DNA of 64,000 bases from Alphaproteobacteria bacterium. Its GTDB lineage: Bacteria; Pseudomonadota; Alphaproteobacteria; Ferrovibrionales; Ferrovibrionaceae. This document shows, piece after piece, positions 1 to 64,000 of the stretch (the first letter of the stretch is position 1; each line of letters starts with the position of its first letter). The translations under genes were made by a program, and so were the position numbers. Under the pieces are notes generated by a model. That model ran no database searches. It saw nothing but the letters and a program-made list of their open reading frames with translations, and was not told the DNA's origin. The stretch spans positions 1 to 64,000 of the forward strand of contig CANJGB010000007.1 of the NCBI GenBank assembly GCA_947473805.1. The letters run 5' to 3'.

Positions 1-81
1 CGTCCGGCCCTTCGCCAGCTCCACCTCGGCCTGCCGCAGCAGCCCGATGATCTGCTCCGCCGTATATCGCTTCCTTGGCAT
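1..81 (-). CDS. IS3-family transposase OrfA, N-terminal fragment
   Basis: Only the first 27 codons are in the window. They begin MPRKRYTAEQIIGLLRQAEV, the typical opening of IS3-group OrfA proteins, which carry a helix-turn-helix that binds the element's ends. A strong GGAGGAGG ribosome binding site lies about five bases before the ATG at 81. In intact elements OrfA is joined to the DDE transposase OrfB by a programmed -1 frameshift; neither the shift site nor OrfB can be seen here. Confidence 0.85.
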   Translation of the reverse strand, partial: MPRKRYTAEQIIGLLRQAEVELAKGRT

Positions 82-148
82 CGTACCTCCTCCATGTGGA
101 GGCCGAATTCTCCCTCAAATCTTGGAGCCCTTTAAGGGATGCAGACCA
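1..148 (-). mobile_element. IS3-family insertion sequence, one end only
   Basis: The window opens inside an insertion sequence read on the minus strand. Its outer tip is at position 148, where the minus strand starts TGGTCTGCATCC. The element then carries a purine-rich ribosome binding site and the first codons of an OrfA. Coding sequence of asnB type runs up to position 149 and stops matching there, which fixes the boundary. The other terminus, OrfB and the target duplication lie beyond the window. The IS3 assignment rests on the OrfA start and the TG...CA-type end; the subgroup is not certain. Confidence 0.82.
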
Positions 149-1201
149 GATCAGCACCGTGTTGATCGCGGCGGCATCGCCGATGGGCTCGTCCAGAATG
201 TCCACGAGGCGCGGCAACATCGAGGTGATGTCCGGCGCGATCTCGATCTCGTGCAGGCGGATGTCGAACTGCTTCGCCAGTTGCCGGGCGTATTTCAAAT
301 CGTCCGGCATCGCCTCCAGTTTCATGTCCTCGGGCCGGAACGCGATGGTGTAGCTGTCGAGGCTGCCTGCGGCGCGTTTGGCCAGCACGGTGATCAGGCT
401 GGAATCCAGGCCGCCGGACAGGAACGTCGAGACCGGCACGTCCGCGATCATGTGCGCCTCGACCGAGTCCGCCATGATGCGGGCCAGGTCCGCCGTGCTG
501 ACGGTGCGCGACTGCGCCGCCTCTGCCTCGGCGTGCAGGTCGTAGAACCGCTTCACCTCCAGCCGGCCGTCAGTGCTGAATTTCGCCCAGTGTCCCGCCG
601 GCAGCTTCGCCACGCCTTGCCACATGCAGAACGAATCCGGCAGCCAGCCATAGACGAGGCTGGCGACCAGACCCTGCGGGTCCAGCTTCACATCGCCGAG
701 GGCGGGCAGGATGGCTTTCAGTTCCGATCCGAATACCAGGCCCTTGCCGCGTTGTGCGTAGTGCAGCGGCTTGATGCCGAACTGGTCGCGCGCGAGGAAC
801 AGCGTGCCGCTGGATTCCTCCAGCAGGCCGAAGGCAAACATACCGCGCAGGCGGTGCAGGGCATCCGGACCCCAGCGCCGCCACGCCTCCAGCAGCACTT
901 CGGTATCGGAACTGGTGCGGAAGCGCGCGCCGAACCCTTCAAGCTCGGTCCGCAGCTGCCGGTAATTGTAGATCTCGCCATTGAACACCAGCGCCAGGCC
1001 GTCCTTCACGAACGGCTGGTTGGCGGCATCGGACAGGTCAATAATCGAGAGACGACGATGGCCCAGCAGCACCTCGCAGCCGGGCCGGTCATGACGGTAG
1101 GTCGCGCTGGCGTCGGGGCCCCGATGGGCTATTCGGTCCAGCATGCCGGGGAACCGGGGTGCCGCTTCCGGCATGTTGTAGATGCCGACTATCCCGCACA
1201 C
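149..1201 (-). pseudogene. asnB: asparagine synthase (glutamine-hydrolysing), 5' part, cut by an IS
   Basis: An open frame starts at GTG 1201 and gives MCGIVGIYN, so a cysteine sits directly after the initiator as in class II glutamine amidotransferases. HRGPDA, FNGEIYNY and SSDTEVLLEAW follow in the glutaminase domain. The synthetase domain begins with the ATP-pyrophosphatase loop SGGLDSS and reaches the DEPIGDAAAINTVLI segment, about 351 codons of an expected 600 or more. At position 148 the reading enters the insertion sequence. An AAGGAG site precedes the GTG. It lies divergent to a second asnB-type gene 119 bp away, and a GGGTCGC/GCGACCC hairpin sits at 1238-1256 between them. The missing 3' part may lie on the far side of the element. 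Confidence 0.88.
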
Positions 1202-1320
1202 GAAGCCCGCTCCTTAAGCGACGGCCAACCAGACAGAGGGTCGCGACAAGCGACCCACCGGCAAGATATAGTAGGTTCGTTGGCCTAGATATGGGTTAGT
1301 TGAGCTGCAAGGTCCGTGCC

Positions 1321-3219
1321 GTGTGCGGGATAGTCTTCGCCTTCGCCAAGGTTCCGGGTGCGCTGCCCGACCCTGCGGCATTGGACCGGATGGACATCGC
1401 GATCCGTCATCGCGGTCCCGACGAACATGGCCAGAAACGCCTTGAGCAGGTGGCCATGGGCCACCGCCGTCTCGCCATCATCGACCTCCAGGGCGGCCAG
1501 CAGCCCATGGGCAGTCCCGATGGACTGGTCTGGATCGTATTTAATGGCGAAATATACAACTTTAAGGATGTGCGGGCTGAACTGCACCGCGCCGGCCATA
1601 ACATTCGCGGCACGTCCGACACTGAAGTCCTGCTGACCGCCTATCTCGTCTGGGGTGCCGATTGCCTCGCGCGTCTCAACGGCATGTTCGCCTTCGCCGT
1701 CTTCGACGGTCGCGATGGCAGCGTGTTCGCCGCACGTGACCGCTTCGGCGAGAAGCCGCTCTACATCGCCGAGACCGACCAGGGCATCTATATGGCGTCC
1801 GAGCTCAAGGCGTTGGTCGCCGGCGGCTATGTCGCAAAGAAGCTCGATCCCCTCGCGCTGTACGACTATTTCACCGGCCATTACATCAAGGGGCCGCGCA
1901 CGATCTTTCGCGGCGTGCGCCGGCTGCAGCCGGGCCACTGGCTGCGCTACACGGCACAGGGCGGCACGGTTGAACAGCGCTACTGGGCGCCGCCGGCCCC
2001 GACCAATGAGCTGACCGACGAGAAGTCGATCATCGCGCAGTCGCTGGACCTGTTGCGCGATTCGGTCGGCATGCGCCTCGTGTCGGATGTACCGCTTGGC
2101 TTCTTCCTCTCCGGCGGCGTCGATTCTTCCGCGGTCGTGGCCCTGGCCAGCGAAGTGGCGGGTACGCGGCTCGAAACCTTTTCCATTGGCTTCGACGAAG
2201 CGCGCTATGACGAGCGCGAACATGCCCGCTACGTGGCGAACAAGTTCGGCACCAGGCACCACGAGTTTGTCTTGCGGCCTGCCGGTATCGATGTCATCGA
2301 CCGCATCGCCTGGCATTGCGACGAACCGTTCGCAGATTCCTCCGCCCTGCCGGTGTGGTATCTGTCCGAGATGACGCGCCAGCACGTCACAGTGGCGCTG
2401 TCGGGTGATGGCGGCGACGAGATGTTTGCCGGCTACGACTCCTATCGCGGCCATCTGTTGAGCGAGCGCCTGCGCCGCCTGCCGGGCTTCGTGCGCGCCG
2501 GGGCGGTTGCGGCGCTGCGGGCCATGCCCTCGGGCAACACCGGTCGCCGCGCTGCGTGGCTCAAGCTCGCGCGCAATATCGAGGATGCGGGCCTGCCGTC
2601 TGGCGAACGCTTTGCCGCGAAGCAGCAGGCAGTGTTTCGCCGCGATTACCTGGCCTCGATCTCGCCGTGGCTGGCGCCACAATGCACAAAGGGCAGCGAC
2701 CAGGTTCTCTACGCCGCCATGTTCGATTCCGGCATGGACCCGCTGGCGGCCATGACCCTGTGGCAGCAGACCGTGGGCCTGCCCGATGACATGCTGGTCA
2801 AGGTCGACCGCACGAGCATGGCGCACGCATTGGAAGTACGCGCGCCGTTCCTCGACCACCGCATCGCCGAGTTGATGAACCGCGTCGATATGAACGTGAA
2901 GCTGCCGGACGGGCGGCAGAAATACATCCTGCGCAAGGCGATGGAGCGCTGGTTTCCGGCGGACTTCCTGTGGCGGCGCAAACAGGGCTTCGCGGTGCCG
3001 CTCGACCACTGGTTCAAGGACGGTCTGAACGACCATGTGCGCCAGACCCTATTGGCGCCGAACGCCATGGTGGGTCACCTGTTCCGGCGCGACGCGCTGG
3101 AGCGCATCATCGGCGAGCATCAGCGCCTTGACCGTGACTGGGGCTTCGCCCTGTGGGCGCTCCTCATGTTCGAGACCTGGTGCGCCCGCTACGAAATCGG
3201 GCCGGACGCGCTGCAATGA
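1321..3219 (+). CDS. asnB: asparagine synthase (glutamine-hydrolysing)
   Basis: The 632-residue product has the two-domain layout of glutamine-dependent asparagine synthetases. An N-terminal nucleophile glutaminase domain has Cys2 after the start, RHRGPDEHG, FNGEIYNF and SDTEVLLTAY. The C-terminal ATP-pyrophosphatase domain has SGGVDSS near residue 264 and SGDGGDEMFAGY. GTG 1321 was chosen because the cysteine must follow the initiator; longer in-frame starts would bury it. It shares its first 15 bases with the divergent, IS-broken copy. The ATG of the glycosyltransferase overlaps its stop. In such a neighbourhood AsnB-like enzymes often amidate a sugar acid or peptide instead of making free asparagine, so the real acceptor is open. 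Confidence 0.9.
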   Translation: MCGIVFAFAKVPGALPDPAALDRMDIAIRHRGPDEHGQKRLEQVAMGHRRLAIIDLQGGQQPMGSPDGLVWIVFNGEIYNFKDVRAELHRAGHNIRGTSDTEVLLTAYLVWGADCLARLNGMFAFAVFDGRDGSVFAARDRFGEKPLYIAETDQGIYMASELKALVAGGYVAKKLDPLALYDYFTGHYIKGPRTIFRGVRRLQPGHWLRYTAQGGTVEQRYWAPPAPTNELTDEKSIIAQSLDLLRDSVGMRLVSDVPLGFFLSGGVDSSAVVALASEVAGTRLETFSIGFDEARYDEREHARYVANKFGTRHHEFVLRPAGIDVIDRIAWHCDEPFADSSALPVWYLSEMTRQHVTVALSGDGGDEMFAGYDSYRGHLLSERLRRLPGFVRAGAVAALRAMPSGNTGRRAAWLKLARNIEDAGLPSGERFAAKQQAVFRRDYLASISPWLAPQCTKGSDQVLYAAMFDSGMDPLAAMTLWQQTVGLPDDMLVKVDRTSMAHALEVRAPFLDHRIAELMNRVDMNVKLPDGRQKYILRKAMERWFPADFLWRRKQGFAVPLDHWFKDGLNDHVRQTLLAPNAMVGHLFRRDALERIIGEHQRLDRDWGFALWALLMFETWCARYEIGPDALQ

Positions 3220-4349
3220 CCACGAAGCCCCGTGTCCTGATGGTCGGGCCATGGCCGCCGACGACCGGCGGCATCACCACCTTCATGCGCAACGTCGTCG
3301 CCTCGCCGCTGAAGGACCAGTACACCTTCGTGCCCTTCACGACATCGCGCCCCGGAAAGCGCAACGTCGCCGGCGACAATTACGGCTACATGGCGATGTT
3401 CCGCGGCGGGCTGAAGCGCGTACTGCAGGGCATCTTCATCACCCTTTGGCACCTGGTCATTTTCCCGTTCGTGCTGCTGGTCCGGCGTCCCGCCCTCGTC
3501 CAGATCCACGCGCCTGATTTCCAGGCCTTCTGGGAAGGGGCGCTCTACCTGTTGATGGCGAAAATTCTTCGCTGTCCCGTTGTTTTCCGCATCGGCGGCT
3601 CGTTCAATCATTTCTGGAACGCGTCCAGCCCGCGTATCCGCAATCTGATCCGCCGCACGCTCGGCGCCGCCGATGTGCTGGTGGTGCAGTCCGATCACTG
3701 GCGGCGCTACGTCATCGAGAATGTCGGCCGCGCCGGCCCCATCGTCGTGGTGAACAACTTCGTCCCGGCCACAACACTGGCCCGGCGCGCGGAGGCCCGC
3801 CCCGGGGTGCCCCGGTTCCTGCTCTATGCCGGCGAAAATCCGAAGCTCAAGGGTGCCTATGTGGTGTTCGAGGCGGCACGCGCGCTCAAGGCACGCGGGA
3901 TTGCGGTCAATATCACCCTGATGGCGGTCACCACTCCGCTGCGCGACGAGATTGCCCGCGAGGGTCTGGGCGCGCTGGTCAACCAACGCGACTTCCTGCC
4001 CCATGCCCAGGTCATCGATCTGTTGCGCCAGACCGACGTCTTTCTCCAGATCAGTTACAGCGAAGGCTTTCCGAACACGCTGCTTGAGGCCATGGCCGCG
4101 GGCTGTACCGCCATCGCCACGCCGGTCGGCGCGGTACCCGAGGTAGTCGGCGAGGACGGCATTGCCGCGTTCATAATCCAGCCGGGCGACGCTGTTGCCC
4201 TGGCCGAACGGATGGCCCGGTTCGCGACCGAGCCGGGGCTCGTCCAGACCATGGCTGAGCGCGCACAGTCGCGGTTGGCCGAAAAGTTCACGGATCGGGT
4301 GGTCGCCGTGGCCCTGGACCGCGCTTATCGCACCGCCATGGGCTCATAG
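3216..4349 (+). CDS. glycosyltransferase family 4
   Basis: This 377-residue protein is a GT-B fold, GT4-type glycosyltransferase that moves a sugar from an activated donor to an acceptor. The N-terminal half opens with a beta strand and a glycine-rich loop (VLMVGPWPPTTGG) and contains a hydrophobic patch near residues 75-100 that may touch the membrane. The donor-binding half has LLYAGENPKLKG and the E-x7-E signature EGFPNTLLE near residue 283, followed by AMAAGCTAIATPVGAVPEVV. Its ATG overlaps the asnB stop as ATGA, so the two are probably co-translated. Donor and acceptor cannot be predicted; a polysaccharide or glycolipid role is inferred from the neighbours. Confidence 0.88.
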   Translation: MTTKPRVLMVGPWPPTTGGITTFMRNVVASPLKDQYTFVPFTTSRPGKRNVAGDNYGYMAMFRGGLKRVLQGIFITLWHLVIFPFVLLVRRPALVQIHAPDFQAFWEGALYLLMAKILRCPVVFRIGGSFNHFWNASSPRIRNLIRRTLGAADVLVVQSDHWRRYVIENVGRAGPIVVVNNFVPATTLARRAEARPGVPRFLLYAGENPKLKGAYVVFEAARALKARGIAVNITLMAVTTPLRDEIAREGLGALVNQRDFLPHAQVIDLLRQTDVFLQISYSEGFPNTLLEAMAAGCTAIATPVGAVPEVVGEDGIAAFIIQPGDAVALAERMARFATEPGLVQTMAERAQSRLAEKFTDRVVAVALDRAYRTAMGS

Positions 4350-4450
4350 CGCACGGGATGATTCACCCGCCGGCGACATCTCGATCAGCGTGCTTTGATG
4401 AAGTCCGGCGCGCCGCTATGATCCGCCGAGATTGAGGGGAAGGAGTCCGT

Positions 4451-5302
4451 ATGGACGAGGGGACAATCCGGGCGTTCTGGGAGAAATACCCGTGCGGTGA
4501 CGTGCTGGTCGGCCGGCTGGAAGACAAGTACGCCGGCAACTACAAGCGCTTCTTCGACGAGTACGACGCCTTCCGCTATGACATGGAAGACCACATTCCC
4601 CGCTGTCTCGACGAAGTCGACTGGGCCGGCAAGAAGGTGCTCGACATCGGTCTCGGCCAGGGCGCGGATGCGGAGCAGATCGTCCGGCGCGGCGCGCTGT
4701 GGACCGGCTTCGACCTGACGCAGGAGGCCATCGACCGCGTCGGCACCCGCATGGAGATCCGCGGCCTCAAGATCGAGGGGCTGCAGCGCGGCACGATGAT
4801 GGCCATGCCGTTCGCCGATGGCACGTTCGACATCGTCTTTACCCACGGCGCCTTGCCCACCGTTCCCGACACGACAGGTGCGGGCAGGGAGTTCGCCCGC
4901 GTGCTGAAGCCGGGCGGCAAGCTGATCATCATGGTCTATGCGCGCCACTCGCTGAACTACTGGCTGTCCATCGCGGTGCTGCGCCGCCTCGGGCTGATCT
5001 TCCTGTACTACACCGGCATCAAGGCCGGCGGCATCTACGACGTCCACGTCCAGCAGGCCAAGGAGCAGGGCCTGTGGAAGTATCTGAAGATGGAAAACTT
5101 CATCCATCGCAATACTGACGGGCCGTACAATCCCTATATCCGCGTGCATTCCGTTGCCGACGTGCGCAAGGAATTCCCGATGTTCGAGATCGAGCGCGTG
5201 CACAAGGAGTTCATGTGGGCACCACCGCTCAAGGTGAAGTGGCTGCGCTTCCTCGCGCCGCTGATGGGCTGGCACCTCTGGGTGCACCTGGTGAAGAAGT
5301 AG
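4451..5302 (+). CDS. SAM-dependent class I methyltransferase
   Basis: The 283-residue product has a Rossmann-type methyltransferase core. Motif I is VLDIGLGQG near residue 63, an acidic loop lies in FDLTQEAIDRV, and MPFADGTFDIVFTHGAL is the post-I/motif II block. ARVLKPGGKLIIMVYARHS is the motif III region. The ending is aromatic and basic with hydrophobic stretches, which suggests membrane contact. A 101-bp gap from the glycosyltransferase and an AAGGAG site before ATG 4451 allow its own or shared expression. The substrate is unknown; methylation of a glycan or lipid headgroup would fit the cluster. Confidence 0.85.
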   Translation: MDEGTIRAFWEKYPCGDVLVGRLEDKYAGNYKRFFDEYDAFRYDMEDHIPRCLDEVDWAGKKVLDIGLGQGADAEQIVRRGALWTGFDLTQEAIDRVGTRMEIRGLKIEGLQRGTMMAMPFADGTFDIVFTHGALPTVPDTTGAGREFARVLKPGGKLIIMVYARHSLNYWLSIAVLRRLGLIFLYYTGIKAGGIYDVHVQQAKEQGLWKYLKMENFIHRNTDGPYNPYIRVHSVADVRKEFPMFEIERVHKEFMWAPPLKVKWLRFLAPLMGWHLWVHLVKK

Positions 5303-5306
5303 CCGC

Positions 5307-5966
5307 GTGAAGGCTGCCGGCGCCCACATCCGGCATCACAGCCGCTTCTATGTCGGCCTCGCGGCCGGCCTTGGAGTCTGGCTGGCGGTCAACGTCGATG
5401 CGTCGCTCCGCTTCATGGTCGCGGGCGACGCGTTCTACATCATCTACCTGGCATCGACCGCCGTACTACTCTTCGGCGCAACATCGGCACGCCTGCGCGA
5501 GCGGGCGGCGGCGGCGGTCGACGACGAGGGCGTCGCGCTGATCGCCGTCATCACGCTGGCGGCGATTGCGCTGAACCTGAGCTCAATGTTCGTGTTCCTG
5601 AGCCAGCCCGAGGGCCCCGACCTGCTGCACGCCGCGCTGTCGATCTCGGGCGTGCCGCTGGGCTGGCTGACGCTCCACACCGTCATGGCCTTCCACTACG
5701 CACACCGCTACTACGCCCGCCGTGGTGGCCCGCGCGGCAAGGCCGGCGATCCGGGCGGCCTCACCTTTCCCGGTGGGGACGAGCCTGGCGCCTACGATTT
5801 CCTGTATTTCTCGTTCGTCGTGGGCATGACGGCCCAGGTGTCCGACGTGCAGGTGACCAGCAGCCGCATGCGCCGGCTGACGCTCGCGCATGGCATCGTG
5901 TCGTTCTTCTACAACACGGTCATCCTGGCGCTGGCGGTGAACATCGCCGTCGGCTGGAGCCACTGA
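5307..5966 (+). CDS. DUF1345 family integral membrane protein
   Basis: The 219-residue protein has about five hydrophobic segments and the hallmark C-terminal block of DUF1345 proteins. That block is GGLTFPGGDEPGAYDFLYFS, then VVGMTAQVSDVQVTS and the HGIVSFFYNTVILALAVNI helix. The biochemical role of the family is not known. GTG 5307 lies four bases after the preceding methyltransferase stop, so it is probably part of the same transcript. It faces the SHOCT-domain gene convergently with three bases between the stops. Confidence 0.88.
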   Translation: MKAAGAHIRHHSRFYVGLAAGLGVWLAVNVDASLRFMVAGDAFYIIYLASTAVLLFGATSARLRERAAAAVDDEGVALIAVITLAAIALNLSSMFVFLSQPEGPDLLHAALSISGVPLGWLTLHTVMAFHYAHRYYARRGGPRGKAGDPGGLTFPGGDEPGAYDFLYFSFVVGMTAQVSDVQVTSSRMRRLTLAHGIVSFFYNTVILALAVNIAVGWSH

Positions 5967-5969
5967 GGC

Positions 5970-6278
5970 TCAGTCGGACGTCAGGTCACGCTTGCGCGTT
6001 TCGTATTCTTCCTGGGTAAGCTGGCCTTCACCCTTCAGCTTTTCCAGTTCGCTCAGGCGATATTCAACCGTCTGATGCGATGACTGCACGTCGTCATTGA
6101 CCTGGCCGGGGGCGGGAAAGGCGACATCCTTGGCGCCCGGGCTCAGCATCGAGCGCCGCGGCGCTGACAGGTCATGGTCGGGCAGGGGTTCGTCACGCCG
6201 TCCCTTCAGCACGACCCAGCCAATGCCGACGCCGACGACCAGCGCAACCAGCAGGAAAACCACGAGTGACCACAGCAC
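5970..6278 (-). CDS. small membrane-anchored SHOCT-domain protein
   Basis: The 102-residue protein begins with one transmembrane helix (about residues 3-24, LWSLVVFLLVALVVGVGIGW). A charged, proline-containing linker follows. The C-terminal short helical hairpin LEKLKGEGQLTQEEYETRKR matches the SHOCT pattern, a short oligomerisation-type domain found at the ends of many bacterial membrane proteins. No enzymatic motif is present. It sits alone on the minus strand just downstream of rlmN, with about 40 bp between. The function is unknown. Confidence 0.78.
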   Translation of the reverse strand: MLWSLVVFLLVALVVGVGIGWVVLKGRRDEPLPDHDLSAPRRSMLSPGAKDVAFPAPGQVNDDVQSSHQTVEYRLSELEKLKGEGQLTQEEYETRKRDLTSD

Positions 6279-6316
6279 GGGCGCCTCCCCTTTGGCGGGA
6301 TGTTGCGCCCACTATA

Positions 6317-7477
6317 TTACACTGCGGGGCCGTTGGCTTCCCGGTAACGCTCGCTGGCGCGTTTCTTTACGCTGGCCGATTTCAGCTGGCCGCACGCGGC
6401 CATGATGTCCCGCCCGCGGGGCACCCGCACCGGCGAGGAATAGCCCCCCTCCAGCACGATGCCGGCGAACCGGCGGATCGCCTCGGGCGTCGAGCATTCG
6501 TACGGTGCGCCCGGCCAGGCGTTGAACGGGATCAGGTTGATCTTCGCCGGGATGCCGGCCAGCAGGCGCACCAGTTCGCGGGCATCCGCCGGGCTGTCAT
6601 TGACGTCCTTCAGCATCACGTATTCGAAGGTGATGCGCCGGGCATTGTTTGCGGTCGGATAGTCGCGGCACGCCTGAAGCAGGTCCTTGATCGGGTATTT
6701 GCGGTTGATCGGCACGATCTCGTCGCGCAGCTCGTCGCGCACCGCGTGCAGCGAGATCGCCAGGTTCACGCCCAGCTCCTCGCCGATGCGGCCGATCATC
6801 GGCACCACGCCGGCGGTCGACAGCGTGATGCGCCGCTTCGACAGCGCGATACCCTCGCCGTCCATGACGATCTTCAGCGCCTTGACCACGTTCTCGACGT
6901 TGTAGAGCGGTTCGCCCATGCCCATCATGACGATGTTCGAGATCATCCGGCCGTCCTTCGGGCTCGGCCATTCGCCAATCGTGTCGCGCGCCAGCATGAC
7001 CTGGCCGACGATCTCGCCCGCCGTCAGGTTGCGCACCAGCTTCATGGTGCCGGTGTGGCAGAACTTGCAGGTCAGGGTGCAGCCGACCTGCGCCGACACG
7101 CACAACGCGCCCCGGTCCTCTTCCGGAATGTGCACGCACTCCGCCTGTTCGCCATCGGCGAAGCGGATCAGCCATTTGCGCGTGCCGTCACTGCTCTGCT
7201 GCAGCTGGTCGGCAACGGGGCGGCCGATGATGAAATGTTCGTCCAGCCGCTTCTGCATGTCGCGGGCGATGGTGGTCATCGTGTCGAACGAGGTGGCGCC
7301 GCGGTGATAGATCCAGTGCCATAGCTGGTTGGCGCGCATCTTTACCGCGCGTTCGGGCTCGCCGATGTCGCGCATCGCCGCGGCCAGTTCCTCGCGGGTC
7401 AGGCCAACGAGGTCGCGCTTGTTGCTTGCCGGCGCCAGGGTGCGCGTGCCGACAGTGACGTCCGGGACGATGCTCAT
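6317..7477 (-). CDS. rlmN: 23S rRNA (adenine2503-C2)-methyltransferase / tRNA A37 methyltransferase
   Basis: The 386-residue product is a radical-SAM methyl synthase. The iron-sulphur cysteines are C133, C137 and C140 in CTLTCKFC. The N-terminal helical RNA-binding region, the GMGEPL motif, a [12 protein letters not shown] block and the C-terminal catalytic cysteine near 362 (IMAACGQL) are all present. RlmN methylates C2 of A2503 in 23S rRNA and of A37 in some tRNAs, improving translational accuracy. Its ATG overlaps the end of the IalB-like gene by four bases, so the two form one unit with IalB first. Confidence 0.96.
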
Positions 7478-7992
7478 GGCGGGCAGGCCGCGTCGATGGC
7501 CTTCAACGCCTGGGCGAAGCCTTGCAGTTCGTAGATATCGGTCGTCGCCGTGCCGCGCGCCGAAACGCCCTTCACCTCAAGGCTGCGCCCGCCGGCCATG
7601 GCGTCGGCCAGCGCCTTGTCGGTCTTGGCGTCGGGCGCCCAGGCGGAATCCTCGCGCACGAACAGCGCGAACTTCGTCGGCCCCACCGCTGCGTCCACCG
7701 TCGACTTTTCCTTCAGGGCATAGCCCAGGTGCAGCGCCACTTCGGCGCGCACCTTCGCCATGCGGCGGTGCGTGACCGTCAGGTAGATCTCGTCGCGTCG
7801 CGCGGTTTTGGGCTCGCTCGTCTTCGGCCGGCCCAGCACATAGCAGACCTGTTCCTTGCCCTCGGTATAGGCAAAGGCCGTCCAGCCATTGAAGGCGCCA
7901 ATCTGCTTCGGCTCGGGCTCGGCGAGCGCCGTCAGCATGGGCGCGCAGACGGCCAAGGCGACGCCGATGCCGAAAGAAAGCGTTTTGAACAT
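7474..7992 (-). CDS. IalB-family (invasion-associated locus B) periplasmic protein
   Basis: The 172-residue precursor starts with a Sec signal peptide (hydrophobic core about residues 7-22, cleavage probable after ALA). The mature part has the family pattern: a W near the start, a CYVLGRPK segment, a middle IYLTVTHRR strand and a conserved [12 protein letters not shown] block, ending in a cysteine near the C terminus. IalB was first described in Bartonella erythrocyte entry, but related proteins are common in non-pathogenic alphaproteobacteria and their role is unclear. It lies directly upstream of rlmN with ATGA overlap, an arrangement I recall from other members of the class. Confidence 0.8.
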
Positions 7993-8104
7993 GATCGGAA
8001 CATAGCGGGGCAGGCAGGCGATTTCCAGTTCCAGTCAGGAATCGTTCTTAAGTCAGGCCAACTTGCCTTGCCCGCCCGCGGGGCCAGTCGCTACAAATGC
8101 CGCC

Positions 8105-8677
8105 ATGTCCCTGCCGCCTTCGGCCACAGACCCCATCCGCGCCCGGCTGGCCGATTGGGTCGAGGCCGTGGCGCGCGACCGCGACCGCGCCGCCTTTTCC
8201 GCGCTGTTCGCGCATTTCGCGCCGCGGCTGAAGACCTATTTGCTGCGCCAAGGTGCCGACAATGCCCTGGCCGAGGAGCTGGTGCAGGAAGCCATGCTGA
8301 CGGTCTGGCGCCGCGCCGAAACCTATGACCGACGGCAGAGCACAGTATCGACCTGGCTCTATACCGTGGTCCGCAACAAGCGCATCGACCGCATCCGGCG
8401 CGAGCGCCGGCCCGAGGTCGATCTCAACGACCCCCTGCTAGTGCCCGACGAGCCGCAATCGCAGGAAGCGGTCATCGATGCCGGCCAGACGGAGATGCGC
8501 CTGCGTACTGCCATTGCCGACCTCCCGGCGGAACAGGCCGACCTGATCCGCATCGCCTTCTTCGAGGATCGTACCCATCGGGATATCGCGGAGTCACAGA
8601 ACCTGCCGCTCGGCACCGTGAAGTCGCGCATCCGCCTCGCGCTGGCGCGGCTGCGCAAAGTGATGGAGCAGGACTAG
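8105..8677 (+). CDS. ECF-type RNA polymerase sigma factor
   Basis: The 190-residue protein has region 2 (about residues 15-95), including VQEAMLTVWRRAETYD and WLYTVVRNKRIDRIRRERR. A short linker follows, then region 4 (IAESQNLPLGTVKSRIRLAL). It most resembles RpoE-type ECF factors that are normally paired with a zinc anti-sigma of the ChrR kind. No anti-sigma gene adjoins it: downstream is a convergent exporter overlapping by four bases, upstream a divergent IalB gene. ATG 8105 gives the usual N-terminal length; an upstream in-frame TTG would add 14 residues of low plausibility. The signal it answers to is unknown. Confidence 0.9.
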   Translation: MSLPPSATDPIRARLADWVEAVARDRDRAAFSALFAHFAPRLKTYLLRQGADNALAEELVQEAMLTVWRRAETYDRRQSTVSTWLYTVVRNKRIDRIRRERRPEVDLNDPLLVPDEPQSQEAVIDAGQTEMRLRTAIADLPAEQADLIRIAFFEDRTHRDIAESQNLPLGTVKSRIRLALARLRKVMEQD

Positions 8678-9855
8678 GTCGGCCGAGGTCGCGTCGCCCA
8701 CCACGACAACAGCGGCGCCAGCGGCATGGGCAGCACGATCAGCCACACCGTGGCCATGACCGTGCCGTCGTGCAGCACGCCGGCCATGACCGAACCCAGC
8801 GCACTCATGGCCGCGTGAATGGTGCCCAGCAGGCCGGATGCAGTGCCGATCATGCGCGGATCGACGCCTACCGCCACCGCAATGCTCATCGAGAACAGGA
8901 AGCCATTCGCGACCGCGACCAGCATCAGCCAGGACAGGAACAGCGGCAAGGACAGCGTGCTGAACAGCGCATGCCAGAGAACCCAGGCGCAGGCGAACAG
9001 GCCCAGCGCGCCGCCGATGTGGATCAGCCTGGTCGGCGCGACCCGGCGCGAAAGCAACGCCACCGTGAAGGACGTGGTGATGTAGGTCAGCGGCATGGCG
9101 GCAAACGCAAGGCCGAACTGGCTAGGTGATAAGCCCAACAGGCCGGTCATCACGAACGGCGCCTCGGTGACGATGGCGAAGAACGAGCCGAAGAACAGCC
9201 CGCTGCCCAGCGCCAACCCCATGAAAAGCGGCATGCGCAGCAAATGGCGATAGGCGGCAAGGATAGACAGCCGCGGCCCGCCGCTGGGGACATGGCTTTC
9301 CGGTACGCTGGTCCAGGTGCCGACGAACATCAGTGCGCCATAGGCCGCGAGTACGAACAGGCCGGCGCGCCAGTCGAAATATTCCACCAGCAGGCCGCCG
9401 ATGACCGGGCCCGTTGCTGGCGCGATGCCGGTCACGCTGCCCATGAACGACAGGATCGAGGGCGAGCGTTCCGGGCCGAAGCGGTCGCGCACCACGGCGC
9501 GCGGCAACACGATACCGGCGCACATGCCGACGGCCTGCAGGACGCGCCCCGCGATCATCACCGGTATCGACGTCGCCAGCCCGACCGCCAGGCTGCCCAG
9601 CGCAAACAGGGCCAGGCCGAACAGCAGCGGCCCGCGCCGGCCCAGCCGGTCCGAAACAGGGCCATAGACCGGCTGCAGCACCGCCAGTGTCACCAGGTAC
9701 GTCGCCACGGTCAGCTGGATGGTCGATACCGGCACGTTCATGCCTGCCGCCGCCGGGATCAGCGCCGGCATGAACAGGGCATAGGTCAGCGGCGAACCGG
9801 CGCTGACGGCTGTCATCAACGCAACGATCAGGCGGCCATTGGCCGGCGCGGTCAC
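8674..9855 (-). CDS. MFS multidrug efflux transporter, Bcr/CflA type
   Basis: The 393-residue protein has about twelve hydrophobic helices and the DHA1 signatures. The loop 2-3 motif is GPVSDRLGRRGPLLFGLALF; the antiporter motif C region is SVTGIAPATGPVIGGLL, with EYFDWRAGLFVL after it. This Bcr/CflA pattern indicates drug/H+ antiport out of the cytoplasm. The gene ends on a CTAG shared with the sigma factor, and its start overlaps the SpoU methyltransferase stop, so those two probably share a transcript. The substrate cannot be read from sequence. Confidence 0.9.
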   Translation of the reverse strand: MTAPANGRLIVALMTAVSAGSPLTYALFMPALIPAAAGMNVPVSTIQLTVATYLVTLAVLQPVYGPVSDRLGRRGPLLFGLALFALGSLAVGLATSIPVMIAGRVLQAVGMCAGIVLPRAVVRDRFGPERSPSILSFMGSVTGIAPATGPVIGGLLVEYFDWRAGLFVLAAYGALMFVGTWTSVPESHVPSGGPRLSILAAYRHLLRMPLFMGLALGSGLFFGSFFAIVTEAPFVMTGLLGLSPSQFGLAFAAMPLTYITTSFTVALLSRRVAPTRLIHIGGALGLFACAWVLWHALFSTLSLPLFLSWLMLVAVANGFLFSMSIAVAVGVDPRMIGTASGLLGTIHAAMSALGSVMAGVLHDGTVMATVWLIVLPMPLAPLLSWWATRPRPT

Positions 9856-10376
9856 TTGCGGGTGAACCGCAACCCGCCGTGGACGTGCGGCGGCAAGGGC
9901 TCCGGCTGGCCGGTGCTCGACACCGCGCGGTTGCCGAACTTGCCGACGGTGATCAGCCGGTCGTACATGACGATGGCGCCGGCCATGCCGACATTGATGC
10001 AGAACCGCGTCGGAATCTTCACGATATGGTCGCAGCGTGCCACGAGCTCCGCTGACAGCGAGCCGCCCTCTGGTCCCAGGACATAGGCCGCCTGCGGCGG
10101 GTGGCGGAACACCGGCAGGTCGACCGCTTCGTCCAGCAGTTCCACGCCGACCAAGCGGCAGCCTTCCGGCAGGGCAAACTCCGCCACGCTGTCATAGGCG
10201 TACCAGGGCACCTGTTCCGGCGCGCGGCTGGTGTCGGATCGCGCCGCATTCACCGAATAAGCGGCGTTGATGGTGAAGGTAAAGCTGGCGCCGAACGCAT
10301 GCGCCGACCGGAACAGATTGCCGGCGTTCATGGGCTTCGACAGATGCTCGACGCCGATTCCGAAATATCCGCGCAC
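9852..10376 (-). CDS. TrmH/SpoU-family RNA 2'-O-methyltransferase
   Basis: The product, 174 residues from GTG 10376, has the knotted SPOUT fold motifs. Motif 1 is KPMNAGNLFRSAHAFGA near the start, motif 2 is YVLGPEGGSLS, and motif 3 is IPTRFCINVGMAGAIVMYDR. These enzymes methylate ribose 2'-OH groups in tRNA or rRNA using SAM. No accessory RNA-binding domain is present. GTG was chosen because MRGYFGIGVEHLSKP gives a normal family N terminus; open sequence extends further upstream but would overlap the divergent asparaginase. The target nucleotide is undetermined. Confidence 0.85.
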   Translation of the reverse strand: MRGYFGIGVEHLSKPMNAGNLFRSAHAFGASFTFTINAAYSVNAARSDTSRAPEQVPWYAYDSVAEFALPEGCRLVGVELLDEAVDLPVFRHPPQAAYVLGPEGGSLSAELVARCDHIVKIPTRFCINVGMAGAIVMYDRLITVGKFGNRAVSSTGQPEPLPPHVHGGLRFTRK

Positions 10377-10425
10377 CCTGTCCCCGCCCGCCTGGTTCCG
10401 TGGTAACAAGGAACCCGTGTAGCGC

Positions 10426-11484
10426 ATGGCACAGGACATGACAAATCCCGACCATTTCTGGGGCCGCGTGCCTCCACCCGGCCCGGCGCCGCTGCAGGTC
10501 GATGTGGCGCGCGGCGCACTGGTCGAAAGCCGCCACGCGGTCGCCTGCGCCGTGGCAGACGCCAATGGCCGTATCGTCATGCAGTGGGGCGACATCGCAT
10601 CGCCCGTCTTTCCGCGCTCGGCGATCAAGATGCTGCAAAGCCTGCCGCTGGTCGAAAGCGGCGCGGCGGACCGGTACGGTTGCACGCCCGCCGAATTGGC
10701 CCTCGCCTGCGCGTCCCATGGCGGCGAGCCGGTCCATGTGGCGAAGGTCGGCCAGTGGCTGGCCCGCATGGGCCGTTCGGTCGACGACCTGGTTTGCGGC
10801 GCGCACTGGCCGCTCTCGGCGGAGGCGACGCGCGAACTCGCCGCGCGGGGCCAGCTGCCCACTCGCCTGCACAACAACTGCTCCGGCGAACATGCCGGCA
10901 TGCTGGCCACCGCCCTGCACCTCGGCGAGGACATTGCGGGCTACGCGCGGCCCGATCATCCGGTGCAGCAGCGCATCACCGCCGCCATCGGCGATCTCTG
11001 TGGCTTCGACGCGGCCCTCGCGCCAACCGGTACCGATGGCTGTTCCGCGCCGACCATTGGCATTCCGCTCGACCGCATGGCCGTGGGCCTGGCCCGGTTC
11101 GGCGCGCCCGGCGCCTTGCCGCCCGTCCGCGCCGCTGCCTGCCGCCGGCTGTTCGGCGCGATGGTGGCCGAACCCTACATGGTCGCCGGCGCCGTGCGGC
11201 TGTGCACCGCCATCAACGGCGCCGGCCGGGGCCGGGTCGTGGTCAAGACGGGGGCAGAGGGCGTCTATGCCGCCATACTGCCGGAAAAAGGCTTGGGCCT
11301 TGCGCTGAAGGTCACTGACGGCGCGACCCGCGCGGCGGAAACTGCACTGGCCGCCCTGCTTGACCATCTGGGCATCATGGACGACGACCTGCACCGCGCA
11401 ATTGCCGCCGTGTCGGGGCCGGTGATAAAGAACTGGGCCGGCCTTTCCGTGGGCCGGATCGGCGTCACCGAAATCAGTTTTTAG
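10426..11484 (+). CDS. L-asparaginase, ReAV-type (Asparaginase_II family)
   Basis: The 352-residue protein belongs to the serine-lysine asparaginase family first seen in Rhizobium etli ReAV, unrelated to the E. coli enzymes. The catalytic S-x-x-K tetrad is SAIK (S65, K68) in FPRSAIKMLQ. ASHGGEP, the zinc-cysteine region HNNCSGEHAGML and DGCSAPT follow in the expected order. It hydrolyses asparagine to aspartate and ammonia in the cytoplasm; no signal peptide is seen. It is divergent from the SpoU gene and 14 bp before a quinone oxidoreductase gene. Confidence 0.9.
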   Translation: MAQDMTNPDHFWGRVPPPGPAPLQVDVARGALVESRHAVACAVADANGRIVMQWGDIASPVFPRSAIKMLQSLPLVESGAADRYGCTPAELALACASHGGEPVHVAKVGQWLARMGRSVDDLVCGAHWPLSAEATRELAARGQLPTRLHNNCSGEHAGMLATALHLGEDIAGYARPDHPVQQRITAAIGDLCGFDAALAPTGTDGCSAPTIGIPLDRMAVGLARFGAPGALPPVRAAACRRLFGAMVAEPYMVAGAVRLCTAINGAGRGRVVVKTGAEGVYAAILPEKGLGLALKVTDGATRAAETALAALLDHLGIMDDDLHRAIAAVSGPVIKNWAGLSVGRIGVTEISF

Positions 11485-11498
11485 CGCGAGGAAATGAC

Positions 11499-12485
11499 AT
11501 GAAGGCGGTGGTCTGCGAGAAGTTCGGCGCGCCCGAGGATCTGGTCGTCAAGGACATGCCGCCGCCCGCCGCGCTGGCGCCCAACCAGGTGCGCATCCAG
11601 GTCCATGCCGCGGGCCTGAACTTCCCCGATGCCCTCATCATCGAGAACAAGTACCAGATCAAGCCGGCACTGCCGTTCATCCTCGGCATGGAATTCGCCG
11701 GCACGGTGCTTGAAACCGGTGCGGCTGTCACCCGCGTGGCCAAGGGCGACCGTGTCATGGCCGTGGGCGCCGGCGGCGTCGGCGCCTTCGCCGAGGAATG
11801 CATCGCCAACGAGGTGATGACGTTCAAGGCGCCGGCCAACGTGCCGTGGGAGGAATGCGCCGGTTTCCCGGTCGCCTATGGCACCTCGCACCATGCACTG
11901 GTCAATTGCGCGCACCTGCAGAAGGGCGAGGTGCTGATGGTGCACGGCGCCACCGGCGGCGTCGGCCTGACCGCGGTCGAGATCGGCAAGCTGATGGGCG
12001 CCACGGTCATCGCGACCGGCGGCTCGGACGAGAAGCTGAAGATCGCCAAGCAATACGGCGCCGATTACGTCATCAACTACACCACACAGAACATCAAGGA
12101 CGAGGTGAAGAAGATCACCCGCGACAAGGGCGCGGACGTGATCTACGACCCGGTCGGTGGTGACGTGTTCGATACCTCGCTCCGCTGCATCGCGTTCAAG
12201 GGCCGCCTGCTGGTCATTGGCTTCGCCTCGGGCCGCATTCCGACCCCGCCGGTCAACCTGCTCCTGCTGAAGGAATGCTCGCTGGTCGGCGTGTTCTGGG
12301 GTGCGCTGCAACAGCGTGCGCCCGACCTGCTGCGCTCGGGGCTGGAGGAGCTCAGCCGCTGGCACGCCGAGGGCAAGCTGAAGCCGCACGTGTCGATGAC
12401 CTTCCCGCTGGCCGAAACGGCCAAGGCCGTCCGCACGCTGCTCGAGCGCAAGCAGACCGGCAAGATCGTCATCAAGGTCCGCTAG
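11499..12485 (+). CDS. zinc-independent NADPH:quinone oxidoreductase (MDR superfamily)
   Basis: The 328-residue product matches QOR-type medium-chain reductases. The N-terminal GroES-like domain (AAGLNFPDALIIENKYQIKP) lacks the zinc-binding cysteines of alcohol dehydrogenases. The Rossmann part has HGATGGVGLTAVEIGKLMGA near residue 150 and YDPVGGDVFD. A C-terminal LERKQTGKIVIK tail closes it. It is expected to reduce quinones or enones with NADPH in the cytoplasm. A GAGGAAATGAC site precedes the ATG. It is followed after four bases by a TfoX-N gene. Confidence 0.9.
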   Translation: MKAVVCEKFGAPEDLVVKDMPPPAALAPNQVRIQVHAAGLNFPDALIIENKYQIKPALPFILGMEFAGTVLETGAAVTRVAKGDRVMAVGAGGVGAFAEECIANEVMTFKAPANVPWEECAGFPVAYGTSHHALVNCAHLQKGEVLMVHGATGGVGLTAVEIGKLMGATVIATGGSDEKLKIAKQYGADYVINYTTQNIKDEVKKITRDKGADVIYDPVGGDVFDTSLRCIAFKGRLLVIGFASGRIPTPPVNLLLLKECSLVGVFWGALQQRAPDLLRSGLEELSRWHAEGKLKPHVSMTFPLAETAKAVRTLLERKQTGKIVIKVR

Positions 12486-12489
12486 GCGC

Positions 12490-12845
12490 ATGGCGGCGGG
12501 TGCAGACCTGGCCGCCCGCCTGCGCGCCGAACTGGCGCCGCTCGGCGCTGTCGAGAAGAAGATGTTCGGCGGCACCTGCTTCATGCTCGATGGCAACATG
12601 GTCGCCGGCACCTTCGGCCCCGACCTGCTGGTCCGCACGGGGAAGGACGGCTACGCCGCCGCCCTCGCGCAGCCCCATGCCGGCCCGATGAAAATGGGCG
12701 CGCGCACCATGCAGGGCTTCGTCGTCATCGCTGCCGCCGGCATCCGCACGCCCGCCGCATTGCGCAAGCGGCTCGACGGCGCCATTGCGTTCGTTCAGAC
12801 GATGCCGGCCAGGCCGGCGAAAAGCGCAATCGCGAAACCGCGCCG

Positions 12846-12849
<4 letters not shown>
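12490..12849 (+). CDS. TfoX N-terminal domain protein
   Basis: The 119-residue protein carries a single TfoX-N domain: [20 protein letters not shown] near the start, then [12 protein letters not shown] and the [14 protein letters not shown] block. A basic, alanine-proline-rich tail ends it. In TfoX/Sxy this domain is joined to a C-terminal domain that induces competence genes; single-domain versions such as this are common and uncharacterised, so competence control should not be assumed. It shares a CTAG stop overlap with the convergent acetoacetyl-CoA synthetase gene. Confidence 0.85.
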
Positions 12850-14801
<1,952 letters not shown>

Positions 14802-14812
14802 GCCGGAATCTC

Positions 14813-15106
14813 CTATCGGGCGCCGTAGGCCATGCGGATGGCGTCGATGCGAATATCCTGCCAGACGCCGTGCTTCACATAGGGGTCGGCCTTGGCCGCC
14901 ACCTCGGCCGCGGCGCGGTCGGGAAAGTCGACGATCAGGCTCGACCCGATCATCACGCCCGCCTCGTTCATGATGGCGCTGGCGCTGACCAGCTGCTTGG
15001 CCTCGTACAGGCGGGCAGCGTTTTCCAGGTGTTCCGTGCGGGCGGCCTGGCGCCGGGCGGGCGCCCCGTCATCCTTTCCGTCATAGGCGGTAATCAGGAA
15101 ATGCAT
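14813..15106 (-). CDS. YciI-like protein
   Basis: The 97-residue protein is a ferredoxin-like alpha/beta YCII-domain protein. It opens [12 protein letters not shown], has an R-x2-HL motif ([15 protein letters not shown]), [19 protein letters not shown] and a [12 protein letters not shown] segment. The conserved His-Asp pair of the family is suggested by H26 and the later D residues. Members include chlorohydrolytic enzymes and proteins of unknown role. It precedes aacS with 11 bp between them and is divergent from the EamA array. Confidence 0.82.
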
Positions 15107-15223
15107 GGCGGCAAGGCTCCGGGCCGGGTGTACACTCGGTCAGTCTAAGGTCCATCCATTCCCGCCGCCAGACTCTCCGCAGTCCGTTGCCGCCCGGCGG
15201 CGTGCAATTTCCTCGAACCCCCG

Positions 15224-16135
15224 ATGATTCCACTTCCTGTGACGATCCACCGCGCCATCGCCCGCTGGCAGGCCATGCCCGGCGTTCTACGCGGCCCAAT
15301 GCTGGTGATCGGCTCGGGGCTCACGTTCAGCGGCATGGTGGTGATCGGCAAGTTTCTCGGCGACCGCATGTCGGGCATCGAGACCGCCTTTTTCCGCGCT
15401 TTGTTTGGCTGGTTTTCCCTGCTGCCCTTCGTGGTCATGGCCGGGCCCGCCGCGCTCCGCACCCGCCGGCCAGGCACCCATATCATCCGCGGGCTGCTGG
15501 GTTCGCTCGGCCTGGCGCTGACCTTCGTCCTGATCACCAAGCTGCCGCTGGCGGAATTCACCGCCCTCAATTTCACCAAGGGCCTGTTCCTGGTGGTGCT
15601 GGCCGCCTTGTTTTTGGGCGAACGCTTCCGTGCCCGCCGGGTCATCGCCACCCTGGCCGGGTTCTGCGGCGTGCTTGTCATGCTGCAGCCGCAGGCCGGC
15701 GTCAGCCTCGCCGCGCTCGGCGTCCTGTTCATGGCGTTCGTGAACGCCATCTCGCTGGCCCTGATCAAGGACATGATGAAGACCGAGGCGCCGGTCACCG
15801 TCATCTTCTATCTCGGCACCATCACGACCATTTCACTGGCGCCCGTCACGGCCTATGTCTGGGTTACCCCCGACTGGAACGACCTGCTGCTCATCTTCGC
15901 CATCAGTGTGTTGGGCACGGTGGGGCAAAGCCTGCAGGTCCGCGCCTTCCGCGCCACCGACGCCTCGGTCCTCACGCCGTTCGAGTATTTCCAGCTGATC
16001 ACCGCCGCTTTCATGGGCTTCATCTTCTTCGGCGACCTGCCGGGCATCTGGACGTGGGTCGGTGGCGCCATCATCGCCGCCGCCAACATCTACATTGCGC
16101 TGCGCGAAAACCGGGCGCGCAAGGCTGTCGCATGA
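15224..16135 (+). CDS. EamA/DMT-family transporter, copy 1 of 4
   Basis: The 303-residue protein has ten predicted helices in two EamA halves. Half 1 includes IETAFFRALFGWFSLLPFV, LPLAEFTALNFTKGLFLVVL and ALFLGERF; half 2 includes MKTEAPVTVIFYLGTITTIS, VRAFRATDASVLTPFEYFQL and the FFGDLPGIWTWVGGAIIAAA end. The drug/metabolite superfamily exports or imports amino acids, nucleosides, purines and drugs; the substrate cannot be told. It is first of four overlapping homologues and divergent from yciI with a 117-bp gap, where the promoter for the array should lie. Confidence 0.9.
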   Translation: MIPLPVTIHRAIARWQAMPGVLRGPMLVIGSGLTFSGMVVIGKFLGDRMSGIETAFFRALFGWFSLLPFVVMAGPAALRTRRPGTHIIRGLLGSLGLALTFVLITKLPLAEFTALNFTKGLFLVVLAALFLGERFRARRVIATLAGFCGVLVMLQPQAGVSLAALGVLFMAFVNAISLALIKDMMKTEAPVTVIFYLGTITTISLAPVTAYVWVTPDWNDLLLIFAISVLGTVGQSLQVRAFRATDASVLTPFEYFQLITAAFMGFIFFGDLPGIWTWVGGAIIAAANIYIALRENRARKAVA

Positions 16136-17028
16136 TCGCCCGGGTATCGTCCGGCTGGCTGGCGATGCCGGGGATGGTGCGCGGCCCGCTGCTGATGACG
16201 GCGTCCGTCGCGTCCTTCTCTGCCGCCAACCTGCTGATAAAGTTTCTCGGCAGCGCGGTGCCGGCGCTCGAGGTCACCTTCATCCGGTTCCTGATCGGCT
16301 GGGTGACGATCGGCTTCTTCCTGCCGTCGGCCGGCCTCGCCGCTTTGCGTACACACCGGGCCGGCGCCTATTTCTGGCGCGGCCTGCTCAGCATGACCGG
16401 CACGGCGATCATGTTCTACGCGTTGACCGTGCTGCCGCTGGCCGAGGTCACCGTCTACAACTTCACCCGCGGCCTGTTCCTCGTCGTCCTCGCCGCCCTG
16501 CTGCTGGGCGAGCGGCTGCGCTGGCGGCGCATCACCGCGACCGTGATCGGCTTTGTCGGCGTGGTGGTTGCCATGCGTCCGCAGGCGGGGATCGACCCCA
16601 TTGCATTACTGGTTCTGCTGAACGCCTTCATGGGCGCGGTCGTCTGGGTCCTGATCAAGAAAATGATGCGGACCGAGGCGCCGTTCACCGTACTCTTTTA
16701 CCACGGCATGAGTACAACCCTGCTGGCGCTGCTGCCGGCGATCTACGTGTGGGTGACGCCGACCTTGCCGCAGTTTCTTCTGCTGATCGTCATCGGAATC
16801 CTCTCGACCCTGGCGCAAAGCTTCCAGGTGCGCGCGTTTCGCGTCGCCGACGCCACGGTGCTATCGCCGCTCGATTATCTGCAGCTGCTTTTTTCCAGTG
16901 TGTTCGGTTTCCTGTTCTTCGCCGAACTGCCGGGCCTGTGGACCTGGATCGGCGCGGCTTTGATCGTCGCGGCCAACATCTACATCACGCTGCGCGAAAA
17001 CCACCTCCGCCGGCAGGTCCAGCAATGA
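16132..17028 (+). CDS. EamA/DMT-family transporter, copy 2 of 4
   Basis: The 298-residue paralogue of its neighbour has ten helices. Conserved spots are EVTFIRFLIGWVTIGFFL, LPLAEVTVYNFTRGLFLVVL, LLLGERLRWRR, MMRTEAPFTVLFYHGMSTTL, VRAFRVADATVLSPLDYLQL and FFAELPGLWTWIGAALIVAA. It differs from the others by lacking the glycine-rich start in helix 1 and by carrying LLIKFLGSAVPALE. The ATG overlaps the stop of copy 1 as ATGA, so the genes should be translated together. The substrate is unknown. Confidence 0.9.
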   Translation: MIARVSSGWLAMPGMVRGPLLMTASVASFSAANLLIKFLGSAVPALEVTFIRFLIGWVTIGFFLPSAGLAALRTHRAGAYFWRGLLSMTGTAIMFYALTVLPLAEVTVYNFTRGLFLVVLAALLLGERLRWRRITATVIGFVGVVVAMRPQAGIDPIALLVLLNAFMGAVVWVLIKKMMRTEAPFTVLFYHGMSTTLLALLPAIYVWVTPTLPQFLLLIVIGILSTLAQSFQVRAFRVADATVLSPLDYLQLLFSSVFGFLFFAELPGLWTWIGAALIVAANIYITLRENHLRRQVQQ

Positions 17029-17915
17029 TCGTGCCGTCTCGATTACTGGCTCGGTGGGACGCGCTTCCCGGCCATGTCCGCGGCGGAGTGCTGACTCTCG
17101 GCTCCGGCGTCGCGGCAACCCTGATGGCGGTGACCGCCCGCTTTCTGGGCGACCGCATCCATGCCACCGAGGTCGCGTTCTTCCGTGCGGCGTTCGGCTG
17201 GCTGTCGGTCATGCCGTTCGTCATTGCCGCCGGTCCGCGCATCCTGCGTACCCAGCGGCCGGGGCAGCACCTGGTTCGCGGCGTGTTCGGCGGCATCAGC
17301 ATGCTGTCGCTGTTCTATTCCATCATGCACCTGCCGCTGGCCGATGCGACGACCTACTCTTTCACGCGCGGCATGTTCCTCATCGTCCTCGCGGCGCTGT
17401 TCCTCGGCGAACCGTTTCGCTTTGCCCGCGTCTTCGCCATCGTGGCGGGCTTTGCCGGCATGTTGGTCATGCTGCGGCCGCAGATGGGCGTGCAGCCGGC
17501 AGCACTTGTGGCCCTGGGCGGCGCCTTCTTCACGGCCTTCTCCGTCGCCTCCGTAAAGCTGCTGATGCGCACCGAATCGCCGGTTACGGTGATGTTCTAC
17601 TTCGGCCTTTGCTCGACCCTGCTGACCCTCGTGCCGGCGCTGTTCGTCTGGGTCACGCCAAACCCATGGGAAATGGCGCTGATGCTGCTGGTCGGTGCGC
17701 TGGGCGCGCTGAACCAGACGCTGTTCCTCCGCGCCTATCGCGCAACCGACGCCACCGTCCTCGCGCCGTTCGAATACACGCAGCTGCTCACGGCCGCGCT
17801 GTTCGGCTACCTTTTCTTTGGTGACGTTCCCGGCCCCTATACCTGGATCGGCGCGGGCATCATCGTGGCGGCCAATCTGGCGCTCACCTACTGGGAATCG
17901 CGGCGCAAAAGATGA
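17025..17915 (+). CDS. EamA/DMT-family transporter, copy 3 of 4
   Basis: This 296-residue, ten-helix protein is the third member of the array. It has EVAFFRAAFGWLSVMPFVIA, LPLADATTYSFTRGMFLIVL, ALFLGEPFRFAR, LLMRTESPVTVMFYFGLCST, LRAYRATDATVLAPFEYTQL and YLFFGDVPGPYTWIGAGIIV. Its ending AANLALTYWESRRK is close to copy 4, suggesting that copies 3 and 4 share a more recent origin. The start overlaps the stop of copy 2 (ATGA). The substrate is unknown. Confidence 0.9.
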   Translation: MIVPSRLLARWDALPGHVRGGVLTLGSGVAATLMAVTARFLGDRIHATEVAFFRAAFGWLSVMPFVIAAGPRILRTQRPGQHLVRGVFGGISMLSLFYSIMHLPLADATTYSFTRGMFLIVLAALFLGEPFRFARVFAIVAGFAGMLVMLRPQMGVQPAALVALGGAFFTAFSVASVKLLMRTESPVTVMFYFGLCSTLLTLVPALFVWVTPNPWEMALMLLVGALGALNQTLFLRAYRATDATVLAPFEYTQLLTAALFGYLFFGDVPGPYTWIGAGIIVAANLALTYWESRRKR

Positions 17916-18814
17916 GGCCCGTGGCCGCCATTCTTCTGCCGTTGAACGCCCGCTGGAACGCGTTGCCCGGCCAGCTACGTGGCGCGATTTTGATCACCCT
18001 GTCGGGCGTGTTCGGCACCGTCATGAGCGTGGTCATCAAACTTCTGGGCAGCCGCATTCCAACGGCCGAGGTTGCCTTCATCCGCTCGGTCTTCGCCTTT
18101 ATGTGGATCGCGCCGTTCGTCTTCGCCGCCGGCCTGGCCGTGCTGCGCACCGCCTATCCCTGGTGGCACGTCATTCGCGGCGTGGCCGGCTCTCTCAGCC
18201 TGCTGGGCTCGTATTACGCGCTGATACATCTGCCGATAGCCGACGCCACCGCCTATGGCTTCACGCGCGCTTTGTTTCTTGTTGTGCTGGCGGCGCTGTT
18301 GCTCGGCGAGCCGTTCCGCACCAGCCGGATCGTCGCAACGGTGCTGGGCTTCGGCGGCACGCTGATCATGCTGCGCCCCCATGGCGGCATCGAGTTTGCC
18401 GCGCTCATCGCACTCGGTGCCGCTCTCTCCACCGCATTCTCGGTCACCTCGATCAAGAAGCTGATGCGGACCGAGGCGCCGGTCACCGTGATCTTCTATT
18501 TCAGCCTGACCAGCATGGTCTTCACCGCGATCCCGGCGATCCCGGTCTGGGTCATGCCCCATGGCGACGAGATCCTGCTGCTGGTCGTTGCCGGCGCGCT
18601 GGGCACCGCGAACCAGGCGCTGATCGTGCGCGCCTACCGCTCGGCCGACGCCACGGTGATCGCGCCGTTCGAATACCTGCAACTTCTATGGGCGGCCGGC
18701 CTCGGCTTCCTGATCTTCAGCGACGTGCCCGGCATCTATACCTGGCTCGGCGCCGCCGTCATCGTCGCCGCCAATCTGATGCTCACCTATTGGGAGCGAC
18801 GGCGGAAGGTCTAG
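17912..18814 (+). CDS. EamA/DMT-family transporter, copy 4 of 4
   Basis: This 300-residue, ten-helix protein closes the array. Landmarks are EVAFIRSVFAFMWIAPFVF, LPIADATAYGFTRALFLVVL, LLLGEPFRTSR, LMRTEAPVTVIFYFSLTSM, VRAYRSADATVIAPFEYLQL and FSDVPGIYTWLGAAVIVAAN. The last residues LMLTYWERRRK resemble copy 3. The start overlaps the stop of copy 3 (ATGA) and the end shares CTAG with convergent glcF. The substrate is unknown. Confidence 0.9.
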   Translation: MRPVAAILLPLNARWNALPGQLRGAILITLSGVFGTVMSVVIKLLGSRIPTAEVAFIRSVFAFMWIAPFVFAAGLAVLRTAYPWWHVIRGVAGSLSLLGSYYALIHLPIADATAYGFTRALFLVVLAALLLGEPFRTSRIVATVLGFGGTLIMLRPHGGIEFAALIALGAALSTAFSVTSIKKLMRTEAPVTVIFYFSLTSMVFTAIPAIPVWVMPHGDEILLLVVAGALGTANQALIVRAYRSADATVIAPFEYLQLLWAAGLGFLIFSDVPGIYTWLGAAVIVAANLMLTYWERRRKV

Positions 18815-20091
18815 GCGTTCAGCCGGCCAGGCTTCGGCCCGCCTGTGGCCCAGTCCAGCAGTTCCGCGACATGCACGACCGGGATGCCGGTGCCGCCCGC
18901 GAGCTGTTCCATGCAGCCGATATTGCCGGCCGCGACCACGTCGGGGCGCAGGCTTTGGATATTGGCCACCTTGCGGTCGCGCAACGCGGTGGCGATGTCC
19001 GGCTGCAACAGGCTGTAGGTCCCGGCCGAGCCGCAGCACAAGTGGCCCTCCGGCACGTCGTGCACCCGATAGCCTGCCGCCGCCAGCAGCGCTTTCGGCT
19101 GGTTCACGATCTTCTGCCCGTGCTGCAGCGAGCACGCTGCGTGGTAGGCCACCGTCACGTCATGGCGCGCCTGCGGCTTCAGGCCCAAGTCGGCCATGAC
19201 CTCGCTGATGTCGCGCGCCAGCGCCGAGATGCGCGCGGCCTTTGCCGCATAAGTCGGGTCGAGGCGCAGCATAAAGCCGTAATCTTTCACCATCGTGCCG
19301 CAGCCCGAGGCATTGATGACGATGGCATCCAGCCCGCCGTCCTCCAGCACCGCCGTCCATGTATCGACATTGCGCCGCGCCGCGTGCAGCGCCTTGTCCT
19401 CCTCGCCCAGGTGATGCACCAGCGCGCCGCAACAGCCGGCGTCCGGCGGCACCACGATGTCGCAGCCGTGCCGCGCCAGCAGACGCACCGTCGCCTCGTT
19501 GATCTGCGGCGCCAGCACCTGCTGCACGCAGCCCGCCAGCAGCGCCACGCGCTTGCGCCGCGGCCCTTCCGCCTTCGTGGCCGTGGCGATATCGCGCTTC
19601 ACGGGCAACCTCACCGGCGCCGCGTCCAGCAGCGCCCGCAACACCTTCGGCATCAATTTGCGGAACGGCCGGCCGAGGGCTGCTGCCCTTACCGCCGCTC
19701 GGAACAGCCCGGGACGCGGCAGGACCGCCGCCAGAAGGCGCCGCATCAGCCGGTCGCTCACCGGCCGCTCATATGTTTCCGCCACATGCGCGCGCGCCTG
19801 ATCGACCAGGTGCATGTAGTTGACGCCGGACGGGCAGGTGGTCATGCACGACAGGCACGACAGGCAGCGGTCGATATGTACGACCTCTTCGCTCGTCGGC
19901 GCCCGGTCCTGTTCCAGCAGGTCCTTGATCAGGTAGATGCGCCCGCGCGGGCTGTCCAGTTCGTCGCCCAGCAATACATAGGTCGGGCAGGTGGCGGTGC
20001 AAAAGCCGCAATGCACGCAGTTGCGCAAAATGCCGTCGGCTTCCGCGATGGCCGGGTCGGCAAGCTGGGCCAGGGAGAACGCGGTCTGCAT
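18811..20091 (-). CDS. glcF: glycolate oxidase, iron-sulphur subunit
   Basis: The 426-residue protein has two 4Fe-4S ferredoxin motifs near its start (CVHCGFCTATCPTY and CLSCLSCMTTCPSGVNY) and then two CCG-type domains with AGCCGALVHHLG and LCCGSAGTYSLLQ. GlcF takes electrons from the GlcD/GlcE flavoproteins, probably to the quinone pool. ATG 20091 overlaps the glcE stop as TGATG. A longer open frame upstream lies inside glcE and would add residues of no family likeness, so it was not used. Confidence 0.95.
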   Translation of the reverse strand: MQTAFSLAQLADPAIAEADGILRNCVHCGFCTATCPTYVLLGDELDSPRGRIYLIKDLLEQDRAPTSEEVVHIDRCLSCLSCMTTCPSGVNYMHLVDQARAHVAETYERPVSDRLMRRLLAAVLPRPGLFRAAVRAAALGRPFRKLMPKVLRALLDAAPVRLPVKRDIATATKAEGPRRKRVALLAGCVQQVLAPQINEATVRLLARHGCDIVVPPDAGCCGALVHHLGEEDKALHAARRNVDTWTAVLEDGGLDAIVINASGCGTMVKDYGFMLRLDPTYAAKAARISALARDISEVMADLGLKPQARHDVTVAYHAACSLQHGQKIVNQPKALLAAAGYRVHDVPEGHLCCGSAGTYSLLQPDIATALRDRKVANIQSLRPDVVAAGNIGCMEQLAGGTGIPVVHVAELLDWATGGPKPGRLNA

Positions 20092-21257
20092 CAGAACTCC
20101 CGATACATGCGGCCGGGGTTCAGGATGCCGCGCGGGTCGAAGCTGTGCTTCACCCGCTGGCTCAGCGTGGCCAGGGCCGGCGGCAGCGGTTCGAACACAT
20201 CGAGGCTGGCGCGCACATCGTCCGGCGCGCGTACCAGCGTCGCATGCCCGCCATGCCGCGCCGTAAGGTGCCGCAGCAGTTTTGCGCTCTCTGCCGCCTG
20301 CGTCGCCGGCACCGCCAGCCACACCAGGCCGCCACTCCAGTCGAGGAAGTATTCCGCGTCGGGCAGGCCGGCGACTGCCGCAGCTGCTGCCGGTGGCACC
20401 GACATGCGCCAGACGATGCGGTCGTGATCCCCGGCAAAGGCCGCGGCATCGCGTACGAATTTCCACAACGTGGTGGAGGCTTCGCCACTCGCCACATTCG
20501 TCGCCTTCAGACTTTCACGCAGTGCCGCGGCGCGAAACGCCACCGACGGCTCCGTACCTTCCAGGCGCAAGGCGACGAACGCATCACTGCCGAAATTTCC
20601 GATACGGCCTGGCAGCCACGCCGCGCCGCTGACATCGTGCGGGCTGGCCAAGGCCGAGCGCATCACCTCTATGGCCGCTACGGCATCGACGCCATGCACC
20701 ATCACGGTGCACGCCGTCTCGGGCCGCGGCAGTACCTTCACCGTCGCCTCCGCCAGCACCGCCAGCGTGCCGTACGACCCGGCCATCAGTTTCGACAGGT
20801 CGTAACCGGTGACGTTCTTCACCACCCTGCCGCCTGACTTGAAAATCTCGCCGCGCCCGCTCACCGCGCGGAAGCCGAGCAGGTGGTCGCGCGCAGCTCC
20901 GGCCTGGATGCGCCGCGGCCCCGACAGGTTGCACGCAATGACGCCACCCAATGTCTGAGGCCCGGTCGCGCCCAGCAGCGCGCCATAATCCGGCGGTTCG
21001 AACGCCAGCTGCTGTCCTTGCGCTGCAAGTGCGGCCTCGATCTCCGCCAGCGGCGTGCCCGCGCCTGCGCCAAGGACCAGTTCCGCCGGCTCGTACAGGC
21101 TGATGCCGGTGAGACCCGCAGTGGACAGTGTGGCTGCCGCCTGCACGGGCCGCCCCAGCCTCCGCTTGCTGCCATGCCCGACAATCTCGAGGCTGTCGCG
21201 GGCACTCGCAATCGCCTCGGCCAGGCCGGCCATGTCGGTGGGTTGCAGCACGGCCAT
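20091..21257 (-). CDS. glcE: glycolate oxidase, FAD-binding subunit
   Basis: The 388-residue protein has a vanillyl-alcohol-oxidase-type FAD domain: IVGHGSKRRLGRP, LGAGAGTPLAEIEAAL, QTLGGVIACNLSGPRR and the SGGRVVKNVTGYDLSKL segment. GlcE is a shorter, divergent relative of GlcD and is required with it for glycolate oxidation to glyoxylate. It lies between glcD and glcF, three bases after glcD and overlapping glcF, so the three are one operon. Confidence 0.95.
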   Translation of the reverse strand: MAVLQPTDMAGLAEAIASARDSLEIVGHGSKRRLGRPVQAAATLSTAGLTGISLYEPAELVLGAGAGTPLAEIEAALAAQGQQLAFEPPDYGALLGATGPQTLGGVIACNLSGPRRIQAGAARDHLLGFRAVSGRGEIFKSGGRVVKNVTGYDLSKLMAGSYGTLAVLAEATVKVLPRPETACTVMVHGVDAVAAIEVMRSALASPHDVSGAAWLPGRIGNFGSDAFVALRLEGTEPSVAFRAAALRESLKATNVASGEASTTLWKFVRDAAAFAGDHDRIVWRMSVPPAAAAAVAGLPDAEYFLDWSGGLVWLAVPATQAAESAKLLRHLTARHGGHATLVRAPDDVRASLDVFEPLPPALATLSQRVKHSFDPRGILNPGRMYREF

Positions 21258-21260
21258 GGT

Positions 21261-22748
21261 TCAGAAGCGCGGCAGGTCGGGGAATGGCATCGCCCCGCCA
21301 TGGATGTGCATGCGGCCCAGCTCGGCGCAGCGGCGCAATTGCGGGAATACCTTGCCAGGATTCAGCAACTGGCCGGGGTCAAACGCGCATTTCAGGCGCA
21401 TCTGGTGGTCCAGGTCGGTGTCGGTGAACATCGCCGGCATCAGGTCACGCTTCTCGACGCCCACGCCATGCTCGCCGGTCAGCACGCCGCCGACCTCGAC
21501 GCAGGCCAGCAGGATGTCATTGCCGAACGATTCCGCGCGGTGCAGTTCGCCCGGCTTGTTCGCGTCGTACAAAATAAGCGGGTGCAGATTGCCGTCGCCC
21601 GCGTGGAATACGTTGGCGACCTTCAGGTCGTACTTCGCTGACAGGTCCTTCATGCGGTGCAGCACTTCCGGCAGGCGCCCGCGCGGGATCGTCCCGTCCA
21701 TGCAGTAATAATCCGGCGAAATGCGCCCCACGGCGGGAAAGGCTGCCTTGCGCCCGGCCCAGAAGGCCAACCGCTCCGCGTCGGTGCGGCTGATCTGGCA
21801 GGTGGCCGCGCCGCATGTCGCCGCGATGCGGTCGATCCGCGTAACCAGGTCGTCGATCTCCACCTCGGGCCCGTCCAGTTCGACGATCAGCAACGCCTCG
21901 ACATCCAGCGGATAGCCCGCATGCACGAACGCTTCCGCCGCGTGGATGGCCGGCCGGTCCATCATCTCCATGCCGGCGGGAATGATGCCGGCGGCGATCA
22001 CCGCGGCGACGCAATCGCCCGCCTGCTCGCTGGATGGAAAGCCGATCATCATCGCCTTCACTTGCGTGGGACGGGGCAGGATGCGCACCGTCACCTCGGT
22101 CACCACGCCCAGCAGGCCCTCCGAACCGGTCAGCACGCCCAGCAGGTCGTAACCGCCGGCATCGAAATGCTTGCCGCCCAGGCGCACCACCTCGCCATCC
22201 ATCAGCACGACTTCCACGCCCAGCACGTTGTTGGTGGTCAGGCCGTATTTCAGGCAGTGCACGCCGCCGGAATTCTCCGCCACGTTGCCGCCGATGGTGC
22301 AGGCGATCTGGCTCGATGGATCGGGCGCGTAGTAAAAGCCCTCGCCCTCGACCGCCTTGGTGATGGCCAGGTTGGTCACGCCCGCCTGCGCCACGACGCA
22401 GCGATTGGCATAGTCGATGTCGAGAATGCGGTTCAGCTTGCCCAGGCCCAGCGTGATGCCATCCGCCAGCGGCAGCGCCCCGCCCGACAGTGACGTGCCC
22501 GCGCCGCGCGGCACGATCTTGATGCCCTCGCGGTGGCAATAGCGCAGCACGGCTGAAACTTCGGCGGTGTTGCCGGGTAGCGCCACGACCAGCGGCGGCT
22601 GGCGATAGGCCGTCAGGCCGTCGCTTTCGTACACGCGCCGGCGCGGCTCATCCGCAATCACCGATCCCGCCGGCAGGATGCCGCGCAAATCGGCCGCGAT
22701 CTCGCCGCGGCGGGCAATGGTGGCGGCATCCGGCTCCGGCATTTTCAT
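21261..22748 (-). CDS. glcD: glycolate oxidase, catalytic FAD subunit
   Basis: The 495-residue product is a flavin-dependent 2-hydroxyacid dehydrogenase. The FAD-binding domain has PLVVALPGNTAEVSAVLRYC, PRGAGTSLSGGALPL and CTIGGNVAENSGGVHCLKYG. The substrate domain has FHAGDGNLHPLILYD and TGEHGVGVEKRD, with the histidines expected at the active site. ATG 22748 was chosen; a longer frame would translate into the upstream intergenic repeat, which shows that extension is not coding. It is first gene of the glcDEF operon. Confidence 0.96.
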   Translation of the reverse strand: MKMPEPDAATIARRGEIAADLRGILPAGSVIADEPRRRVYESDGLTAYRQPPLVVALPGNTAEVSAVLRYCHREGIKIVPRGAGTSLSGGALPLADGITLGLGKLNRILDIDYANRCVVAQAGVTNLAITKAVEGEGFYYAPDPSSQIACTIGGNVAENSGGVHCLKYGLTTNNVLGVEVVLMDGEVVRLGGKHFDAGGYDLLGVLTGSEGLLGVVTEVTVRILPRPTQVKAMMIGFPSSEQAGDCVAAVIAAGIIPAGMEMMDRPAIHAAEAFVHAGYPLDVEALLIVELDGPEVEIDDLVTRIDRIAATCGAATCQISRTDAERLAFWAGRKAAFPAVGRISPDYYCMDGTIPRGRLPEVLHRMKDLSAKYDLKVANVFHAGDGNLHPLILYDANKPGELHRAESFGNDILLACVEVGGVLTGEHGVGVEKRDLMPAMFTDTDLDHQMRLKCAFDPGQLLNPGKVFPQLRRCAELGRMHIHGGAMPFPDLPRF

Positions 22749-22763
22749 GAACTGAGGGTCCGC

Positions 22764-22843
22764 CCCACGCTTCGACAAGCTCAGCATGAGGCTACCGCAA
22801 AATCTCTCAGTCGTCCTCATCCTGAGCTTGTCGAAGGGTGAGG
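22764..22843. repeat. intergenic palindromic repeat, family A, copy 1
   Basis: This element is an imperfect inverted repeat of about 80 bp. The left arm CTTCGACAAGCTCAGCATGA is mirrored on the right by CCTGAGCTTGTCGAAG, separated by about 30 bp. It lies between glcD and the YkvA gene. Two further copies in this window lie at 47105-47182 and 50264-50344. As RNA it can fold into a long hairpin. Confidence 0.85.
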
Positions 22844-22861
22844 CGTGTCACCGCTGCCGGG

Positions 22862-23176
22862 CTATTTCACCGCGTCCGGCGGCAGGCCCAGCCAGTCGCG
22901 GGCGCGGTCGCGATGCGCGGGCTTCAGGTTCGCACCCAGCGACTTCACCACCGCCAGCAGCACCGCCGCATCGTCGGTATAGCCAAGGCCGGCGATGAAA
23001 TCGGGGATGGCATCCACCGGCGCGACGAAATAGGCCAAGGCGCCGAAAATCGCGGCGCGGACATAGGTCGGCGTTGCCGGGTCGGTGGCGCAATAGAACG
23101 CTGCCAAGGCGTCCTTGGCGAACGGGATTCGCCCGGCCAGCGGTTTCAGCTTGGTGAAAAAGGCGGTCGCGTCCAT
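22862..23176 (-). CDS. YkvA/DUF1232 family membrane protein
   Basis: The 104-residue protein contains one strongly hydrophobic segment and the family signature FGALAYFVAPVDAIPDFIAG followed by GYTDDAAVLLAVV, where the P-D-x-I-P-D turn is the diagnostic feature. The function of the family is not known. A basic C-terminal segment (AHRDRARDWLG) follows. It is transcribed toward glcD with a family A repeat in between and is divergent from the SDR gene. Confidence 0.85.
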   Translation of the reverse strand: MDATAFFTKLKPLAGRIPFAKDALAAFYCATDPATPTYVRAAIFGALAYFVAPVDAIPDFIAGLGYTDDAAVLLAVVKSLGANLKPAHRDRARDWLGLPPDAVK

Positions 23177-23274
23177 GCCCCCTATGTCGGGATGGTTCGC
23201 CGTTTCGACAAGCCGGTTTCGATCTGGTATGAGCGCCCAGCGTTTTGCGAGCCGCGTTTTAGGTGGGGGAAATC

Positions 23275-24036
23275 ATGCAGTTGAACGGAATTGCCGCGGT
23301 CGTGGCCGGCGGCGCGTCGGGCCTGGGCGCGGCTACCGCACGCGAACTGGCCGCAGGCGGCGCCAAGGTCGCGATTTTTGACCTGAACGTCGATCTCGCG
23401 GCCAAGGTCGCGGCCGAAATCGGCGGCATTGCCATGCGCTGCGATGTCACCTCCAGCGACAGTGCCGAGGCCGCTTTCGCCGAAGCTGCCGCCAAGCACG
23501 GCGCCGCGCGCGTGCTGGTCAATTGTGCCGGTGTCGCCAATCCGGCCAAGGCGGTCTCGAAACGCGGCCCGCTGCCGCTGGCCGATTTCAACAAGGTGGT
23601 GCAGATCAATCTCGTCGGCACCTTCAACATGGTGCGCCTCGCCGCCTTCGGCATGCAGCAGCTGGAACCGCTGGCGGACGGCGAACGTGGCGTGATCGTC
23701 AACACCGCCTCCGTCGCGGCCTTCGACGGGCAGATCGGTCAGCCGGCCTATGCGGCGACCAAGGCTGCCGTCGCCGGCATGACTCTGCCGCTGGCACGCG
23801 AATTCGCCGAAACCGGCATCCGCGTCTGCACCATTGCGCCGGGCCTGTTCCTGACGCCGATGCTGGAAGGCCTGCCGCCGCCGGCGCGCGATGCGCTTGT
23901 CGCCTCGACCCTGTTTCCCAAGCGCCTCGGTCATCCCGGCGAATATGGCCGCCTCGCACGCCACATCGTCGAGAACGCGCTGCTCAACGGCGAAACCATC
24001 CGCCTTGACGGCGCGATTCGCCTGGCCCCGCGCTAG
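23275..24036 (+). CDS. short-chain dehydrogenase, 3-hydroxyacyl-CoA dehydrogenase type II (HSD10-like)
   Basis: The 253-residue SDR has the cofactor glycine motif [14 protein letters not shown] near residue 15, the NCAG strand motif ([11 protein letters not shown]), and the YxxxK catalytic pair in [20 protein letters not shown]. The [20 protein letters not shown] block points to the HSD10/HADH2 group, which oxidises 3-hydroxyacyl-CoA, including branched-chain intermediates, with NAD. ATG 23275 follows a GGGGGA site at good spacing; a GTG four codons upstream is less likely. It ends on CTAG shared with convergent phhB. Confidence 0.88.
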
Positions 24037-24341
24037 GCGCCCGCCGCCGCGTCGATGAATTTCGCCAGTTTCACGTCGCGCTCGCTGACGCCACCGGCGT
24101 CATGGGTCGTAAGGGTGATCTCGACGCGGTTATAGACGTTGAACCACTCCGGGTGATGGTCATGCTTCTCGGCCGCCAGCGCGACCCGGGACATGAAGCC
24201 GAACGCGGCGTTGAAATCCTTGAAGCGGAACTGCTTGGCTATGGCGTCGCGCCCGGCGACGTCCGCCCAGCCGGGTAGTTCGGTGGCCAGTTGCGCGCGG
24301 CGGGCGGGGTCGAGCTTGGCGACGGGCAAGGCGCACCTCAT
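24033..24341 (-). CDS. phhB: pterin-4a-carbinolamine dehydratase
   Basis: The 102-residue protein shows the PCD core: [20 protein letters not shown], then the catalytic histidine cluster [18 protein letters not shown] and the [16 protein letters not shown] end. The enzyme dehydrates 4a-hydroxy-tetrahydrobiopterin to recycle the cofactor of aromatic amino-acid hydroxylases; none is encoded in this window. Some members act in folate-like pterin metabolism instead. It overlaps the SDR convergently at CTAG. Confidence 0.93.
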
Positions 24342-24376
24342 GTATTCTGGAACGACACGGAGGTTAGCCCATTCCC

Positions 24377-24772
24377 ATGACCGGTATCCACGCGCCCACG
24401 CTGGACGATATTGAACGCCTTGCCCGCGCCGCCCTGCGCCGCATTCCCGATCCGCTCCGCGCCCATGTCGAGGGCGTCGTCATGCAGGTGGTCGAGTTTC
24501 CCGACGACGAGACAATGAAGGACATGGAACTGGAGACCCCGTTCGACATCCTCGGCCTCTACAGCGGCATTCCGCCGGGCCACAAGGACGGCGGCGCCAT
24601 CGCGCGTCAGCCTGACATGATCTTCCTCTACCGCCGCCCGATCCTGGATTACTGGTGCGAGACGGGCGAGGAACTGGCGCACGTGGTGCGCCACGTCGTC
24701 ATCCACGAAATCGGCCACCATTTCGGCCTGTCCGACGAGGACATGGAGGCGCTCGAGGAAATGGAGGACTAG
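24377..24772 (+). CDS. zincin-like metallopeptidase family protein
   Basis: The 131-residue protein carries a zinc HExxH motif near residue 110 ([18 protein letters not shown]), with the downstream DEDME acidic stretch typical of the minimal zincin family PF06262 (formerly DUF1025). Upstream are [15 protein letters not shown] and a [14 protein letters not shown] strand. No signal peptide is present, so it is expected in the cytoplasm. Peptidase activity is assumed from the motif; substrates are not known. It is divergent from phhB. Confidence 0.87.
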
Positions 24773-24779
24773 AGCGCCG

Positions 24780-25367
24780 CTACTCCTCCGCCCCCGCGGT
24801 CGCCATCCACATCGATTCGGCGCGCACCTTGTCGCCGAGGGGGAACACCACTTCCTCGCGGTACAGCGCGCCCGAGCCGTGGCCGAGGAAGCTGGAGTAG
24901 AGGATGAATTCACCGACGCGGAACGGCTCGCCCAGATAGTCGCCGCGCAATTGCAGAAACGGCAGGACGCGTGCGCTGTCGCCGCTGAGCCGCGCCAGGC
25001 TGACATGCGGGTGGTACTTGCGCCGGTCCGGCTCCATGCCGACGCGGATCAGGGCTTGTTCGATCTTGCCGCGCAACCGCATCAGCCCCTCGTTCGGCCG
25101 CACGCCTGCCCACAACATGCCGCCGCCGCGCTTGTCGCTGAACATGCCAAGACCGCGCAACTGAATGTCCGGTTCCGGCATGGCGATGGCGTCGAGTGCG
25201 TCCGCGATGTCGTCCGCCGTGGCGCCGTCCACTTCGCCGATGAAGCGCAGCGTCAGGTGCATGCGGTCGGGATCGATCCAGCGCGCGCCATGCAGCCCAC
25301 AGGCAATGCCAAACAGGTTCTCACGCACCGACTCCGGCAGGGGAATGGCGACGAACAATCGAATCAT
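24780..25367 (-). CDS. thpR: RNA 2',3'-cyclic phosphodiesterase
   Basis: The 195-residue 2H phosphoesterase has the two HxTx-type motifs, HLTLRFIGEVD near residue 41 and the HPHVSLARL segment near 122, which together form the catalytic site. It opens with MIRLFVAIPLPESVREN, the usual ThpR/LigT start. These enzymes hydrolyse RNA 2',3'-cyclic phosphates and can ligate tRNA halves in vitro. It faces the zincin gene convergently with seven bases between them. The 154 bp between its start and the tesA stop show no clear feature. Confidence 0.92.
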   Translation of the reverse strand: MIRLFVAIPLPESVRENLFGIACGLHGARWIDPDRMHLTLRFIGEVDGATADDIADALDAIAMPEPDIQLRGLGMFSDKRGGGMLWAGVRPNEGLMRLRGKIEQALIRVGMEPDRRKYHPHVSLARLSGDSARVLPFLQLRGDYLGEPFRVGEFILYSSFLGHGSGALYREEVVFPLGDKVRAESMWMATAGAEE

Positions 25368-25521
25368 GATGACGCTCCTCTAGAGCGTGGACGTCAAAAC
25401 GGGCGGAGAGCTTGGCGGGGATTGGGCGTCTGGGCGGCAATACCTCCTATAACCAATTGGGGCCAGGAGCGGCACGAAGACACAACACCTTGTAGCACAA
25501 CGAAATGCACTTGGAAATCGT

Positions 25522-26127
25522 TCAGGGCCCGCTCAGCATTTTCTTCACCACAGGCGCAATCCGGTCGACCAGCAGGGCCACACCCTTGGCGTTCGGGTGC
25601 ATGCCGTCCGCCTGGTTCAGGTCGCGCTGCATCGCCACGCCGTCGAGGAAAAACGGATACAGCGTTGCGCCATACTTCTTTGCCAGATCGGGATAGATGC
25701 TGTCGAACGCCGCGCCGTAATCCTTGCCCAGGTTGGGCGAGGCCAGCATGCCGATCAGCAGAACCTTGATGTTGCGGCCCTTCAGCGTGGCGAGGATGGC
25801 ATCCAGATTGGCGCGCGTATCCCTGGGGTCGATGCCGCGCAGCATGTCGTTGGCGCCCAGCGCGACGATGACAAAATCCGGCTTGTCGGCCAGCGCCCAG
25901 TCCAGCCGCGCCCGTCCGCCGGCTGATGTGTCGCCGGACACGCCGGCATTGACGATGCTGACGGGCGTGCCGTCGGCGCGCAGCTTGGCCTCGAGCCGGG
26001 TGGGAAAGGCATCTTCCGGTGGCAGGCCGTAGCCAGCGGTCAGGCTGTCGCCCAGCGCCAGGATCTTCGGCGTTGCCGCAAGGGAAGGGGCCGCAACGAG
26101 CAGGAACAGCGCCAGAAGCGCGTACAT
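25522..26127 (-). CDS. tesA: arylesterase / acyl-CoA thioesterase I, SGNH hydrolase
   Basis: From ATG 26127 the 201-residue precursor has a signal peptide (residues 1 to about 18, ending SLAA). The GDSL block LALGDSLTAGYGLP supplies Ser28, GVSGDTSAGG and GANDMLRG give the oxyanion Gly and Asn, and DGMHPNAKG holds the catalytic Asp-His. TesA hydrolyses thioesters and esters in the periplasm. Open sequence upstream would add 28 or 41 residues without signal-like character, so the later start was preferred. It is divergent from ybbA-ybbP, as in E. coli. Confidence 0.93.
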   Translation of the reverse strand: MYALLALFLLVAAPSLAATPKILALGDSLTAGYGLPPEDAFPTRLEAKLRADGTPVSIVNAGVSGDTSAGGRARLDWALADKPDFVIVALGANDMLRGIDPRDTRANLDAILATLKGRNIKVLLIGMLASPNLGKDYGAAFDSIYPDLAKKYGATLYPFFLDGVAMQRDLNQADGMHPNAKGVALLVDRIAPVVKKMLSGP

Positions 26128-26214
26128 GCTAGCGTTGAGCAGAGCGTTGAAACGGCGGAAAGCCGGGCCATATGACCCTAGGGCTTGCTGCGCGACCGGG
26201 TTGGGGGACATTGG

Positions 26215-26913
26215 ATGACCGAACGGATGGCGGACCTGCGTGACGTCCATCTAACATTGGTGAGTGGTGCCGGTGCGGTCAACATCCTGCGCGGTGTAAA
26301 TCTCAGTGTCGAGCGTGGCGAGACCGTCGGCATTGTCGGCCCCTCCGGCTCGGGCAAGTCTACCATGCTGGCCATCATGGCAGGCCTGGAACAGGCCAGC
26401 AGCGGCACCGTGCGCGTCGCCGGCCAGGATTTGAACGGCCTCGACGAGGATGGTCTGGCCCGCTTCCGGCGCGCCCATGTCGGCATCGTCTTCCAGTCCT
26501 TTCACCTGATCCCCACCATGACAGCGCTCGAGAACGTCGCCGTGCCGCTGGAACTGGCCGGACGGCGCGATGCGTTCGATGTCGCCGCCCGCGGCCTGCA
26601 GGCGGTCGGCCTCGGTCATCGCACAGGTCACTATCCGTCCGAACTGTCCGGCGGCGAGCAGCAGCGCGTCGCTCTGGCCCGCGCGACCGGCGCCAATCCG
26701 GAACTGCTGCTGGCGGACGAGCCGACCGGCAATCTCGACGGCGCGACCGGCCGCACCATCATCGACATGATGCTGGCGCAGAACCGCGAACGAAACGGCA
26801 CGCTGGTTCTTATCACCCACGATCCGGAGGTCGCGCGCGCCTGCGGCCGCATCGTCCGCATCGAGGACGGCCTGGTGGTCGATGACGGCCGCCGCGCTGC
26901 GGTCGCGGAATGA
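26215..26913 (+). CDS. ybbA: ABC transporter ATP-binding protein, YbbA/LolD type
   Basis: The 232-residue ATPase has Walker A GPSGSGKST near residue 45, the Q-loop VFQSFHLIPTM, signature LSGGEQQRVALARA, Walker B ELLLADEP and the H-loop LVLITHDPEV. It belongs to the MacB/LolD group that works with FtsX-like permeases. A GGGGGACA site lies just before ATG 26215, which decides the start over an upstream ATG at 26185. It is paired with the permease four bases downstream and divergent from tesA. Confidence 0.93.
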   Translation: MTERMADLRDVHLTLVSGAGAVNILRGVNLSVERGETVGIVGPSGSGKSTMLAIMAGLEQASSGTVRVAGQDLNGLDEDGLARFRRAHVGIVFQSFHLIPTMTALENVAVPLELAGRRDAFDVAARGLQAVGLGHRTGHYPSELSGGEQQRVALARATGANPELLLADEPTGNLDGATGRTIIDMMLAQNRERNGTLVLITHDPEVARACGRIVRIEDGLVVDDGRRAAVAE

Positions 26914-26917
26914 CTTC

Positions 26918-29440
26918 ATGAACGGCTGGGTGGTCGCGGCCCGCTTCGCCCGCCGCGAGTTGCGCGGGGGCTTGCGCGGCTTCCGCATCTTCATCGCCTG
27001 CCTGGCGCTTGGCGTTGCCGCCATTGCCGGCGTCGGCTCGCTGGCATCGGGCATCGTCGCCGGGCTCAGCAGCGACGGCCGCGCGCTGCTGGGTGGCGAT
27101 ATCGAACTGCGGCTGACCCATCGCACCGCGTCGCCCGAGGAGCGCGACTGGCTGGCCGGCCGCGGCGCTGTTTCGGAAATCGCGCAGATGCGCGCCATGG
27201 CGCACAATCCGGCCGGCGGTGGTCGCACGCTGGTCGAACTGAAGGCTATCGACAACGCCTATCCGCTCTACGGCGCGCCGGTCGTGCAGCCCGACCTGCC
27301 GCTGGCCCAGGTGCTGGCCGTGCGCAACGGCGTGCCCGGCGCCGTGGTCGATGAGACGCTGCTGATCCGCCTCAAGATCGGCACCGGCGACAGGATCACC
27401 GTCGGTGACGGCACATTCGAGGTGCGCGGTGTCCTGACCAAGGAGCCCGACCGCGCGACCGAGGCGCTGGCGCTGGGCCCGCGCGTGATGATCTCGCTCG
27501 ACGGCCTGCGCAGCACCAATCTCGTCGTGCCGGGCAGTCTCGTCACCTGGGCCTATCGCCTCGCTCTGCCGCCGGGCACGGATGCCGCCGTGGCGCAGCG
27601 TGACGCCACCGCCGCGTTTCCCGATGCCGGCTGGCGGCTACGCACCTGGCGCAACGGCAATCCCGGCCTGCAGCAATTCGTCGACCGCGTCGGCCTGTTC
27701 CTGGTGCTGATCGGCCTGACCGCCTTACTGGTCGGCGGCGTCGGCGTCGGCAACGCGGTCAAAAGCTATGTCGACAGCAAGACCTCGACCATCGCGACGC
27801 TGAAATGTCTGGGTGCCGAGGGCGGCTTCATCTTCCGCGTCTATCTGATCCAGGTCATGATTCTGGCCGCGGCCGGCATCGTCATCGGCCTCGTCATCGG
27901 TGCGGGCCTGCCGATCCTGCTGCTGTCGCTGTTCGGCGGCCTGCTGCCGTTGCCGGTCAAGATGGGCCTGTACCCCGCGCCGCTGGCGCTGGCGGCTTTG
28001 TACGGCGTCCTCATCGCGCTGGTTTTCGCGCTCTGGCCGCTGGCCCGCGCGCGCGAAGTGGCCCCTGCGGGCCTGTTCCGCGATCTCGTTGCCTCGGGTC
28101 GGCGTTGGCCCCGGCCGGTCTATGTCGCCGCCACGGCGGTGCTCATTGCCGCGCTCGCCGCCATCGCCATCCTGACGACGGACGAGCGCCGCTTCGCCGT
28201 CTGGTTCGTGCTCGGCGCGGCCGGCAGCTTCGCCATGCTGCATCTCGTGGCCCTGGGCCTGATGGCGCTGGCGCGCCGCGCCGGCCGGCCGCGCTGGACC
28301 TCGCTGCGCTTCGGCCTCGCCAATCTTTATCGCCCCGGTGCGTCCACCAGTGGCGTGGTCCTGTCGCTCGGCCTCGGCCTGACGCTGCTGGTCACCGTGG
28401 CCCTGATCCAGGGCAATCTGGCGCGGCAGATCCAGGACCGCCTGCCGACCGAGGCGCCGGCGTTTTTCTTCGTCGATATCCAGCCCGACCAGATCGACGC
28501 CGTCACCCGCGCCGTGCACGCCATTCCGGGCGCCGGCGAAATGGTCGACGTGCCGTCACTTCGCGGTCGCATCACCAGGGTGAACGGTGTGCCGGCCGAG
28601 CGCGCACGTGTTTCTTCCGACCAGCAATGGGTGCTGCGTGGCGACCGTGGCCTGACCTACAGTGCGACGCTGCCGGCGAACTCCACCCTGGTTGCGGGCG
28701 AATGGTGGCCGGCGGACTATGCCGGCCCGCCGCTGGTCTCGTTGGAGATCGAGGCGGCCAAGGGCATGGGTGTCGGCATGGGCGACACCATTGCCGTCAA
28801 CGTGCTGGGGCGCGAGATCGAGGCCCGCATCGCCAATCTGCGCAAGGTCGAGTGGGGCAGCTTCTCGCTGAATTTCGTCATCGTCTTCTCGCCCAATGCG
28901 CTGGCCGGCGCGCCGCGCACCCACCTGGCCACCGTCAAGGCCGACCCGAAGGCCGAGGAGGCGGTCTTCCGTACCGTCACCGACCTCTACCCCAACATCA
29001 CCGCCATCCGGGTCAAGGAAGCGCTGGAACAGGTCAACGGCCTGCTGGGCCAGATCGGCCTCGCCATCCGCGCCGCCGCCGCCGTTACCCTGCTGGCTGG
29101 CGTGCTGGTCCTGGCCGGCGCGATCATTGCCGGCCGCCGGGCGCGGACCCGCGATGCCGTCCTGCTCAAGGTCCTGGGCGCAACCCGGGCCGAAGTGCTG
29201 CGGATCTACATGGTCGAATATGCGCTGCTGGGCCTCGTCACCGCGGTCATTGCCGGGGGGCTGGGCTGGCTGGCATCCTGGCTGGTGATCACCCAGATCA
29301 TGAAGACCGCCTGGGTCGCCCTGCCGCTGACGCTGCTGGTCACCGCCCTGGCCAGCATGGCGGTAACGGTGGCATTTGGTCTCGCCGGCACCTGGCGGAC
29401 CCTCAGCCAGGCCCCGGCCCGGGTTTTGCGCCAGAATTAG
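26918..29440 (+). CDS. ybbP: FtsX-like ABC transporter permease, YbbP type
   Basis: The 840-residue protein has an N-terminal membrane helix, a MacB-type periplasmic core with SSDGRALLGGDIELRL, then a helix cluster around residues 260-400. A further helix bundle near 390-470 and a second periplasmic block follow. A final FtsX-type four-helix group starts near 700 (AAAAVTLLAGVLVLAGAII and VLLKVLGATRAEV). That two-unit, ten-helix layout matches YbbP. The YbbA-YbbP-TesA set has an unproven role in lipid or envelope handling. ATG 26918 lies four bases after ybbA; an earlier overlapping ATG at 26882 is possible. Confidence 0.9.
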   Translation: MNGWVVAARFARRELRGGLRGFRIFIACLALGVAAIAGVGSLASGIVAGLSSDGRALLGGDIELRLTHRTASPEERDWLAGRGAVSEIAQMRAMAHNPAGGGRTLVELKAIDNAYPLYGAPVVQPDLPLAQVLAVRNGVPGAVVDETLLIRLKIGTGDRITVGDGTFEVRGVLTKEPDRATEALALGPRVMISLDGLRSTNLVVPGSLVTWAYRLALPPGTDAAVAQRDATAAFPDAGWRLRTWRNGNPGLQQFVDRVGLFLVLIGLTALLVGGVGVGNAVKSYVDSKTSTIATLKCLGAEGGFIFRVYLIQVMILAAAGIVIGLVIGAGLPILLLSLFGGLLPLPVKMGLYPAPLALAALYGVLIALVFALWPLARAREVAPAGLFRDLVASGRRWPRPVYVAATAVLIAALAAIAILTTDERRFAVWFVLGAAGSFAMLHLVALGLMALARRAGRPRWTSLRFGLANLYRPGASTSGVVLSLGLGLTLLVTVALIQGNLARQIQDRLPTEAPAFFFVDIQPDQIDAVTRAVHAIPGAGEMVDVPSLRGRITRVNGVPAERARVSSDQQWVLRGDRGLTYSATLPANSTLVAGEWWPADYAGPPLVSLEIEAAKGMGVGMGDTIAVNVLGREIEARIANLRKVEWGSFSLNFVIVFSPNALAGAPRTHLATVKADPKAEEAVFRTVTDLYPNITAIRVKEALEQVNGLLGQIGLAIRAAAAVTLLAGVLVLAGAIIAGRRARTRDAVLLKVLGATRAEVLRIYMVEYALLGLVTAVIAGGLGWLASWLVITQIMKTAWVALPLTLLVTALASMAVTVAFGLAGTWRTLSQAPARVLRQN

Positions 29441-29552
29441 CCATTCGGGACCAGGGGACAGTCCTGCGACGATAGGTCGCGAATCAGCTTGTATTCTCCC
29501 CCTTGCCCCCCAATATGTGCCCGCAGGGAGACAACCAACGGAGACCGCCCAC

Positions 29553-30248
29553 ATGGCTACCCAGTTCAATCGTTACGGCGCCGTCGGCGGCACCGCCAGC
29601 CAGGCGGTCGTCGACCAGGCGCTGCGTTCGTACATGCTGCGCGTCTACAACCTCATGGGTTCGGGTCTCGCCCTCTCGGGCGTCGTGGCCCTGCTGACCT
29701 ATCAGGCCGGTCTGTTCCAGTACGGCATCATTGGCTCCATTGCCGCCTTCGTGGTGATGATGGTCATGAGCTTCGGCATCAACAAAATGTCGGCCGGTAC
29801 GCTGGGTGTTCTCTACTGGGTCTTCACCGCGTTGCTCGGCCTTGGCCTCAGCGGCATCTTCGCCGTCTATGGCCTCGGCGATATCGGCAGGGTGTTCTTC
29901 ATCACCGCCGCCACCTTCGGCGCGATGAGCCTGTACGGCTACACCACGAAGCGCGACCTCAGCGCCATGGGCAGTTTCCTGTTCATGGGCCTGATCGGCG
30001 TCGTCATTGCCAGCATCGTCAACATCTTCCTTGCCAGCTCGATGCTGCAGTTCGCGATCTCGATCATCGGCGTGCTGGTCTTCACGGGCCTGACCGCGTT
30101 CGATACCCAGCGCATCAAGGTCGAGTTCAACGAGTCCAACCCGTCGGAAGTGACTAACAAGCAGGCCATTTTCGGCGCGGTGTCGCTCTACCTGAACTTC
30201 GTCAACCTGTTCCAGCTGCTGCTCAGCCTCATCGGCAACCGGAACTAG
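29553..30248 (+). CDS. Bax inhibitor-1 / YccA family membrane protein
   Basis: The 231-residue protein has seven hydrophobic segments and the BI-1 signature block, GLTAFDTQRIKVEFNES near the end with its conserved aspartate, plus SGIFAVYGLGDIGRVFFITA. Family members are pH-sensitive calcium-leak channels or FtsH-associated YccA-like proteins. A GGAGA site lies before ATG 29553. The gene is followed by a strong intrinsic terminator at 30293-30329. The 112 bp upstream show no clear promoter. Confidence 0.92.
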   Translation: MATQFNRYGAVGGTASQAVVDQALRSYMLRVYNLMGSGLALSGVVALLTYQAGLFQYGIIGSIAAFVVMMVMSFGINKMSAGTLGVLYWVFTALLGLGLSGIFAVYGLGDIGRVFFITAATFGAMSLYGYTTKRDLSAMGSFLFMGLIGVVIASIVNIFLASSMLQFAISIIGVLVFTGLTAFDTQRIKVEFNESNPSEVTNKQAIFGAVSLYLNFVNLFQLLLSLIGNRN

Positions 30249-30292
30249 GCGAATCGGCGCAATAGCGCCGTCCCGCCAACGACCCTAAAATG

Positions 30293-30329
30293 AGGCGCCC
30301 GGTGGATTTCCGCCGGGCGCCTTTTCTTT
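30293..30329 (+). terminator. Rho-independent terminator after the BI-1 gene
   Basis: A ten-base-pair stem AGGCGCCCGG/CCGGGCGCCT with a ten-base loop is followed by TTTCTTTG. It lies 45 bases after the BI-1 stop and ends about a dozen bases before the ATG of the MlrC gene. The downstream gene must therefore be read through it or be started within the gap. Confidence 0.88.
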
Positions 30330-30341
30330 GGGGTTTCGCCG

Positions 30342-31820
30342 ATGCGCCTGCTCATCGCCATGATGAAGCACGAGACGAACACCTTCTCGCCCATCGTCAC
30401 GGACTGGGCGCGGTTCGACTCCTGGGGCGCCTATCAGGGCGGCGACGTCATCAGCGCGTTCGAGCACACTGGCATGCCGGTCGGCGCCTATATCGAACTG
30501 GCCCGCGCGGAGAACGCTGAGATCGTCACCCCCATGGCGGCCGAAGCCATGCCGTCCGGCATTGTCACCGCCGATGCGTATCGCCGCCTGACCGAGCCCA
30601 TTCTCGAGGCCGTCGCGCGCGGCGGCTTCGATGCTGCGCTGCTCGACCTGCACGGCGCCATGGTGGCCGAAACGACCGACGACGGCGAAGGCACGCTGCT
30701 GGAATCGATCCGGCGGCTGGCGCCCAACCTGCCCATCGCGGTCACCTGCGACCTGCACTGCAACCTGACCCGCCGCATGGTCGAGAACTGCACCGCTTTG
30801 ATCGGCTACAAGACCTATCCCCATATCGACATGCACAAGGTGGCGCGTCAGGTCGGCCGCATCGTGCTGGACAGCGTGGCGGGGAAGACGGCGCCGGTCA
30901 TGGCGTGGGGCAACGCCCCGCTGCTGTCGCAGACCCTGTGCCAGGGCACGGCGGATGAGCCGATGCGCACCCTCATCGCCATGACGCGCGAGGCCGAGAA
31001 GGATGGTCTGCTCGCCGCAACGGTGTTCGGCGGCTTTCCGCTGGCCGACATGCCCGATGCCGGCAGTTCAGCCGTGGTGGTTGCCGATGGCGATGCCGCC
31101 CAGGCCGCCGCCGTACGCGACGGCCTGGTCGCCGCCCTGTGGGAACGCCGCGCCGACTTCATCTACAAGCCCGAGCCATTGCGCGATGCGGTGGCGCGCG
31201 CCGCGAAACTGACCGATGGTCCCGTCATCCTGCTCGACCATGCCGACAATTGCGGCTCCGGCGGCACCCAGGACGTGATGACGGTGGTCGAGGAGGTGAT
31301 CCGCCAGGGGCTGGAGGGCGTCGCCGTCGCCGCCGTCTGGGATCCCGAGGCGGTGCGTCGCATGCAGGCCGCCGGCATCGGCGCGACAATTACCCTCGAC
31401 CTGGGCGGCAAGACCGACATGCCGTCGATCGGCGAGCGGGGGCAGCCGCTCAGCGTCACCGGCCGGGTGCGCACGCTGACCGATGGCGAATGGGTGGTGC
31501 AGGGGCCGATGTACACCGGCGTGCGGGTCCATATGGGACCCAGCGCCGTGTTCGATACCGGCAAGGTCAAGATCGTGGTGGTCAGCCGCCACCACGAACC
31601 ATGGGATACCGGCGTGTTCACCTCGATGGGCATCCTGCCGGAGCACCAGCGCTACCTGTTGCTGAAGTCGCGCATCCACTACCGCGCGGGCTTCGCAGCG
31701 CTGGCCAAGGCGACACTGCGTCTGGACGGCAGCGGCGTGACAACGTCAGACAATTCGAAACTGCAGTTCCGCAAGTTGCGCCGGCCGATCTACCCGCTCG
31801 ACCGCATCAACGAGCCGTAA
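30342..31820 (+). CDS. M81-family metallopeptidase (MlrC-like)
   Basis: The 492-residue protein matches MlrC, the zinc enzyme that finishes microcystin breakdown. N-terminal features are the KHETNTFSP start, LLDLHGAMVAE and TCDLHCNLTRRMV, which provide Asp/His ligands. The C-terminal domain has LLDHADNCGSGGTQDVMTVV and VVVSRHHEPWDTGVF. Most members are in organisms that do not meet microcystin and are thought to hydrolyse other small peptides or amides. A GGGG site overlaps the tail of the preceding terminator. Confidence 0.9.
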   Translation: MRLLIAMMKHETNTFSPIVTDWARFDSWGAYQGGDVISAFEHTGMPVGAYIELARAENAEIVTPMAAEAMPSGIVTADAYRRLTEPILEAVARGGFDAALLDLHGAMVAETTDDGEGTLLESIRRLAPNLPIAVTCDLHCNLTRRMVENCTALIGYKTYPHIDMHKVARQVGRIVLDSVAGKTAPVMAWGNAPLLSQTLCQGTADEPMRTLIAMTREAEKDGLLAATVFGGFPLADMPDAGSSAVVVADGDAAQAAAVRDGLVAALWERRADFIYKPEPLRDAVARAAKLTDGPVILLDHADNCGSGGTQDVMTVVEEVIRQGLEGVAVAAVWDPEAVRRMQAAGIGATITLDLGGKTDMPSIGERGQPLSVTGRVRTLTDGEWVVQGPMYTGVRVHMGPSAVFDTGKVKIVVVSRHHEPWDTGVFTSMGILPEHQRYLLLKSRIHYRAGFAALAKATLRLDGSGVTTSDNSKLQFRKLRRPIYPLDRINEP

Positions 31821-31836
31821 GGCCGCAAGGTAGATA

Positions 31837-31909
31837 CGTCATGCCCGGGCTTGTCCCGGGCATCTGATGCCATCGGCCAAAGATGGCCGGAACAAGTCCG
31901 GCCATGACG
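31837..31909. repeat. paired-hairpin intergenic element
   Basis: Two hairpins sit side by side between convergent genes: ATGCCCGGG/CCCGGGCAT around CTTGT, and TGGCCGGA/TCCGGCCA around ACAAG. The ends CGTCATG and CATGACG mirror each other, so the whole is also one large inverted repeat. Elements of this look recur between genes in many alphaproteobacteria. No second copy was noticed in this window. It may end transcription from both sides. Confidence 0.75.
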
Positions 31910-31926
31910 ACGTGGGAAGCGGCGGC

Positions 31927-33048
31927 TCAGCCGCCCTTCTTCTCGTCCTTCGGCTCGTCCAGGATCATGTCGGACAGCTTGCGGGTGAAGCCGTCCGCCA
32001 GGCCGTTCGGCATCTGGTAGGCCCAGCCGGCGACGCGCTTCGCTATCGTCTCGGCTTCCTTCTTCACGGCGTCCGGGTCGGCCTTGGCCTCCTCCTTCTT
32101 GCCGTCCTTCTCCACCGCCTCGGGCTTGTAGGCGGCGGCGCGCTCGGCGTTGAACGCCGCCTCGAACGTCGACCAAAGCTTGCCGTCGACCGTCGACGTG
32201 CGCACGGTGACATCGAGTCCGTCCAGCGTCCGGTACCTGGCGACGACCCGGTCCTTCAACGCGATCTGGTCGGCCTTCTTCACGTCGTCGAAGGTCAGAT
32301 AGTCCAGGCCGCCGGTGATACGGGTGATCTCGTAGTCCGACTTCAGCCGCTTGCCGGCCGCAAGCGGAGTGGCAAGCTTGAATTCTTTCGGCTTGTCGGC
32401 ATCGCGCACGATCTTCACGACCGGCTCGTTGCCCGGCTGGCTGATTTCGACATCCAGCATGCGGTCGCGCGACAGGCGGCTGATGCTGGTATCGACCCAG
32501 CGCATGATCTCCGGCTGGGGCGACAGGCGCGCACTGGCCAGCAGCGACTGCTTCTCGCCCGGCCGGCGGACATAGATCTCGCCCGGCTTGCCGGCCACTT
32601 CCTGTTCCTTGACCTTGCCCAGGATCAGCGTGGCCAGCACGGCGTCCTTGGCATCCTTCAGTACGACGCCGACCGCATCGGGCGTATCCTTGCCCGGATC
32701 GCCGACACCCAGGCGGTTGTAATTGGCCGGGTTGTCGGTACGCGGCTCCAGCACGCGCAGTTCGGCCATGCCGACCACGGTCTTCTTCACCTGGTTCGGA
32801 TCGGCCGGGTGACCGGCGCGGTCGGGCACCACCCACACATCGCCCTGGCGCACGATCTTGAAGCTGTTGTTCTGCCCGGTGACACCGATCTCGGCGACGT
32901 CGTTCACCCTGGCCGTCAGGCCCGGCAGGACGGCGCCGCCGCCCTGGTCCGCCTTCGTCACGGTCTGGTCATGCCATACCGTCCACGCCGCGCCGGCCGC
33001 CACCACGACGGTGGCGCCGACCAGGATCGCCCAGCTTGTCGACCGCAT
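31927..33048 (-). CDS. DUF4340 domain protein of a Gld-like ABC system
   Basis: The 373-residue protein has an N-terminal anchor helix (about residues 7-24) and a periplasmic DUF4340 region. That region repeats strand-rich blocks such as VVVPDRAGHPADPNQVKKTV, a LRVLEPRTDNPANYNRLGV segment and WVDTSISRLSRDRMLDVEI. A lysine-glutamate-rich stretch lies near 320. DUF4340 proteins accompany GldG-like genes in many bacteria. It is the last gene of a four-gene minus-strand operon and lies 14 bp after the GldG-like gene. The biological role is unknown. Confidence 0.82.
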   Translation of the reverse strand: MRSTSWAILVGATVVVAAGAAWTVWHDQTVTKADQGGGAVLPGLTARVNDVAEIGVTGQNNSFKIVRQGDVWVVPDRAGHPADPNQVKKTVVGMAELRVLEPRTDNPANYNRLGVGDPGKDTPDAVGVVLKDAKDAVLATLILGKVKEQEVAGKPGEIYVRRPGEKQSLLASARLSPQPEIMRWVDTSISRLSRDRMLDVEISQPGNEPVVKIVRDADKPKEFKLATPLAAGKRLKSDYEITRITGGLDYLTFDDVKKADQIALKDRVVARYRTLDGLDVTVRTSTVDGKLWSTFEAAFNAERAAAYKPEAVEKDGKKEEAKADPDAVKKEAETIAKRVAGWAYQMPNGLADGFTRKLSDMILDEPKDEKKGG

Positions 33049-33062
33049 TGCTGCCTCCGCTT

Positions 33063-34985
33063 CTAGTGCCGCGCCACGCGGCGCTGCCGGCTCTTGCGCC
33101 GCGCGATCGCCATGACCAGCGCGAACAGGCCGACCAGGATCGGCATCAGGCCGATATTGACGAACTTCACCCAGGTCTCGACGCGCTGGATGTCCTTGTT
33201 CAGGTCACGCTGCACCTGGCGCAGTTCCTGGCGGGTCTTCACCAGTTGCTGGCGGAAGCCGTCAATGGCCGACTGCTCCTCGGCGCTCAGCAGTGCATTG
33301 GTGCCGCCTTGGTTCTTCGACTGCAGGTCGCCGATCTTGCGCTCGGTCTCCTGCAATTCCTTGCGCAGGCCCTGTTCGCGCGCGGCGAACGCCTGGCTGG
33401 CCTCGCGGCGCAGCTGCTCGACACGCTCGAACGGGCGCAGGGAGCGGCCGCGGCTGCGCAGGCTGATCAGGTCGTTCGATCCCGCCAGGTTGTCGATTGC
33501 GTTGACCAGCATGTCGCCATTGGCGGCGATCGGCACCATCAGGCGCTGGCCCATCAGGTCCTGGTCGCGGACCCAGAAGCGGTCCTCGATCATGTCGGCA
33601 TCGGCCACGACGATGATGTTCACCGGGCCCTTGCTCTCGGCCAGGTGCGGCGCATCCGGCTCGGCCGGCTTGCCATCGTCCTTCTTCTCTTCCTCTTTCT
33701 TCTCGCCCGCGGGACGGCCCTCGGGGAACGCGCTCTTGACCGGGCCGGTGACACGCGCCGCCAGGGTGTAGCGTTCGCCGCTGGCCTTGAACGCGGCCAG
33801 GAGGCCCGGCGGATCGGGCTGCGTCTGCACCTTCTCTACCGGCAGCAGCATGGCGCGGTCGGACGAGGTGATCAGCGGGGTGAACGTCGTGGTCGCGCCC
33901 GGCTTCGCCTTCAGGGCGCCGGACGTGGCCATGTTAACGCCGTTCAGCTGGCCGGTGATCACGTCGCTGCGCGACAGGTTTTCCGCCGGCACCGCCAGCC
34001 ACGCGATGTAGTCCACCACCTGGCGTGGGCCCATCTGGACCTTCTGCGCCATGCCGGCATCGCCCACGACCTGCTTCGGGTCGAAATCGACGCCCCAGGC
34101 GGTGAACAGTTCCGGCAGGTTCGAGCTCTGGTCGCTGCCCGGCTGCGGCGGCTGGCCGGTCATCGGGTCGGGCATCATCGCCGCGCTCTCGTCGAACGGA
34201 TCGACGAAGGCGATGACACGGCCGCCGCGCAGGGCGAACTGGTCGATGGCGTACAGCGTCGCCGTGCTCAGGTTGCGCGGATGCACCAGCACCAGCACGC
34301 CGATGTTGTCATCGATCTTGGTGACACCGCCGTCCAGCGACTTGATCTCGAAGAACTGGCGCAGCTGCTGCATGATCGCGTAGGGGCGCGACTGGCCGCG
34401 CATCGCCGCCATCATGCCGCCCGGGCCGAACTGCAGCGGCAGCGCTGTCAGCAGGCCAACGACCGGCTTCTTCGGCGCGCTCAGCGCGTAGATCAGCTTG
34501 GTCAGGTCGTATTCCAGGAACTCTTCCCGCTCCATCTGGAAGAACGGGACCACTTCCTGCGCGTCGACCGAATTGGTGCCGACAAGGCCGAAGTAGAAGC
34601 TGCGGCCGTCGCGGTCGATGCCCTGCACGCCGGCCTGGACCGCGCGGTCCTCGGCGTCCGAGAAGGGTTCCGGATCGATCACTTCCAGCTTGATGCGGCC
34701 GTTCGAGCGCGAGGCGAACTGGCCCAGCAGCTCGCGCACGCGGTCGGCATAGGTCGCCAGCTGCGGCACGTCATTGGCCATCGACTTCGAGAAGAACAGG
34801 CGCAGGCGGATCGGCTCCTGCAGGTTCTTCAGCAGGTTCTTGGAACCGTCCGACAGCGTGTAGAGGCGGTTCGCCGTCAGGTCGAGCCGCGCGTCGTCCA
34901 GGGCGTACTTGGCCAGGATGTTCAGGCCGAAGAACAGCACGACGGCGAGCAGGACACCGGTGCCGGTGAGGAGTTTCTTGTTCAT
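33063..34985 (-). CDS. GldG-like ABC-associated auxiliary membrane protein
   Basis: The 640-residue protein has a membrane helix at each end (residues 5-25 and about 610-630). Between them is a large extracytoplasmic domain of the GldG type with LTANRLYTLSDGSKNLLKNL, the LRLFFSKSMANDVPQLATYA segment and the Rossmann-like VLVLVHPRNLSTATLYAIDQ. A coiled-coil region runs around 530-600. GldG was named for Bacteroidota gliding, but alphaproteobacterial relatives have no established role. ATG 34985 was chosen over an upstream in-frame start. It follows the permease by 10 bp. Confidence 0.87.
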   Translation of the reverse strand: MNKKLLTGTGVLLAVVLFFGLNILAKYALDDARLDLTANRLYTLSDGSKNLLKNLQEPIRLRLFFSKSMANDVPQLATYADRVRELLGQFASRSNGRIKLEVIDPEPFSDAEDRAVQAGVQGIDRDGRSFYFGLVGTNSVDAQEVVPFFQMEREEFLEYDLTKLIYALSAPKKPVVGLLTALPLQFGPGGMMAAMRGQSRPYAIMQQLRQFFEIKSLDGGVTKIDDNIGVLVLVHPRNLSTATLYAIDQFALRGGRVIAFVDPFDESAAMMPDPMTGQPPQPGSDQSSNLPELFTAWGVDFDPKQVVGDAGMAQKVQMGPRQVVDYIAWLAVPAENLSRSDVITGQLNGVNMATSGALKAKPGATTTFTPLITSSDRAMLLPVEKVQTQPDPPGLLAAFKASGERYTLAARVTGPVKSAFPEGRPAGEKKEEEKKDDGKPAEPDAPHLAESKGPVNIIVVADADMIEDRFWVRDQDLMGQRLMVPIAANGDMLVNAIDNLAGSNDLISLRSRGRSLRPFERVEQLRREASQAFAAREQGLRKELQETERKIGDLQSKNQGGTNALLSAEEQSAIDGFRQQLVKTRQELRQVQRDLNKDIQRVETWVKFVNIGLMPILVGLFALVMAIARRKSRQRRVARH

Positions 34986-34995
34986 GGCGCGCGCC

Positions 34996-35730
34996 TTACC
35001 CGGCCTTGTTGGCGTCGACGACGACCGCGTTGGCAAACAGCCACAACGCGATCAGCGAGATGAAGAAGATCACGTCGCGCAGGTCGATCACGCCATCGGT
35101 GATGGCGCCGAAATGCTGCAGGAAGCTGAACGACGCAATGGCGTCCAGCACGACCTGCGGCGTCCAGCCGACGAAGAACGACGTGACCATGGGCGAGCCG
35201 GCGACACTGAACGCGAAGCAGACCACCACGCTGACGACGAAGGCGATGACCTGGTTCTTGGTCATCGCCGAGATGCAGCTGCCGATGGCTAGATAGCCGC
35301 CAGCCATCAGCAGAGAGCCGATATAGCCAGCCAGCACGACCCCATGGTCCGGACTTCCCAGCCAGCCGATGGTCAGCCACAGCGGGAAGGTCAGCGCCAG
35401 CGCGATGCCGGTAAAGGCCCACGCCGCCAGGAACTTGCCGAGGACGGCGGTGCCGATGCCGACCGGCAGGGTCAGCAGCAGTTCGATGGTGCCGCCCTTG
35501 CGCTCTTCCGCCCACAGCCGCATCGAGATCGCCGGCAGGAAGAACAGGTACAGCCACGGCAGGTACAGGAAGAAGGCCTTCAGGTCGGCCTGGCCGCGGG
35601 CGAAGAAATTGCCAACGAAGAAGGTGAAGATGCCCGTGACGAACAGGAACATCACGATGAACACGTACGCCAGCGGCGTCGCGAAGTAGCCGCCCAGCTC
35701 GCGGCGGAATACGGCGAACAGGTCCCTCAT
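34996..35730 (-). CDS. ABC-2 type transporter permease, GldF-like
   Basis: The 244-residue protein has six hydrophobic helices. It starts MRDLFAVFRRELGGYFATPL, the usual opening of GldF/ABC-2 permeases, and has the coupling segment LWAEERKGGTIELLLTLPV after helix 2. It would form the membrane channel with the ATPase encoded just upstream, whose stop it overlaps by four bases. The substrate is unknown. Confidence 0.9.
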   Translation of the reverse strand: MRDLFAVFRRELGGYFATPLAYVFIVMFLFVTGIFTFFVGNFFARGQADLKAFFLYLPWLYLFFLPAISMRLWAEERKGGTIELLLTLPVGIGTAVLGKFLAAWAFTGIALALTFPLWLTIGWLGSPDHGVVLAGYIGSLLMAGGYLAIGSCISAMTKNQVIAFVVSVVVCFAFSVAGSPMVTSFFVGWTPQVVLDAIASFSFLQHFGAITDGVIDLRDVIFFISLIALWLFANAVVVDANKAG

Positions 35731-36470
35731 GCTGCCGCTCCCGTGATCTGCCGGAATGCGGCGTCGAGCCGTCCGGGTTCAACCTGGAGATCGCCCAGCC
35801 GCCAGCCCTCGGCCTCGGGCCAGCCCTCGGCTACCAGCCGGCCGTGGCTGATAATGATGGCCCGGGTGCAGATCGCCTCGACCTCTTCCAGGATGTGGGT
35901 GGAAATGATGATCGCCTTCTCGGCCGCCATGCTGCCGATCAGGCCGCGCATTTCATGCTTCTGGTTCGGGTCCAGGCCGTCGGTCGGCTCGTCCAGCACC
36001 AGGATCGGCGGGTCATGCAAAATCGCCTGGGCCAGGCCGACGCGGCGCTTGTAGCCCTTCGACAGGGTGTCGATCGGCTGGTCCAGCACGTCGCCGATAT
36101 GGGTCTGCTCGATCACCAGGTCCAGCCGGCGGCGGCGCACGGGGCCGTCCAGGTGGCGGATGTCGGCAATGAAGTTCAGGAACTGGCGCGACGTCATGTC
36201 CGGATAGGCCGGTGCGCCTTCCGGCAGGTAGCCGATGTTGCGCTTGGCCTCGATCGGGTCCGCCACCACGTCGTAACCGCCGACATTGATTGCACCCGCG
36301 CTGGGCAGCAGGAAGCCGGTAATCATCTTCATTGTGGTCGACTTGCCGGCGCCGTTCGGCCCGAGGAAGCCGATCACCTCGCCCCTGCCGACACCAAAGC
36401 TGACGTCATCGACGGCCAAAAACGACCCGAACCGGCGCACCACATTGCGCACATCGACCATCGCTTCCAT
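35727..36470 (-). CDS. ABC transporter ATP-binding protein, GldA-like
   Basis: The 247-residue ATPase has Walker A GPNGAGKST, Q-loop-region GYLPEGAPAYPDMTSRQFLN, the CcmA/NatA-type signature LSKGYKRRVGLAQA, Walker B ILVLDEPTDGLDPNQ and the H-loop IIISTHILEEVE. The SKGY signature is typical of ABC-2 export ATPases including GldA. GGGGGGAGG lies seven bases before ATG 36470, deciding the start. It is first gene of the operon 36470-31927. Confidence 0.92.
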   Translation of the reverse strand: MEAMVDVRNVVRRFGSFLAVDDVSFGVGRGEVIGFLGPNGAGKSTTMKMITGFLLPSAGAINVGGYDVVADPIEAKRNIGYLPEGAPAYPDMTSRQFLNFIADIRHLDGPVRRRRLDLVIEQTHIGDVLDQPIDTLSKGYKRRVGLAQAILHDPPILVLDEPTDGLDPNQKHEMRGLIGSMAAEKAIIISTHILEEVEAICTRAIIISHGRLVAEGWPEAEGWRLGDLQVEPGRLDAAFRQITGAAA

Positions 36471-36646
36471 GGCAACGCCTCCCCCCGACTGGAATGTCAA
36501 AGCTCTCTCTCCCGTCGTTTTTCTAAATCTTTGGCCCACTTACGACCTTTGACCGCAGGGGCGACCGGTAAATACGGGCAAAAACCCGCATCTTCAAGGG
36601 GTACCGGTCATGGACACGACGAACGGGCGCAGGGCATAAAGCCGCA

Positions 36647-36850
36647 ATGGCTGAAACCCTCGATTCCGCTGACGTGCCGTCGCCCTGCACCAAGGTCTGC
36701 AAGCTCGACCGCACCTCGGGCCTTTGCATGGGGTGCCTGCGCACAAGCGCGGAAGTCGAGGCCTGGCGCAGCCTGCGCCCGGACCAGAAACGCGCCCTGC
36801 TGGACCGGCTGAAATTGCGCCGGTTGCCTTCGCAACCGCAGCAATGTTAA
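36647..36850 (+). CDS. DUF1289 family small cysteine protein
   Basis: The 67-residue protein has the DUF1289 cysteine pattern PCTKVCKLDRTSGLCMGCLR, then a conserved W (EVEAWRSL) and a basic tail. Spacing of the four cysteines suggests a metal or iron-sulphur site, but no function has been proved. It stands alone on the plus strand, divergent from the Gld-like operon and just before the cobalamin riboswitch. The 176 bp before it hold a GACCGGTA/TACCGGTC inverted pair and no certain promoter. Confidence 0.86.
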   Translation: MAETLDSADVPSPCTKVCKLDRTSGLCMGCLRTSAEVEAWRSLRPDQKRALLDRLKLRRLPSQPQQC

Positions 36851-36864
36851 ATCCGCCCCACGTG

Positions 36865-37055
36865 ATGGTTCCCGCAAGGGACGAGAAAGGGAATGCGGTG
36901 CGCCGGTCGGGTTTCGACCCCCTGGCAATGCCGCGGCTGCCCCCGCAACTGTAAGCGGCGAGCGCCACCCGCTAAAGCCACTGGTTCAAACCCCAAGGGG
37001 TACGGCCGGGAAGGCAGGGTGGAGGTGCTTTGACCCGCGAGCCAGGAGACCTGCC
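36865..37055 (+). promoter_or_regulatory. cobalamin (adenosylcobalamin) riboswitch
   Basis: The core is unmistakable: a GGGAATGCGGTG stretch, the B12 box GGCTGCCCCCGCAACTGTAA, GCCACTGG, CCGGGAAGGC and the closing GCGAGCCAGGAGACCTGCC. Together these give the usual P3-P6 junction and end stem. Ligand binding is expected to turn down the downstream btu operon. The boundaries are approximate because the outer stem was not folded by computation. Confidence 0.95.
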
Positions 37056-37263
37056 CTCACGGCGTCACCCAACTGTCGGGCGGGGTGCCCCGATGGTCAG
37101 GAATTCCCGTTTGCGGTGACGCGGGTACGTGTCGCCGTGTGAGGGGGTTCGGTCGGGTGCCGCACCAACGACGAAAGCCGTTCTGCGCGTGGCGGGTCAG
37201 CGATGACCCGCACGGGCGGTCCTTTGCGCGGTTTCCATTAACCGTGTGCAGAGGTAATCCGCA
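37056..37263 (+). promoter_or_regulatory. expression platform between riboswitch and btuB
   Basis: This 208-base leader has no open gene. It contains a GC-rich hairpin at 37188-37214 (CGTGGCGGGTCA pairing with TGACCCGCACG, one bulged base) not followed by a good U-run. A small CGGTT/AACCG hairpin at 37229-37244 sits just before the AGAGG ribosome binding site at 37250-37254. Absence of a U-run favours control of translation over termination, but this is inference. Confidence 0.5.
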
Positions 37264-39297
37264 ATGAATCGTCATCTTGTTCCATCGCTCGCCGCCCTGT
37301 TGCTGGCGGCCGGCACCGCCATGGCCGCCGATCCGGTGCCGACCGGCGACGAGGTCGTCGTCACCGGCAGCCGTATCGGCCAGGGCACGGCCGGCACCAG
37401 CACGTCCGTCATCACGGCGGAGGATATCGCGCGCTCGCCGGCCTTGACCCTGCCAGACATCCTTGGTCTTGAGGCCGGCGTGCAGACCCGCGACCTCTTC
37501 GGCGGCGTCGGCGGCTCGCGCGCGACCGTCGATATCCGCGGCTTCGGTGCCAGCGCCAAGTCCAACACCCTGGTCCTGGTCAACGGCCGCAAGATCAACG
37601 ACTTCGACACGTCGGGCATCGACTGGGCGTCGATCCCCAAGGACAGCATCCAGCGCATCGAGGTCACGCGCGGCAACGGCAGTGCGGTGCTCTACGGCGA
37701 CGGCGCGGTCGGCGGTGTCATCAACATCGTCACCAAGTCGTCGGTGGGCGCGAAGCCCAGCGGGTCGGTCCATGTCGCCTATGGCTCGTTCTCGACCCGC
37801 CAGGTCGAGGCCTCGGCCTCTTCCGGCAACGTCGACGGTTTCTCGCTCAATGCCTTTGGCAGTTACCTGAACGGCGACGGCTATCGCGAGAACAGCGAGA
37901 TCATCGACCGCAATCTGGTGTCGGAGCTGCGCTATGCGCCCGCCGACGGCAGCGACTGGTTTGTGAAGATCGGCGCCGAGGACCAGTCGCTCGGCCTGCC
38001 CGGCGTGCAGCGTCTGCGGCCCGGTTTCGCGGGCTGCCCGCCGGTCACGCCGACCCGCCGCGATGCCGATACGCCGAACGACAAGGCGCTGCAGAACAGC
38101 CTCAGCGCCACTCTTGGCCACAGCCGCAGCCTGTCGGACGGCCTGTCGCTGATCGTCGATGGCGGTGTCCGTCACAAGGACCAGACCGGCGAGTTCATCG
38201 ACGCCTGCGGCGGCGGCAGCAGCAGCTATGTCGAAACCGAGATGAACACCTGGTCGTTCACGCCGCGCCTCACGGCCGACTGGCAGCCCATGGGCTATGC
38301 CAGTTCGGCGACGTTCGGCATCGACACGTATTATGTCGACTACGAATCGTCACGCCGCCAGACGCGCGGGGTCGAGGCCGTGCACATCTATAACGGTTCG
38401 CAGATCAGCCTTGCGGCCTACGGCAACAACGAACTGGCGCTGACCGGTTCGACCCGCGTTGCCACCGGCTTCCGGGTCGAGAATGCCCGCCTTACCGCCG
38501 GTGACACGCTCAACTCCACGGCGCCGGGTGCGTTCGGCGCTGCCGACCAGTCCCTGACCCAGAGCGACACGATGTACGCGGTGAACCTCGGCCTGGAACA
38601 GGACGTGGCAACCGGTTTCACGCTGTTCGGTCGCGTCGGGCGCAGTTTCCGCACCGCCAATATCGACGAGCGCATCGGCGCCACCGGCACGTCGCTGGAT
38701 CTCAAGCCGCAATGGTCGTTCGATACCGAGGTCGGCGGCCGTGCCACGCTTGGCCCGGTGAAGCTGCAGTCCAGCGTCTATCGCATGCGCCTGCACGACG
38801 AGATTCATTTCGTCGCCGCGACCTTCACCAACGTCAACCTCGACCCGACCGAGCGGATGGGCTGGGAAAACTCGGCGGAATGGCAGGCGCTCGACACCCT
38901 GCGCTTCAAGGGGGCGGCCAGCTACACGCGGGCTCGTTTCGTCGCCGGCCGCTTCGACGGCAACGACGTGCCGCTGGTGGCGCCGTGGTCCGGCTCGGTC
39001 TCGGCCTTCTGGGACTTCATGAAGGACATGACGCTTGCCGCCACTGTGCATGCGGTCGATGACATGCGTCACGACAACGACCAGGCCAATTTCCAGCCGA
39101 AGATCGGCGCCTGGTACACCGCCGACCTGAAGCTTATGGGCAAGATTGGCCCGGTGGACTGGTCGGCGCAGGTTAACAACCTGTTCGACCGGCAGTATTA
39201 CACCTACGGCATTGCCAGTGCGGCGACCGCGGGCGTGTACAACATCTATCCACTGCCCGAGCGTACTTACACGCTGCGGGCCGGGGTCGCGTTCTGA
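37264..39297 (+). CDS. btuB: TonB-dependent vitamin B12 receptor
   Basis: The 677-residue outer-membrane protein has a signal peptide (residues 1-22, ending AMA). A TonB-box-like DEVVVTGSR comes directly after it. The plug domain has TLPDILGLEAGVQTRDLFGG, VDIRGFGASAKSNTLVLVNG, IQRIEVTRGNGSAVLYGDGA and VGGVINIVTK. A 22-strand barrel follows, ending in the aromatic signature RTYTLRAGVAF. Family resemblance is to BtuB-type receptors, and placement behind a cobalamin riboswitch and before btuFCD supports B12 as ligand. Translation starts after an AGAGG site. Confidence 0.93.
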   Translation: MNRHLVPSLAALLLAAGTAMAADPVPTGDEVVVTGSRIGQGTAGTSTSVITAEDIARSPALTLPDILGLEAGVQTRDLFGGVGGSRATVDIRGFGASAKSNTLVLVNGRKINDFDTSGIDWASIPKDSIQRIEVTRGNGSAVLYGDGAVGGVINIVTKSSVGAKPSGSVHVAYGSFSTRQVEASASSGNVDGFSLNAFGSYLNGDGYRENSEIIDRNLVSELRYAPADGSDWFVKIGAEDQSLGLPGVQRLRPGFAGCPPVTPTRRDADTPNDKALQNSLSATLGHSRSLSDGLSLIVDGGVRHKDQTGEFIDACGGGSSSYVETEMNTWSFTPRLTADWQPMGYASSATFGIDTYYVDYESSRRQTRGVEAVHIYNGSQISLAAYGNNELALTGSTRVATGFRVENARLTAGDTLNSTAPGAFGAADQSLTQSDTMYAVNLGLEQDVATGFTLFGRVGRSFRTANIDERIGATGTSLDLKPQWSFDTEVGGRATLGPVKLQSSVYRMRLHDEIHFVAATFTNVNLDPTERMGWENSAEWQALDTLRFKGAASYTRARFVAGRFDGNDVPLVAPWSGSVSAFWDFMKDMTLAATVHAVDDMRHDNDQANFQPKIGAWYTADLKLMGKIGPVDWSAQVNNLFDRQYYTYGIASAATAGVYNIYPLPERTYTLRAGVAF

Positions 39298-39329
39298 CGG
39301 CGCTCCGACCACAAGCTGCGACCGGCGCG

Positions 39330-40154
39330 GTGGGCCAGGCCGCCGCGCCGGTTTCCTTTGCGTCCGGTTTTCCGCCGCGCCGCATCGTCTGCCTGACCGA
39401 GGAAACGGTCGAGACCCTGTACCTTCTGGGCCAGCAGGACCGGATTGTCGGCATATCGGGCTATTGTGTCCGCCCGCCCGAGGCGCGGCGCGAGAAGCCC
39501 CGCGTCTCCGCCTTCATCAGCGCCGATATCCCGAAGATCCTTGCGCTGCAGCCCGACCTTGTCCTGACCTTTTCCGATCTCCAGGCCGACATCGTCGCCG
39601 GTCTGGTGCGCGAGGGCGTGGCCGTGCATGCGTTCAACCAGCGCAGCATCGCCGGAATCCTCGACATGATCCGTCTGCTCGGCGCGCTGACGGGCGTGCC
39701 CGAACGGGGCAGGGCGCTCGCCGCGGAACTTGAGGTGCGGATGGATTACGTCCGCCAGCGCACGTCCACGCTCCCGCGCCCGCGCGTCTTCTTCGAGGAA
39801 TGGGACGAACCGCTGATTTCGGGCATCAAGTGGGTGTCCGAACTTGTCGCCATTGCCGGCGGCGACGACATCTTCCCGGAACTGGCGCAGCAGCGCGCCG
39901 CCAAGGACCGCATCGTCACGCCGGACGAGGTCATTCGCCGCCGGCCCGACATCATCATCGGCTCGTGGTGCGGCAAGAGGTTTCGGCCTGACCGCGTCAT
40001 GGCGCGGCCCGGCTTCGATGCTTTGCCCGCCGTGCGGAACGGCGCGGTGCACGAGATCAAGTCGCCGCTGATCCTGCAGCCCGGCCCCGCCGCGCTGACC
40101 GATGGCCTGGCCGCGCTCGAGGCCATCATCGCGGCCGCTGCGGTGACCGCATGA
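39330..40154 (+). CDS. btuF: cobalamin-binding ABC transporter substrate protein, BtuF-like
   Basis: The 274-residue protein has the BtuF/FhuD-type two-lobe fold: RRIVCLTEETVETLYLLGQ, IPKILALQPDLVLTFSDLQ, the interlobe helix region and PDEVIRRRPDIIIGSWCGK. The GTG start at 39330 is 32 bases after btuB and has no good ribosome binding site. No signal peptide is visible from it or from the open codons before it, unlike classical BtuF, so the start or the export route is in doubt. Its stop overlaps btuC (ATGA). Confidence 0.82.
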   Translation: MGQAAAPVSFASGFPPRRIVCLTEETVETLYLLGQQDRIVGISGYCVRPPEARREKPRVSAFISADIPKILALQPDLVLTFSDLQADIVAGLVREGVAVHAFNQRSIAGILDMIRLLGALTGVPERGRALAAELEVRMDYVRQRTSTLPRPRVFFEEWDEPLISGIKWVSELVAIAGGDDIFPELAQQRAAKDRIVTPDEVIRRRPDIIIGSWCGKRFRPDRVMARPGFDALPAVRNGAVHEIKSPLILQPGPAALTDGLAALEAIIAAAAVTA

Positions 40155-41140
40155 CCCGCGCGCGCGTCACGCTCATTGGCCTGATCGTCGCCGTGTTCTT
40201 GCTGGCGCTGGCGTCGTTTGCGGTCGGCCCGGCGAACCTGCCGCTCGCCGGCTTGCTGCATGGTCTCTTCGGCGGCGACGACTGGGTTGCGCTGGTCGCC
40301 CGCGAAATCCGCCTGCCGCGCGTGCTGCTCGGCCTTGGCATCGGCGCGGTGCTGGGCCTGTCCGGCGCGGCGTTGCAGGGCCTGTTGCGCAATCCGCTGG
40401 CCGAACCGGCGCTGGTCGGCGTGTCGGGCCTTGCCGGCCTCGGCGCGGTGCTGGTTTTGTATTTTGGCGTCGGCTATGGCTGGCCATTGGCCGTGCCGCT
40501 GGCCGGCATCGGCGGTGCGGCGCTGGCCGTCGCACTGCTCTATGGCCTCGCGGGGCGCGAGGGCGGCACCGCGACGCTGATCCTCGCCGGCGTCGCGATC
40601 AACAGCCTCGCCGCGGCCGGCACCGCACTGGCGCTGAACTTCGCCGCCAGCGCCTTTGCCGCCGTCGAGATCACTTTCTGGCTGCTCGGCTCGCTGACCG
40701 ACCGCTCGTTGATCCATGTCGCGCTTGCTCTGCCATTCATGGCCGTGGGTGCGGGCCTGTTGCTGTCGTGCGGGCGCGGTCTCGACACGCTGGCTTTGGG
40801 CGAGGATACGGCGCGCAGCCTCGGCACCAATCTGCGTTCGCTGCGTTTCCGCGCCATTGCCGGCACCGGCCTCGCCGTCGGCGCCGCGGTCGCGGTGTGT
40901 GGCGCCATCGGTTTTGTCGGCCTCGTCGTGCCGCACCTGTTGCGCCCGCTGTTCGGGCATGAGCCCGGCCGGTTGCTGGTGCCAAGCGCCCTGGGTGGCG
41001 CGGCTCTGGTTCTCGGCGCCGACATCGTGGTCCGCATCGTGCCGACCGACCAGGAGTTGAAGCTGGGCGTCGTCACCGCGTTGATCGGCGCGCCGTTCTT
41101 TCTCGGCCTGTTGTGGCGTTTGCGGCGCGAACTCGCATGA
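40151..41140 (+). CDS. btuC: cobalamin ABC transporter permease (FecCD family)
   Basis: The 329-residue protein has nine or ten helices and FecCD landmarks: IRLPRVLLGLGIGAVLGLSG, ALQGLLRNPLAEPALVGVSG, VAINSLAAAGTALALN, AICGFVGLVVPH-like CGAIGFVGLVVPHLLR and the C-terminal GVVTALIGAPFFLGLLWR. It forms the channel of the B12 importer with BtuD. The start overlaps btuF and the end overlaps btuD. Confidence 0.93.
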   Translation: MTRARVTLIGLIVAVFLLALASFAVGPANLPLAGLLHGLFGGDDWVALVAREIRLPRVLLGLGIGAVLGLSGAALQGLLRNPLAEPALVGVSGLAGLGAVLVLYFGVGYGWPLAVPLAGIGGAALAVALLYGLAGREGGTATLILAGVAINSLAAAGTALALNFAASAFAAVEITFWLLGSLTDRSLIHVALALPFMAVGAGLLLSCGRGLDTLALGEDTARSLGTNLRSLRFRAIAGTGLAVGAAVAVCGAIGFVGLVVPHLLRPLFGHEPGRLLVPSALGGAALVLGADIVVRIVPTDQELKLGVVTALIGAPFFLGLLWRLRRELA

Positions 41141-41910
41141 CCGCGCTCAGGGCATCCGCGCTCGCTGTCGATCTCGGCCACCGCCGGGTGCTGCACGATG
41201 TTGGCTTCACGGTCGCGCCGGGCGAGCTGGTCGGCCTGATCGGTCCGAACGGCGCCGGCAAGACGACGCTGCTGCGCACGCTCGCCGGCCTCGCCGCGCC
41301 GGTATCAGGCACGGTGACGTCGAATGGCGACGATCTCTATGCGCTGAAGCCACGCCAGCGTGCGCAGCGCCTCGCCTATCTGGCGCAGGACCGCGCGGTG
41401 CACTGGCCGCTGCCGGTGGAACGCCTGGTGTCGCTGGGCCGTGTGCCGCACCTCGCGCCCTTCGCGCGGCCGACGCCCGCCGATGCCGCCGCCATCGAAC
41501 GCGCCATGACCGCCTGCGCCGTCACCGGCCTGCGCGCCCGCAGCATGGCCAGCCTGTCGGGTGGCGAGCGTGCCCGTGCGCTGCTGGCGCGCGCACTCGC
41601 CGCCGATCCGTCGATCCTGCTGGCCGACGAACCGGTCGCCGGTCTCGATCCGTATTACCAGCTGCAGATGATGGACCTGTTCGCGGCGCGCGCGGCCGCC
41701 GGCCTCGCCGTCGTGGTCGTCCTGCATGATCTCGCGCTGGCGCTCCGCTATTGCCACCGCCTGTACCTGATGCAGCAGGGCCGCATCGTCGCCTCGGGCC
41801 CACCGGTCGAGGTGCTGACGTCCCAACGCCTGGCGGCGGTCTATGGCATCACCGCCTCGTTCGGCACCGTGGCCGGCCAGCCCGTCGTGTCGCTGGAGCG
41901 TGCGCCATGA
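41137..41910 (+). CDS. btuD: cobalamin ABC transporter ATP-binding protein
   Basis: The 257-residue ATPase has Walker A GPNGAGKTT near residue 37, Q-loop RLAYLAQDRAVHWPL, signature LSGGERARALLARA, Walker B ILLADEPVAGLD and the H-loop VVVVLHDLALALRYC. These match FepC/BtuD-type importers. ATG 41137 overlaps the btuC stop; an in-frame start eight codons earlier lies inside btuC. It would drive B12 passage through BtuC. Confidence 0.93.
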   Translation: MTALRASALAVDLGHRRVLHDVGFTVAPGELVGLIGPNGAGKTTLLRTLAGLAAPVSGTVTSNGDDLYALKPRQRAQRLAYLAQDRAVHWPLPVERLVSLGRVPHLAPFARPTPADAAAIERAMTACAVTGLRARSMASLSGGERARALLARALAADPSILLADEPVAGLDPYYQLQMMDLFAARAAAGLAVVVVLHDLALALRYCHRLYLMQQGRIVASGPPVEVLTSQRLAAVYGITASFGTVAGQPVVSLERAP

Positions 41911-42626
41911 TGCGCCGTTCGGTTGTCGCCTTCATTGCCTCCGCCGCCGCCCACGCCGCGGTCCTCGCCTGGGCCGCCTCGTTCATCCCGGGGCGTGAGC
42001 AGCCGGCAGAACCGGCGATCAGCGTCGACTACGTGACCCTGCCATCGCCACCCAAGGCGCCCGACGCACCGCTCCCCACGCCGGCAGAATCTCTGCCGGT
42101 GAAATCGCCCGCGCCGCCCGAGATAATTCCGCCGCGGCCCGTCCAGGTACCGCGGCCCCAACGCCCTATGGCTATCGCGCCGACTTCGCCTGCACCCCAG
42201 GTCGAGGCGAAGGCCGACGTTCCGCCGGCGGACATTGCGCCACCGGCCGTACCGGGCGAGGTCATCGCCGCCATCCCCGCGCCGTCGGTTTCTGCATCTC
42301 CTGCCGGCGCCTCTCGCGCACCCACAAATGCGGTGGCGGCACTGGGTGCGGCGCGCTCGCCCGTCGCCTACGCCAGCAACCCGAAGCCCGTTTATCCCGG
42401 CATCGCGCGCCAACGCGGGCAGGAGGGGCGCGTCATGCTGCATGTGGTTGTGCGCGAAAACGGCGAACCGGGTGAAATCACGATTCTCCAGTCCAGCGGC
42501 TACGCCCTGCTGGACCGCGCCGCGCGCGATGGCGTGGCGCGCTGGCGCTTCGCGGCGGCAACTGTGGATGGACAGCCGGCCTCCGGCGCCATCGATGTAC
42601 CGGTGACGTTCCGCCTGGACGAATAG
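41907..42626 (+). CDS. tonB: TonB-family energy transducer
   Basis: The 239-residue protein has an N-terminal helix (residues 5-25), a long proline/alanine-rich spacer (about 35-150) that spans the periplasm, and a C-terminal TonB domain. The domain contains PVAYASNPKPVYPGIARQRG, EGRVMLHVVVRENGEPGEI and SGYALLDRAARDGVARWRF. Two ATG codons overlap the btuD stop; the first is taken. No exbB or exbD gene adjoins, so it must borrow those from elsewhere. It presumably energises BtuB. Confidence 0.92.
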   Translation: MMRRSVVAFIASAAAHAAVLAWAASFIPGREQPAEPAISVDYVTLPSPPKAPDAPLPTPAESLPVKSPAPPEIIPPRPVQVPRPQRPMAIAPTSPAPQVEAKADVPPADIAPPAVPGEVIAAIPAPSVSASPAGASRAPTNAVAALGAARSPVAYASNPKPVYPGIARQRGQEGRVMLHVVVRENGEPGEITILQSSGYALLDRAARDGVARWRFAAATVDGQPASGAIDVPVTFRLDE

Positions 42627-42842
42627 GATCAGGGTAAGGCGGGTCCCCGACAATCCAAATATCGAGCGGATGGAGGGGGGAGACATCGGCTCGGCGACAA
42701 CCGCCGGGGACCCATTGATAGTAGTGGTGGGGCAATGGGGCGGGTGCGCGGCGGGAATATGGCCATTTCGCGGCAGCGCGTGCGCCAGGGCCTAAAACCT
42801 GTTACCTAGTCGGACCTTGCGTCACCCGCAGGAGAGCCCCGC

Positions 42843-43505
42843 GTGGCGAAGTTCATCGGCCTGACCGACCCGCTATACGACTACATCACTTCGGTTTCCC
42901 TGCGCGAATCGCCCGTCCTGGGGCGCCTGCGCGCCGAAACCGCAACCATGCCCCGGGCGCAAATGCAGATCGCCCCCGACCAGGGCGCCTTCATGCAGAT
43001 GCTCGTGCGGCTCACCGGCGCACGCAATTGCCTCGAGGTCGGCGTGTTCACCGGCTATTCCGCGCTTGCCGTGGCGCTGGTCCTTCCGGATGACGGCCAT
43101 CTCACCGCTTGCGACATCAGCGTCGAATATACCGCCATCGCCCGCCGCTACTGGCACGAGGCCGGTGTCGACAAGAAGATCGATCTCCGCATCGGTCCCG
43201 CGCTCAAGACGCTGGACGTCCTGATCAGCGAGGATCGCACCGGCACCTACGACTTCGCCTTCATCGACGCCGACAAGGCCAGCTATGACGGCTACTACGA
43301 ACGTGCATTGAAATTGCTGCGCCCTGGCGGCCTGGTTGCTGTCGACAACATGCTGTGGGGCGGCAGCGTGGTCGATGCCGCCAAGTCCGACCCCGATATC
43401 GCCGCCATCCGCGCGCTGAACAAGAAGGTCGGCGCCGATACCCGCGTCGATGTCAGTCTGCTGCCGGTGGGTGACGGCCTGCTGCTCGCCCGCAAGAGGG
43501 CATGA
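42843..43505 (+). CDS. SAM-dependent O-methyltransferase, CCoAOMT type
   Basis: The 220-residue protein resembles caffeoyl-CoA/catechol-type O-methyltransferases. It has CLEVGVFTGYSALAVALVLP as motif I, ACDISVEYTAIARRYWHEA, FAFIDADKASYDGYYERALK with the metal-binding aspartates, and LLRPGGLVAVDNMLWGGSV. The substrate is unknown. Start GTG 42843 follows a CAGGAGA site. Its stop overlaps the ATG of the first ABC permease, so it leads a five-gene operon. The 216 bp before it contain a GGGTCCCC/GGGGACCC inverted pair but no other feature. Confidence 0.88.
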   Translation: MAKFIGLTDPLYDYITSVSLRESPVLGRLRAETATMPRAQMQIAPDQGAFMQMLVRLTGARNCLEVGVFTGYSALAVALVLPDDGHLTACDISVEYTAIARRYWHEAGVDKKIDLRIGPALKTLDVLISEDRTGTYDFAFIDADKASYDGYYERALKLLRPGGLVAVDNMLWGGSVVDAAKSDPDIAAIRALNKKVGADTRVDVSLLPVGDGLLLARKRA

Positions 43506-44452
43506 GCGTATTCCTCGCCAAACGTCTGGCCACCATGGTGGCGACGCTGCTGTTTTCTTCGCTCGTCGTCTTCCTGGTGCTGGAAATCCTGCCGGGTGAT
43601 CCGGCGCAGGTCCTGCTGGGCGTCGACGGCACGCCGGAACAACTCGCCGTGCTGCGCGAGAAGATGGGCCTCAACGCGCCGGCCGCGGCGCGTTACTTCT
43701 CGTGGATCGGCAACATGCTGACAGGTGATTTCGGCACCAGCTATGCCTATGGCGTGCCGGTCTGGTCGCTGCTCGAGGAGCGCCTGGCGCTGACCGTGCC
43801 ACTGGCCCTTGTCGCCATGGCGATGACCGCCTTGTTCGGCCTCGTACTGGGCGTGTGGGCGGCGGCGCGTCACAACCGGCCGGGCGATCTCGCCATCATG
43901 GGCATCAGCCAGCTCGGCATCTCGATCCCGAACTTCTGGTTCGCGCTGATGCTGATCCTGCTGTTCGCGGTCAAGCTCGGCTGGTTCTCCGCCGGCGGCT
44001 TTCCCGGCTGGGAAGACGGCGTGGGCGAGGGGTTGAAGGCGCTGCTGCTACCGGCTTTGGCTTTGGCCACCGTGCAGGCGGCGATCCTCGCCCGCATCAC
44101 CCGCTCGTCGGTCATCGACGTGTTGCAGGAGGATTTCGTCCGCACCGCCCGTGCCAAGGGCCTCGGCCGCCGCGCGGTGCTGTGGCGTCACGCACTGCGT
44201 AACGCATTGATCCCCGTTATCACGGTCATGGGCCTGCAGTTCGCCGAACTGCTGGTTGGCGCCATCGTGGTGGAACAGGTGTTCACCCTGCCCGGCATGG
44301 GCCGCCTGGTGTTCCAGTCGATCGCCAATCGTGACCTGCAGGTGGTGAAGGGTATCGTCATCCTGCTCGCCTTCATGGTTGTCGCCGTGAACTTCGCCGT
44401 CGACCTGCTCTATGCCCTGATCGACCCGCGCCTGAAGGCCAGCGATGTCTGA
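43502..44452 (+). CDS. peptide/nickel-type ABC transporter permease, DppB-like
   Basis: The 316-residue permease has six helices. It starts MSVFLAKRLATMVATLLFSS, has the EAA loop RTARAKGLGRRAVLWRHALR, and ends in VVEQVFTLPGMGRLVFQSIA and NFAVDLLYALIDPRLK. This is the DppB/OppB profile of peptide, nickel or opine importers. It overlaps the O-methyltransferase by four bases and the next permease by eight. Confidence 0.92.
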   Translation: MSVFLAKRLATMVATLLFSSLVVFLVLEILPGDPAQVLLGVDGTPEQLAVLREKMGLNAPAAARYFSWIGNMLTGDFGTSYAYGVPVWSLLEERLALTVPLALVAMAMTALFGLVLGVWAAARHNRPGDLAIMGISQLGISIPNFWFALMLILLFAVKLGWFSAGGFPGWEDGVGEGLKALLLPALALATVQAAILARITRSSVIDVLQEDFVRTARAKGLGRRAVLWRHALRNALIPVITVMGLQFAELLVGAIVVEQVFTLPGMGRLVFQSIANRDLQVVKGIVILLAFMVVAVNFAVDLLYALIDPRLKASDV

Positions 44453-45308
44453 CATGGCCGTCGTATCGTCCGGCGCCGGCTTCTGGCGGCGCGCCCGCCG
44501 CCACCGCAGCTTCGTGTTCGGCGGCATCCTCTCGGCGGTGCTGGTTGGCACGGCGGCGCTGTCGCTGGTCTGGACGCCGCATTCGCCCTATCGCATCGAC
44601 ATTCCGAACCGCTTGAAGCCGATGTCGCCGACCTACTGGCTGGGCACCGACCCGTTCGGCCGCGATGTCTTTTCGCTGCTGATGACCGGGGCGCAGAATT
44701 CCATCGTCGTCGGTGTTGTGGCCGTCGCCATCGGCATGCTGCTCGGCACCGCGCTGGGCCTGCTCGCCTCCGCCCGGCGCGGCTGGGTCGAGGAGCTGGT
44801 CATGCGCTTCACCGATTTCAGCTTTGCCTTTCCCGCCATCCTCACCGCCATCATGCTGACCGCCGTGCTCGGCCCCGGCACGGTGAATTCCATCATCGCC
44901 ATCGGCATTTTCAACATCCCGGTCTTCGCCCGCGTCGCGCGCGGCGCGGCGAATGCCGTGTGGTCGCGCGAGTTCGTGCTGGCGGCCCGGGCCTGCGGGC
45001 GCGGGCGCCTGCGCATCACGTTCGATCATGTGCTGCCCAACATCGTCTCGGTCATCGTGGTCCAGGCCACGATCCGCTTCGCGCTGGCGATTCTGGCCGA
45101 GGCCGCGCTCTCCTATCTCGGTCTCGGCACCCAGCCGCCGAATCCGTCCTGGGGCCGCATGCTGAACGAGGCGCAGACGCTGATCTACATCGCGCCGCAG
45201 CTGGCCATCTTCCCCGGCATCGCCATCGCGCTTGCCGTGCTGGGCCTGAACCTGCTGGGTGACGGCCTGCGCGACCTCGTCGATCCGCGCCTGATACGCC
45301 GCCGCTGA
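44445..45308 (+). CDS. peptide/nickel-type ABC transporter permease, DppC-like
   Basis: The 287-residue permease has six helices, with the DppC N-terminal helix followed by the short periplasmic block SPTYWLGTDPFGRDVFSLLM. The EAA loop is LAARACGRGRLRITFDHVLP, and the typical end is SYLGLGTQPPNPSWGRMLNE then LNLLGDGLRDLVDPRL. It would pair with the DppB-like subunit. The start ATG 44445 lies inside the upstream gene; a second ATG at 44454 is possible. Confidence 0.92.
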   Translation: MSDMAVVSSGAGFWRRARRHRSFVFGGILSAVLVGTAALSLVWTPHSPYRIDIPNRLKPMSPTYWLGTDPFGRDVFSLLMTGAQNSIVVGVVAVAIGMLLGTALGLLASARRGWVEELVMRFTDFSFAFPAILTAIMLTAVLGPGTVNSIIAIGIFNIPVFARVARGAANAVWSREFVLAARACGRGRLRITFDHVLPNIVSVIVVQATIRFALAILAEAALSYLGLGTQPPNPSWGRMLNEAQTLIYIAPQLAIFPGIAIALAVLGLNLLGDGLRDLVDPRLIRRR

Positions 45309-46297
45309 TGGCCGAGGTTCTGCTCTCCGTCCGCAACCTGCGGGTCGATCTGCCCGGCCCCGGCGGCCCGCTGCCGGCGTTGCGCGGCATCGACTTCGAG
45401 ATCGCGCGCGGCGGCACGCTGGGCCTCGTTGGCGAATCCGGGTCCGGCAAGTCGATGACGGCGCTGGCGCTGATGGGCCTGCTGCCCGAGGGCGCAAAAC
45501 TTTCCGGCTCGATCCGCTTCGAGGGGCGCGAACTGGTCGGCCTGCCGGAAAGCGCACTGTGCGACCTGCGCGGCAACCGCATCGCGATGACGTTCCAGGA
45601 ACCGATGACCGCGCTTAATCCCGTTCAGCCCATCGGCCGCCAGGTCGCGGAATCGATGATGCTACATCGCGGCTTTTCGCGCGCCGTAGCGGAAGACGAA
45701 GCCGTGCGCCTGCTCGACCGCGTCGGCCTGCCCGATCCGCGCCGGCGGCTCGCGTCATATCCGTACCAGCTGTCCGGTGGCCAGCGCCAGCGGGTGATGA
45801 TCGCATTGGCGCTCGGCTGTGCGCCCGCGCTGCTGATTGCCGACGAACCCACCACCGCGCTCGACGCCACCATCCAGGGCCAGGTCCTGGCCCTGCTGCG
45901 CGAACTGGTCGAGGAGCGCGGCATGGCCCTGCTGCTGATCAGTCACGACCTCAACGCCGTCGCCGCCGCGGCAACCGATGTCGCGGTCATGTACGGCGGC
46001 GCCATTGTCGAGCGCGGCCCGGCTACCTCCGTCTTCCGCGCGCCCGCGCATCCGTACGCGAAGGGCCTGATCGCCGCCCTGCCGGCGCTTGAGCCAGAAC
46101 GTCTGGCCGGCGCGCCGCGCGCGCGCCTGCAGGCCATTCCCGGCAGCGTGCCCGATCTTGCCGGCTTCGGCCCGGGCTGCACGTTCGCGGATCGCTGCGC
46201 CTGGGTCATCGGTGCCTGCCGCGCCGCACCGCCGCCGCTCGTGCCCGTCTCGCCTGGCCACAGCGCCGCCTGCATCCGCCTGGGTGACCTCTCGTGA
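45308..46297 (+). CDS. peptide-type ABC transporter ATP-binding protein, DppD-like
   Basis: The 329-residue ATPase has Walker A GESGSGKSMT, Q-loop MTFQEPMTALNPVQPIG, signature LSGGQRQRVMIALA, Walker B LLIADEPTTALDATIQ and H-loop LLLISHDLNAVA. The C-terminal oligopeptide-transporter extension contains GCTFADRCAWVIGACRAAPP with three cysteines of the putative iron-sulphur site seen in DppD-type proteins. The start overlaps the DppC-like stop as TGATG. Confidence 0.92.
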   Translation: MAEVLLSVRNLRVDLPGPGGPLPALRGIDFEIARGGTLGLVGESGSGKSMTALALMGLLPEGAKLSGSIRFEGRELVGLPESALCDLRGNRIAMTFQEPMTALNPVQPIGRQVAESMMLHRGFSRAVAEDEAVRLLDRVGLPDPRRRLASYPYQLSGGQRQRVMIALALGCAPALLIADEPTTALDATIQGQVLALLRELVEERGMALLLISHDLNAVAAAATDVAVMYGGAIVERGPATSVFRAPAHPYAKGLIAALPALEPERLAGAPRARLQAIPGSVPDLAGFGPGCTFADRCAWVIGACRAAPPPLVPVSPGHSAACIRLGDLS

Positions 46298-47088
46298 CCG
46301 CGCCCTTGCTCGAGGTGGAGAACCTGGTGCGCACCTTCACGCTGCCGCGCGAGCACCTGTTTCGCCCGCCGCCGGTGGTGAACGCGCTGCGCGGCGTTGG
46401 ATTCACCATCACACCGGGGCGCAGCCTGGGCCTGGTCGGCGAATCGGGCTCCGGCAAATCGACGCTGGCGCGCCTCGCCATGGCGCTGGACCGGCCGACG
46501 TCCGGCACCGTGCGCCTCATGGGCCACGATCTTTTCGCGCAGCCGGCGGCCAAGCTTCGGACGCTCCGCCGCCACATGCAGATGATCTTCCAGGACCCCT
46601 ATGGCTCGCTCGACCCGCGCCAGAAGGTCGCCCGCATCGTTGCCGAACCGCTCGAGGCGCTGACCGGTGCGCCGAAGGCGGAGCGTGAGGCCCGCGTGCG
46701 TGAGGCTTTGGCCTCGGTCGGTCTCGGCGATACCGCGCTCGACCGCTACCCGCACGAATTTTCCGGCGGCCAGCGGCAGCGCATCGCCACGGCGCGTGCG
46801 CTGGTGACGCGCCCCGACCTTATCGTCGCCGACGAACCGGTCTCCGCGCTCGACGTCTCGGTGCGCGCCCAGGTGCTGAACCTGCTGCGCGACCTGCAGG
46901 AGAAGTTTTCCGTCACTTTCTTGATGATCAGCCACGACCTCGCCGTCGTCGACTACCTGTGCGACGACATCGTCGTGCTGAAGGACGGTCTCATTGTCGA
47001 AAGCGGCGCGTCGGCAGAAATCCTCCGCCGCCCGCAGCACCCCTACACCCGCGAACTGATCGCCGCCGCGACGAAGCGGTACAGCTGA
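46294..47088 (+). CDS. peptide-type ABC transporter ATP-binding protein, DppF-like
   Basis: The 264-residue ATPase has Walker A GESGSGKST, Q-loop MIFQDPYGSLDPRQKVA, signature FSGGQRQRIATARA, Walker B LIVADEPVSALDVSVR and H-loop FLMISHDLAVVDYLC. It lacks the C-terminal cysteine extension of its partner and ends shortly after HPYTRELIAAA. Starting at GTG, it overlaps the preceding gene by four bases. No substrate-binding protein gene follows; a repeat and the DUF2794 gene come next. Confidence 0.91.
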   Translation: MTAPLLEVENLVRTFTLPREHLFRPPPVVNALRGVGFTITPGRSLGLVGESGSGKSTLARLAMALDRPTSGTVRLMGHDLFAQPAAKLRTLRRHMQMIFQDPYGSLDPRQKVARIVAEPLEALTGAPKAEREARVREALASVGLGDTALDRYPHEFSGGQRQRIATARALVTRPDLIVADEPVSALDVSVRAQVLNLLRDLQEKFSVTFLMISHDLAVVDYLCDDIVVLKDGLIVESGASAEILRRPQHPYTRELIAAATKRYS

Positions 47089-47104
47089 CGGGCCGGCAGA
47101 ACGT

Positions 47105-47182
47105 CCTCACCCTTCGACGGGCTCAGGATGAGGACGACTGCGCGTCCGATTAGCCTCATGCTGAACTTGTCGAAGCGTGAGG
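47105..47182. repeat. intergenic palindromic repeat, family A, copy 2
   Basis: This is the same inverted repeat as at 22764 and 50264. The left arm is CCTCACCCTTCGACGGGCTC followed by AGGATGAGGACG; the right arm reads CCTCATGCTGAACTTGTCGA then AGCGTGAGG. It starts 16 bases after the DppF-like stop and may protect or end that message. Confidence 0.87.
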
Positions 47183-47259
47183 TGAGCCCGCATCCCGGGT
47201 TGACCGCGCCGCCGCACAGGGTGACAATTCGGTTACCGCAACGGTATGCCGGAGGGCCG

Positions 47260-47628
47260 ATGAGCGAGGTGGTCGATTTCGAACGGTTCGCCCGGCGCCA
47301 CACAGTTCAGGCGTCCGGGCAGGTTCAGCCTCCCGAGATTTTCTTCGACCGCCGCGAGTTCAACCGCATCCTCAATCTGTATGGCCGCATGGTCGCCGCC
47401 GGCGAATGGCGCGACTACTCGATCGGCCACAATGCCGAGAGTTGCAGCTTCGCGGTATTCCGCCGCTCCGCTGACGGGCCGCTCTACCGCATCGTCAAGA
47501 CGCCGAAACTGGCGCGCAAGCAGGGCGCCTACGCCATCCTTTCCATGGCCGGCCGCATTGTGAAGCGCGGCCATGACCTGGAAACGGTGCTGCGCTATTT
47601 CGAGCCCAGCGACCTGAAGCTGGTTTAG
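47260..47628 (+). CDS. DUF2794 family protein
   Basis: The 122-residue protein has the DUF2794 core: FFDRREFNRILNLYGRMVAA, GEWRDYSIGHNAESCSFAVF and PLYRIVKTPKLARKQGAYAI followed by AGRIVKRGHDLETVLRYFEP. The family is small, restricted largely to alphaproteobacteria and without known function. GGAGGG lies a few bases before ATG 47260, which settles the start. Its stop abuts the stop of the convergent small gene. Confidence 0.88.
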   Translation: MSEVVDFERFARRHTVQASGQVQPPEIFFDRREFNRILNLYGRMVAAGEWRDYSIGHNAESCSFAVFRRSADGPLYRIVKTPKLARKQGAYAILSMAGRIVKRGHDLETVLRYFEPSDLKLV

Positions 47629-47853
47629 CTACTTCCCGTCCAGGACCTTGGGCCGACGCTTCTTCGCCGGATCGAGGTTGGGGTTGTGCGCGTCATTGCT
47701 CGGCCGCTGGATCAGGTCGAAGCCACTGGGCGTCTGCGCCTGGCGCGGCGGGTTCAGCGGGTTAATTGGCTTGGCCTTCGACGTGGATTGCGCCTGGGCG
47801 GCGCCAGCGGCGAGGATCAGGACGGCGAGCGCAGCGACGATTGCACCTTTCAC
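47629..47853 (-). CDS. small secreted proline-rich protein, unknown
   Basis: The 74-residue precursor has a clear Sec signal (hydrophobic residues 5-18, AQA cleavage near 22). The mature peptide of about 52 residues is rich in proline and asparagine (KPINPLNPPRQAQTPSGFDL) and ends in a basic KKRRPKVLDGK tail. I recognise no family. An AAGGAGATAATCCC site precedes the ATG. It has no cysteines and no repeats. A similar small secreted gene lies just upstream on the same strand. Confidence 0.65.
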   Translation of the reverse strand: MKGAIVAALAVLILAAGAAQAQSTSKAKPINPLNPPRQAQTPSGFDLIQRPSNDAHNPNLDPAKKRRPKVLDGK

Positions 47854-47924
47854 GGGATTATCTCCTTCCCTTTCGACCCAAGGTTAGCCTATCCGGACAA
47901 GACGTCGTCCGCAAGCCGGGGCCG

Positions 47925-47956
47925 AAAAGAAAATGGCCCGGCTTTCACCGGGCCAT
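47925..47956 (-). terminator. Rho-independent terminator of the K/A-rich small gene
   Basis: On the minus strand a GGCCCGG/CCGGGCC stem with loop TGAAAG is extended by AT pairs and followed by TTTTCTTTT. It lies about 30 bases after the stop of the gene ending at 47985. It separates the two small secreted-protein genes. Confidence 0.87.
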
Positions 47957-47984
47957 CCGAGGTGCAAACCTCGACGAAGCGTAA

Positions 47985-48194
47985 TTACATCGCCTTCTTT
48001 TTCGCCTTGGCCTTTTTCGGGGCCTTCTTCGCCTTCGCCGGCTTCACGGCCTTCTTCTCGGCCTTGGCAGGCACGGCCGGCTTGGCGGTCTGTACCTGGG
48101 CGTAGGCCGGGGTGCTCAGAACGGGCGCGGCACCGGTCGAAATCAGGCCGGCAATGGCGAGGGCCGCGAGCGCGGCAGGCAAACGGATCTTCAT
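47985..48194 (-). CDS. small secreted lysine/alanine-rich protein, unknown
   Basis: The 69-residue precursor has a signal peptide ending near residue 32 (STPAYA). The mature part of about 37 residues is nearly all lysine, alanine and proline (AKAEKKAVKPAKAKKAPKKA), like histone H1 tails. It contains no acidic patch apart from one glutamate. An own terminator and a GGAAACACTGTC leader indicate real expression. I cannot assign a function; binding to envelope polyanions or DNA is only a possibility. Confidence 0.7.
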   Translation of the reverse strand: MKIRLPAALAALAIAGLISTGAAPVLSTPAYAQVQTAKPAVPAKAEKKAVKPAKAKKAPKKAKAKKKAM

Positions 48195-48327
48195 GACAGT
48201 GTTTCCTGTTGCAGGGGCCGCCCCTTATTGGGCGATTCGTACCCGCCAATCATGCGCGCCCCGTGGAACGGCTGCCATAAGCCGCTTCACCTAGCGACTC
48301 GATGACGCAGGCAATATGGTGCACCAC

Positions 48328-48356
48328 CTTGACCGGCCCGGCGGCCGTGACTACAT
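48328..48356 (+). promoter_or_regulatory. candidate heat-shock promoter of htpG
   Basis: CTTGAC at 48328-48333 and CTACAT at 48351-48356 are separated by 17 bases, resembling alphaproteobacterial RpoH promoters, which have CTTG in the -35. The predicted start would lie about 34 bases before the htpG ATG. This is a by-eye match only. Confidence 0.4.
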
Positions 48357-48396
48357 CGCCGACACCATCTCATCATCGTCGACAGGGATTTTACGG

Positions 48397-50253
48397 ATGA
48401 CGGACCAGTCCATGCAGTTCCAGGCCGAAGTCGCCCGCCTGCTGCACATCGTCACCCATTCGCTCTACAGCCAGAAGGAGATCTTCCTTCGCGAGCTGAT
48501 CTCCAATGCTTCCGACGCCTGCGACAAGCTGCGCTACGCGGCCCTGACCCAGCCCGACCTGCTGGCCGACGCCCCCGACCTCAGGGTCATTCTCACGCCC
48601 GACAAGGCCGCCCGCACCCTGACCATTGCCGACAACGGCATCGGCATGAACCGCGAGGAGCTGATCGGCAATCTCGGCACCATCGCGCGCTCGGGCACCG
48701 AGGCCTTTACCACGCAGCTTTCCGGCGATGCGGCCAGGGACGTGAACCTGATCGGCCAGTTCGGCGTCGGCTTCTATTCCGCCTTCATGGTCGCCGACAA
48801 GGTCGAGGTCACCAGCCGCAAGGCCGGCGAGGCCCAGGCCTGGCGGTGGACGTCCGATGGCGCTGGCGCCTTCACTATCGGCGAGGCGGGCGACGCGCCG
48901 CGCGGCACCAAGATCGTGCTGCATCTGCGAAAGGAAGCGGACGAATATCTGGAGCCGCAGCGTCTCCGCACCATTGTGAAGACCTATTCCGATCACATCG
49001 CGCTGCCGATCCGCCTCGACGCCGACAGCAAGGAAGAAACGATCAACAGTGCGTCGGCCTTGTGGACGCGGCAAAAGAGCGAGATCACCGAGGACCAGTA
49101 CAAGGAGTTCTACCACCACGTCGCGCACGCGTTCGACGATCCGTGGCTGACGCTGCACACCCGCGCCGAAGGCAAGCTGGACTACACGCTGCTGCTGTTC
49201 GTGCCCGGCCAGCCGCCGATGGACCTGTTCAACCCGCAGCGCAAGGCGCACCTCCGCCTGTACGTGAAGCGCGTCTTCATCACCGACGACTGCGAGGATC
49301 TCGTGCCGTCGTGGCTGCGCTTCCTGCGTGGCGTCGTCGATTCCGCCGACCTGCCGCTGAATGTCAGTCGCGAAATGCTGCAGCACAATCCGGTCTTGGC
49401 GCGCATCCGCCAGGCCATTGTGCGCCGCGTTGTCGGCGAACTGGAAAAGAAGGCCGAGAAGGCGCCCGAGGACTACGCGAAGTTCTGGGGCAATTTCGGC
49501 GCGGTGCTGAAAGAGGGCATCTACGAGGACGTCGAGCATCGCGACCGCCTGATGAAGCTGGCGCGTTTCCGCTCCACCCACGGTGAAGGACTTTTCTCGC
49601 TTGCCGATTATCTCGGGCGCATGAAAGAAGGCCAGGACGCCATCTACACCGTCAGTGGCGACAGCCTCGAGGGCCTGCAGAAAAGCCCGCAGCTCGAGGG
49701 CTTCCGCGCCAAGGGCGTCGAGGTCCTGCTGTTGACCGATGCGGTCGATGACTTCTGGCTGAACGCGGTGCGCGAGTTCGAGGGCAAGCAATTCCGCTCC
49801 GTCACCCGCGGCGCCGCCGACCTCGCCACCATTGCCGGCGCGACGGATGAGAAGAAGCCCGAAGCCGCGCCCACCGCGCAGCTCGCGACCCTCGTCGCCA
49901 TGTTCAAGCAGGCGCTGGGCGAGGCGGTAAAGGATGTGCGCGAGACCGACCGCCTGACTGACAGCCCCGTCTGTCTCGTCGCCGCCGATGGCGACCTCGA
50001 CATGCATCTGGCCCGCATGCTCAAGCTGCACAAGCAGCTCGAGAAGGACAGCCCGCGCATCCTGGAAATCAATCCGCGCCACCCGCTGATCCGCCGCCTG
50101 GCGGAACGCGCGGGCGAGGCGGGGGCGGCCGATGCGCTTTCGGATGTCGCGCACCTGCTGCTTGACCAGGCCCGCATCGTCGAGGGCGAACCCGTCCCCG
50201 ACACCTCCGCCTTTGCCCGCCGCCTTGCGAGCCTGGCGGAAAAGGCCGTCTGA
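48397..50253 (+). CDS. htpG: molecular chaperone HtpG (Hsp90)
   Basis: The 618-residue product has the GHKL ATPase N domain: FLRELISNASDACDKLR, IADNGIGMNREELIGNLGTI and ARSGTEAF, then GQFGVGFYSAFMVAD. The middle domain has LYVKRVFITDDCEDLVPSWL and LNVSREMLQHNP, and the C-terminal dimerisation domain follows. ATG 48397 gives MTDQSMQFQAEVARLLHI; the in-frame extension of 27 codons upstream contains the likely promoter and is not coding. Confidence 0.96.
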   Translation: MTDQSMQFQAEVARLLHIVTHSLYSQKEIFLRELISNASDACDKLRYAALTQPDLLADAPDLRVILTPDKAARTLTIADNGIGMNREELIGNLGTIARSGTEAFTTQLSGDAARDVNLIGQFGVGFYSAFMVADKVEVTSRKAGEAQAWRWTSDGAGAFTIGEAGDAPRGTKIVLHLRKEADEYLEPQRLRTIVKTYSDHIALPIRLDADSKEETINSASALWTRQKSEITEDQYKEFYHHVAHAFDDPWLTLHTRAEGKLDYTLLLFVPGQPPMDLFNPQRKAHLRLYVKRVFITDDCEDLVPSWLRFLRGVVDSADLPLNVSREMLQHNPVLARIRQAIVRRVVGELEKKAEKAPEDYAKFWGNFGAVLKEGIYEDVEHRDRLMKLARFRSTHGEGLFSLADYLGRMKEGQDAIYTVSGDSLEGLQKSPQLEGFRAKGVEVLLLTDAVDDFWLNAVREFEGKQFRSVTRGAADLATIAGATDEKKPEAAPTAQLATLVAMFKQALGEAVKDVRETDRLTDSPVCLVAADGDLDMHLARMLKLHKQLEKDSPRILEINPRHPLIRRLAERAGEAGAADALSDVAHLLLDQARIVEGEPVPDTSAFARRLASLAEKAV

Positions 50254-50263
50254 CTTGGCGCGT

Positions 50264-50344
50264 CCTCACCCTTCGACAGGGTCAGGATGAGGACGACTTA
50301 AAAGTCTATCACTAGCCTCATGCTGAGCTTGTCGAAGCGTGAGG
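50264..50344. repeat. intergenic palindromic repeat, family A, copy 3
   Basis: The left arm CCTCACCCTTCGACAGGGTC plus AGGATGAGGACG pairs with a right arm CCTCATGCTGAGCTTGTCGA plus AGCGTGAGG across a 25-base middle. It begins 11 bases after the htpG stop and ends 8 bases before the stop of the convergent exporter, so it fills nearly the whole gap and may stop transcription from both sides. Confidence 0.88.
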
Positions 50345-50351
50345 CTGCCCC

Positions 50352-51947
50352 TCAGTGCCCGCCCGCCGCACCCGCCGGCGCCGGCTTCGGTTTGCGTAGC
50401 AGCGGCATGAACAGCAAGCCCATCGCGAACACGCCGGCCATGATCAGCAGGCAGTCGTTGAACGTCAGGACATAGGCTTCGCGCGTCAGCATCTGCCAGA
50501 CGACCTTGATGGCCATCTTGTCGGTATCGCCCGGCATGGTTACCGCCAGCCGTGCCGACAGGCCATCCAGCACCGACTGAACCTCTGGCCGTCCGATGTT
50601 CAGGTTGTCGGCCAGGCGCGCCTGGTGCAGGGCCAGACGGTCGGCAATCACCGTGTTGATGCCGGCCAGGCCGATGGCGCCACCCAGGTTGCGCATCAGG
50701 TTGAACAGGCCCGACGCGTTCTTCAGCGCCAGCGGCGACAGCGTGCCCAGCGCCAGCTGGTTGATCGGCAGCATGCACAGGATCAGCGCCAGGCCGCGCA
50801 CCGCCTGCGGCAGGAAGAACTCGCCGAACGACGCATCCGCCGTCAGCCTCGAGTTGAGGAACAGCCCGGTCGCGAACAGCGTCAGGCCAAGGGTCAGCAG
50901 CACGCGCGGGTCGAACTTCCGCGCCATCGCGCCGGCAATCGGCGCCGACATGCACTGGAAGATGCCGACCACCGCCATGATGGTGCCGATCTGCAGGCTG
51001 TTGTACTGGCGCACCTGGCCCAGGAATTGCGGCACGATGTAGACCGCGCCGTACAGGCCGATGCCGATGATGAAGGCGTACAGGCAACCCACCGCGAAGT
51101 TGCGGTCGCGGAACGAGCGTAGGTCCACAATCGGCTGCTTGTAGGTCAGCACCCGCCAGAAGAACGCCACCGCGGCAACCGCGGCCAGGACGGTAAAGTC
51201 GGTGATGTAGCTGTTCTCGAACCAGTCCTTGCGCGGCCCTTCCTCCATGACGAATTCCAGGCTGCCGAGAAACAGGGCCATGAACAGCAGGCCCAGGAAG
51301 TCGAACCCCTTCAGCAGCGTGCGGTCGGGCCGGTCGATGTCCAAGAGCGTCCACACCATGATGACGACGGCCGTGCCTGGCACGACGTTGATCAAAAACA
51401 GCCAGTGCCACGACATCAACTGCGTCAGGTAGCCGCCCAGCGTCGGGCCGATGGTCGGCGCCATGGTGGCGGTCAGGCCGATCAGCACCGAAACGCCGGC
51501 GCGCTTCTCCGGCGGAAACATGATGTACAGGCTGGCGAACACCGTCGGGATCATCGCGCCGCCCAGGAAGCCCTGCAGGACACGGAACACGATCATCGAT
51601 TCGATGTTCCAGGCCAGCGCGCACAGCAAGCTCGACGCGGTGAACGCCGCCGCCGACATGACGAACAGCACCCGCGTCGACAACAGCCGCGACAGCGTGC
51701 CCGACAGCGGGATCATCACGACCTCGGCAATCAGGTACGAGGTCTGAATCCAGCTGATCTCGTCGGCAGAGGCCGACAGGCCCGCCTGGATTTCGCGCAA
51801 GCTCGACGACACGATCTGGATGTCCAGGATCGCCATGAACATCCCCAGCACCATGCTGAAGAAGCCGAGCTTCTTGCGGAAATCGCTTTGCTCCGCCTTC
51901 CGCGCCGGGCGGGGCGGGGCCAGCGCGCCGACCGTCACATCGGTCAT
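50352..51947 (-). CDS. MFS multidrug transporter, DHA2 (EmrB/QacA) type
   Basis: The 531-residue protein has about fourteen helices. DHA2 features are MAILDIQIVSSSLREIQAGL, ISWIQTSYLIAEVVMIPLSG, the RVLQGFLGGAMIPTVFASLY segment and antiporter motif ATMAPTIGPTLGGYL. It exports drugs through the inner membrane with the HlyD-like adaptor encoded just upstream. ATG 51947 is used; longer readings lie inside the adaptor gene. No outer-membrane TolC-like gene is nearby. Confidence 0.93.
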   Translation of the reverse strand: MTDVTVGALAPPRPARKAEQSDFRKKLGFFSMVLGMFMAILDIQIVSSSLREIQAGLSASADEISWIQTSYLIAEVVMIPLSGTLSRLLSTRVLFVMSAAAFTASSLLCALAWNIESMIVFRVLQGFLGGAMIPTVFASLYIMFPPEKRAGVSVLIGLTATMAPTIGPTLGGYLTQLMSWHWLFLINVVPGTAVVIMVWTLLDIDRPDRTLLKGFDFLGLLFMALFLGSLEFVMEEGPRKDWFENSYITDFTVLAAVAAVAFFWRVLTYKQPIVDLRSFRDRNFAVGCLYAFIIGIGLYGAVYIVPQFLGQVRQYNSLQIGTIMAVVGIFQCMSAPIAGAMARKFDPRVLLTLGLTLFATGLFLNSRLTADASFGEFFLPQAVRGLALILCMLPINQLALGTLSPLALKNASGLFNLMRNLGGAIGLAGINTVIADRLALHQARLADNLNIGRPEVQSVLDGLSARLAVTMPGDTDKMAIKVVWQMLTREAYVLTFNDCLLIMAGVFAMGLLFMPLLRKPKPAPAGAAGGH

Positions 51948-51951
51948 AGTT

Positions 51952-53013
51952 CTAGTGCGCCGCCGCCGCCAGCGCCGCGCCGCCGGTGCGCGTGTCCACC
52001 GCGGCGCTGACCGACAGGCCGGGGCGCAGGCGCAGCAGCGTGACATCGCCCGCTTCCAGCGCGATGCGCACCGGCACGCGCTGCACGATCTTGGTGAAGT
52101 TGCCGGTGGCGTTTTCCGGTGGCAACAGGCTGAACCGCGCGCCGCTGGCCGGCGCGAAACTGTCCACCTTGCCCTTCAGAACATGGTCGGGAAATGAATC
52201 GACGTGCAGCTCCACGCTCTGGCCGATCGCCATCTGCGCCAGCTGCGTCTCCTTGAAGTTCGCCACCACGTAAACCAGCGGCAGCGGCACCAGAACCATG
52301 GCCTGGGTGCCGGGGCGCAGGTACTGGCCCACCTGCACCGTGCGGTTGCCGACCGTGCCGTCGAACGGCGCGCGGATCACCGTGCCTTCGAGGTCGTTGT
52401 TGGCGCTGGCCAACGCGGCCTCCGCCTGGCGCAGCTTGGCCTCGGCCTCGCGCTTCGAGGCGTTCAGCACCGCCACCTGGTTGCGTTCGGCCGCCAGTGC
52501 GGCGCGCGCCCGGCTGACCCCGGCCTCGGCCTTGCGGGCATCGGCGTCGGTGCTCTCGAACTTCTGTCGGCTGGCGAAATCTTCTTTGGCCAGGCGCTGC
52601 ATGCGCTCCAGGTCCAGCTTTGCCCGGTTCTGTTCCGCATCGACGCTCGACACCGATGCCTGGGCCTGCGCGATGACCGATTGCTGCAGCACGATACGGC
52701 TGTCGAATCCGTCCAGCGCGGCGCGCGCCACGTCCACCGCCGCCTGCGCCTCGGCCACCCGGGCGGCATAGTCGCGGTCGTCGATGGTCAGCAGCACATC
52801 GCCGGACCGCACGACCTGGTTGTCACCGGCGGCCAGCGTTTTGACATAGCCCTGCACCTTGGGCGAAATCGGCGCCATGTCGCTGGCGACATAGGCGTTG
52901 TCGGTCGATTCGATGTAGCGCCACTCGGTCGCCCAGCGGTAGCCGACAAAGGCTGCCCCCAGCACCACCACGCCGGCCACGGCGAAAAGGATCGGCTTCT
53001 TCTTGCTCATCAT
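51952..53013 (-). CDS. HlyD/EmrA-family membrane fusion protein
   Basis: The 353-residue protein has a short cytoplasmic start, one helix (residues 8-24), then the barrel-sandwich halves IESTDNAYVASDMAPISPKV and GTVIRAPFDGTVGNRTVQVG. A long alpha-helical coiled coil near 95-200 and a beta-barrel region complete it. It should bridge the EmrB-type pump to an outer-membrane channel. Two ATG codons, 53013 and 53010, stand at the start. Transcription begins in the TetR-operator region. Confidence 0.93.
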   Translation of the reverse strand: MMSKKKPILFAVAGVVVLGAAFVGYRWATEWRYIESTDNAYVASDMAPISPKVQGYVKTLAAGDNQVVRSGDVLLTIDDRDYAARVAEAQAAVDVARAALDGFDSRIVLQQSVIAQAQASVSSVDAEQNRAKLDLERMQRLAKEDFASRQKFESTDADARKAEAGVSRARAALAAERNQVAVLNASKREAEAKLRQAEAALASANNDLEGTVIRAPFDGTVGNRTVQVGQYLRPGTQAMVLVPLPLVYVVANFKETQLAQMAIGQSVELHVDSFPDHVLKGKVDSFAPASGARFSLLPPENATGNFTKIVQRVPVRIALEAGDVTLLRLRPGLSVSAAVDTRTGGAALAAAAH

Positions 53014-53026
53014 GATGTCCCGCAAT

Positions 53027-53047
53027 CGAACCGAACGGTTCGGTTCG
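53027..53047. promoter_or_regulatory. TetR operator 1 (efflux side)
   Basis: The 21-base palindrome CGAACCGAAC-G-GTTCGGTTCG is perfect apart from its centre (53037). It lies 13 bases before the hlyD-like start and just downstream of that gene's predicted transcription start, where bound repressor would block transcription. It shares the ACCGAAC-N-GTTCGGT core with operator 2. Confidence 0.85.
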
Positions 53048-53050
53048 ATG

Positions 53051-53086
53051 TTGACCAATATCGGGCGCTTTGCTACACCAAGTCAA
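53051..53086. promoter_or_regulatory. face-to-face promoters of the efflux operon and tetR
   Basis: Plus strand: TTGACC at 53051-53056 and TACACC at 53074-53079 are 17 bases apart and point to tetR. Minus strand: TTGACT at 53086-53081 and GATATT at 53062-53057 are 18 bases apart and point to hlyD. The two promoters overlap almost fully and lie between the two operators. Confidence 0.6.
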
Positions 53087-53089
53087 GAT

Positions 53090-53110
53090 CGGACCGAACC
53101 GTTCGGTTCG
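53090..53110. promoter_or_regulatory. TetR operator 2 (tetR side)
   Basis: The core ACCGAAC-C-GTTCGGT (53093-53107, centre 53100) repeats operator 1. Its centre is 63 bp from that of operator 1, about six helical turns, placing both on one face of the DNA. It sits just after the predicted tetR transcription start and six bases before the GTG, which suggests autorepression. Confidence 0.82.
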
Positions 53111-53115
53111 ACTGG

Positions 53116-53754
53116 GTGGAGAATCCCCTGACCGACGCCGCGTCCCCGGTGCACAAGCCCGAATCGGCCAAGGCGCAGCACATCCTGGCCGCCGCCGGGA
53201 CGGTGTTCATGCGCGAGGGCTTTGCCAATGCCAGCGTGGACGAGATCGTCCGCGAGGCCGACGTCTCGAAATCCACCGTCTATGCCCACTTCGCCGGCAA
53301 GGAGCAGTTGTTCGCCGCCGTGGTCGGCACCCAGTGCCAGCGGCTGGCAGATGCCGTCAGTCATGGCGATTCCGAGGTCCTGCCGCTGCGCGACGCGCTG
53401 ATGGAAATCGGCCGCCGCGTGCTGACCCTGTTCCTGTCGCCGCGCGGCCGCGCCATCTTCCGCATCGTCATCGCCGAGGCGCCGCGCTTTCCCGAACTCG
53501 GGCGCATCTTCTATCAGGTCGGCGCCGAACTCCTGCATCGCCGGCTCTCGGATTTCATTGCCAACGCCCATGGCCGCAACGAGCTGGTCGCGCCCGACCC
53601 GTTCATCGCGGCGGCGCACCTGATCGGCCTGCTCAAGACCGACCTGCAGTTCCGCTCGATGCTGTTTCCCGATCTTGAGTTCGAACCGGCCGAGATCGAT
53701 CGCAACGTGACGCTCGCCGTGGACGCGTTCCTGAAGATCTACGGCAAGCCCTAG
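53116..53754 (+). CDS. TetR/AcrR-family transcriptional repressor
   Basis: The product, 212 residues from GTG 53116, has a TetR helix-turn-helix: ILAAAGTVFMREGFANASVD then EIVREADVSKSTVYAHFAGKEQLFAAVV. A C-terminal ligand and dimer region of the AcrR-C type follows (GRAIFRIVIAEAPRFPELGR). It is divergent from an EmrAB-type pump and flanked by two matching palindromes, so it very likely represses the pump until a ligand binds. The start is uncertain: no Shine-Dalgarno is visible, and GTG 53149 is an alternative. Confidence 0.9.
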   Translation: MENPLTDAASPVHKPESAKAQHILAAAGTVFMREGFANASVDEIVREADVSKSTVYAHFAGKEQLFAAVVGTQCQRLADAVSHGDSEVLPLRDALMEIGRRVLTLFLSPRGRAIFRIVIAEAPRFPELGRIFYQVGAELLHRRLSDFIANAHGRNELVAPDPFIAAAHLIGLLKTDLQFRSMLFPDLEFEPAEIDRNVTLAVDAFLKIYGKP

Positions 53755-54578
53755 GCGTTGATGTAGCGCCCGCTCGGCATCTCGGTGATGGCGTAGCCCG
53801 AGCCCGCGGGGATGCGCACCACAGGGCCGCCCGGCGCATGCGGGTCAAACACCGGCATCACCGTCTGCACCGTCTCGCGGCGCATCGCCGTCATCGCGTC
53901 CGCGACGGTGGCATAGCCCACCAGCTTGATCAGGTTCATGTGGGTCGGGAACATCAGGCGGTACTTGCCCTGTTCCACGGTTTCCAGGGCGCGCTCCGGC
54001 CGCACCCAGATGGAATCCACCGACTCAAGTCCGTCGTGCCGCGCCAGCTGCCCCTTCGGCGCCTCGGCCAGGAAGAACAGCGTGTCGAAGCGCACCTTCG
54101 CCGTTAGCGGCGCGATCCAGTGCGCGTAGTGCACCAGTTCGTCCGGCGTGAATTCCAGGTCTTCGGCCGCCGCGAACTCCACCAGCGACAGGTCGTCCTT
54201 CGCCAGCGCGACGCGCTGCGTCTCCAGCGCCAGCACTTCGTCCTTCGTCAGGTACGTGTCGCTGCCGCGGCGATAGGCCATCAGGATGCCGGTCTCCTCG
54301 AACGCTTCGCGGATCGCCGCCAGCGCCAGGGCCAGGCGGTCCGGCGCCATGTCGCGGCCGGTGCGCACCCGCGCCAGCAGGTCGGGATGCGCATCGCCCT
54401 TTTCCAGTTTTCCGCCCGGGAAGACCAGCGCGCCGGCGAAGTGCATCTTGTCGTGGCGCTGCACCATCAGCGCCTCGATGCCGTCCGGGCCATCGCGCAG
54501 CACGACGGTCGAGGCGGCGGGGATCGGCGTGACGGGATTTGCGGGGGGCGAGGGGAAATGCTGGGGCTGACCGGACAT
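53751..54578 (-). CDS. Nudix hydrolase with split Nudix box (NUDT19-like)
   Basis: The 275-residue protein has the Nudix elements FPGGKLEKGD and AIREAFEETGIL, but they are separated by about 27 residues instead of the usual few. That insertion is known from NUDT19/NUDT7-related CoA diphosphatases. Later blocks are WIAPLTAKVRFDTLFFLAEA and MFPTHMNLIKLVGY. It probably splits a nucleoside diphosphate-linked compound, perhaps CoA esters. It shares a CTAG stop overlap with tetR. Confidence 0.85.
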   Translation of the reverse strand: MSGQPQHFPSPPANPVTPIPAASTVVLRDGPDGIEALMVQRHDKMHFAGALVFPGGKLEKGDAHPDLLARVRTGRDMAPDRLALALAAIREAFEETGILMAYRRGSDTYLTKDEVLALETQRVALAKDDLSLVEFAAAEDLEFTPDELVHYAHWIAPLTAKVRFDTLFFLAEAPKGQLARHDGLESVDSIWVRPERALETVEQGKYRLMFPTHMNLIKLVGYATVADAMTAMRRETVQTVMPVFDPHAPGGPVVRIPAGSGYAITEMPSGRYINA

Positions 54579-54612
54579 GAGGGGCACAGACTCGCGCCTG
54601 CGCCGCCATCTG

Positions 54613-55314
54613 TCAAATGCCCGCGGCAGGTCCGTCCGGCAGGCGCACGCCACCCAGAAGCGGCCCCATGTCCTGGCCCTGGACCATCAGCGCGCGGCTT
54701 TGTCCGGCCGCCCGCGGCGGCAGTGCGACCGGCGCATGGCCCGCCTTGCCGTCCCACGTCCCGAGAACGTCCAGGCGCCGCACGACGTTGTGGTAGGTGA
54801 ACGTGTTGCCGGCATTCTCGCCGCGCGTGATGACGACCGGCGCCGATGCAAGATAGTCGACCAGCACGATGTCGGCCGGTATCCCGTCGGCGGCAAAGGT
54901 CAGCACCGCGCGCGCGCCATCGACCGCTGCACTGAACGCCGCGACCTTCGCCTTTGCCAGCAGCGCCTGCACCTTGCCGCGGTCCGACCCCACGGCGTCG
55001 CCGGCGCCGTTCACGATCGCCTGCGGTGTATAGACCGAGCGGCTGCGAAAGCTCTTCGCATAGGCGCGCTGCCGCGCCGTGGCCCAGGTGGTGGAAAACG
55101 AATCCTTCCAGCCAAGATAGTCCCAGTAGTCGACGTGCAGCGACAGCGCCAGCACATCGGCCCGCTGCGCCATCGCGCCCAGAGCCGCATCCGCCGGCGG
55201 GCACGAATTGCAGCCCTGGCTGGTGAAAAGCTCGACGACAGGCACGGGCTTCAGTTCCTGCGCCGCCACGGGCAGGGACAGCAGCAGGAAGGCGAGGGGC
55301 AGCAGGTTCTTCAT
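54613..55314 (-). CDS. DUF1223 thioredoxin-fold secreted protein
   Basis: The 233-residue precursor has a signal peptide (residues 1-18, VAAQ). The DUF1223 start is PVVELFTSQGCNSCPPADAA with a CxxC pair (C35, C38). A second block LHVDYWDYLGWKDSFSTTWA and the RQRAYAKSFRSRSVYTPQAI segment follow. The fold is thioredoxin-like and may act on envelope thiols, but activity is unproven. It lies 34 bases upstream of the Nudix gene. Confidence 0.9.
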   Translation of the reverse strand: MKNLLPLAFLLLSLPVAAQELKPVPVVELFTSQGCNSCPPADAALGAMAQRADVLALSLHVDYWDYLGWKDSFSTTWATARQRAYAKSFRSRSVYTPQAIVNGAGDAVGSDRGKVQALLAKAKVAAFSAAVDGARAVLTFAADGIPADIVLVDYLASAPVVITRGENAGNTFTYHNVVRRLDVLGTWDGKAGHAPVALPPRAAGQSRALMVQGQDMGPLLGGVRLPDGPAAGI

Positions 55315-55441
55315 GCCGCCATGCTGCGCCGCCCGGACTTCACGGACCAGTCACGATGCGGTGATGGCGGTGCCCGGCCCTCGCTGGATGTGCCGGAATT
55401 CCGTGCTAGTATCGGATTCCGGATCAGGGGATCCGGTTCAG

Positions 55442-56857
55442 ATGTTCTTGCGCTTGCCTGCCGGCGTCGTGCTGGGTGTTGCGTGTGCGTTGATCATCCT
55501 GGGTGGTGCGGCCGAGGCCGCGCAACCGGGCCGTGTCGCGTTGGTGATCGGCAATTCCAACTACCGCGAAGCCCCGCTCAAGAACCCGCAGAATGACGCG
55601 AAGGCCATGGCCGCCGCGCTCCGCGACCAGGGCTTCGAGGTGATCCTGCGGCAGAACGCAAACAAGACCGACATGGAGCGCGCCATCGCCGATTTCGGCG
55701 ACAAGCTGAGTGAGGGCGCGACCGGTCTGTTTTATTACGCCGGCCACGGGATGCAGGTGAGCGGCCGCAACTTCCTGATTCCTGTCGATGCGCAGATCAC
55801 ATCCGAACAGCGCGTACGGCTTGAGACGCTGGACGTAGATGTCGTCTTGGACCAAATGGCCGCGGCCAAGAGCCGGGTCAACGTGGTCATCCTCGACGCC
55901 TGTCGCAACAACCCGTTCGAGCGCCGCTTCCGCAGCACTGGCGGCGGCCTGGCGCAGATCAACGCGCCCGAGGGCACGCTGATCGCCTACGCCACCTCGC
56001 CCGGCAAGGTGGCGGCCGATGGCGATGGCGACAACGGCCTGTACACCGAGGAACTGCTGAAGGCGGTGCGCCAGCCGGGCCTGAAGGTCGAGGATGTGTT
56101 CAAGACGGTGCGCGTCGGCGTGACACGGCGGTCGAACGGGGCGCAGACGCCGTGGGAGGCGTCGTCCCTGGTTGGCGATTTCTACTTCAAGGACAAACCA
56201 GTGGAGGTCGCGGTTGCGGCGCCGGCCCCGCCGCCCGCGCCCGTCATCGCGCCGGCCCCTGCCATCCCGGCCCAGTCGCTCGACCTTGCCTTTTGGGACG
56301 CGGTGAAGGGCAGTTCTGATCCGGCGGAGATGAAAGCCTATCTCGACCAATTTCCGACCGGCACGTTCGCCGCGCTCGCACGTGTGCGCATGGCGGCTTT
56401 GTCGGCACCCAAGCCGGCGCCCGCTCCGCCAATCCCGGTCGCGGCGCCCATGGTCAAGGTCGAACCTGCGCCGGTTGTCATGGCGGCTCCGGCATCGCCC
56501 GCGGCGAAGCCGGATCAGCAGGCCGCACTGCCGCCCGCCACGGCTCCGATGCCGGCCGGCACCTTCGACGGCAGGTACGAGACCAGCGTTGTCGGCCCCC
56601 GTGGCGCCCTCAAGATGCTCATCGACGTCGAAGGCGCGCGCATCACCGGCTTTACCACCGGCACCGGCGATTGCCGCGTCACGGGTGCGATCGACGGCAA
56701 CGGTGCGGTACGGCGCATGGAAATGTCGTGTCCGAGCGGCAACCGATATCAGTTTAGCGGCCAGTTCCGGGTCGATCCCGCCACCGGCGCGGTGCGGGGC
56801 GAAACCACCGAAGCCGGCGGCTTCTTTACGCCGAAGGTTCAGGTCTTCCAGAAGTAA
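55442..56857 (+). CDS. secreted caspase-family (peptidase C14) protein
   Basis: The 471-residue precursor has a signal peptide (residues 1 to about 26, AEAA). A p20-like caspase domain follows: [20 protein letters not shown], then [14 protein letters not shown] with His102 and [16 protein letters not shown] with Cys154, the catalytic pair. [14 protein letters not shown] and [14 protein letters not shown] end it. A proline/alanine-rich linker (about 255-380) leads to a C-terminal domain of about 85 residues ([20 protein letters not shown]). Bacterial orthocaspases cleave after Arg or Lys; some homologues lack activity. It is divergent from the DUF1223 gene. Confidence 0.9.
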
Positions 56858-56949
56858 GTAGCGCAGCGCGCGGCGTCGCTTTGACGCGCCCGGTTGATGG
56901 AACATCGGTTGGCGCTCCACCGTTCCTGGGACGGGAACTGGAGATCGCC

Positions 56950-58269
56950 ATGAATATTTTTGCCGTCCGCATCGCCGCGCCGCTTCTGGCCCTGACGTTT
57001 TTTGCGCTCGGCGCCTGTTCCGAACAGGCCGATCTCCCGCTCTCCGCCGGCACCGGTCCCTCGCCGCAATTGCCGGCGCCGAAATCGGCGCTGATCCCGA
57101 CCGTTAATATCGCGCCCGCCAAAGGCTGGGCCGATGGTGCGTTGCCGGTTGCGGCACCCGGCCTCGCCGTCGCCGCTTTCGCCGACAACCTCGACCATCC
57201 CCGTTGGCTGTACGTGCTGCCGAACGGCGACGTTCTGGTCGCCGAAACCAATGCGCCCGAACGCCCGGACGAGGCCAAGGGCATCAGGGCCTGGGTCATG
57301 GGTCTGGTGATGAAGCGCGCCGGTGCCGGCACGCCCACCGCCAATCGCATCACGCTGCTCCGCGACAGCGATGGCGACGGCGTGGCCGACCTGCGCTCGA
57401 TCTTTATCGAGGGTCTGAACTCGCCGTTCGGCATGGCGATGGTGGACGGTAATCTTTACGTCGCCAATACCGACGCCGTCGTCCGCTTTCCCTATCACGA
57501 CGGCGACGTGAAGATCACCGCGCCGGGACAGAAGCTGGCCGACTTGCCGGCTGGTCCGCGCAACCATCACTGGACCAAGAACCTCGTTGCCAGCGCTGAC
57601 GGTACAAGGCTCTACGCCTCGGTCGGCTCGAACAGCAACGCGGCCGAGAACGGCATCGCGGTGGAAGAGGCCCGCGCCGCGATCTGGGAAATCGACCGCG
57701 CCACGGGCGCTAAACGCCTCTACGCCTCGGGCCTGCGCAATCCGGTCGGCATGGCGTGGTCTGGCGATGTGCTGTGGACCGCGGTGAACGAGCGCGACGA
57801 ACTCGGCTCCGACCTCGTGCCCGACTACATGACCTCGGTGAAGGACGGCGGCTTCTACGGCTGGCCCTATTCGTATTACGGCCAGCACGTGGACACGCGG
57901 GTGCAGCCACCGCGGCCCGACCTCGTCGCCACGGCGCTCGCGCCCGACTACGCGCTGGGTCCGCACACCGCCTCGCTCGGCCTCGCCATCGTGAACAACA
58001 CGAACCTGCCGGCGCCCTTCACCGCAGGCGCCTTTGTCGGCCAGCACGGCTCGTGGAACCGCAACCCGCCCAGCGGCTGCCGCGTTATCTTCGTGCCGTT
58101 CAGCAACGGCCGCCCGACCGGCGATCCGGTGGATGTCCTGACCGGCTTCCTCGACAAGGACGGCAAAGCCCTCGGCCGCCCCGTCGGCGTCACGCTCGAC
58201 AAGAGCGGCGCGCTGCTGGTGGCGGACGATGTGGGCAACTGCGTGTGGCGGGTGCGCCGGGATGGCTGA
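56950..58269 (+). CDS. sorbosone/glucose dehydrogenase-like PQQ-type beta-propeller lipoprotein
   Basis: The 439-residue precursor has a lipobox (FALGAC, Cys23). The six-bladed propeller has [99 protein letters not shown] and [20 protein letters not shown]. This is the L-sorbosone dehydrogenase family related to soluble PQQ glucose dehydrogenase. Actual PQQ use and substrate are not shown. A GGAACTGGAGATCGCC leader precedes the ATG. It lies 92 bases after the caspase gene. Confidence 0.9.
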
Positions 58270-58400
58270 CAGCAATGCGCGAAACGCGCGTCAATCGCGA
58301 TCTGCGTCAAGATTTCTATTTGTATCGCCGCGCTTGAAACGTCGTACGCGTGGACCATGTCTGATGCTCGTTCTTTGAACCGTGGATCTGATCAGGCACC

Positions 58401-58434
58401 TCGTCACTCCCGCACATGCGGAGTCCAGCGGGAG
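58401..58434. repeat. short palindromic intergenic element
   Basis: The sequence runs TCGTCACTCCCGCACATGCG then GAGTCCAGCGGGAG. CTCCCGC near the left pairs with GCGGGAG at the right end. It looks like the stems commonly found between genes of alphaproteobacteria. Only this copy was noticed in the window. Confidence 0.6.
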
Positions 58435-58450
58435 ACGCTAAATCTTGATC

Positions 58451-58550
58451 GCGCACCTAAGCGAGACCCGGCGAATCTAAGCCAGACTCATCGAATCTAA
58501 GCGGCGCGCAGTCAAATCTAGGCGGGAGATAGCAGGAATAAGCGGGCCGC
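58451..58550. repeat. degenerate tandem array, five 20-bp units
   Basis: Five consecutive 20-base units each carry a CTAAGC-like core at the same phase: CACCTAAGC, GAATCTAAGC, GAATCTAAGC, AAATCTAGGC and GGAATAAGC. Units 2 and 3 are the most alike. The flanks of each unit vary. The array lies between a dehydrogenase gene and acnA. No coding frame uses it. Confidence 0.65.
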
Positions 58551-58567
58551 CGCGCCCCGAAACGGCA

Positions 58568-58597
58568 GAAGGCCGCCGGCTTTCACCGACGGCCTTC
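58568..58597 (-). terminator. hairpin after acnA, possible terminator
   Basis: On the minus strand GAAGGCCGTCGG pairs with CCGGCGGCCTTC around TGAAAG, with one mismatch. It is 56 bases after the acnA stop. Only a weak TGCCGTTT tail follows, so it may protect the 3' end rather than terminate alone. Confidence 0.5.
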
Positions 58598-58652
58598 GCG
58601 GCTCTTGTTTCTCGCCGCCGCACCGCGCCGGCGGAAACAACATGTTGTGGCG

Positions 58653-61448
58653 TTACGCCGCCTTCTTGAGGTTGCGCAGCACGTAGGCCAGCACGCCGCC
58701 GTTCTTGTAGTACTCGATCTCCTCGGCGGTATCGATGCGGCACAGCACCTCGATGGTGTCGACCATGCCGTTCGACCGGCTGATCGTCACCGGCAGCATC
58801 ATGCGGGGGCGCAGGCCGCCCGAAATGCCCTTGATGTCGAACAGTTCGGTGCCGGTCAGCGCCAGGCTCTTGCGGTCGGTGCCGTCCTTGAACTGCAGCG
58901 GCAGCACGCCCATGCCGACCAGGTTCGAGCGGTGGATGCGCTCGAAGCTTTCCACCAGTACCGCCTTCACGCCCAGCAGCAGCGTGCCCTTCGCGGCCCA
59001 GTCGCGCGACGAGCCGTTGCCGTATTCCTTGCCGCCGATGACGACCAGCGGCGTGCCGTGGGCCTTGTACTTCATGGCCGCGTCGTAGATCGACATGGTC
59101 TCGCCATCCGGCATGTACTTGGTCACGCCGCCTTCCACGCCCGGCACCATCTCGTTCTTGATGCGGATATTGGCGAACGTGCCGCGCATCATGATCTCGT
59201 GGTTGCCGCGCCGCGCGCCGAACTCGTTGAAGTCGGCCGGCGTCACCTTGTGGTCCAGCAGGAACTTGCCCGCCGGGCCGTCCTTCTTGATCGAACCGGC
59301 CGGCGAGATGTGGTCGGTGGTGATCTTGTCGCCGAGGATGGCCAGCGGCCGTGCGCCGGTCACATCGCCCGGCGCGCTGGTCTGTTCCGTCATGCCGACG
59401 AAATAGGGCGGGTTCTGGATGTAGGTCGAGGTCGCGTCCCAGTCATAGGTCTGGCCGGTGCTGACCTTCACCTTGCGCCAGTTGGCGTTGCCCTTGAAAA
59501 CGTCGGCATAGCGCGCGCGGTAGCTGCCCGACGTGACGCACTTGTTGACCACCTTCTGGATCTCTGCGTTGCTCGGCCAGATGTCCTTCAGATAGACCGG
59601 CTTGCCCTTCTGGTCGGTGCCCAGCGGGTCGCGCGTGATGTCGATCGTCAGCGAACCGGCAATGGCATAGGCCACGACCAGCAGCGGCGAGGCCAGGTAG
59701 TTGGTCTTCACCTGGGCGTGAACGCGGCCCTCGAAGTTGCGGTTGCCCGAGATCACCGCACCGGCGGTGATGTCGTTGTCGGTGATCGCCTTGGCCACGT
59801 TGTCCGGCAGCGGGCCGGAATTGCCGATGCAGGTCGTGCAGCCATAGCCGACCAGGTTGAAGCCCAGCTTGTCGAGGTCCTTCTGCACCCCGGCCTTGGC
59901 GAAATAGTCGGTGACCACCTGGCTGCCCGGCGCCAGCGAGGTCTTGACCCACGGCTTGACGCGCAGGCCGCGCTTGACCGCGTTGCGCGCCAGCAGGCCG
60001 GCGCCCAGCATGACGCTGGGGTTCGACGTGTTGGTGCAGCTGGTGATCGCCGCGATGACCACGTCGCCATGGCCCAGGTCCCAGTTCGCGCCATCCACCT
60101 TGAAGCGCTGGCCGTTCTCTTCCGGCGTCTTCTTGGTGAAGGTCGGCAAGGCGGTGATGTACTCGCTGGCGACGTTCGACAGGGCGACGCGGCCTTCCGG
60201 CCGGCTCGGTCCCGCCATCGACGGCTCGACGGTGGCGAGGTCCAGCTCCAGCGCGTCGGTGAACACCGGGTCCGGCGTCTTCGGCGTGCGGAACATGCCC
60301 TGCGCCTTGGCATAGGCCTCGACCAGGGCGACGCGCTTGGCGTCGCGGCCGGTGCGCTTCAGGAACGACAGCGTCTCGGCGTCGACCGGGAAGAAGCCGC
60401 AGGTCGCGCCATATTCCGGCGCCATGTTGGCGATGGTCGCGCGGTCGGCCAGCGCCAGTTCGTTCAGGCCGGGGCCGTAGAACTCGACGAACTTGTTGAC
60501 CACGCCCTTCTTGCGCAGCATCTGCGTGATGGTCAGTACCAGATCGGTGGCCGTCGCGCCTTCCTTGACCTTGCCGGTCAGCTTGAAGCCGACCACTTCC
60601 GGCAGCAGCATCGGCATCGGCTGGCCCAGCATGCAGGCCTCGGCTTCGATGCCGCCGACGCCCCAGCCCAGCACGCCCAGCGCGTTGACCATGGTGGTGT
60701 GGCTGTCGGTGCCGACCAGCGTGTCGGGATAGGCGATCTCGGCGCCGGCCAGGCGGCCGGTCCACACCGTCTGCGCCAGGTATTCCAGGTTCACCTGATG
60801 GCAGATGCCGGTGCCCGGCGGGACGACGCGGAAATTGGCGAACGAGTTCGAACCCCAGCGCAGGAAGGTGTAGCGGTCGGTGTTCAGCTGGTATTCGCGC
60901 TCGACGTTCTTCTTGAACGAGTCCTTGTGGCCGAAGCTGTGCACGCCGACCGAGTGGTCGATGACCAGGTCAACCGGCACCAGCGGGTTGATCTTCTCCG
61001 GGTTGCCGCCCAGGTTCTTCATGGCGTCGCGCATGGCGGCCAGGTCGACCACTGCGGGCACGCCGGTATAGTCCTGCATCAGCACGCGGGCCGGGCGATA
61101 GGCGATCTCGCGGTCCGACTTGCCTTCCTTCAACCAGCCGGCAAAGGCCTTGATGTCGTCGGTCTTGACCGACGAGCCGTCCTCGTTGCGCAGCAGGTTT
61201 TCCAGCAGCACCTTGAGCGAGAAGGGCAGGCGCGAGAAATCGACGCCCAGCGCCTTTTCCGCCGCCTTGAGGCTGTAATAGGAATAGGCCTTGGTGCCGA
61301 CCTTCAGGGTCTTGCGGGTCTTCAGCGAGTCGCGGCCGACCGAGGTGGTATCCGGCAGGGCAACCTTCCGGGCGGGCGCCTTCTTAACGGATTTTGGACG
61401 TACGGCGGCCTTCTTCGCGACTTTCTTCGCGACCTTCCTGACGGGCAC
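58653..61448 (-). CDS. acnA: aconitate hydratase A with lysine-rich N-terminal tail
   Basis: The 931-residue enzyme interconverts citrate and isocitrate in the TCA cycle. It has the 4Fe-4S cysteines in ITSCTNTSNPS and GCTTCIGNSG, TLVGTDSHTTMVNALGVLGW, GYGCTTCIGN, and the swivel-domain block GGKEYGNGSSRDWAAKG. Normal AcnA begins near DSLKTRKTLKVGTKAYSYY; here about 35-40 extra residues precede it, rich in K, A, R and V (RKVAKKVAKKAAVRPKSVKK). AAGGAG lies seven bases before GTG 61448, and no ATG or GTG start lies between it and the core, so the tail appears real. It stands alone on the minus strand. Confidence 0.95.
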   Translation of the reverse strand: MPVRKVAKKVAKKAAVRPKSVKKAPARKVALPDTTSVGRDSLKTRKTLKVGTKAYSYYSLKAAEKALGVDFSRLPFSLKVLLENLLRNEDGSSVKTDDIKAFAGWLKEGKSDREIAYRPARVLMQDYTGVPAVVDLAAMRDAMKNLGGNPEKINPLVPVDLVIDHSVGVHSFGHKDSFKKNVEREYQLNTDRYTFLRWGSNSFANFRVVPPGTGICHQVNLEYLAQTVWTGRLAGAEIAYPDTLVGTDSHTTMVNALGVLGWGVGGIEAEACMLGQPMPMLLPEVVGFKLTGKVKEGATATDLVLTITQMLRKKGVVNKFVEFYGPGLNELALADRATIANMAPEYGATCGFFPVDAETLSFLKRTGRDAKRVALVEAYAKAQGMFRTPKTPDPVFTDALELDLATVEPSMAGPSRPEGRVALSNVASEYITALPTFTKKTPEENGQRFKVDGANWDLGHGDVVIAAITSCTNTSNPSVMLGAGLLARNAVKRGLRVKPWVKTSLAPGSQVVTDYFAKAGVQKDLDKLGFNLVGYGCTTCIGNSGPLPDNVAKAITDNDITAGAVISGNRNFEGRVHAQVKTNYLASPLLVVAYAIAGSLTIDITRDPLGTDQKGKPVYLKDIWPSNAEIQKVVNKCVTSGSYRARYADVFKGNANWRKVKVSTGQTYDWDATSTYIQNPPYFVGMTEQTSAPGDVTGARPLAILGDKITTDHISPAGSIKKDGPAGKFLLDHKVTPADFNEFGARRGNHEIMMRGTFANIRIKNEMVPGVEGGVTKYMPDGETMSIYDAAMKYKAHGTPLVVIGGKEYGNGSSRDWAAKGTLLLGVKAVLVESFERIHRSNLVGMGVLPLQFKDGTDRKSLALTGTELFDIKGISGGLRPRMMLPVTISRSNGMVDTIEVLCRIDTAEEIEYYKNGGVLAYVLRNLKKAA

Positions 61449-61687
61449 GGCATTCTCCTTAGGGGTGCGCCTTGGCGCAGACGAACGGGATGGCCGCAGT
61501 TTGCCAAGGCGAGCGCGGCAAATCCAGCGGCGCGTGCCGGATTTGGCCCCCGTTTCCCCGAAACGAGACCATCCGACGCGCTGCGCCACTATAAGCGGCA
61601 CGGCATTTGCTCTTCGTTAATGCGAGGCTGGTCGACTCCAGCAAATCCGCCATTCCCTCCAGTGGCGGCAGTTCAAACCGGGACACC

Positions 61688-62203
61688 ATGATCCATTCTG
61701 CGTCTCCTTTCCGTCCATTCCTCCGCACGGCCCTCGGGCTGGGTGCGCTGGCGCTTGCGGTGGGCGGCTACTGGATGACGCGTCCGGACCTCATTCCCGA
61801 CCCCTCGCCCGAGGAACTGGGCCGGCTCAGTCCCGCCGCCGGCGGCGATGCCACCGGTCAGATGACAATCAGCATGGTGATCCCCGCCCAGCTGGCCGCC
61901 ACCGTGCCGACCGCCATCCGGGTCGAACGCACCGGCCGCGCGGCTTCTTCCAGCCCGTTCAACCTCTGTTTCGATGGCACGACCGGCGCCGGCTACCGCC
62001 TCAGCATGGCCGATGCCGTCCCGACCCAGCAGCTGGTTCGCCTGGGCAGCAACGGTCCGGCCGTTGTCGCCGGCGGTGCGGCGCCCAGTGCTGTCATGAC
62101 CCAGTCGTGCCGCGAGGCCGACAGCCGCCCGTTCAGCCTGCAATATGCCGAGGCTCCGGCAGCGTTCGACCGGCCGGTCACGGTCATGGTTACGCCCCAG
62201 TAG
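61688..62203 (+). CDS. exported small protein, possible pilus/coat subunit
   Basis: The 171-residue protein has an N-terminal hydrophobic segment (about 12-30, TALGLGALALAVGGY) after a short basic start. The exported part contains MTISMVIPAQLAATVPTAIR, FNLCFDGTTGAGYRLSMADA and a second cysteine (TQSCREADSRPFSLQY), which may form a disulphide. It ends VTVMVTPQ. The next gene encodes a relative of the same design, and a PapD-like chaperone follows. This context suggests a structural subunit of a chaperone-usher fibre; I recognise no named family. ATG 61688 is used. Confidence 0.6.
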   Translation: MIHSASPFRPFLRTALGLGALALAVGGYWMTRPDLIPDPSPEELGRLSPAAGGDATGQMTISMVIPAQLAATVPTAIRVERTGRAASSSPFNLCFDGTTGAGYRLSMADAVPTQQLVRLGSNGPAVVAGGAAPSAVMTQSCREADSRPFSLQYAEAPAAFDRPVTVMVTPQ

Positions 62204-62293
62204 TCAGGACTAAACGCCTAGGTTTTTCCGGCCCGAACAGGTTTAGCCTTCCAGACGTTACCGCAGAGAGCGGCGACGTGCGCTGGAGGGCAC

Positions 62294-62701
62294 ATGTCGG
62301 GTTGGGGAAACGTCGGCCACACGGGCGGCGCAGTGCTTCTGTCGGGGGCGCTGGCGTTCCTCGTGTGCCCGGCCGCCGCCGACCCGCTGGCCAACACCGC
62401 CCAGGTGCGCATCAGCCTCACCATTCCCGCCCGCGCCACCAGCCCGACCGCGCTGCGCATCGCCGGCACCGCCAGCCAGTCCTTCGACCTGTGCCTCGGC
62501 ACCCCGTCCGGCTTCCGCATCTAGCCGGCCGCAACCAATGCCGGCACACTCGTTCGCCGCGACGGCATCCGCCAGGCGCCGGGCCAGGTCGGTGACGTGC
62601 GCAGCGGCGCGTGCGCGGAGGAGATCGACTACCGGCTCGACTTCGGTGCGACGGCGCCAACCTTCTCTGCCGCCAATACTTTCGTTATCATCCCGCAGTG
62701 A
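62294..62701 (+). pseudogene. small exported relative of the preceding gene, broken by an amber codon
   Basis: From ATG 62294 the frame gives a signal peptide (ending AAA near residue 36), QVRISLTIPARATSPTALRI and FDLCLGTPSGFRI. A TAG follows at 62522-62524 (codon 77). The same frame then continues as PAATNAGTLVRRDGIRQAPG through GACAEEIDYRLDFG to FVIIPQ and TGA 62701. The two parts together align in order with the neighbour at 61688 (two cysteines, same spacing and ending). The amber codon is therefore an interruption of one gene of about 135 codons. Confidence 0.75.
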
Positions 62702-63393
62702 TTCGGTCCGGGGTGGTTGGTTTGAAAAGCAGTCTGTCGTTCGCCGCCGTCCTGTTCGCCGCGCTGGCGGGCCTGGCCGCGCCAGCGCGGGCGCAGATGA
62801 TCCTGAACAAGGTCTCGCTCGAATTCGCGTCAGGTGGCGCGCCGCGTGACGATATCGAGGTCACTAATTCCGGCAGCGAGACGCTGTACGTCCAGATCGA
62901 ACCGAACCGCATCCACGATCCCGGCACGCCGCAGGAAAAGCGCGTGCTGTACCGCGACCCGGCCGAACTGGGCCTGCTCATCACGCCCAGCCGGCTGGTG
63001 GTCCCGCCGGGCCAGACCCAGGTGGTGCGCATCGCCGTGGTCGACCCCTGCAAGGAAAGTGACAAGGTCTACCGCCTGACGGTGCGCCCCGTGGTGGGCG
63101 AGGTGAAGTCCGCCGAGACCGCGATCAAGGTGGTCATCGCCTATGACGTGCTCGTGATCCTGCGCCCGCCCAACCCGAAGGCGGACCTGAAGACCGAACG
63201 CGCCGGTCGCAAGATGACGCTGTCGAACACCGGCAATTCCAGCATCCTGCTGTCGCAGGGCAAGCAGTGCGATGCATCGGGCAATAACTGCCAGGTGATC
63301 CCGCCGTACCGGCTGTATCCCGGCCGACCTGATGCAGCAGATGGTTGCCGACCAGCGCAAGGTGGCGGAGCGTCAGGCGCAGGTCGCCCTTGA
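62698..63393 (+). pseudogene. PapD-like periplasmic pilus chaperone, C terminus lost
   Basis: A frame starting GTG 62698 (overlapping the previous TGA) gives a signal peptide ending ARAQ. PapD landmarks follow: ILNKVSLEFASGGAPRDDIE, LLITPSRLVVPPGQTQVVRI, VYRLTVRPVVGEV and KMTLSNTGNSSILL. It continues normally to IPPYRLYPG near 63320. After that the frame reads an unrelated alanine/glycine tail to 63393, while another frame enters a universal stress protein. Chaperone strands near the C terminus are missing, so function is doubtful. Confidence 0.8.
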
Positions 63394-63982
63394 TCGTGCC
63401 CGCGCTGCGTCCGTCGACGTCCGCTCAGTGATCCGCCAGGCGCCCGCAGCCTATTCTGTCATCGATGCCGCCGCTGCCGCCGACCTTGTGATCATGGGGC
63501 AGCCCAATCCCGATGCGACGCCGGCAGGCGATCCGTCTCTGCCGGCCGATGTGATCCTGGGCTGCGGCCGCCCGGTGCTGTGCGTCCCGTATGCGGGCGA
63601 CCATCGCAACGCGGGCAGGCGCATCATGGTGGCATGGAACGGCACGGCGCCCTCCGCCCGCGCAGTGCACGATGCGCTGCCGCTGCTCGTCGCCGCTGAC
63701 CAAGTGATTGTCACAAGTGTCGGTGACCTGCCAGAGGGCAAGGTCGGTCTTGCCGGCCTGGTCGAACATCTCGGTCGCCATGGCGTTAAGGCGGTGGCGA
63801 AGCCGCTGCCCGCCACCAGCAGCGATGCCGGCAGTATCATTCTGGGCGCGGTCTCCGACACCGGTGCGGACCTGCTTGTCATGGGTGCCTATGGCCATTC
63901 GCGCATGCGCGAGTTCGTGCTGGGCGGCACCAGCAAGACCATCATCCAGTCGATGACGGTGCCGGTCCTGCTGTCCCATTGA
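63332..63982 (+). pseudogene. universal stress protein, N terminus missing
   Basis: From ATG 63332 the 216-residue product holds the end of one USP domain (AADLVIMGQPNPDATPAGDP) and a full second one. The second domain opens RIMVAWNGTAPSARAVHDAL and has the nucleotide-binding motif GAYGHSRMREFVLGGTSKT. In tandem USPs of this type about 60 residues come before the QQMVADQRKVAERQAQ helix; here that region is replaced by the chaperone gene. The same frame reads PADL just before the ATG, so the break lies near 63320. The second domain may still be expressed. Confidence 0.78.
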
Positions 63983-64000
63983 CGGGCGCGGGCAGGGGAA

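Follow-up and report, generated by a model that had tools for sequence, protein, structure and literature searches.

Near position 63320 of the window (the whole stretch of 64,000 bases that was analysed, bases 1–64000 of a 123,532-base contig), the gene for an alpha-type pilus chaperone runs out of frame into the inside of a gene for a two-domain universal stress protein (USP), with one end missing from each gene and the two meeting within eight bases and in adjacent frames (Table 1). We consider it probable, at roughly 0.8, that a natural deletion between short repeats joined the chaperone gene to the USP gene and removed an usher gene between them. On this reading it is an unremarkable deletion scar accompanied by gene decay, and the analysis revealed no new system. 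The finding matters mainly for annotation: it suggests a pilus operon that is only a remnant in this lineage, in which case neither the chaperone nor the truncated USP should be listed as functional. It also clearly illustrates how homology alone can place a frame-breaking join to within about eight bases.

Table 1. Positions of the join and of the genes around it in the window.
Feature	Position	Strand	Remarks
Presumed aconitase-like gene	58653–61601	minus	adjoins the pilin-like, chaperone and USP genes, all on the plus strand
Pilin-like protein 1, 171 aa, intact	61688–62203	+	open frame
Pilin-like protein 2, in-frame TAG at 62522–62524	62294–62701	+	translation ...SGFRI-stop-PAATN...FVIIPQ-stop
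Truncated alpha-type pilus chaperone	62722–63324	+	201 residues matching relatives; TTG start assumed
Join	63317–63324	+	bases under both homologies, ATCCCGGC: chaperone Tyr-Pro-Gly and USP Ile-Pro; putative direct-repeat overlap
Out-of-frame chaperone tail, 22 residues and stop	63325–63393	+	translation RPDAADGCRPAQGGGASGAGRP; stop 63391–63393
N-terminally truncated two-domain USP	63317–63982	+	Pfam Usp; first in-frame ATG 63332 (216 aa)

Two truncated genes and the bases they share

The chaperone matched PapD_N (E 4.8e-6), had CfaA and related chaperones as its relatives in the PDB, and matched the fimbrial chaperone model TcfA at E 1.2e-11, with a score of 44.7 bits that is far below the 500-bit cut-off of that model; judged by sequence similarity, it belongs with the alpha-type (TcfA/CfaA-like) fimbrial chaperones. 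Its best relatives, both of 228 aa and from another family (genomes G210 and G302), are 50–51% identical to it and extend 28 residues beyond the join. The homology ends at Tyr-Pro-Gly (63316–63324), where the frame reads ...IPPYRLYPG, and the 22 residues that follow are unrelated to the chaperone relatives. The protein is thus not a complete two-domain PapD-like chaperone, as the N-terminal domain is present and the last ~28 residues at the C-terminus are absent. All 26 aligned chaperone relatives continue past the join (27 loci were supplied, one of which gave no hit).

On the other side, the USP frame reads IPADLMQQMVADQRK... through to its stop codon, remaining open for 221 codons past the join, and matched Pfam Usp at E 2.7e-14. 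With matches admitted up to E 1, two stretches matched this family, the better one covering residues 96–214 of 216, and the start of the first domain is absent, leaving fewer than two complete Usp domains. The homology opens abruptly at a conserved Ile-Pro (63317–63322), with the first ~52 residues lacking. Sixteen genomes each contributed their best USP to the alignment (26 hits in total, 10 left unaligned), and these homologues of 274–318 aa, with 38–52% identity in the aligned parts, all have at least 52 further N-terminal residues and an Ile-Pro or Val-Pro at the matching place (16/16 for both). The alignment extends to the end of the truncated USP and covers its second domain together with the glycine-rich loop.

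The change of frame is also visible in the base composition, as the third codon positions of the chaperone have a GC fraction of 0.78–0.95 over the nine steps of 120 bases that lead up to 63321, and the same codon position has 0.38–0.62 in the full 120-base steps starting after it, so that the phase of codon-position GC shifts at the join. The frame switch, this shift and the two homologies together confirm the out-of-frame chaperone/USP join described in the initial annotation, and the 26 chaperones and 16 USPs, all of which extend beyond it, bear out the loss of one end from each gene at about 63320. A true fusion of the two genes was found in none of these aligned proteins.

Bases shared by the two genes had been noted within 63300–63393, and they are indeed present, with the sequence of 63310–63335 being CGGCTGTATCCCGGCCGACCTGATGC, but the shared stretch is slightly longer than had been claimed. 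The parental sequences have to be deduced from homologues that are 38–52% identical, and the whole Tyr-Pro-Gly is found in only five of the 26 chaperone relatives (14 have the Tyr, 17 the Pro and 17 the Gly, counted by eye), so the length of the shared repeat, 6–9 bases, is to be read as an estimate. Random joins in the window shared at least six bases in 0.35% and at least eight bases in 0.04% of 200,000 draws, after pairs closer than 50 bases had been dropped. The overlap of the homologies in a short stretch is consistent with a deletion between short repeats.

Gene neighbourhood and a stop in one pilin-like gene

The source assembly comprises 3.31 Mb in 58 contigs, and is estimated to be 95.3% complete and 0.45% contaminated. 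On the plus strand, the first pilin-like gene is followed by the second, the PapD-like chaperone and the USP gene. The minus-strand gene that adjoins them was named aconitase-like from its sequence. Antisense to it lies an open frame of 1028 codons (58605–61691); such frames are common in GC-rich DNA, and nothing indicates that this one is a gene.

The first pilin-like protein has an N-terminal hydrophobic segment, a pair of cysteines and the C-terminal end ...VMVTPQ, and it weakly resembled pilins encoded in the operons of relatives (lowest phmmer E 5.6e-4, in a set of only 11 pilins). No Pfam match of note was obtained for either pilin-like gene, nor any NCBIfam match for the first. The part of the second protein that precedes the stop codon shares 42% identity with the first across 50 columns (E 2e-6 by blastp when only these two sequences were compared), and it had no clear match among the 11 pilins (best E 0.033). 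From the translation, the TAG is probably a nonsense mutation, since the frame continues beyond it to a pilin-like end, ...FVIIPQ.

Further upstream in the window is an operon for an ABC transporter, presumably of the peptide type, with two permeases and two ATPases (43502–47088). Several genomes of the same family have genes similar to those of this operon close to a USP gene, and the USP gene and the transporter may thus once have been neighbours. Synteny was searched in 16 genomes, 15 of the same family and one (G018) of another, taking from each a single region of at most 20 kb that surrounds its best USP, and using frames of at least 100 aa and E ≤ 1e-15; no match spanned the join, and besides antisense frames only USP and ABC-transporter genes were matched.

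Loss of the usher and distribution of the operon

A chaperone match was found in 28 of 385 genomes of the class, including the genome under study, and in 12 of the 27 others both the chaperone and an usher could be located. In 11 of these 12 relatives (G210, G302, G187, G250 and the seven named below) chaperone and usher are no more than 5 kb apart; in the twelfth, G338, they fall on different contigs, and the chaperone stands at the end of its contig. The usher is downstream on the same strand in seven of the 11 (G142, G139, G196, G306, G100, G290 and G161), for the last five of which its position was taken from match coordinates only, and in G139 two pilin-like genes on the opposite strand separate it from the chaperone. 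This agrees with the earlier expectation of an usher after the chaperone in relatives. The usher open reading frame of G210 is 1265 aa long (5581–9378 of locus L047), with a SPOR domain after CooC_C, and those of G302 and G250 also exceed 1190 aa. One in-frame TAA lies inside the usher match in each of G338, G306 and G100, and one is also spanned by the chaperone match of G306; the matches in these three genomes may represent broken genes or may overrun the gene end.

A Pfam scan of four relatives' ushers matched TcfC in all four and CooC_C in all four (three above the cut-off), and PF00577 in one (E 0.007). As PF00577 alone would be misleading, an alpha-type usher profile (A1) was built from five ushers, and this profile was positive in seven of seven chaperone-bearing control genomes that had no part in its construction (six at E ≤ 1e-79, one at 6e-9). 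Neither PF00577 nor A1 detected an usher in the 3.31 Mb assembly under study, in which a single PF16967 match (12 bits, E 0.48) was far under the cut-off of 29.4, and no outer-membrane usher with TcfC/CooC_C was detected. The SCPU model likewise had no match in this genome. Applied to G018 and to the 17 genomes of the same family, A1 gave only three matches, all at chance level (E 0.09–0.48). An usher elsewhere in the genome was considered and rejected, with three kinds of profile finding none above cut-off. Since the usher stands near the chaperone in relatives and none is found here, it probably once stood near this chaperone as well and is now gone, although the missing part of a 95%-complete assembly in 58 contigs could hold it.

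No chaperone match was found in 17 genomes of the same family, seven of which are less than 90% complete, in a collection that holds one genome per species and offered relatives from other genera only. The operon therefore looks lineage-specific and dispensable. A scan of the genome collection with the chaperone alone gave nothing, a scan with a three-row alignment gave three loci, one of them gammaproteobacterial at 42%, and a search of the phylum returned only weaker relatives, in 30 of 398 genomes apart from the one under study, with 28% identity for the match that scored highest. It is probable that the pilus operon was acquired in this lineage alone and is now in decay.

Origin of the join

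The usher survey, the negative usher searches in the assembly and the overlap of the homologies all support the loss that the initial annotation had put forward, namely of the chaperone's end and the USP's start together with an usher. In the sequence of events that we propose, a deletion between two short direct repeats, ATCCCGGC, would have fused the Tyr-Pro-Gly region of the chaperone to the Ile-Pro region of the USP, taking with it the last ~28 codons of the chaperone, the usher gene, anything that lay between, and the promoter and first ~52 codons of the USP. Such an event would have taken place in the cell, likely by RecA-independent slippage or by end joining at the repeat, and would leave the pilus operon and the truncated USP as pseudogenes. 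Three USPs were matched in the genome, including the truncated one, so its loss may have been tolerated.

Two intact loci, from the same or from related organisms, could also, as the initial annotation had allowed, have been falsely joined during assembly or library preparation and their true continuations lost from the bin, and the join would then look identical to that left by a deletion. We regard this as unlikely, while noting that the assembly is fragmented (58 contigs) and that synteny across the join was absent in the 16 genomes searched. The 81 bases of 63280–63360 occur only once in the assembly (34 candidates, each of them scored), their best other matches being 23 bases at 96% to the right of the join (63329–63351) and 18 exact bases to its left (63293–63310). 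Among the matches listed, the longest exact one touching the join is 16 bases, and no exact repeat of 21 bases crosses it; a search of the assembly with 62200–64000 gave two short matches, both away from the join, for the 40 of 190 candidates that were scored. The putative shared stretch of ~8 bases is below the length on which an assembler merges sequences. A false join is further opposed by the usher being found nowhere else in the assembly, by the stop in the second pilin-like gene as a second defect in the operon, and by a GC fraction that is even over the join (0.65–0.70 in 500-base steps across 62001–64500). A search for an orphaned USP start is of less help, because it was insensitive: at a limit of E 1, the profile used (A2, 76 positions) matched in four places, namely a complete paralogue on C19 (a 289-aa frame) at E 0.04, the truncated USP itself, C18 at E 0.23 and C4 at E 0.93, with the latter two viewed only as lists of frames of at least 200 aa. 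With a whole paralogue reaching only E 0.04 and the third USP (C52) missed, this negative is weak.

It is very improbable that the join is instead a functional remodelling kept by selection, either as a chaperone that has gained a tail of 22 residues or as a USP starting from the ATG at 63332 on the pilus transcript. The USP frame that stays open after the join and aligns through its second domain speaks for such a use, but at ~66% GC an open frame is weak evidence, and the reverse strand is also open over most of the stretch. The chaperone's second domain is cut short and no usher was detected for it to work with, the first domain of the USP lacks its beginning, and such a fusion is absent among the 26 chaperones and 16 USPs aligned. 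We give equally little credence to the idea that the deletion produced a new gene pair that has been kept, with the USP made from the pilus promoter and its start codon lying inside the out-of-frame chaperone tail.

The deletion that we favour can be set beside known systems. The locus resembles alpha-type chaperone-usher operons (TcfA/TcfC, CfaA/CfaC) in having a PapD-like chaperone related to CfaA and to the TcfA model with two pilin-like genes beside it, and differs from them as a remnant in which the usher is not found, the chaperone is cut and one pilin-like gene carries a stop. In its aligned parts the USP has the 38–52% identity to two-domain USPs (Pfam Usp) given above, and it differs from them in its missing first ~52 residues. 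RecA-independent deletions between short direct repeats are described for E. coli (PMC5426353). Compared with those deletions, the repeat here is deduced from protein families and not from parental copies, and the likeness lies in a join at a stretch common to both sides with the intervening genes presumably lost.
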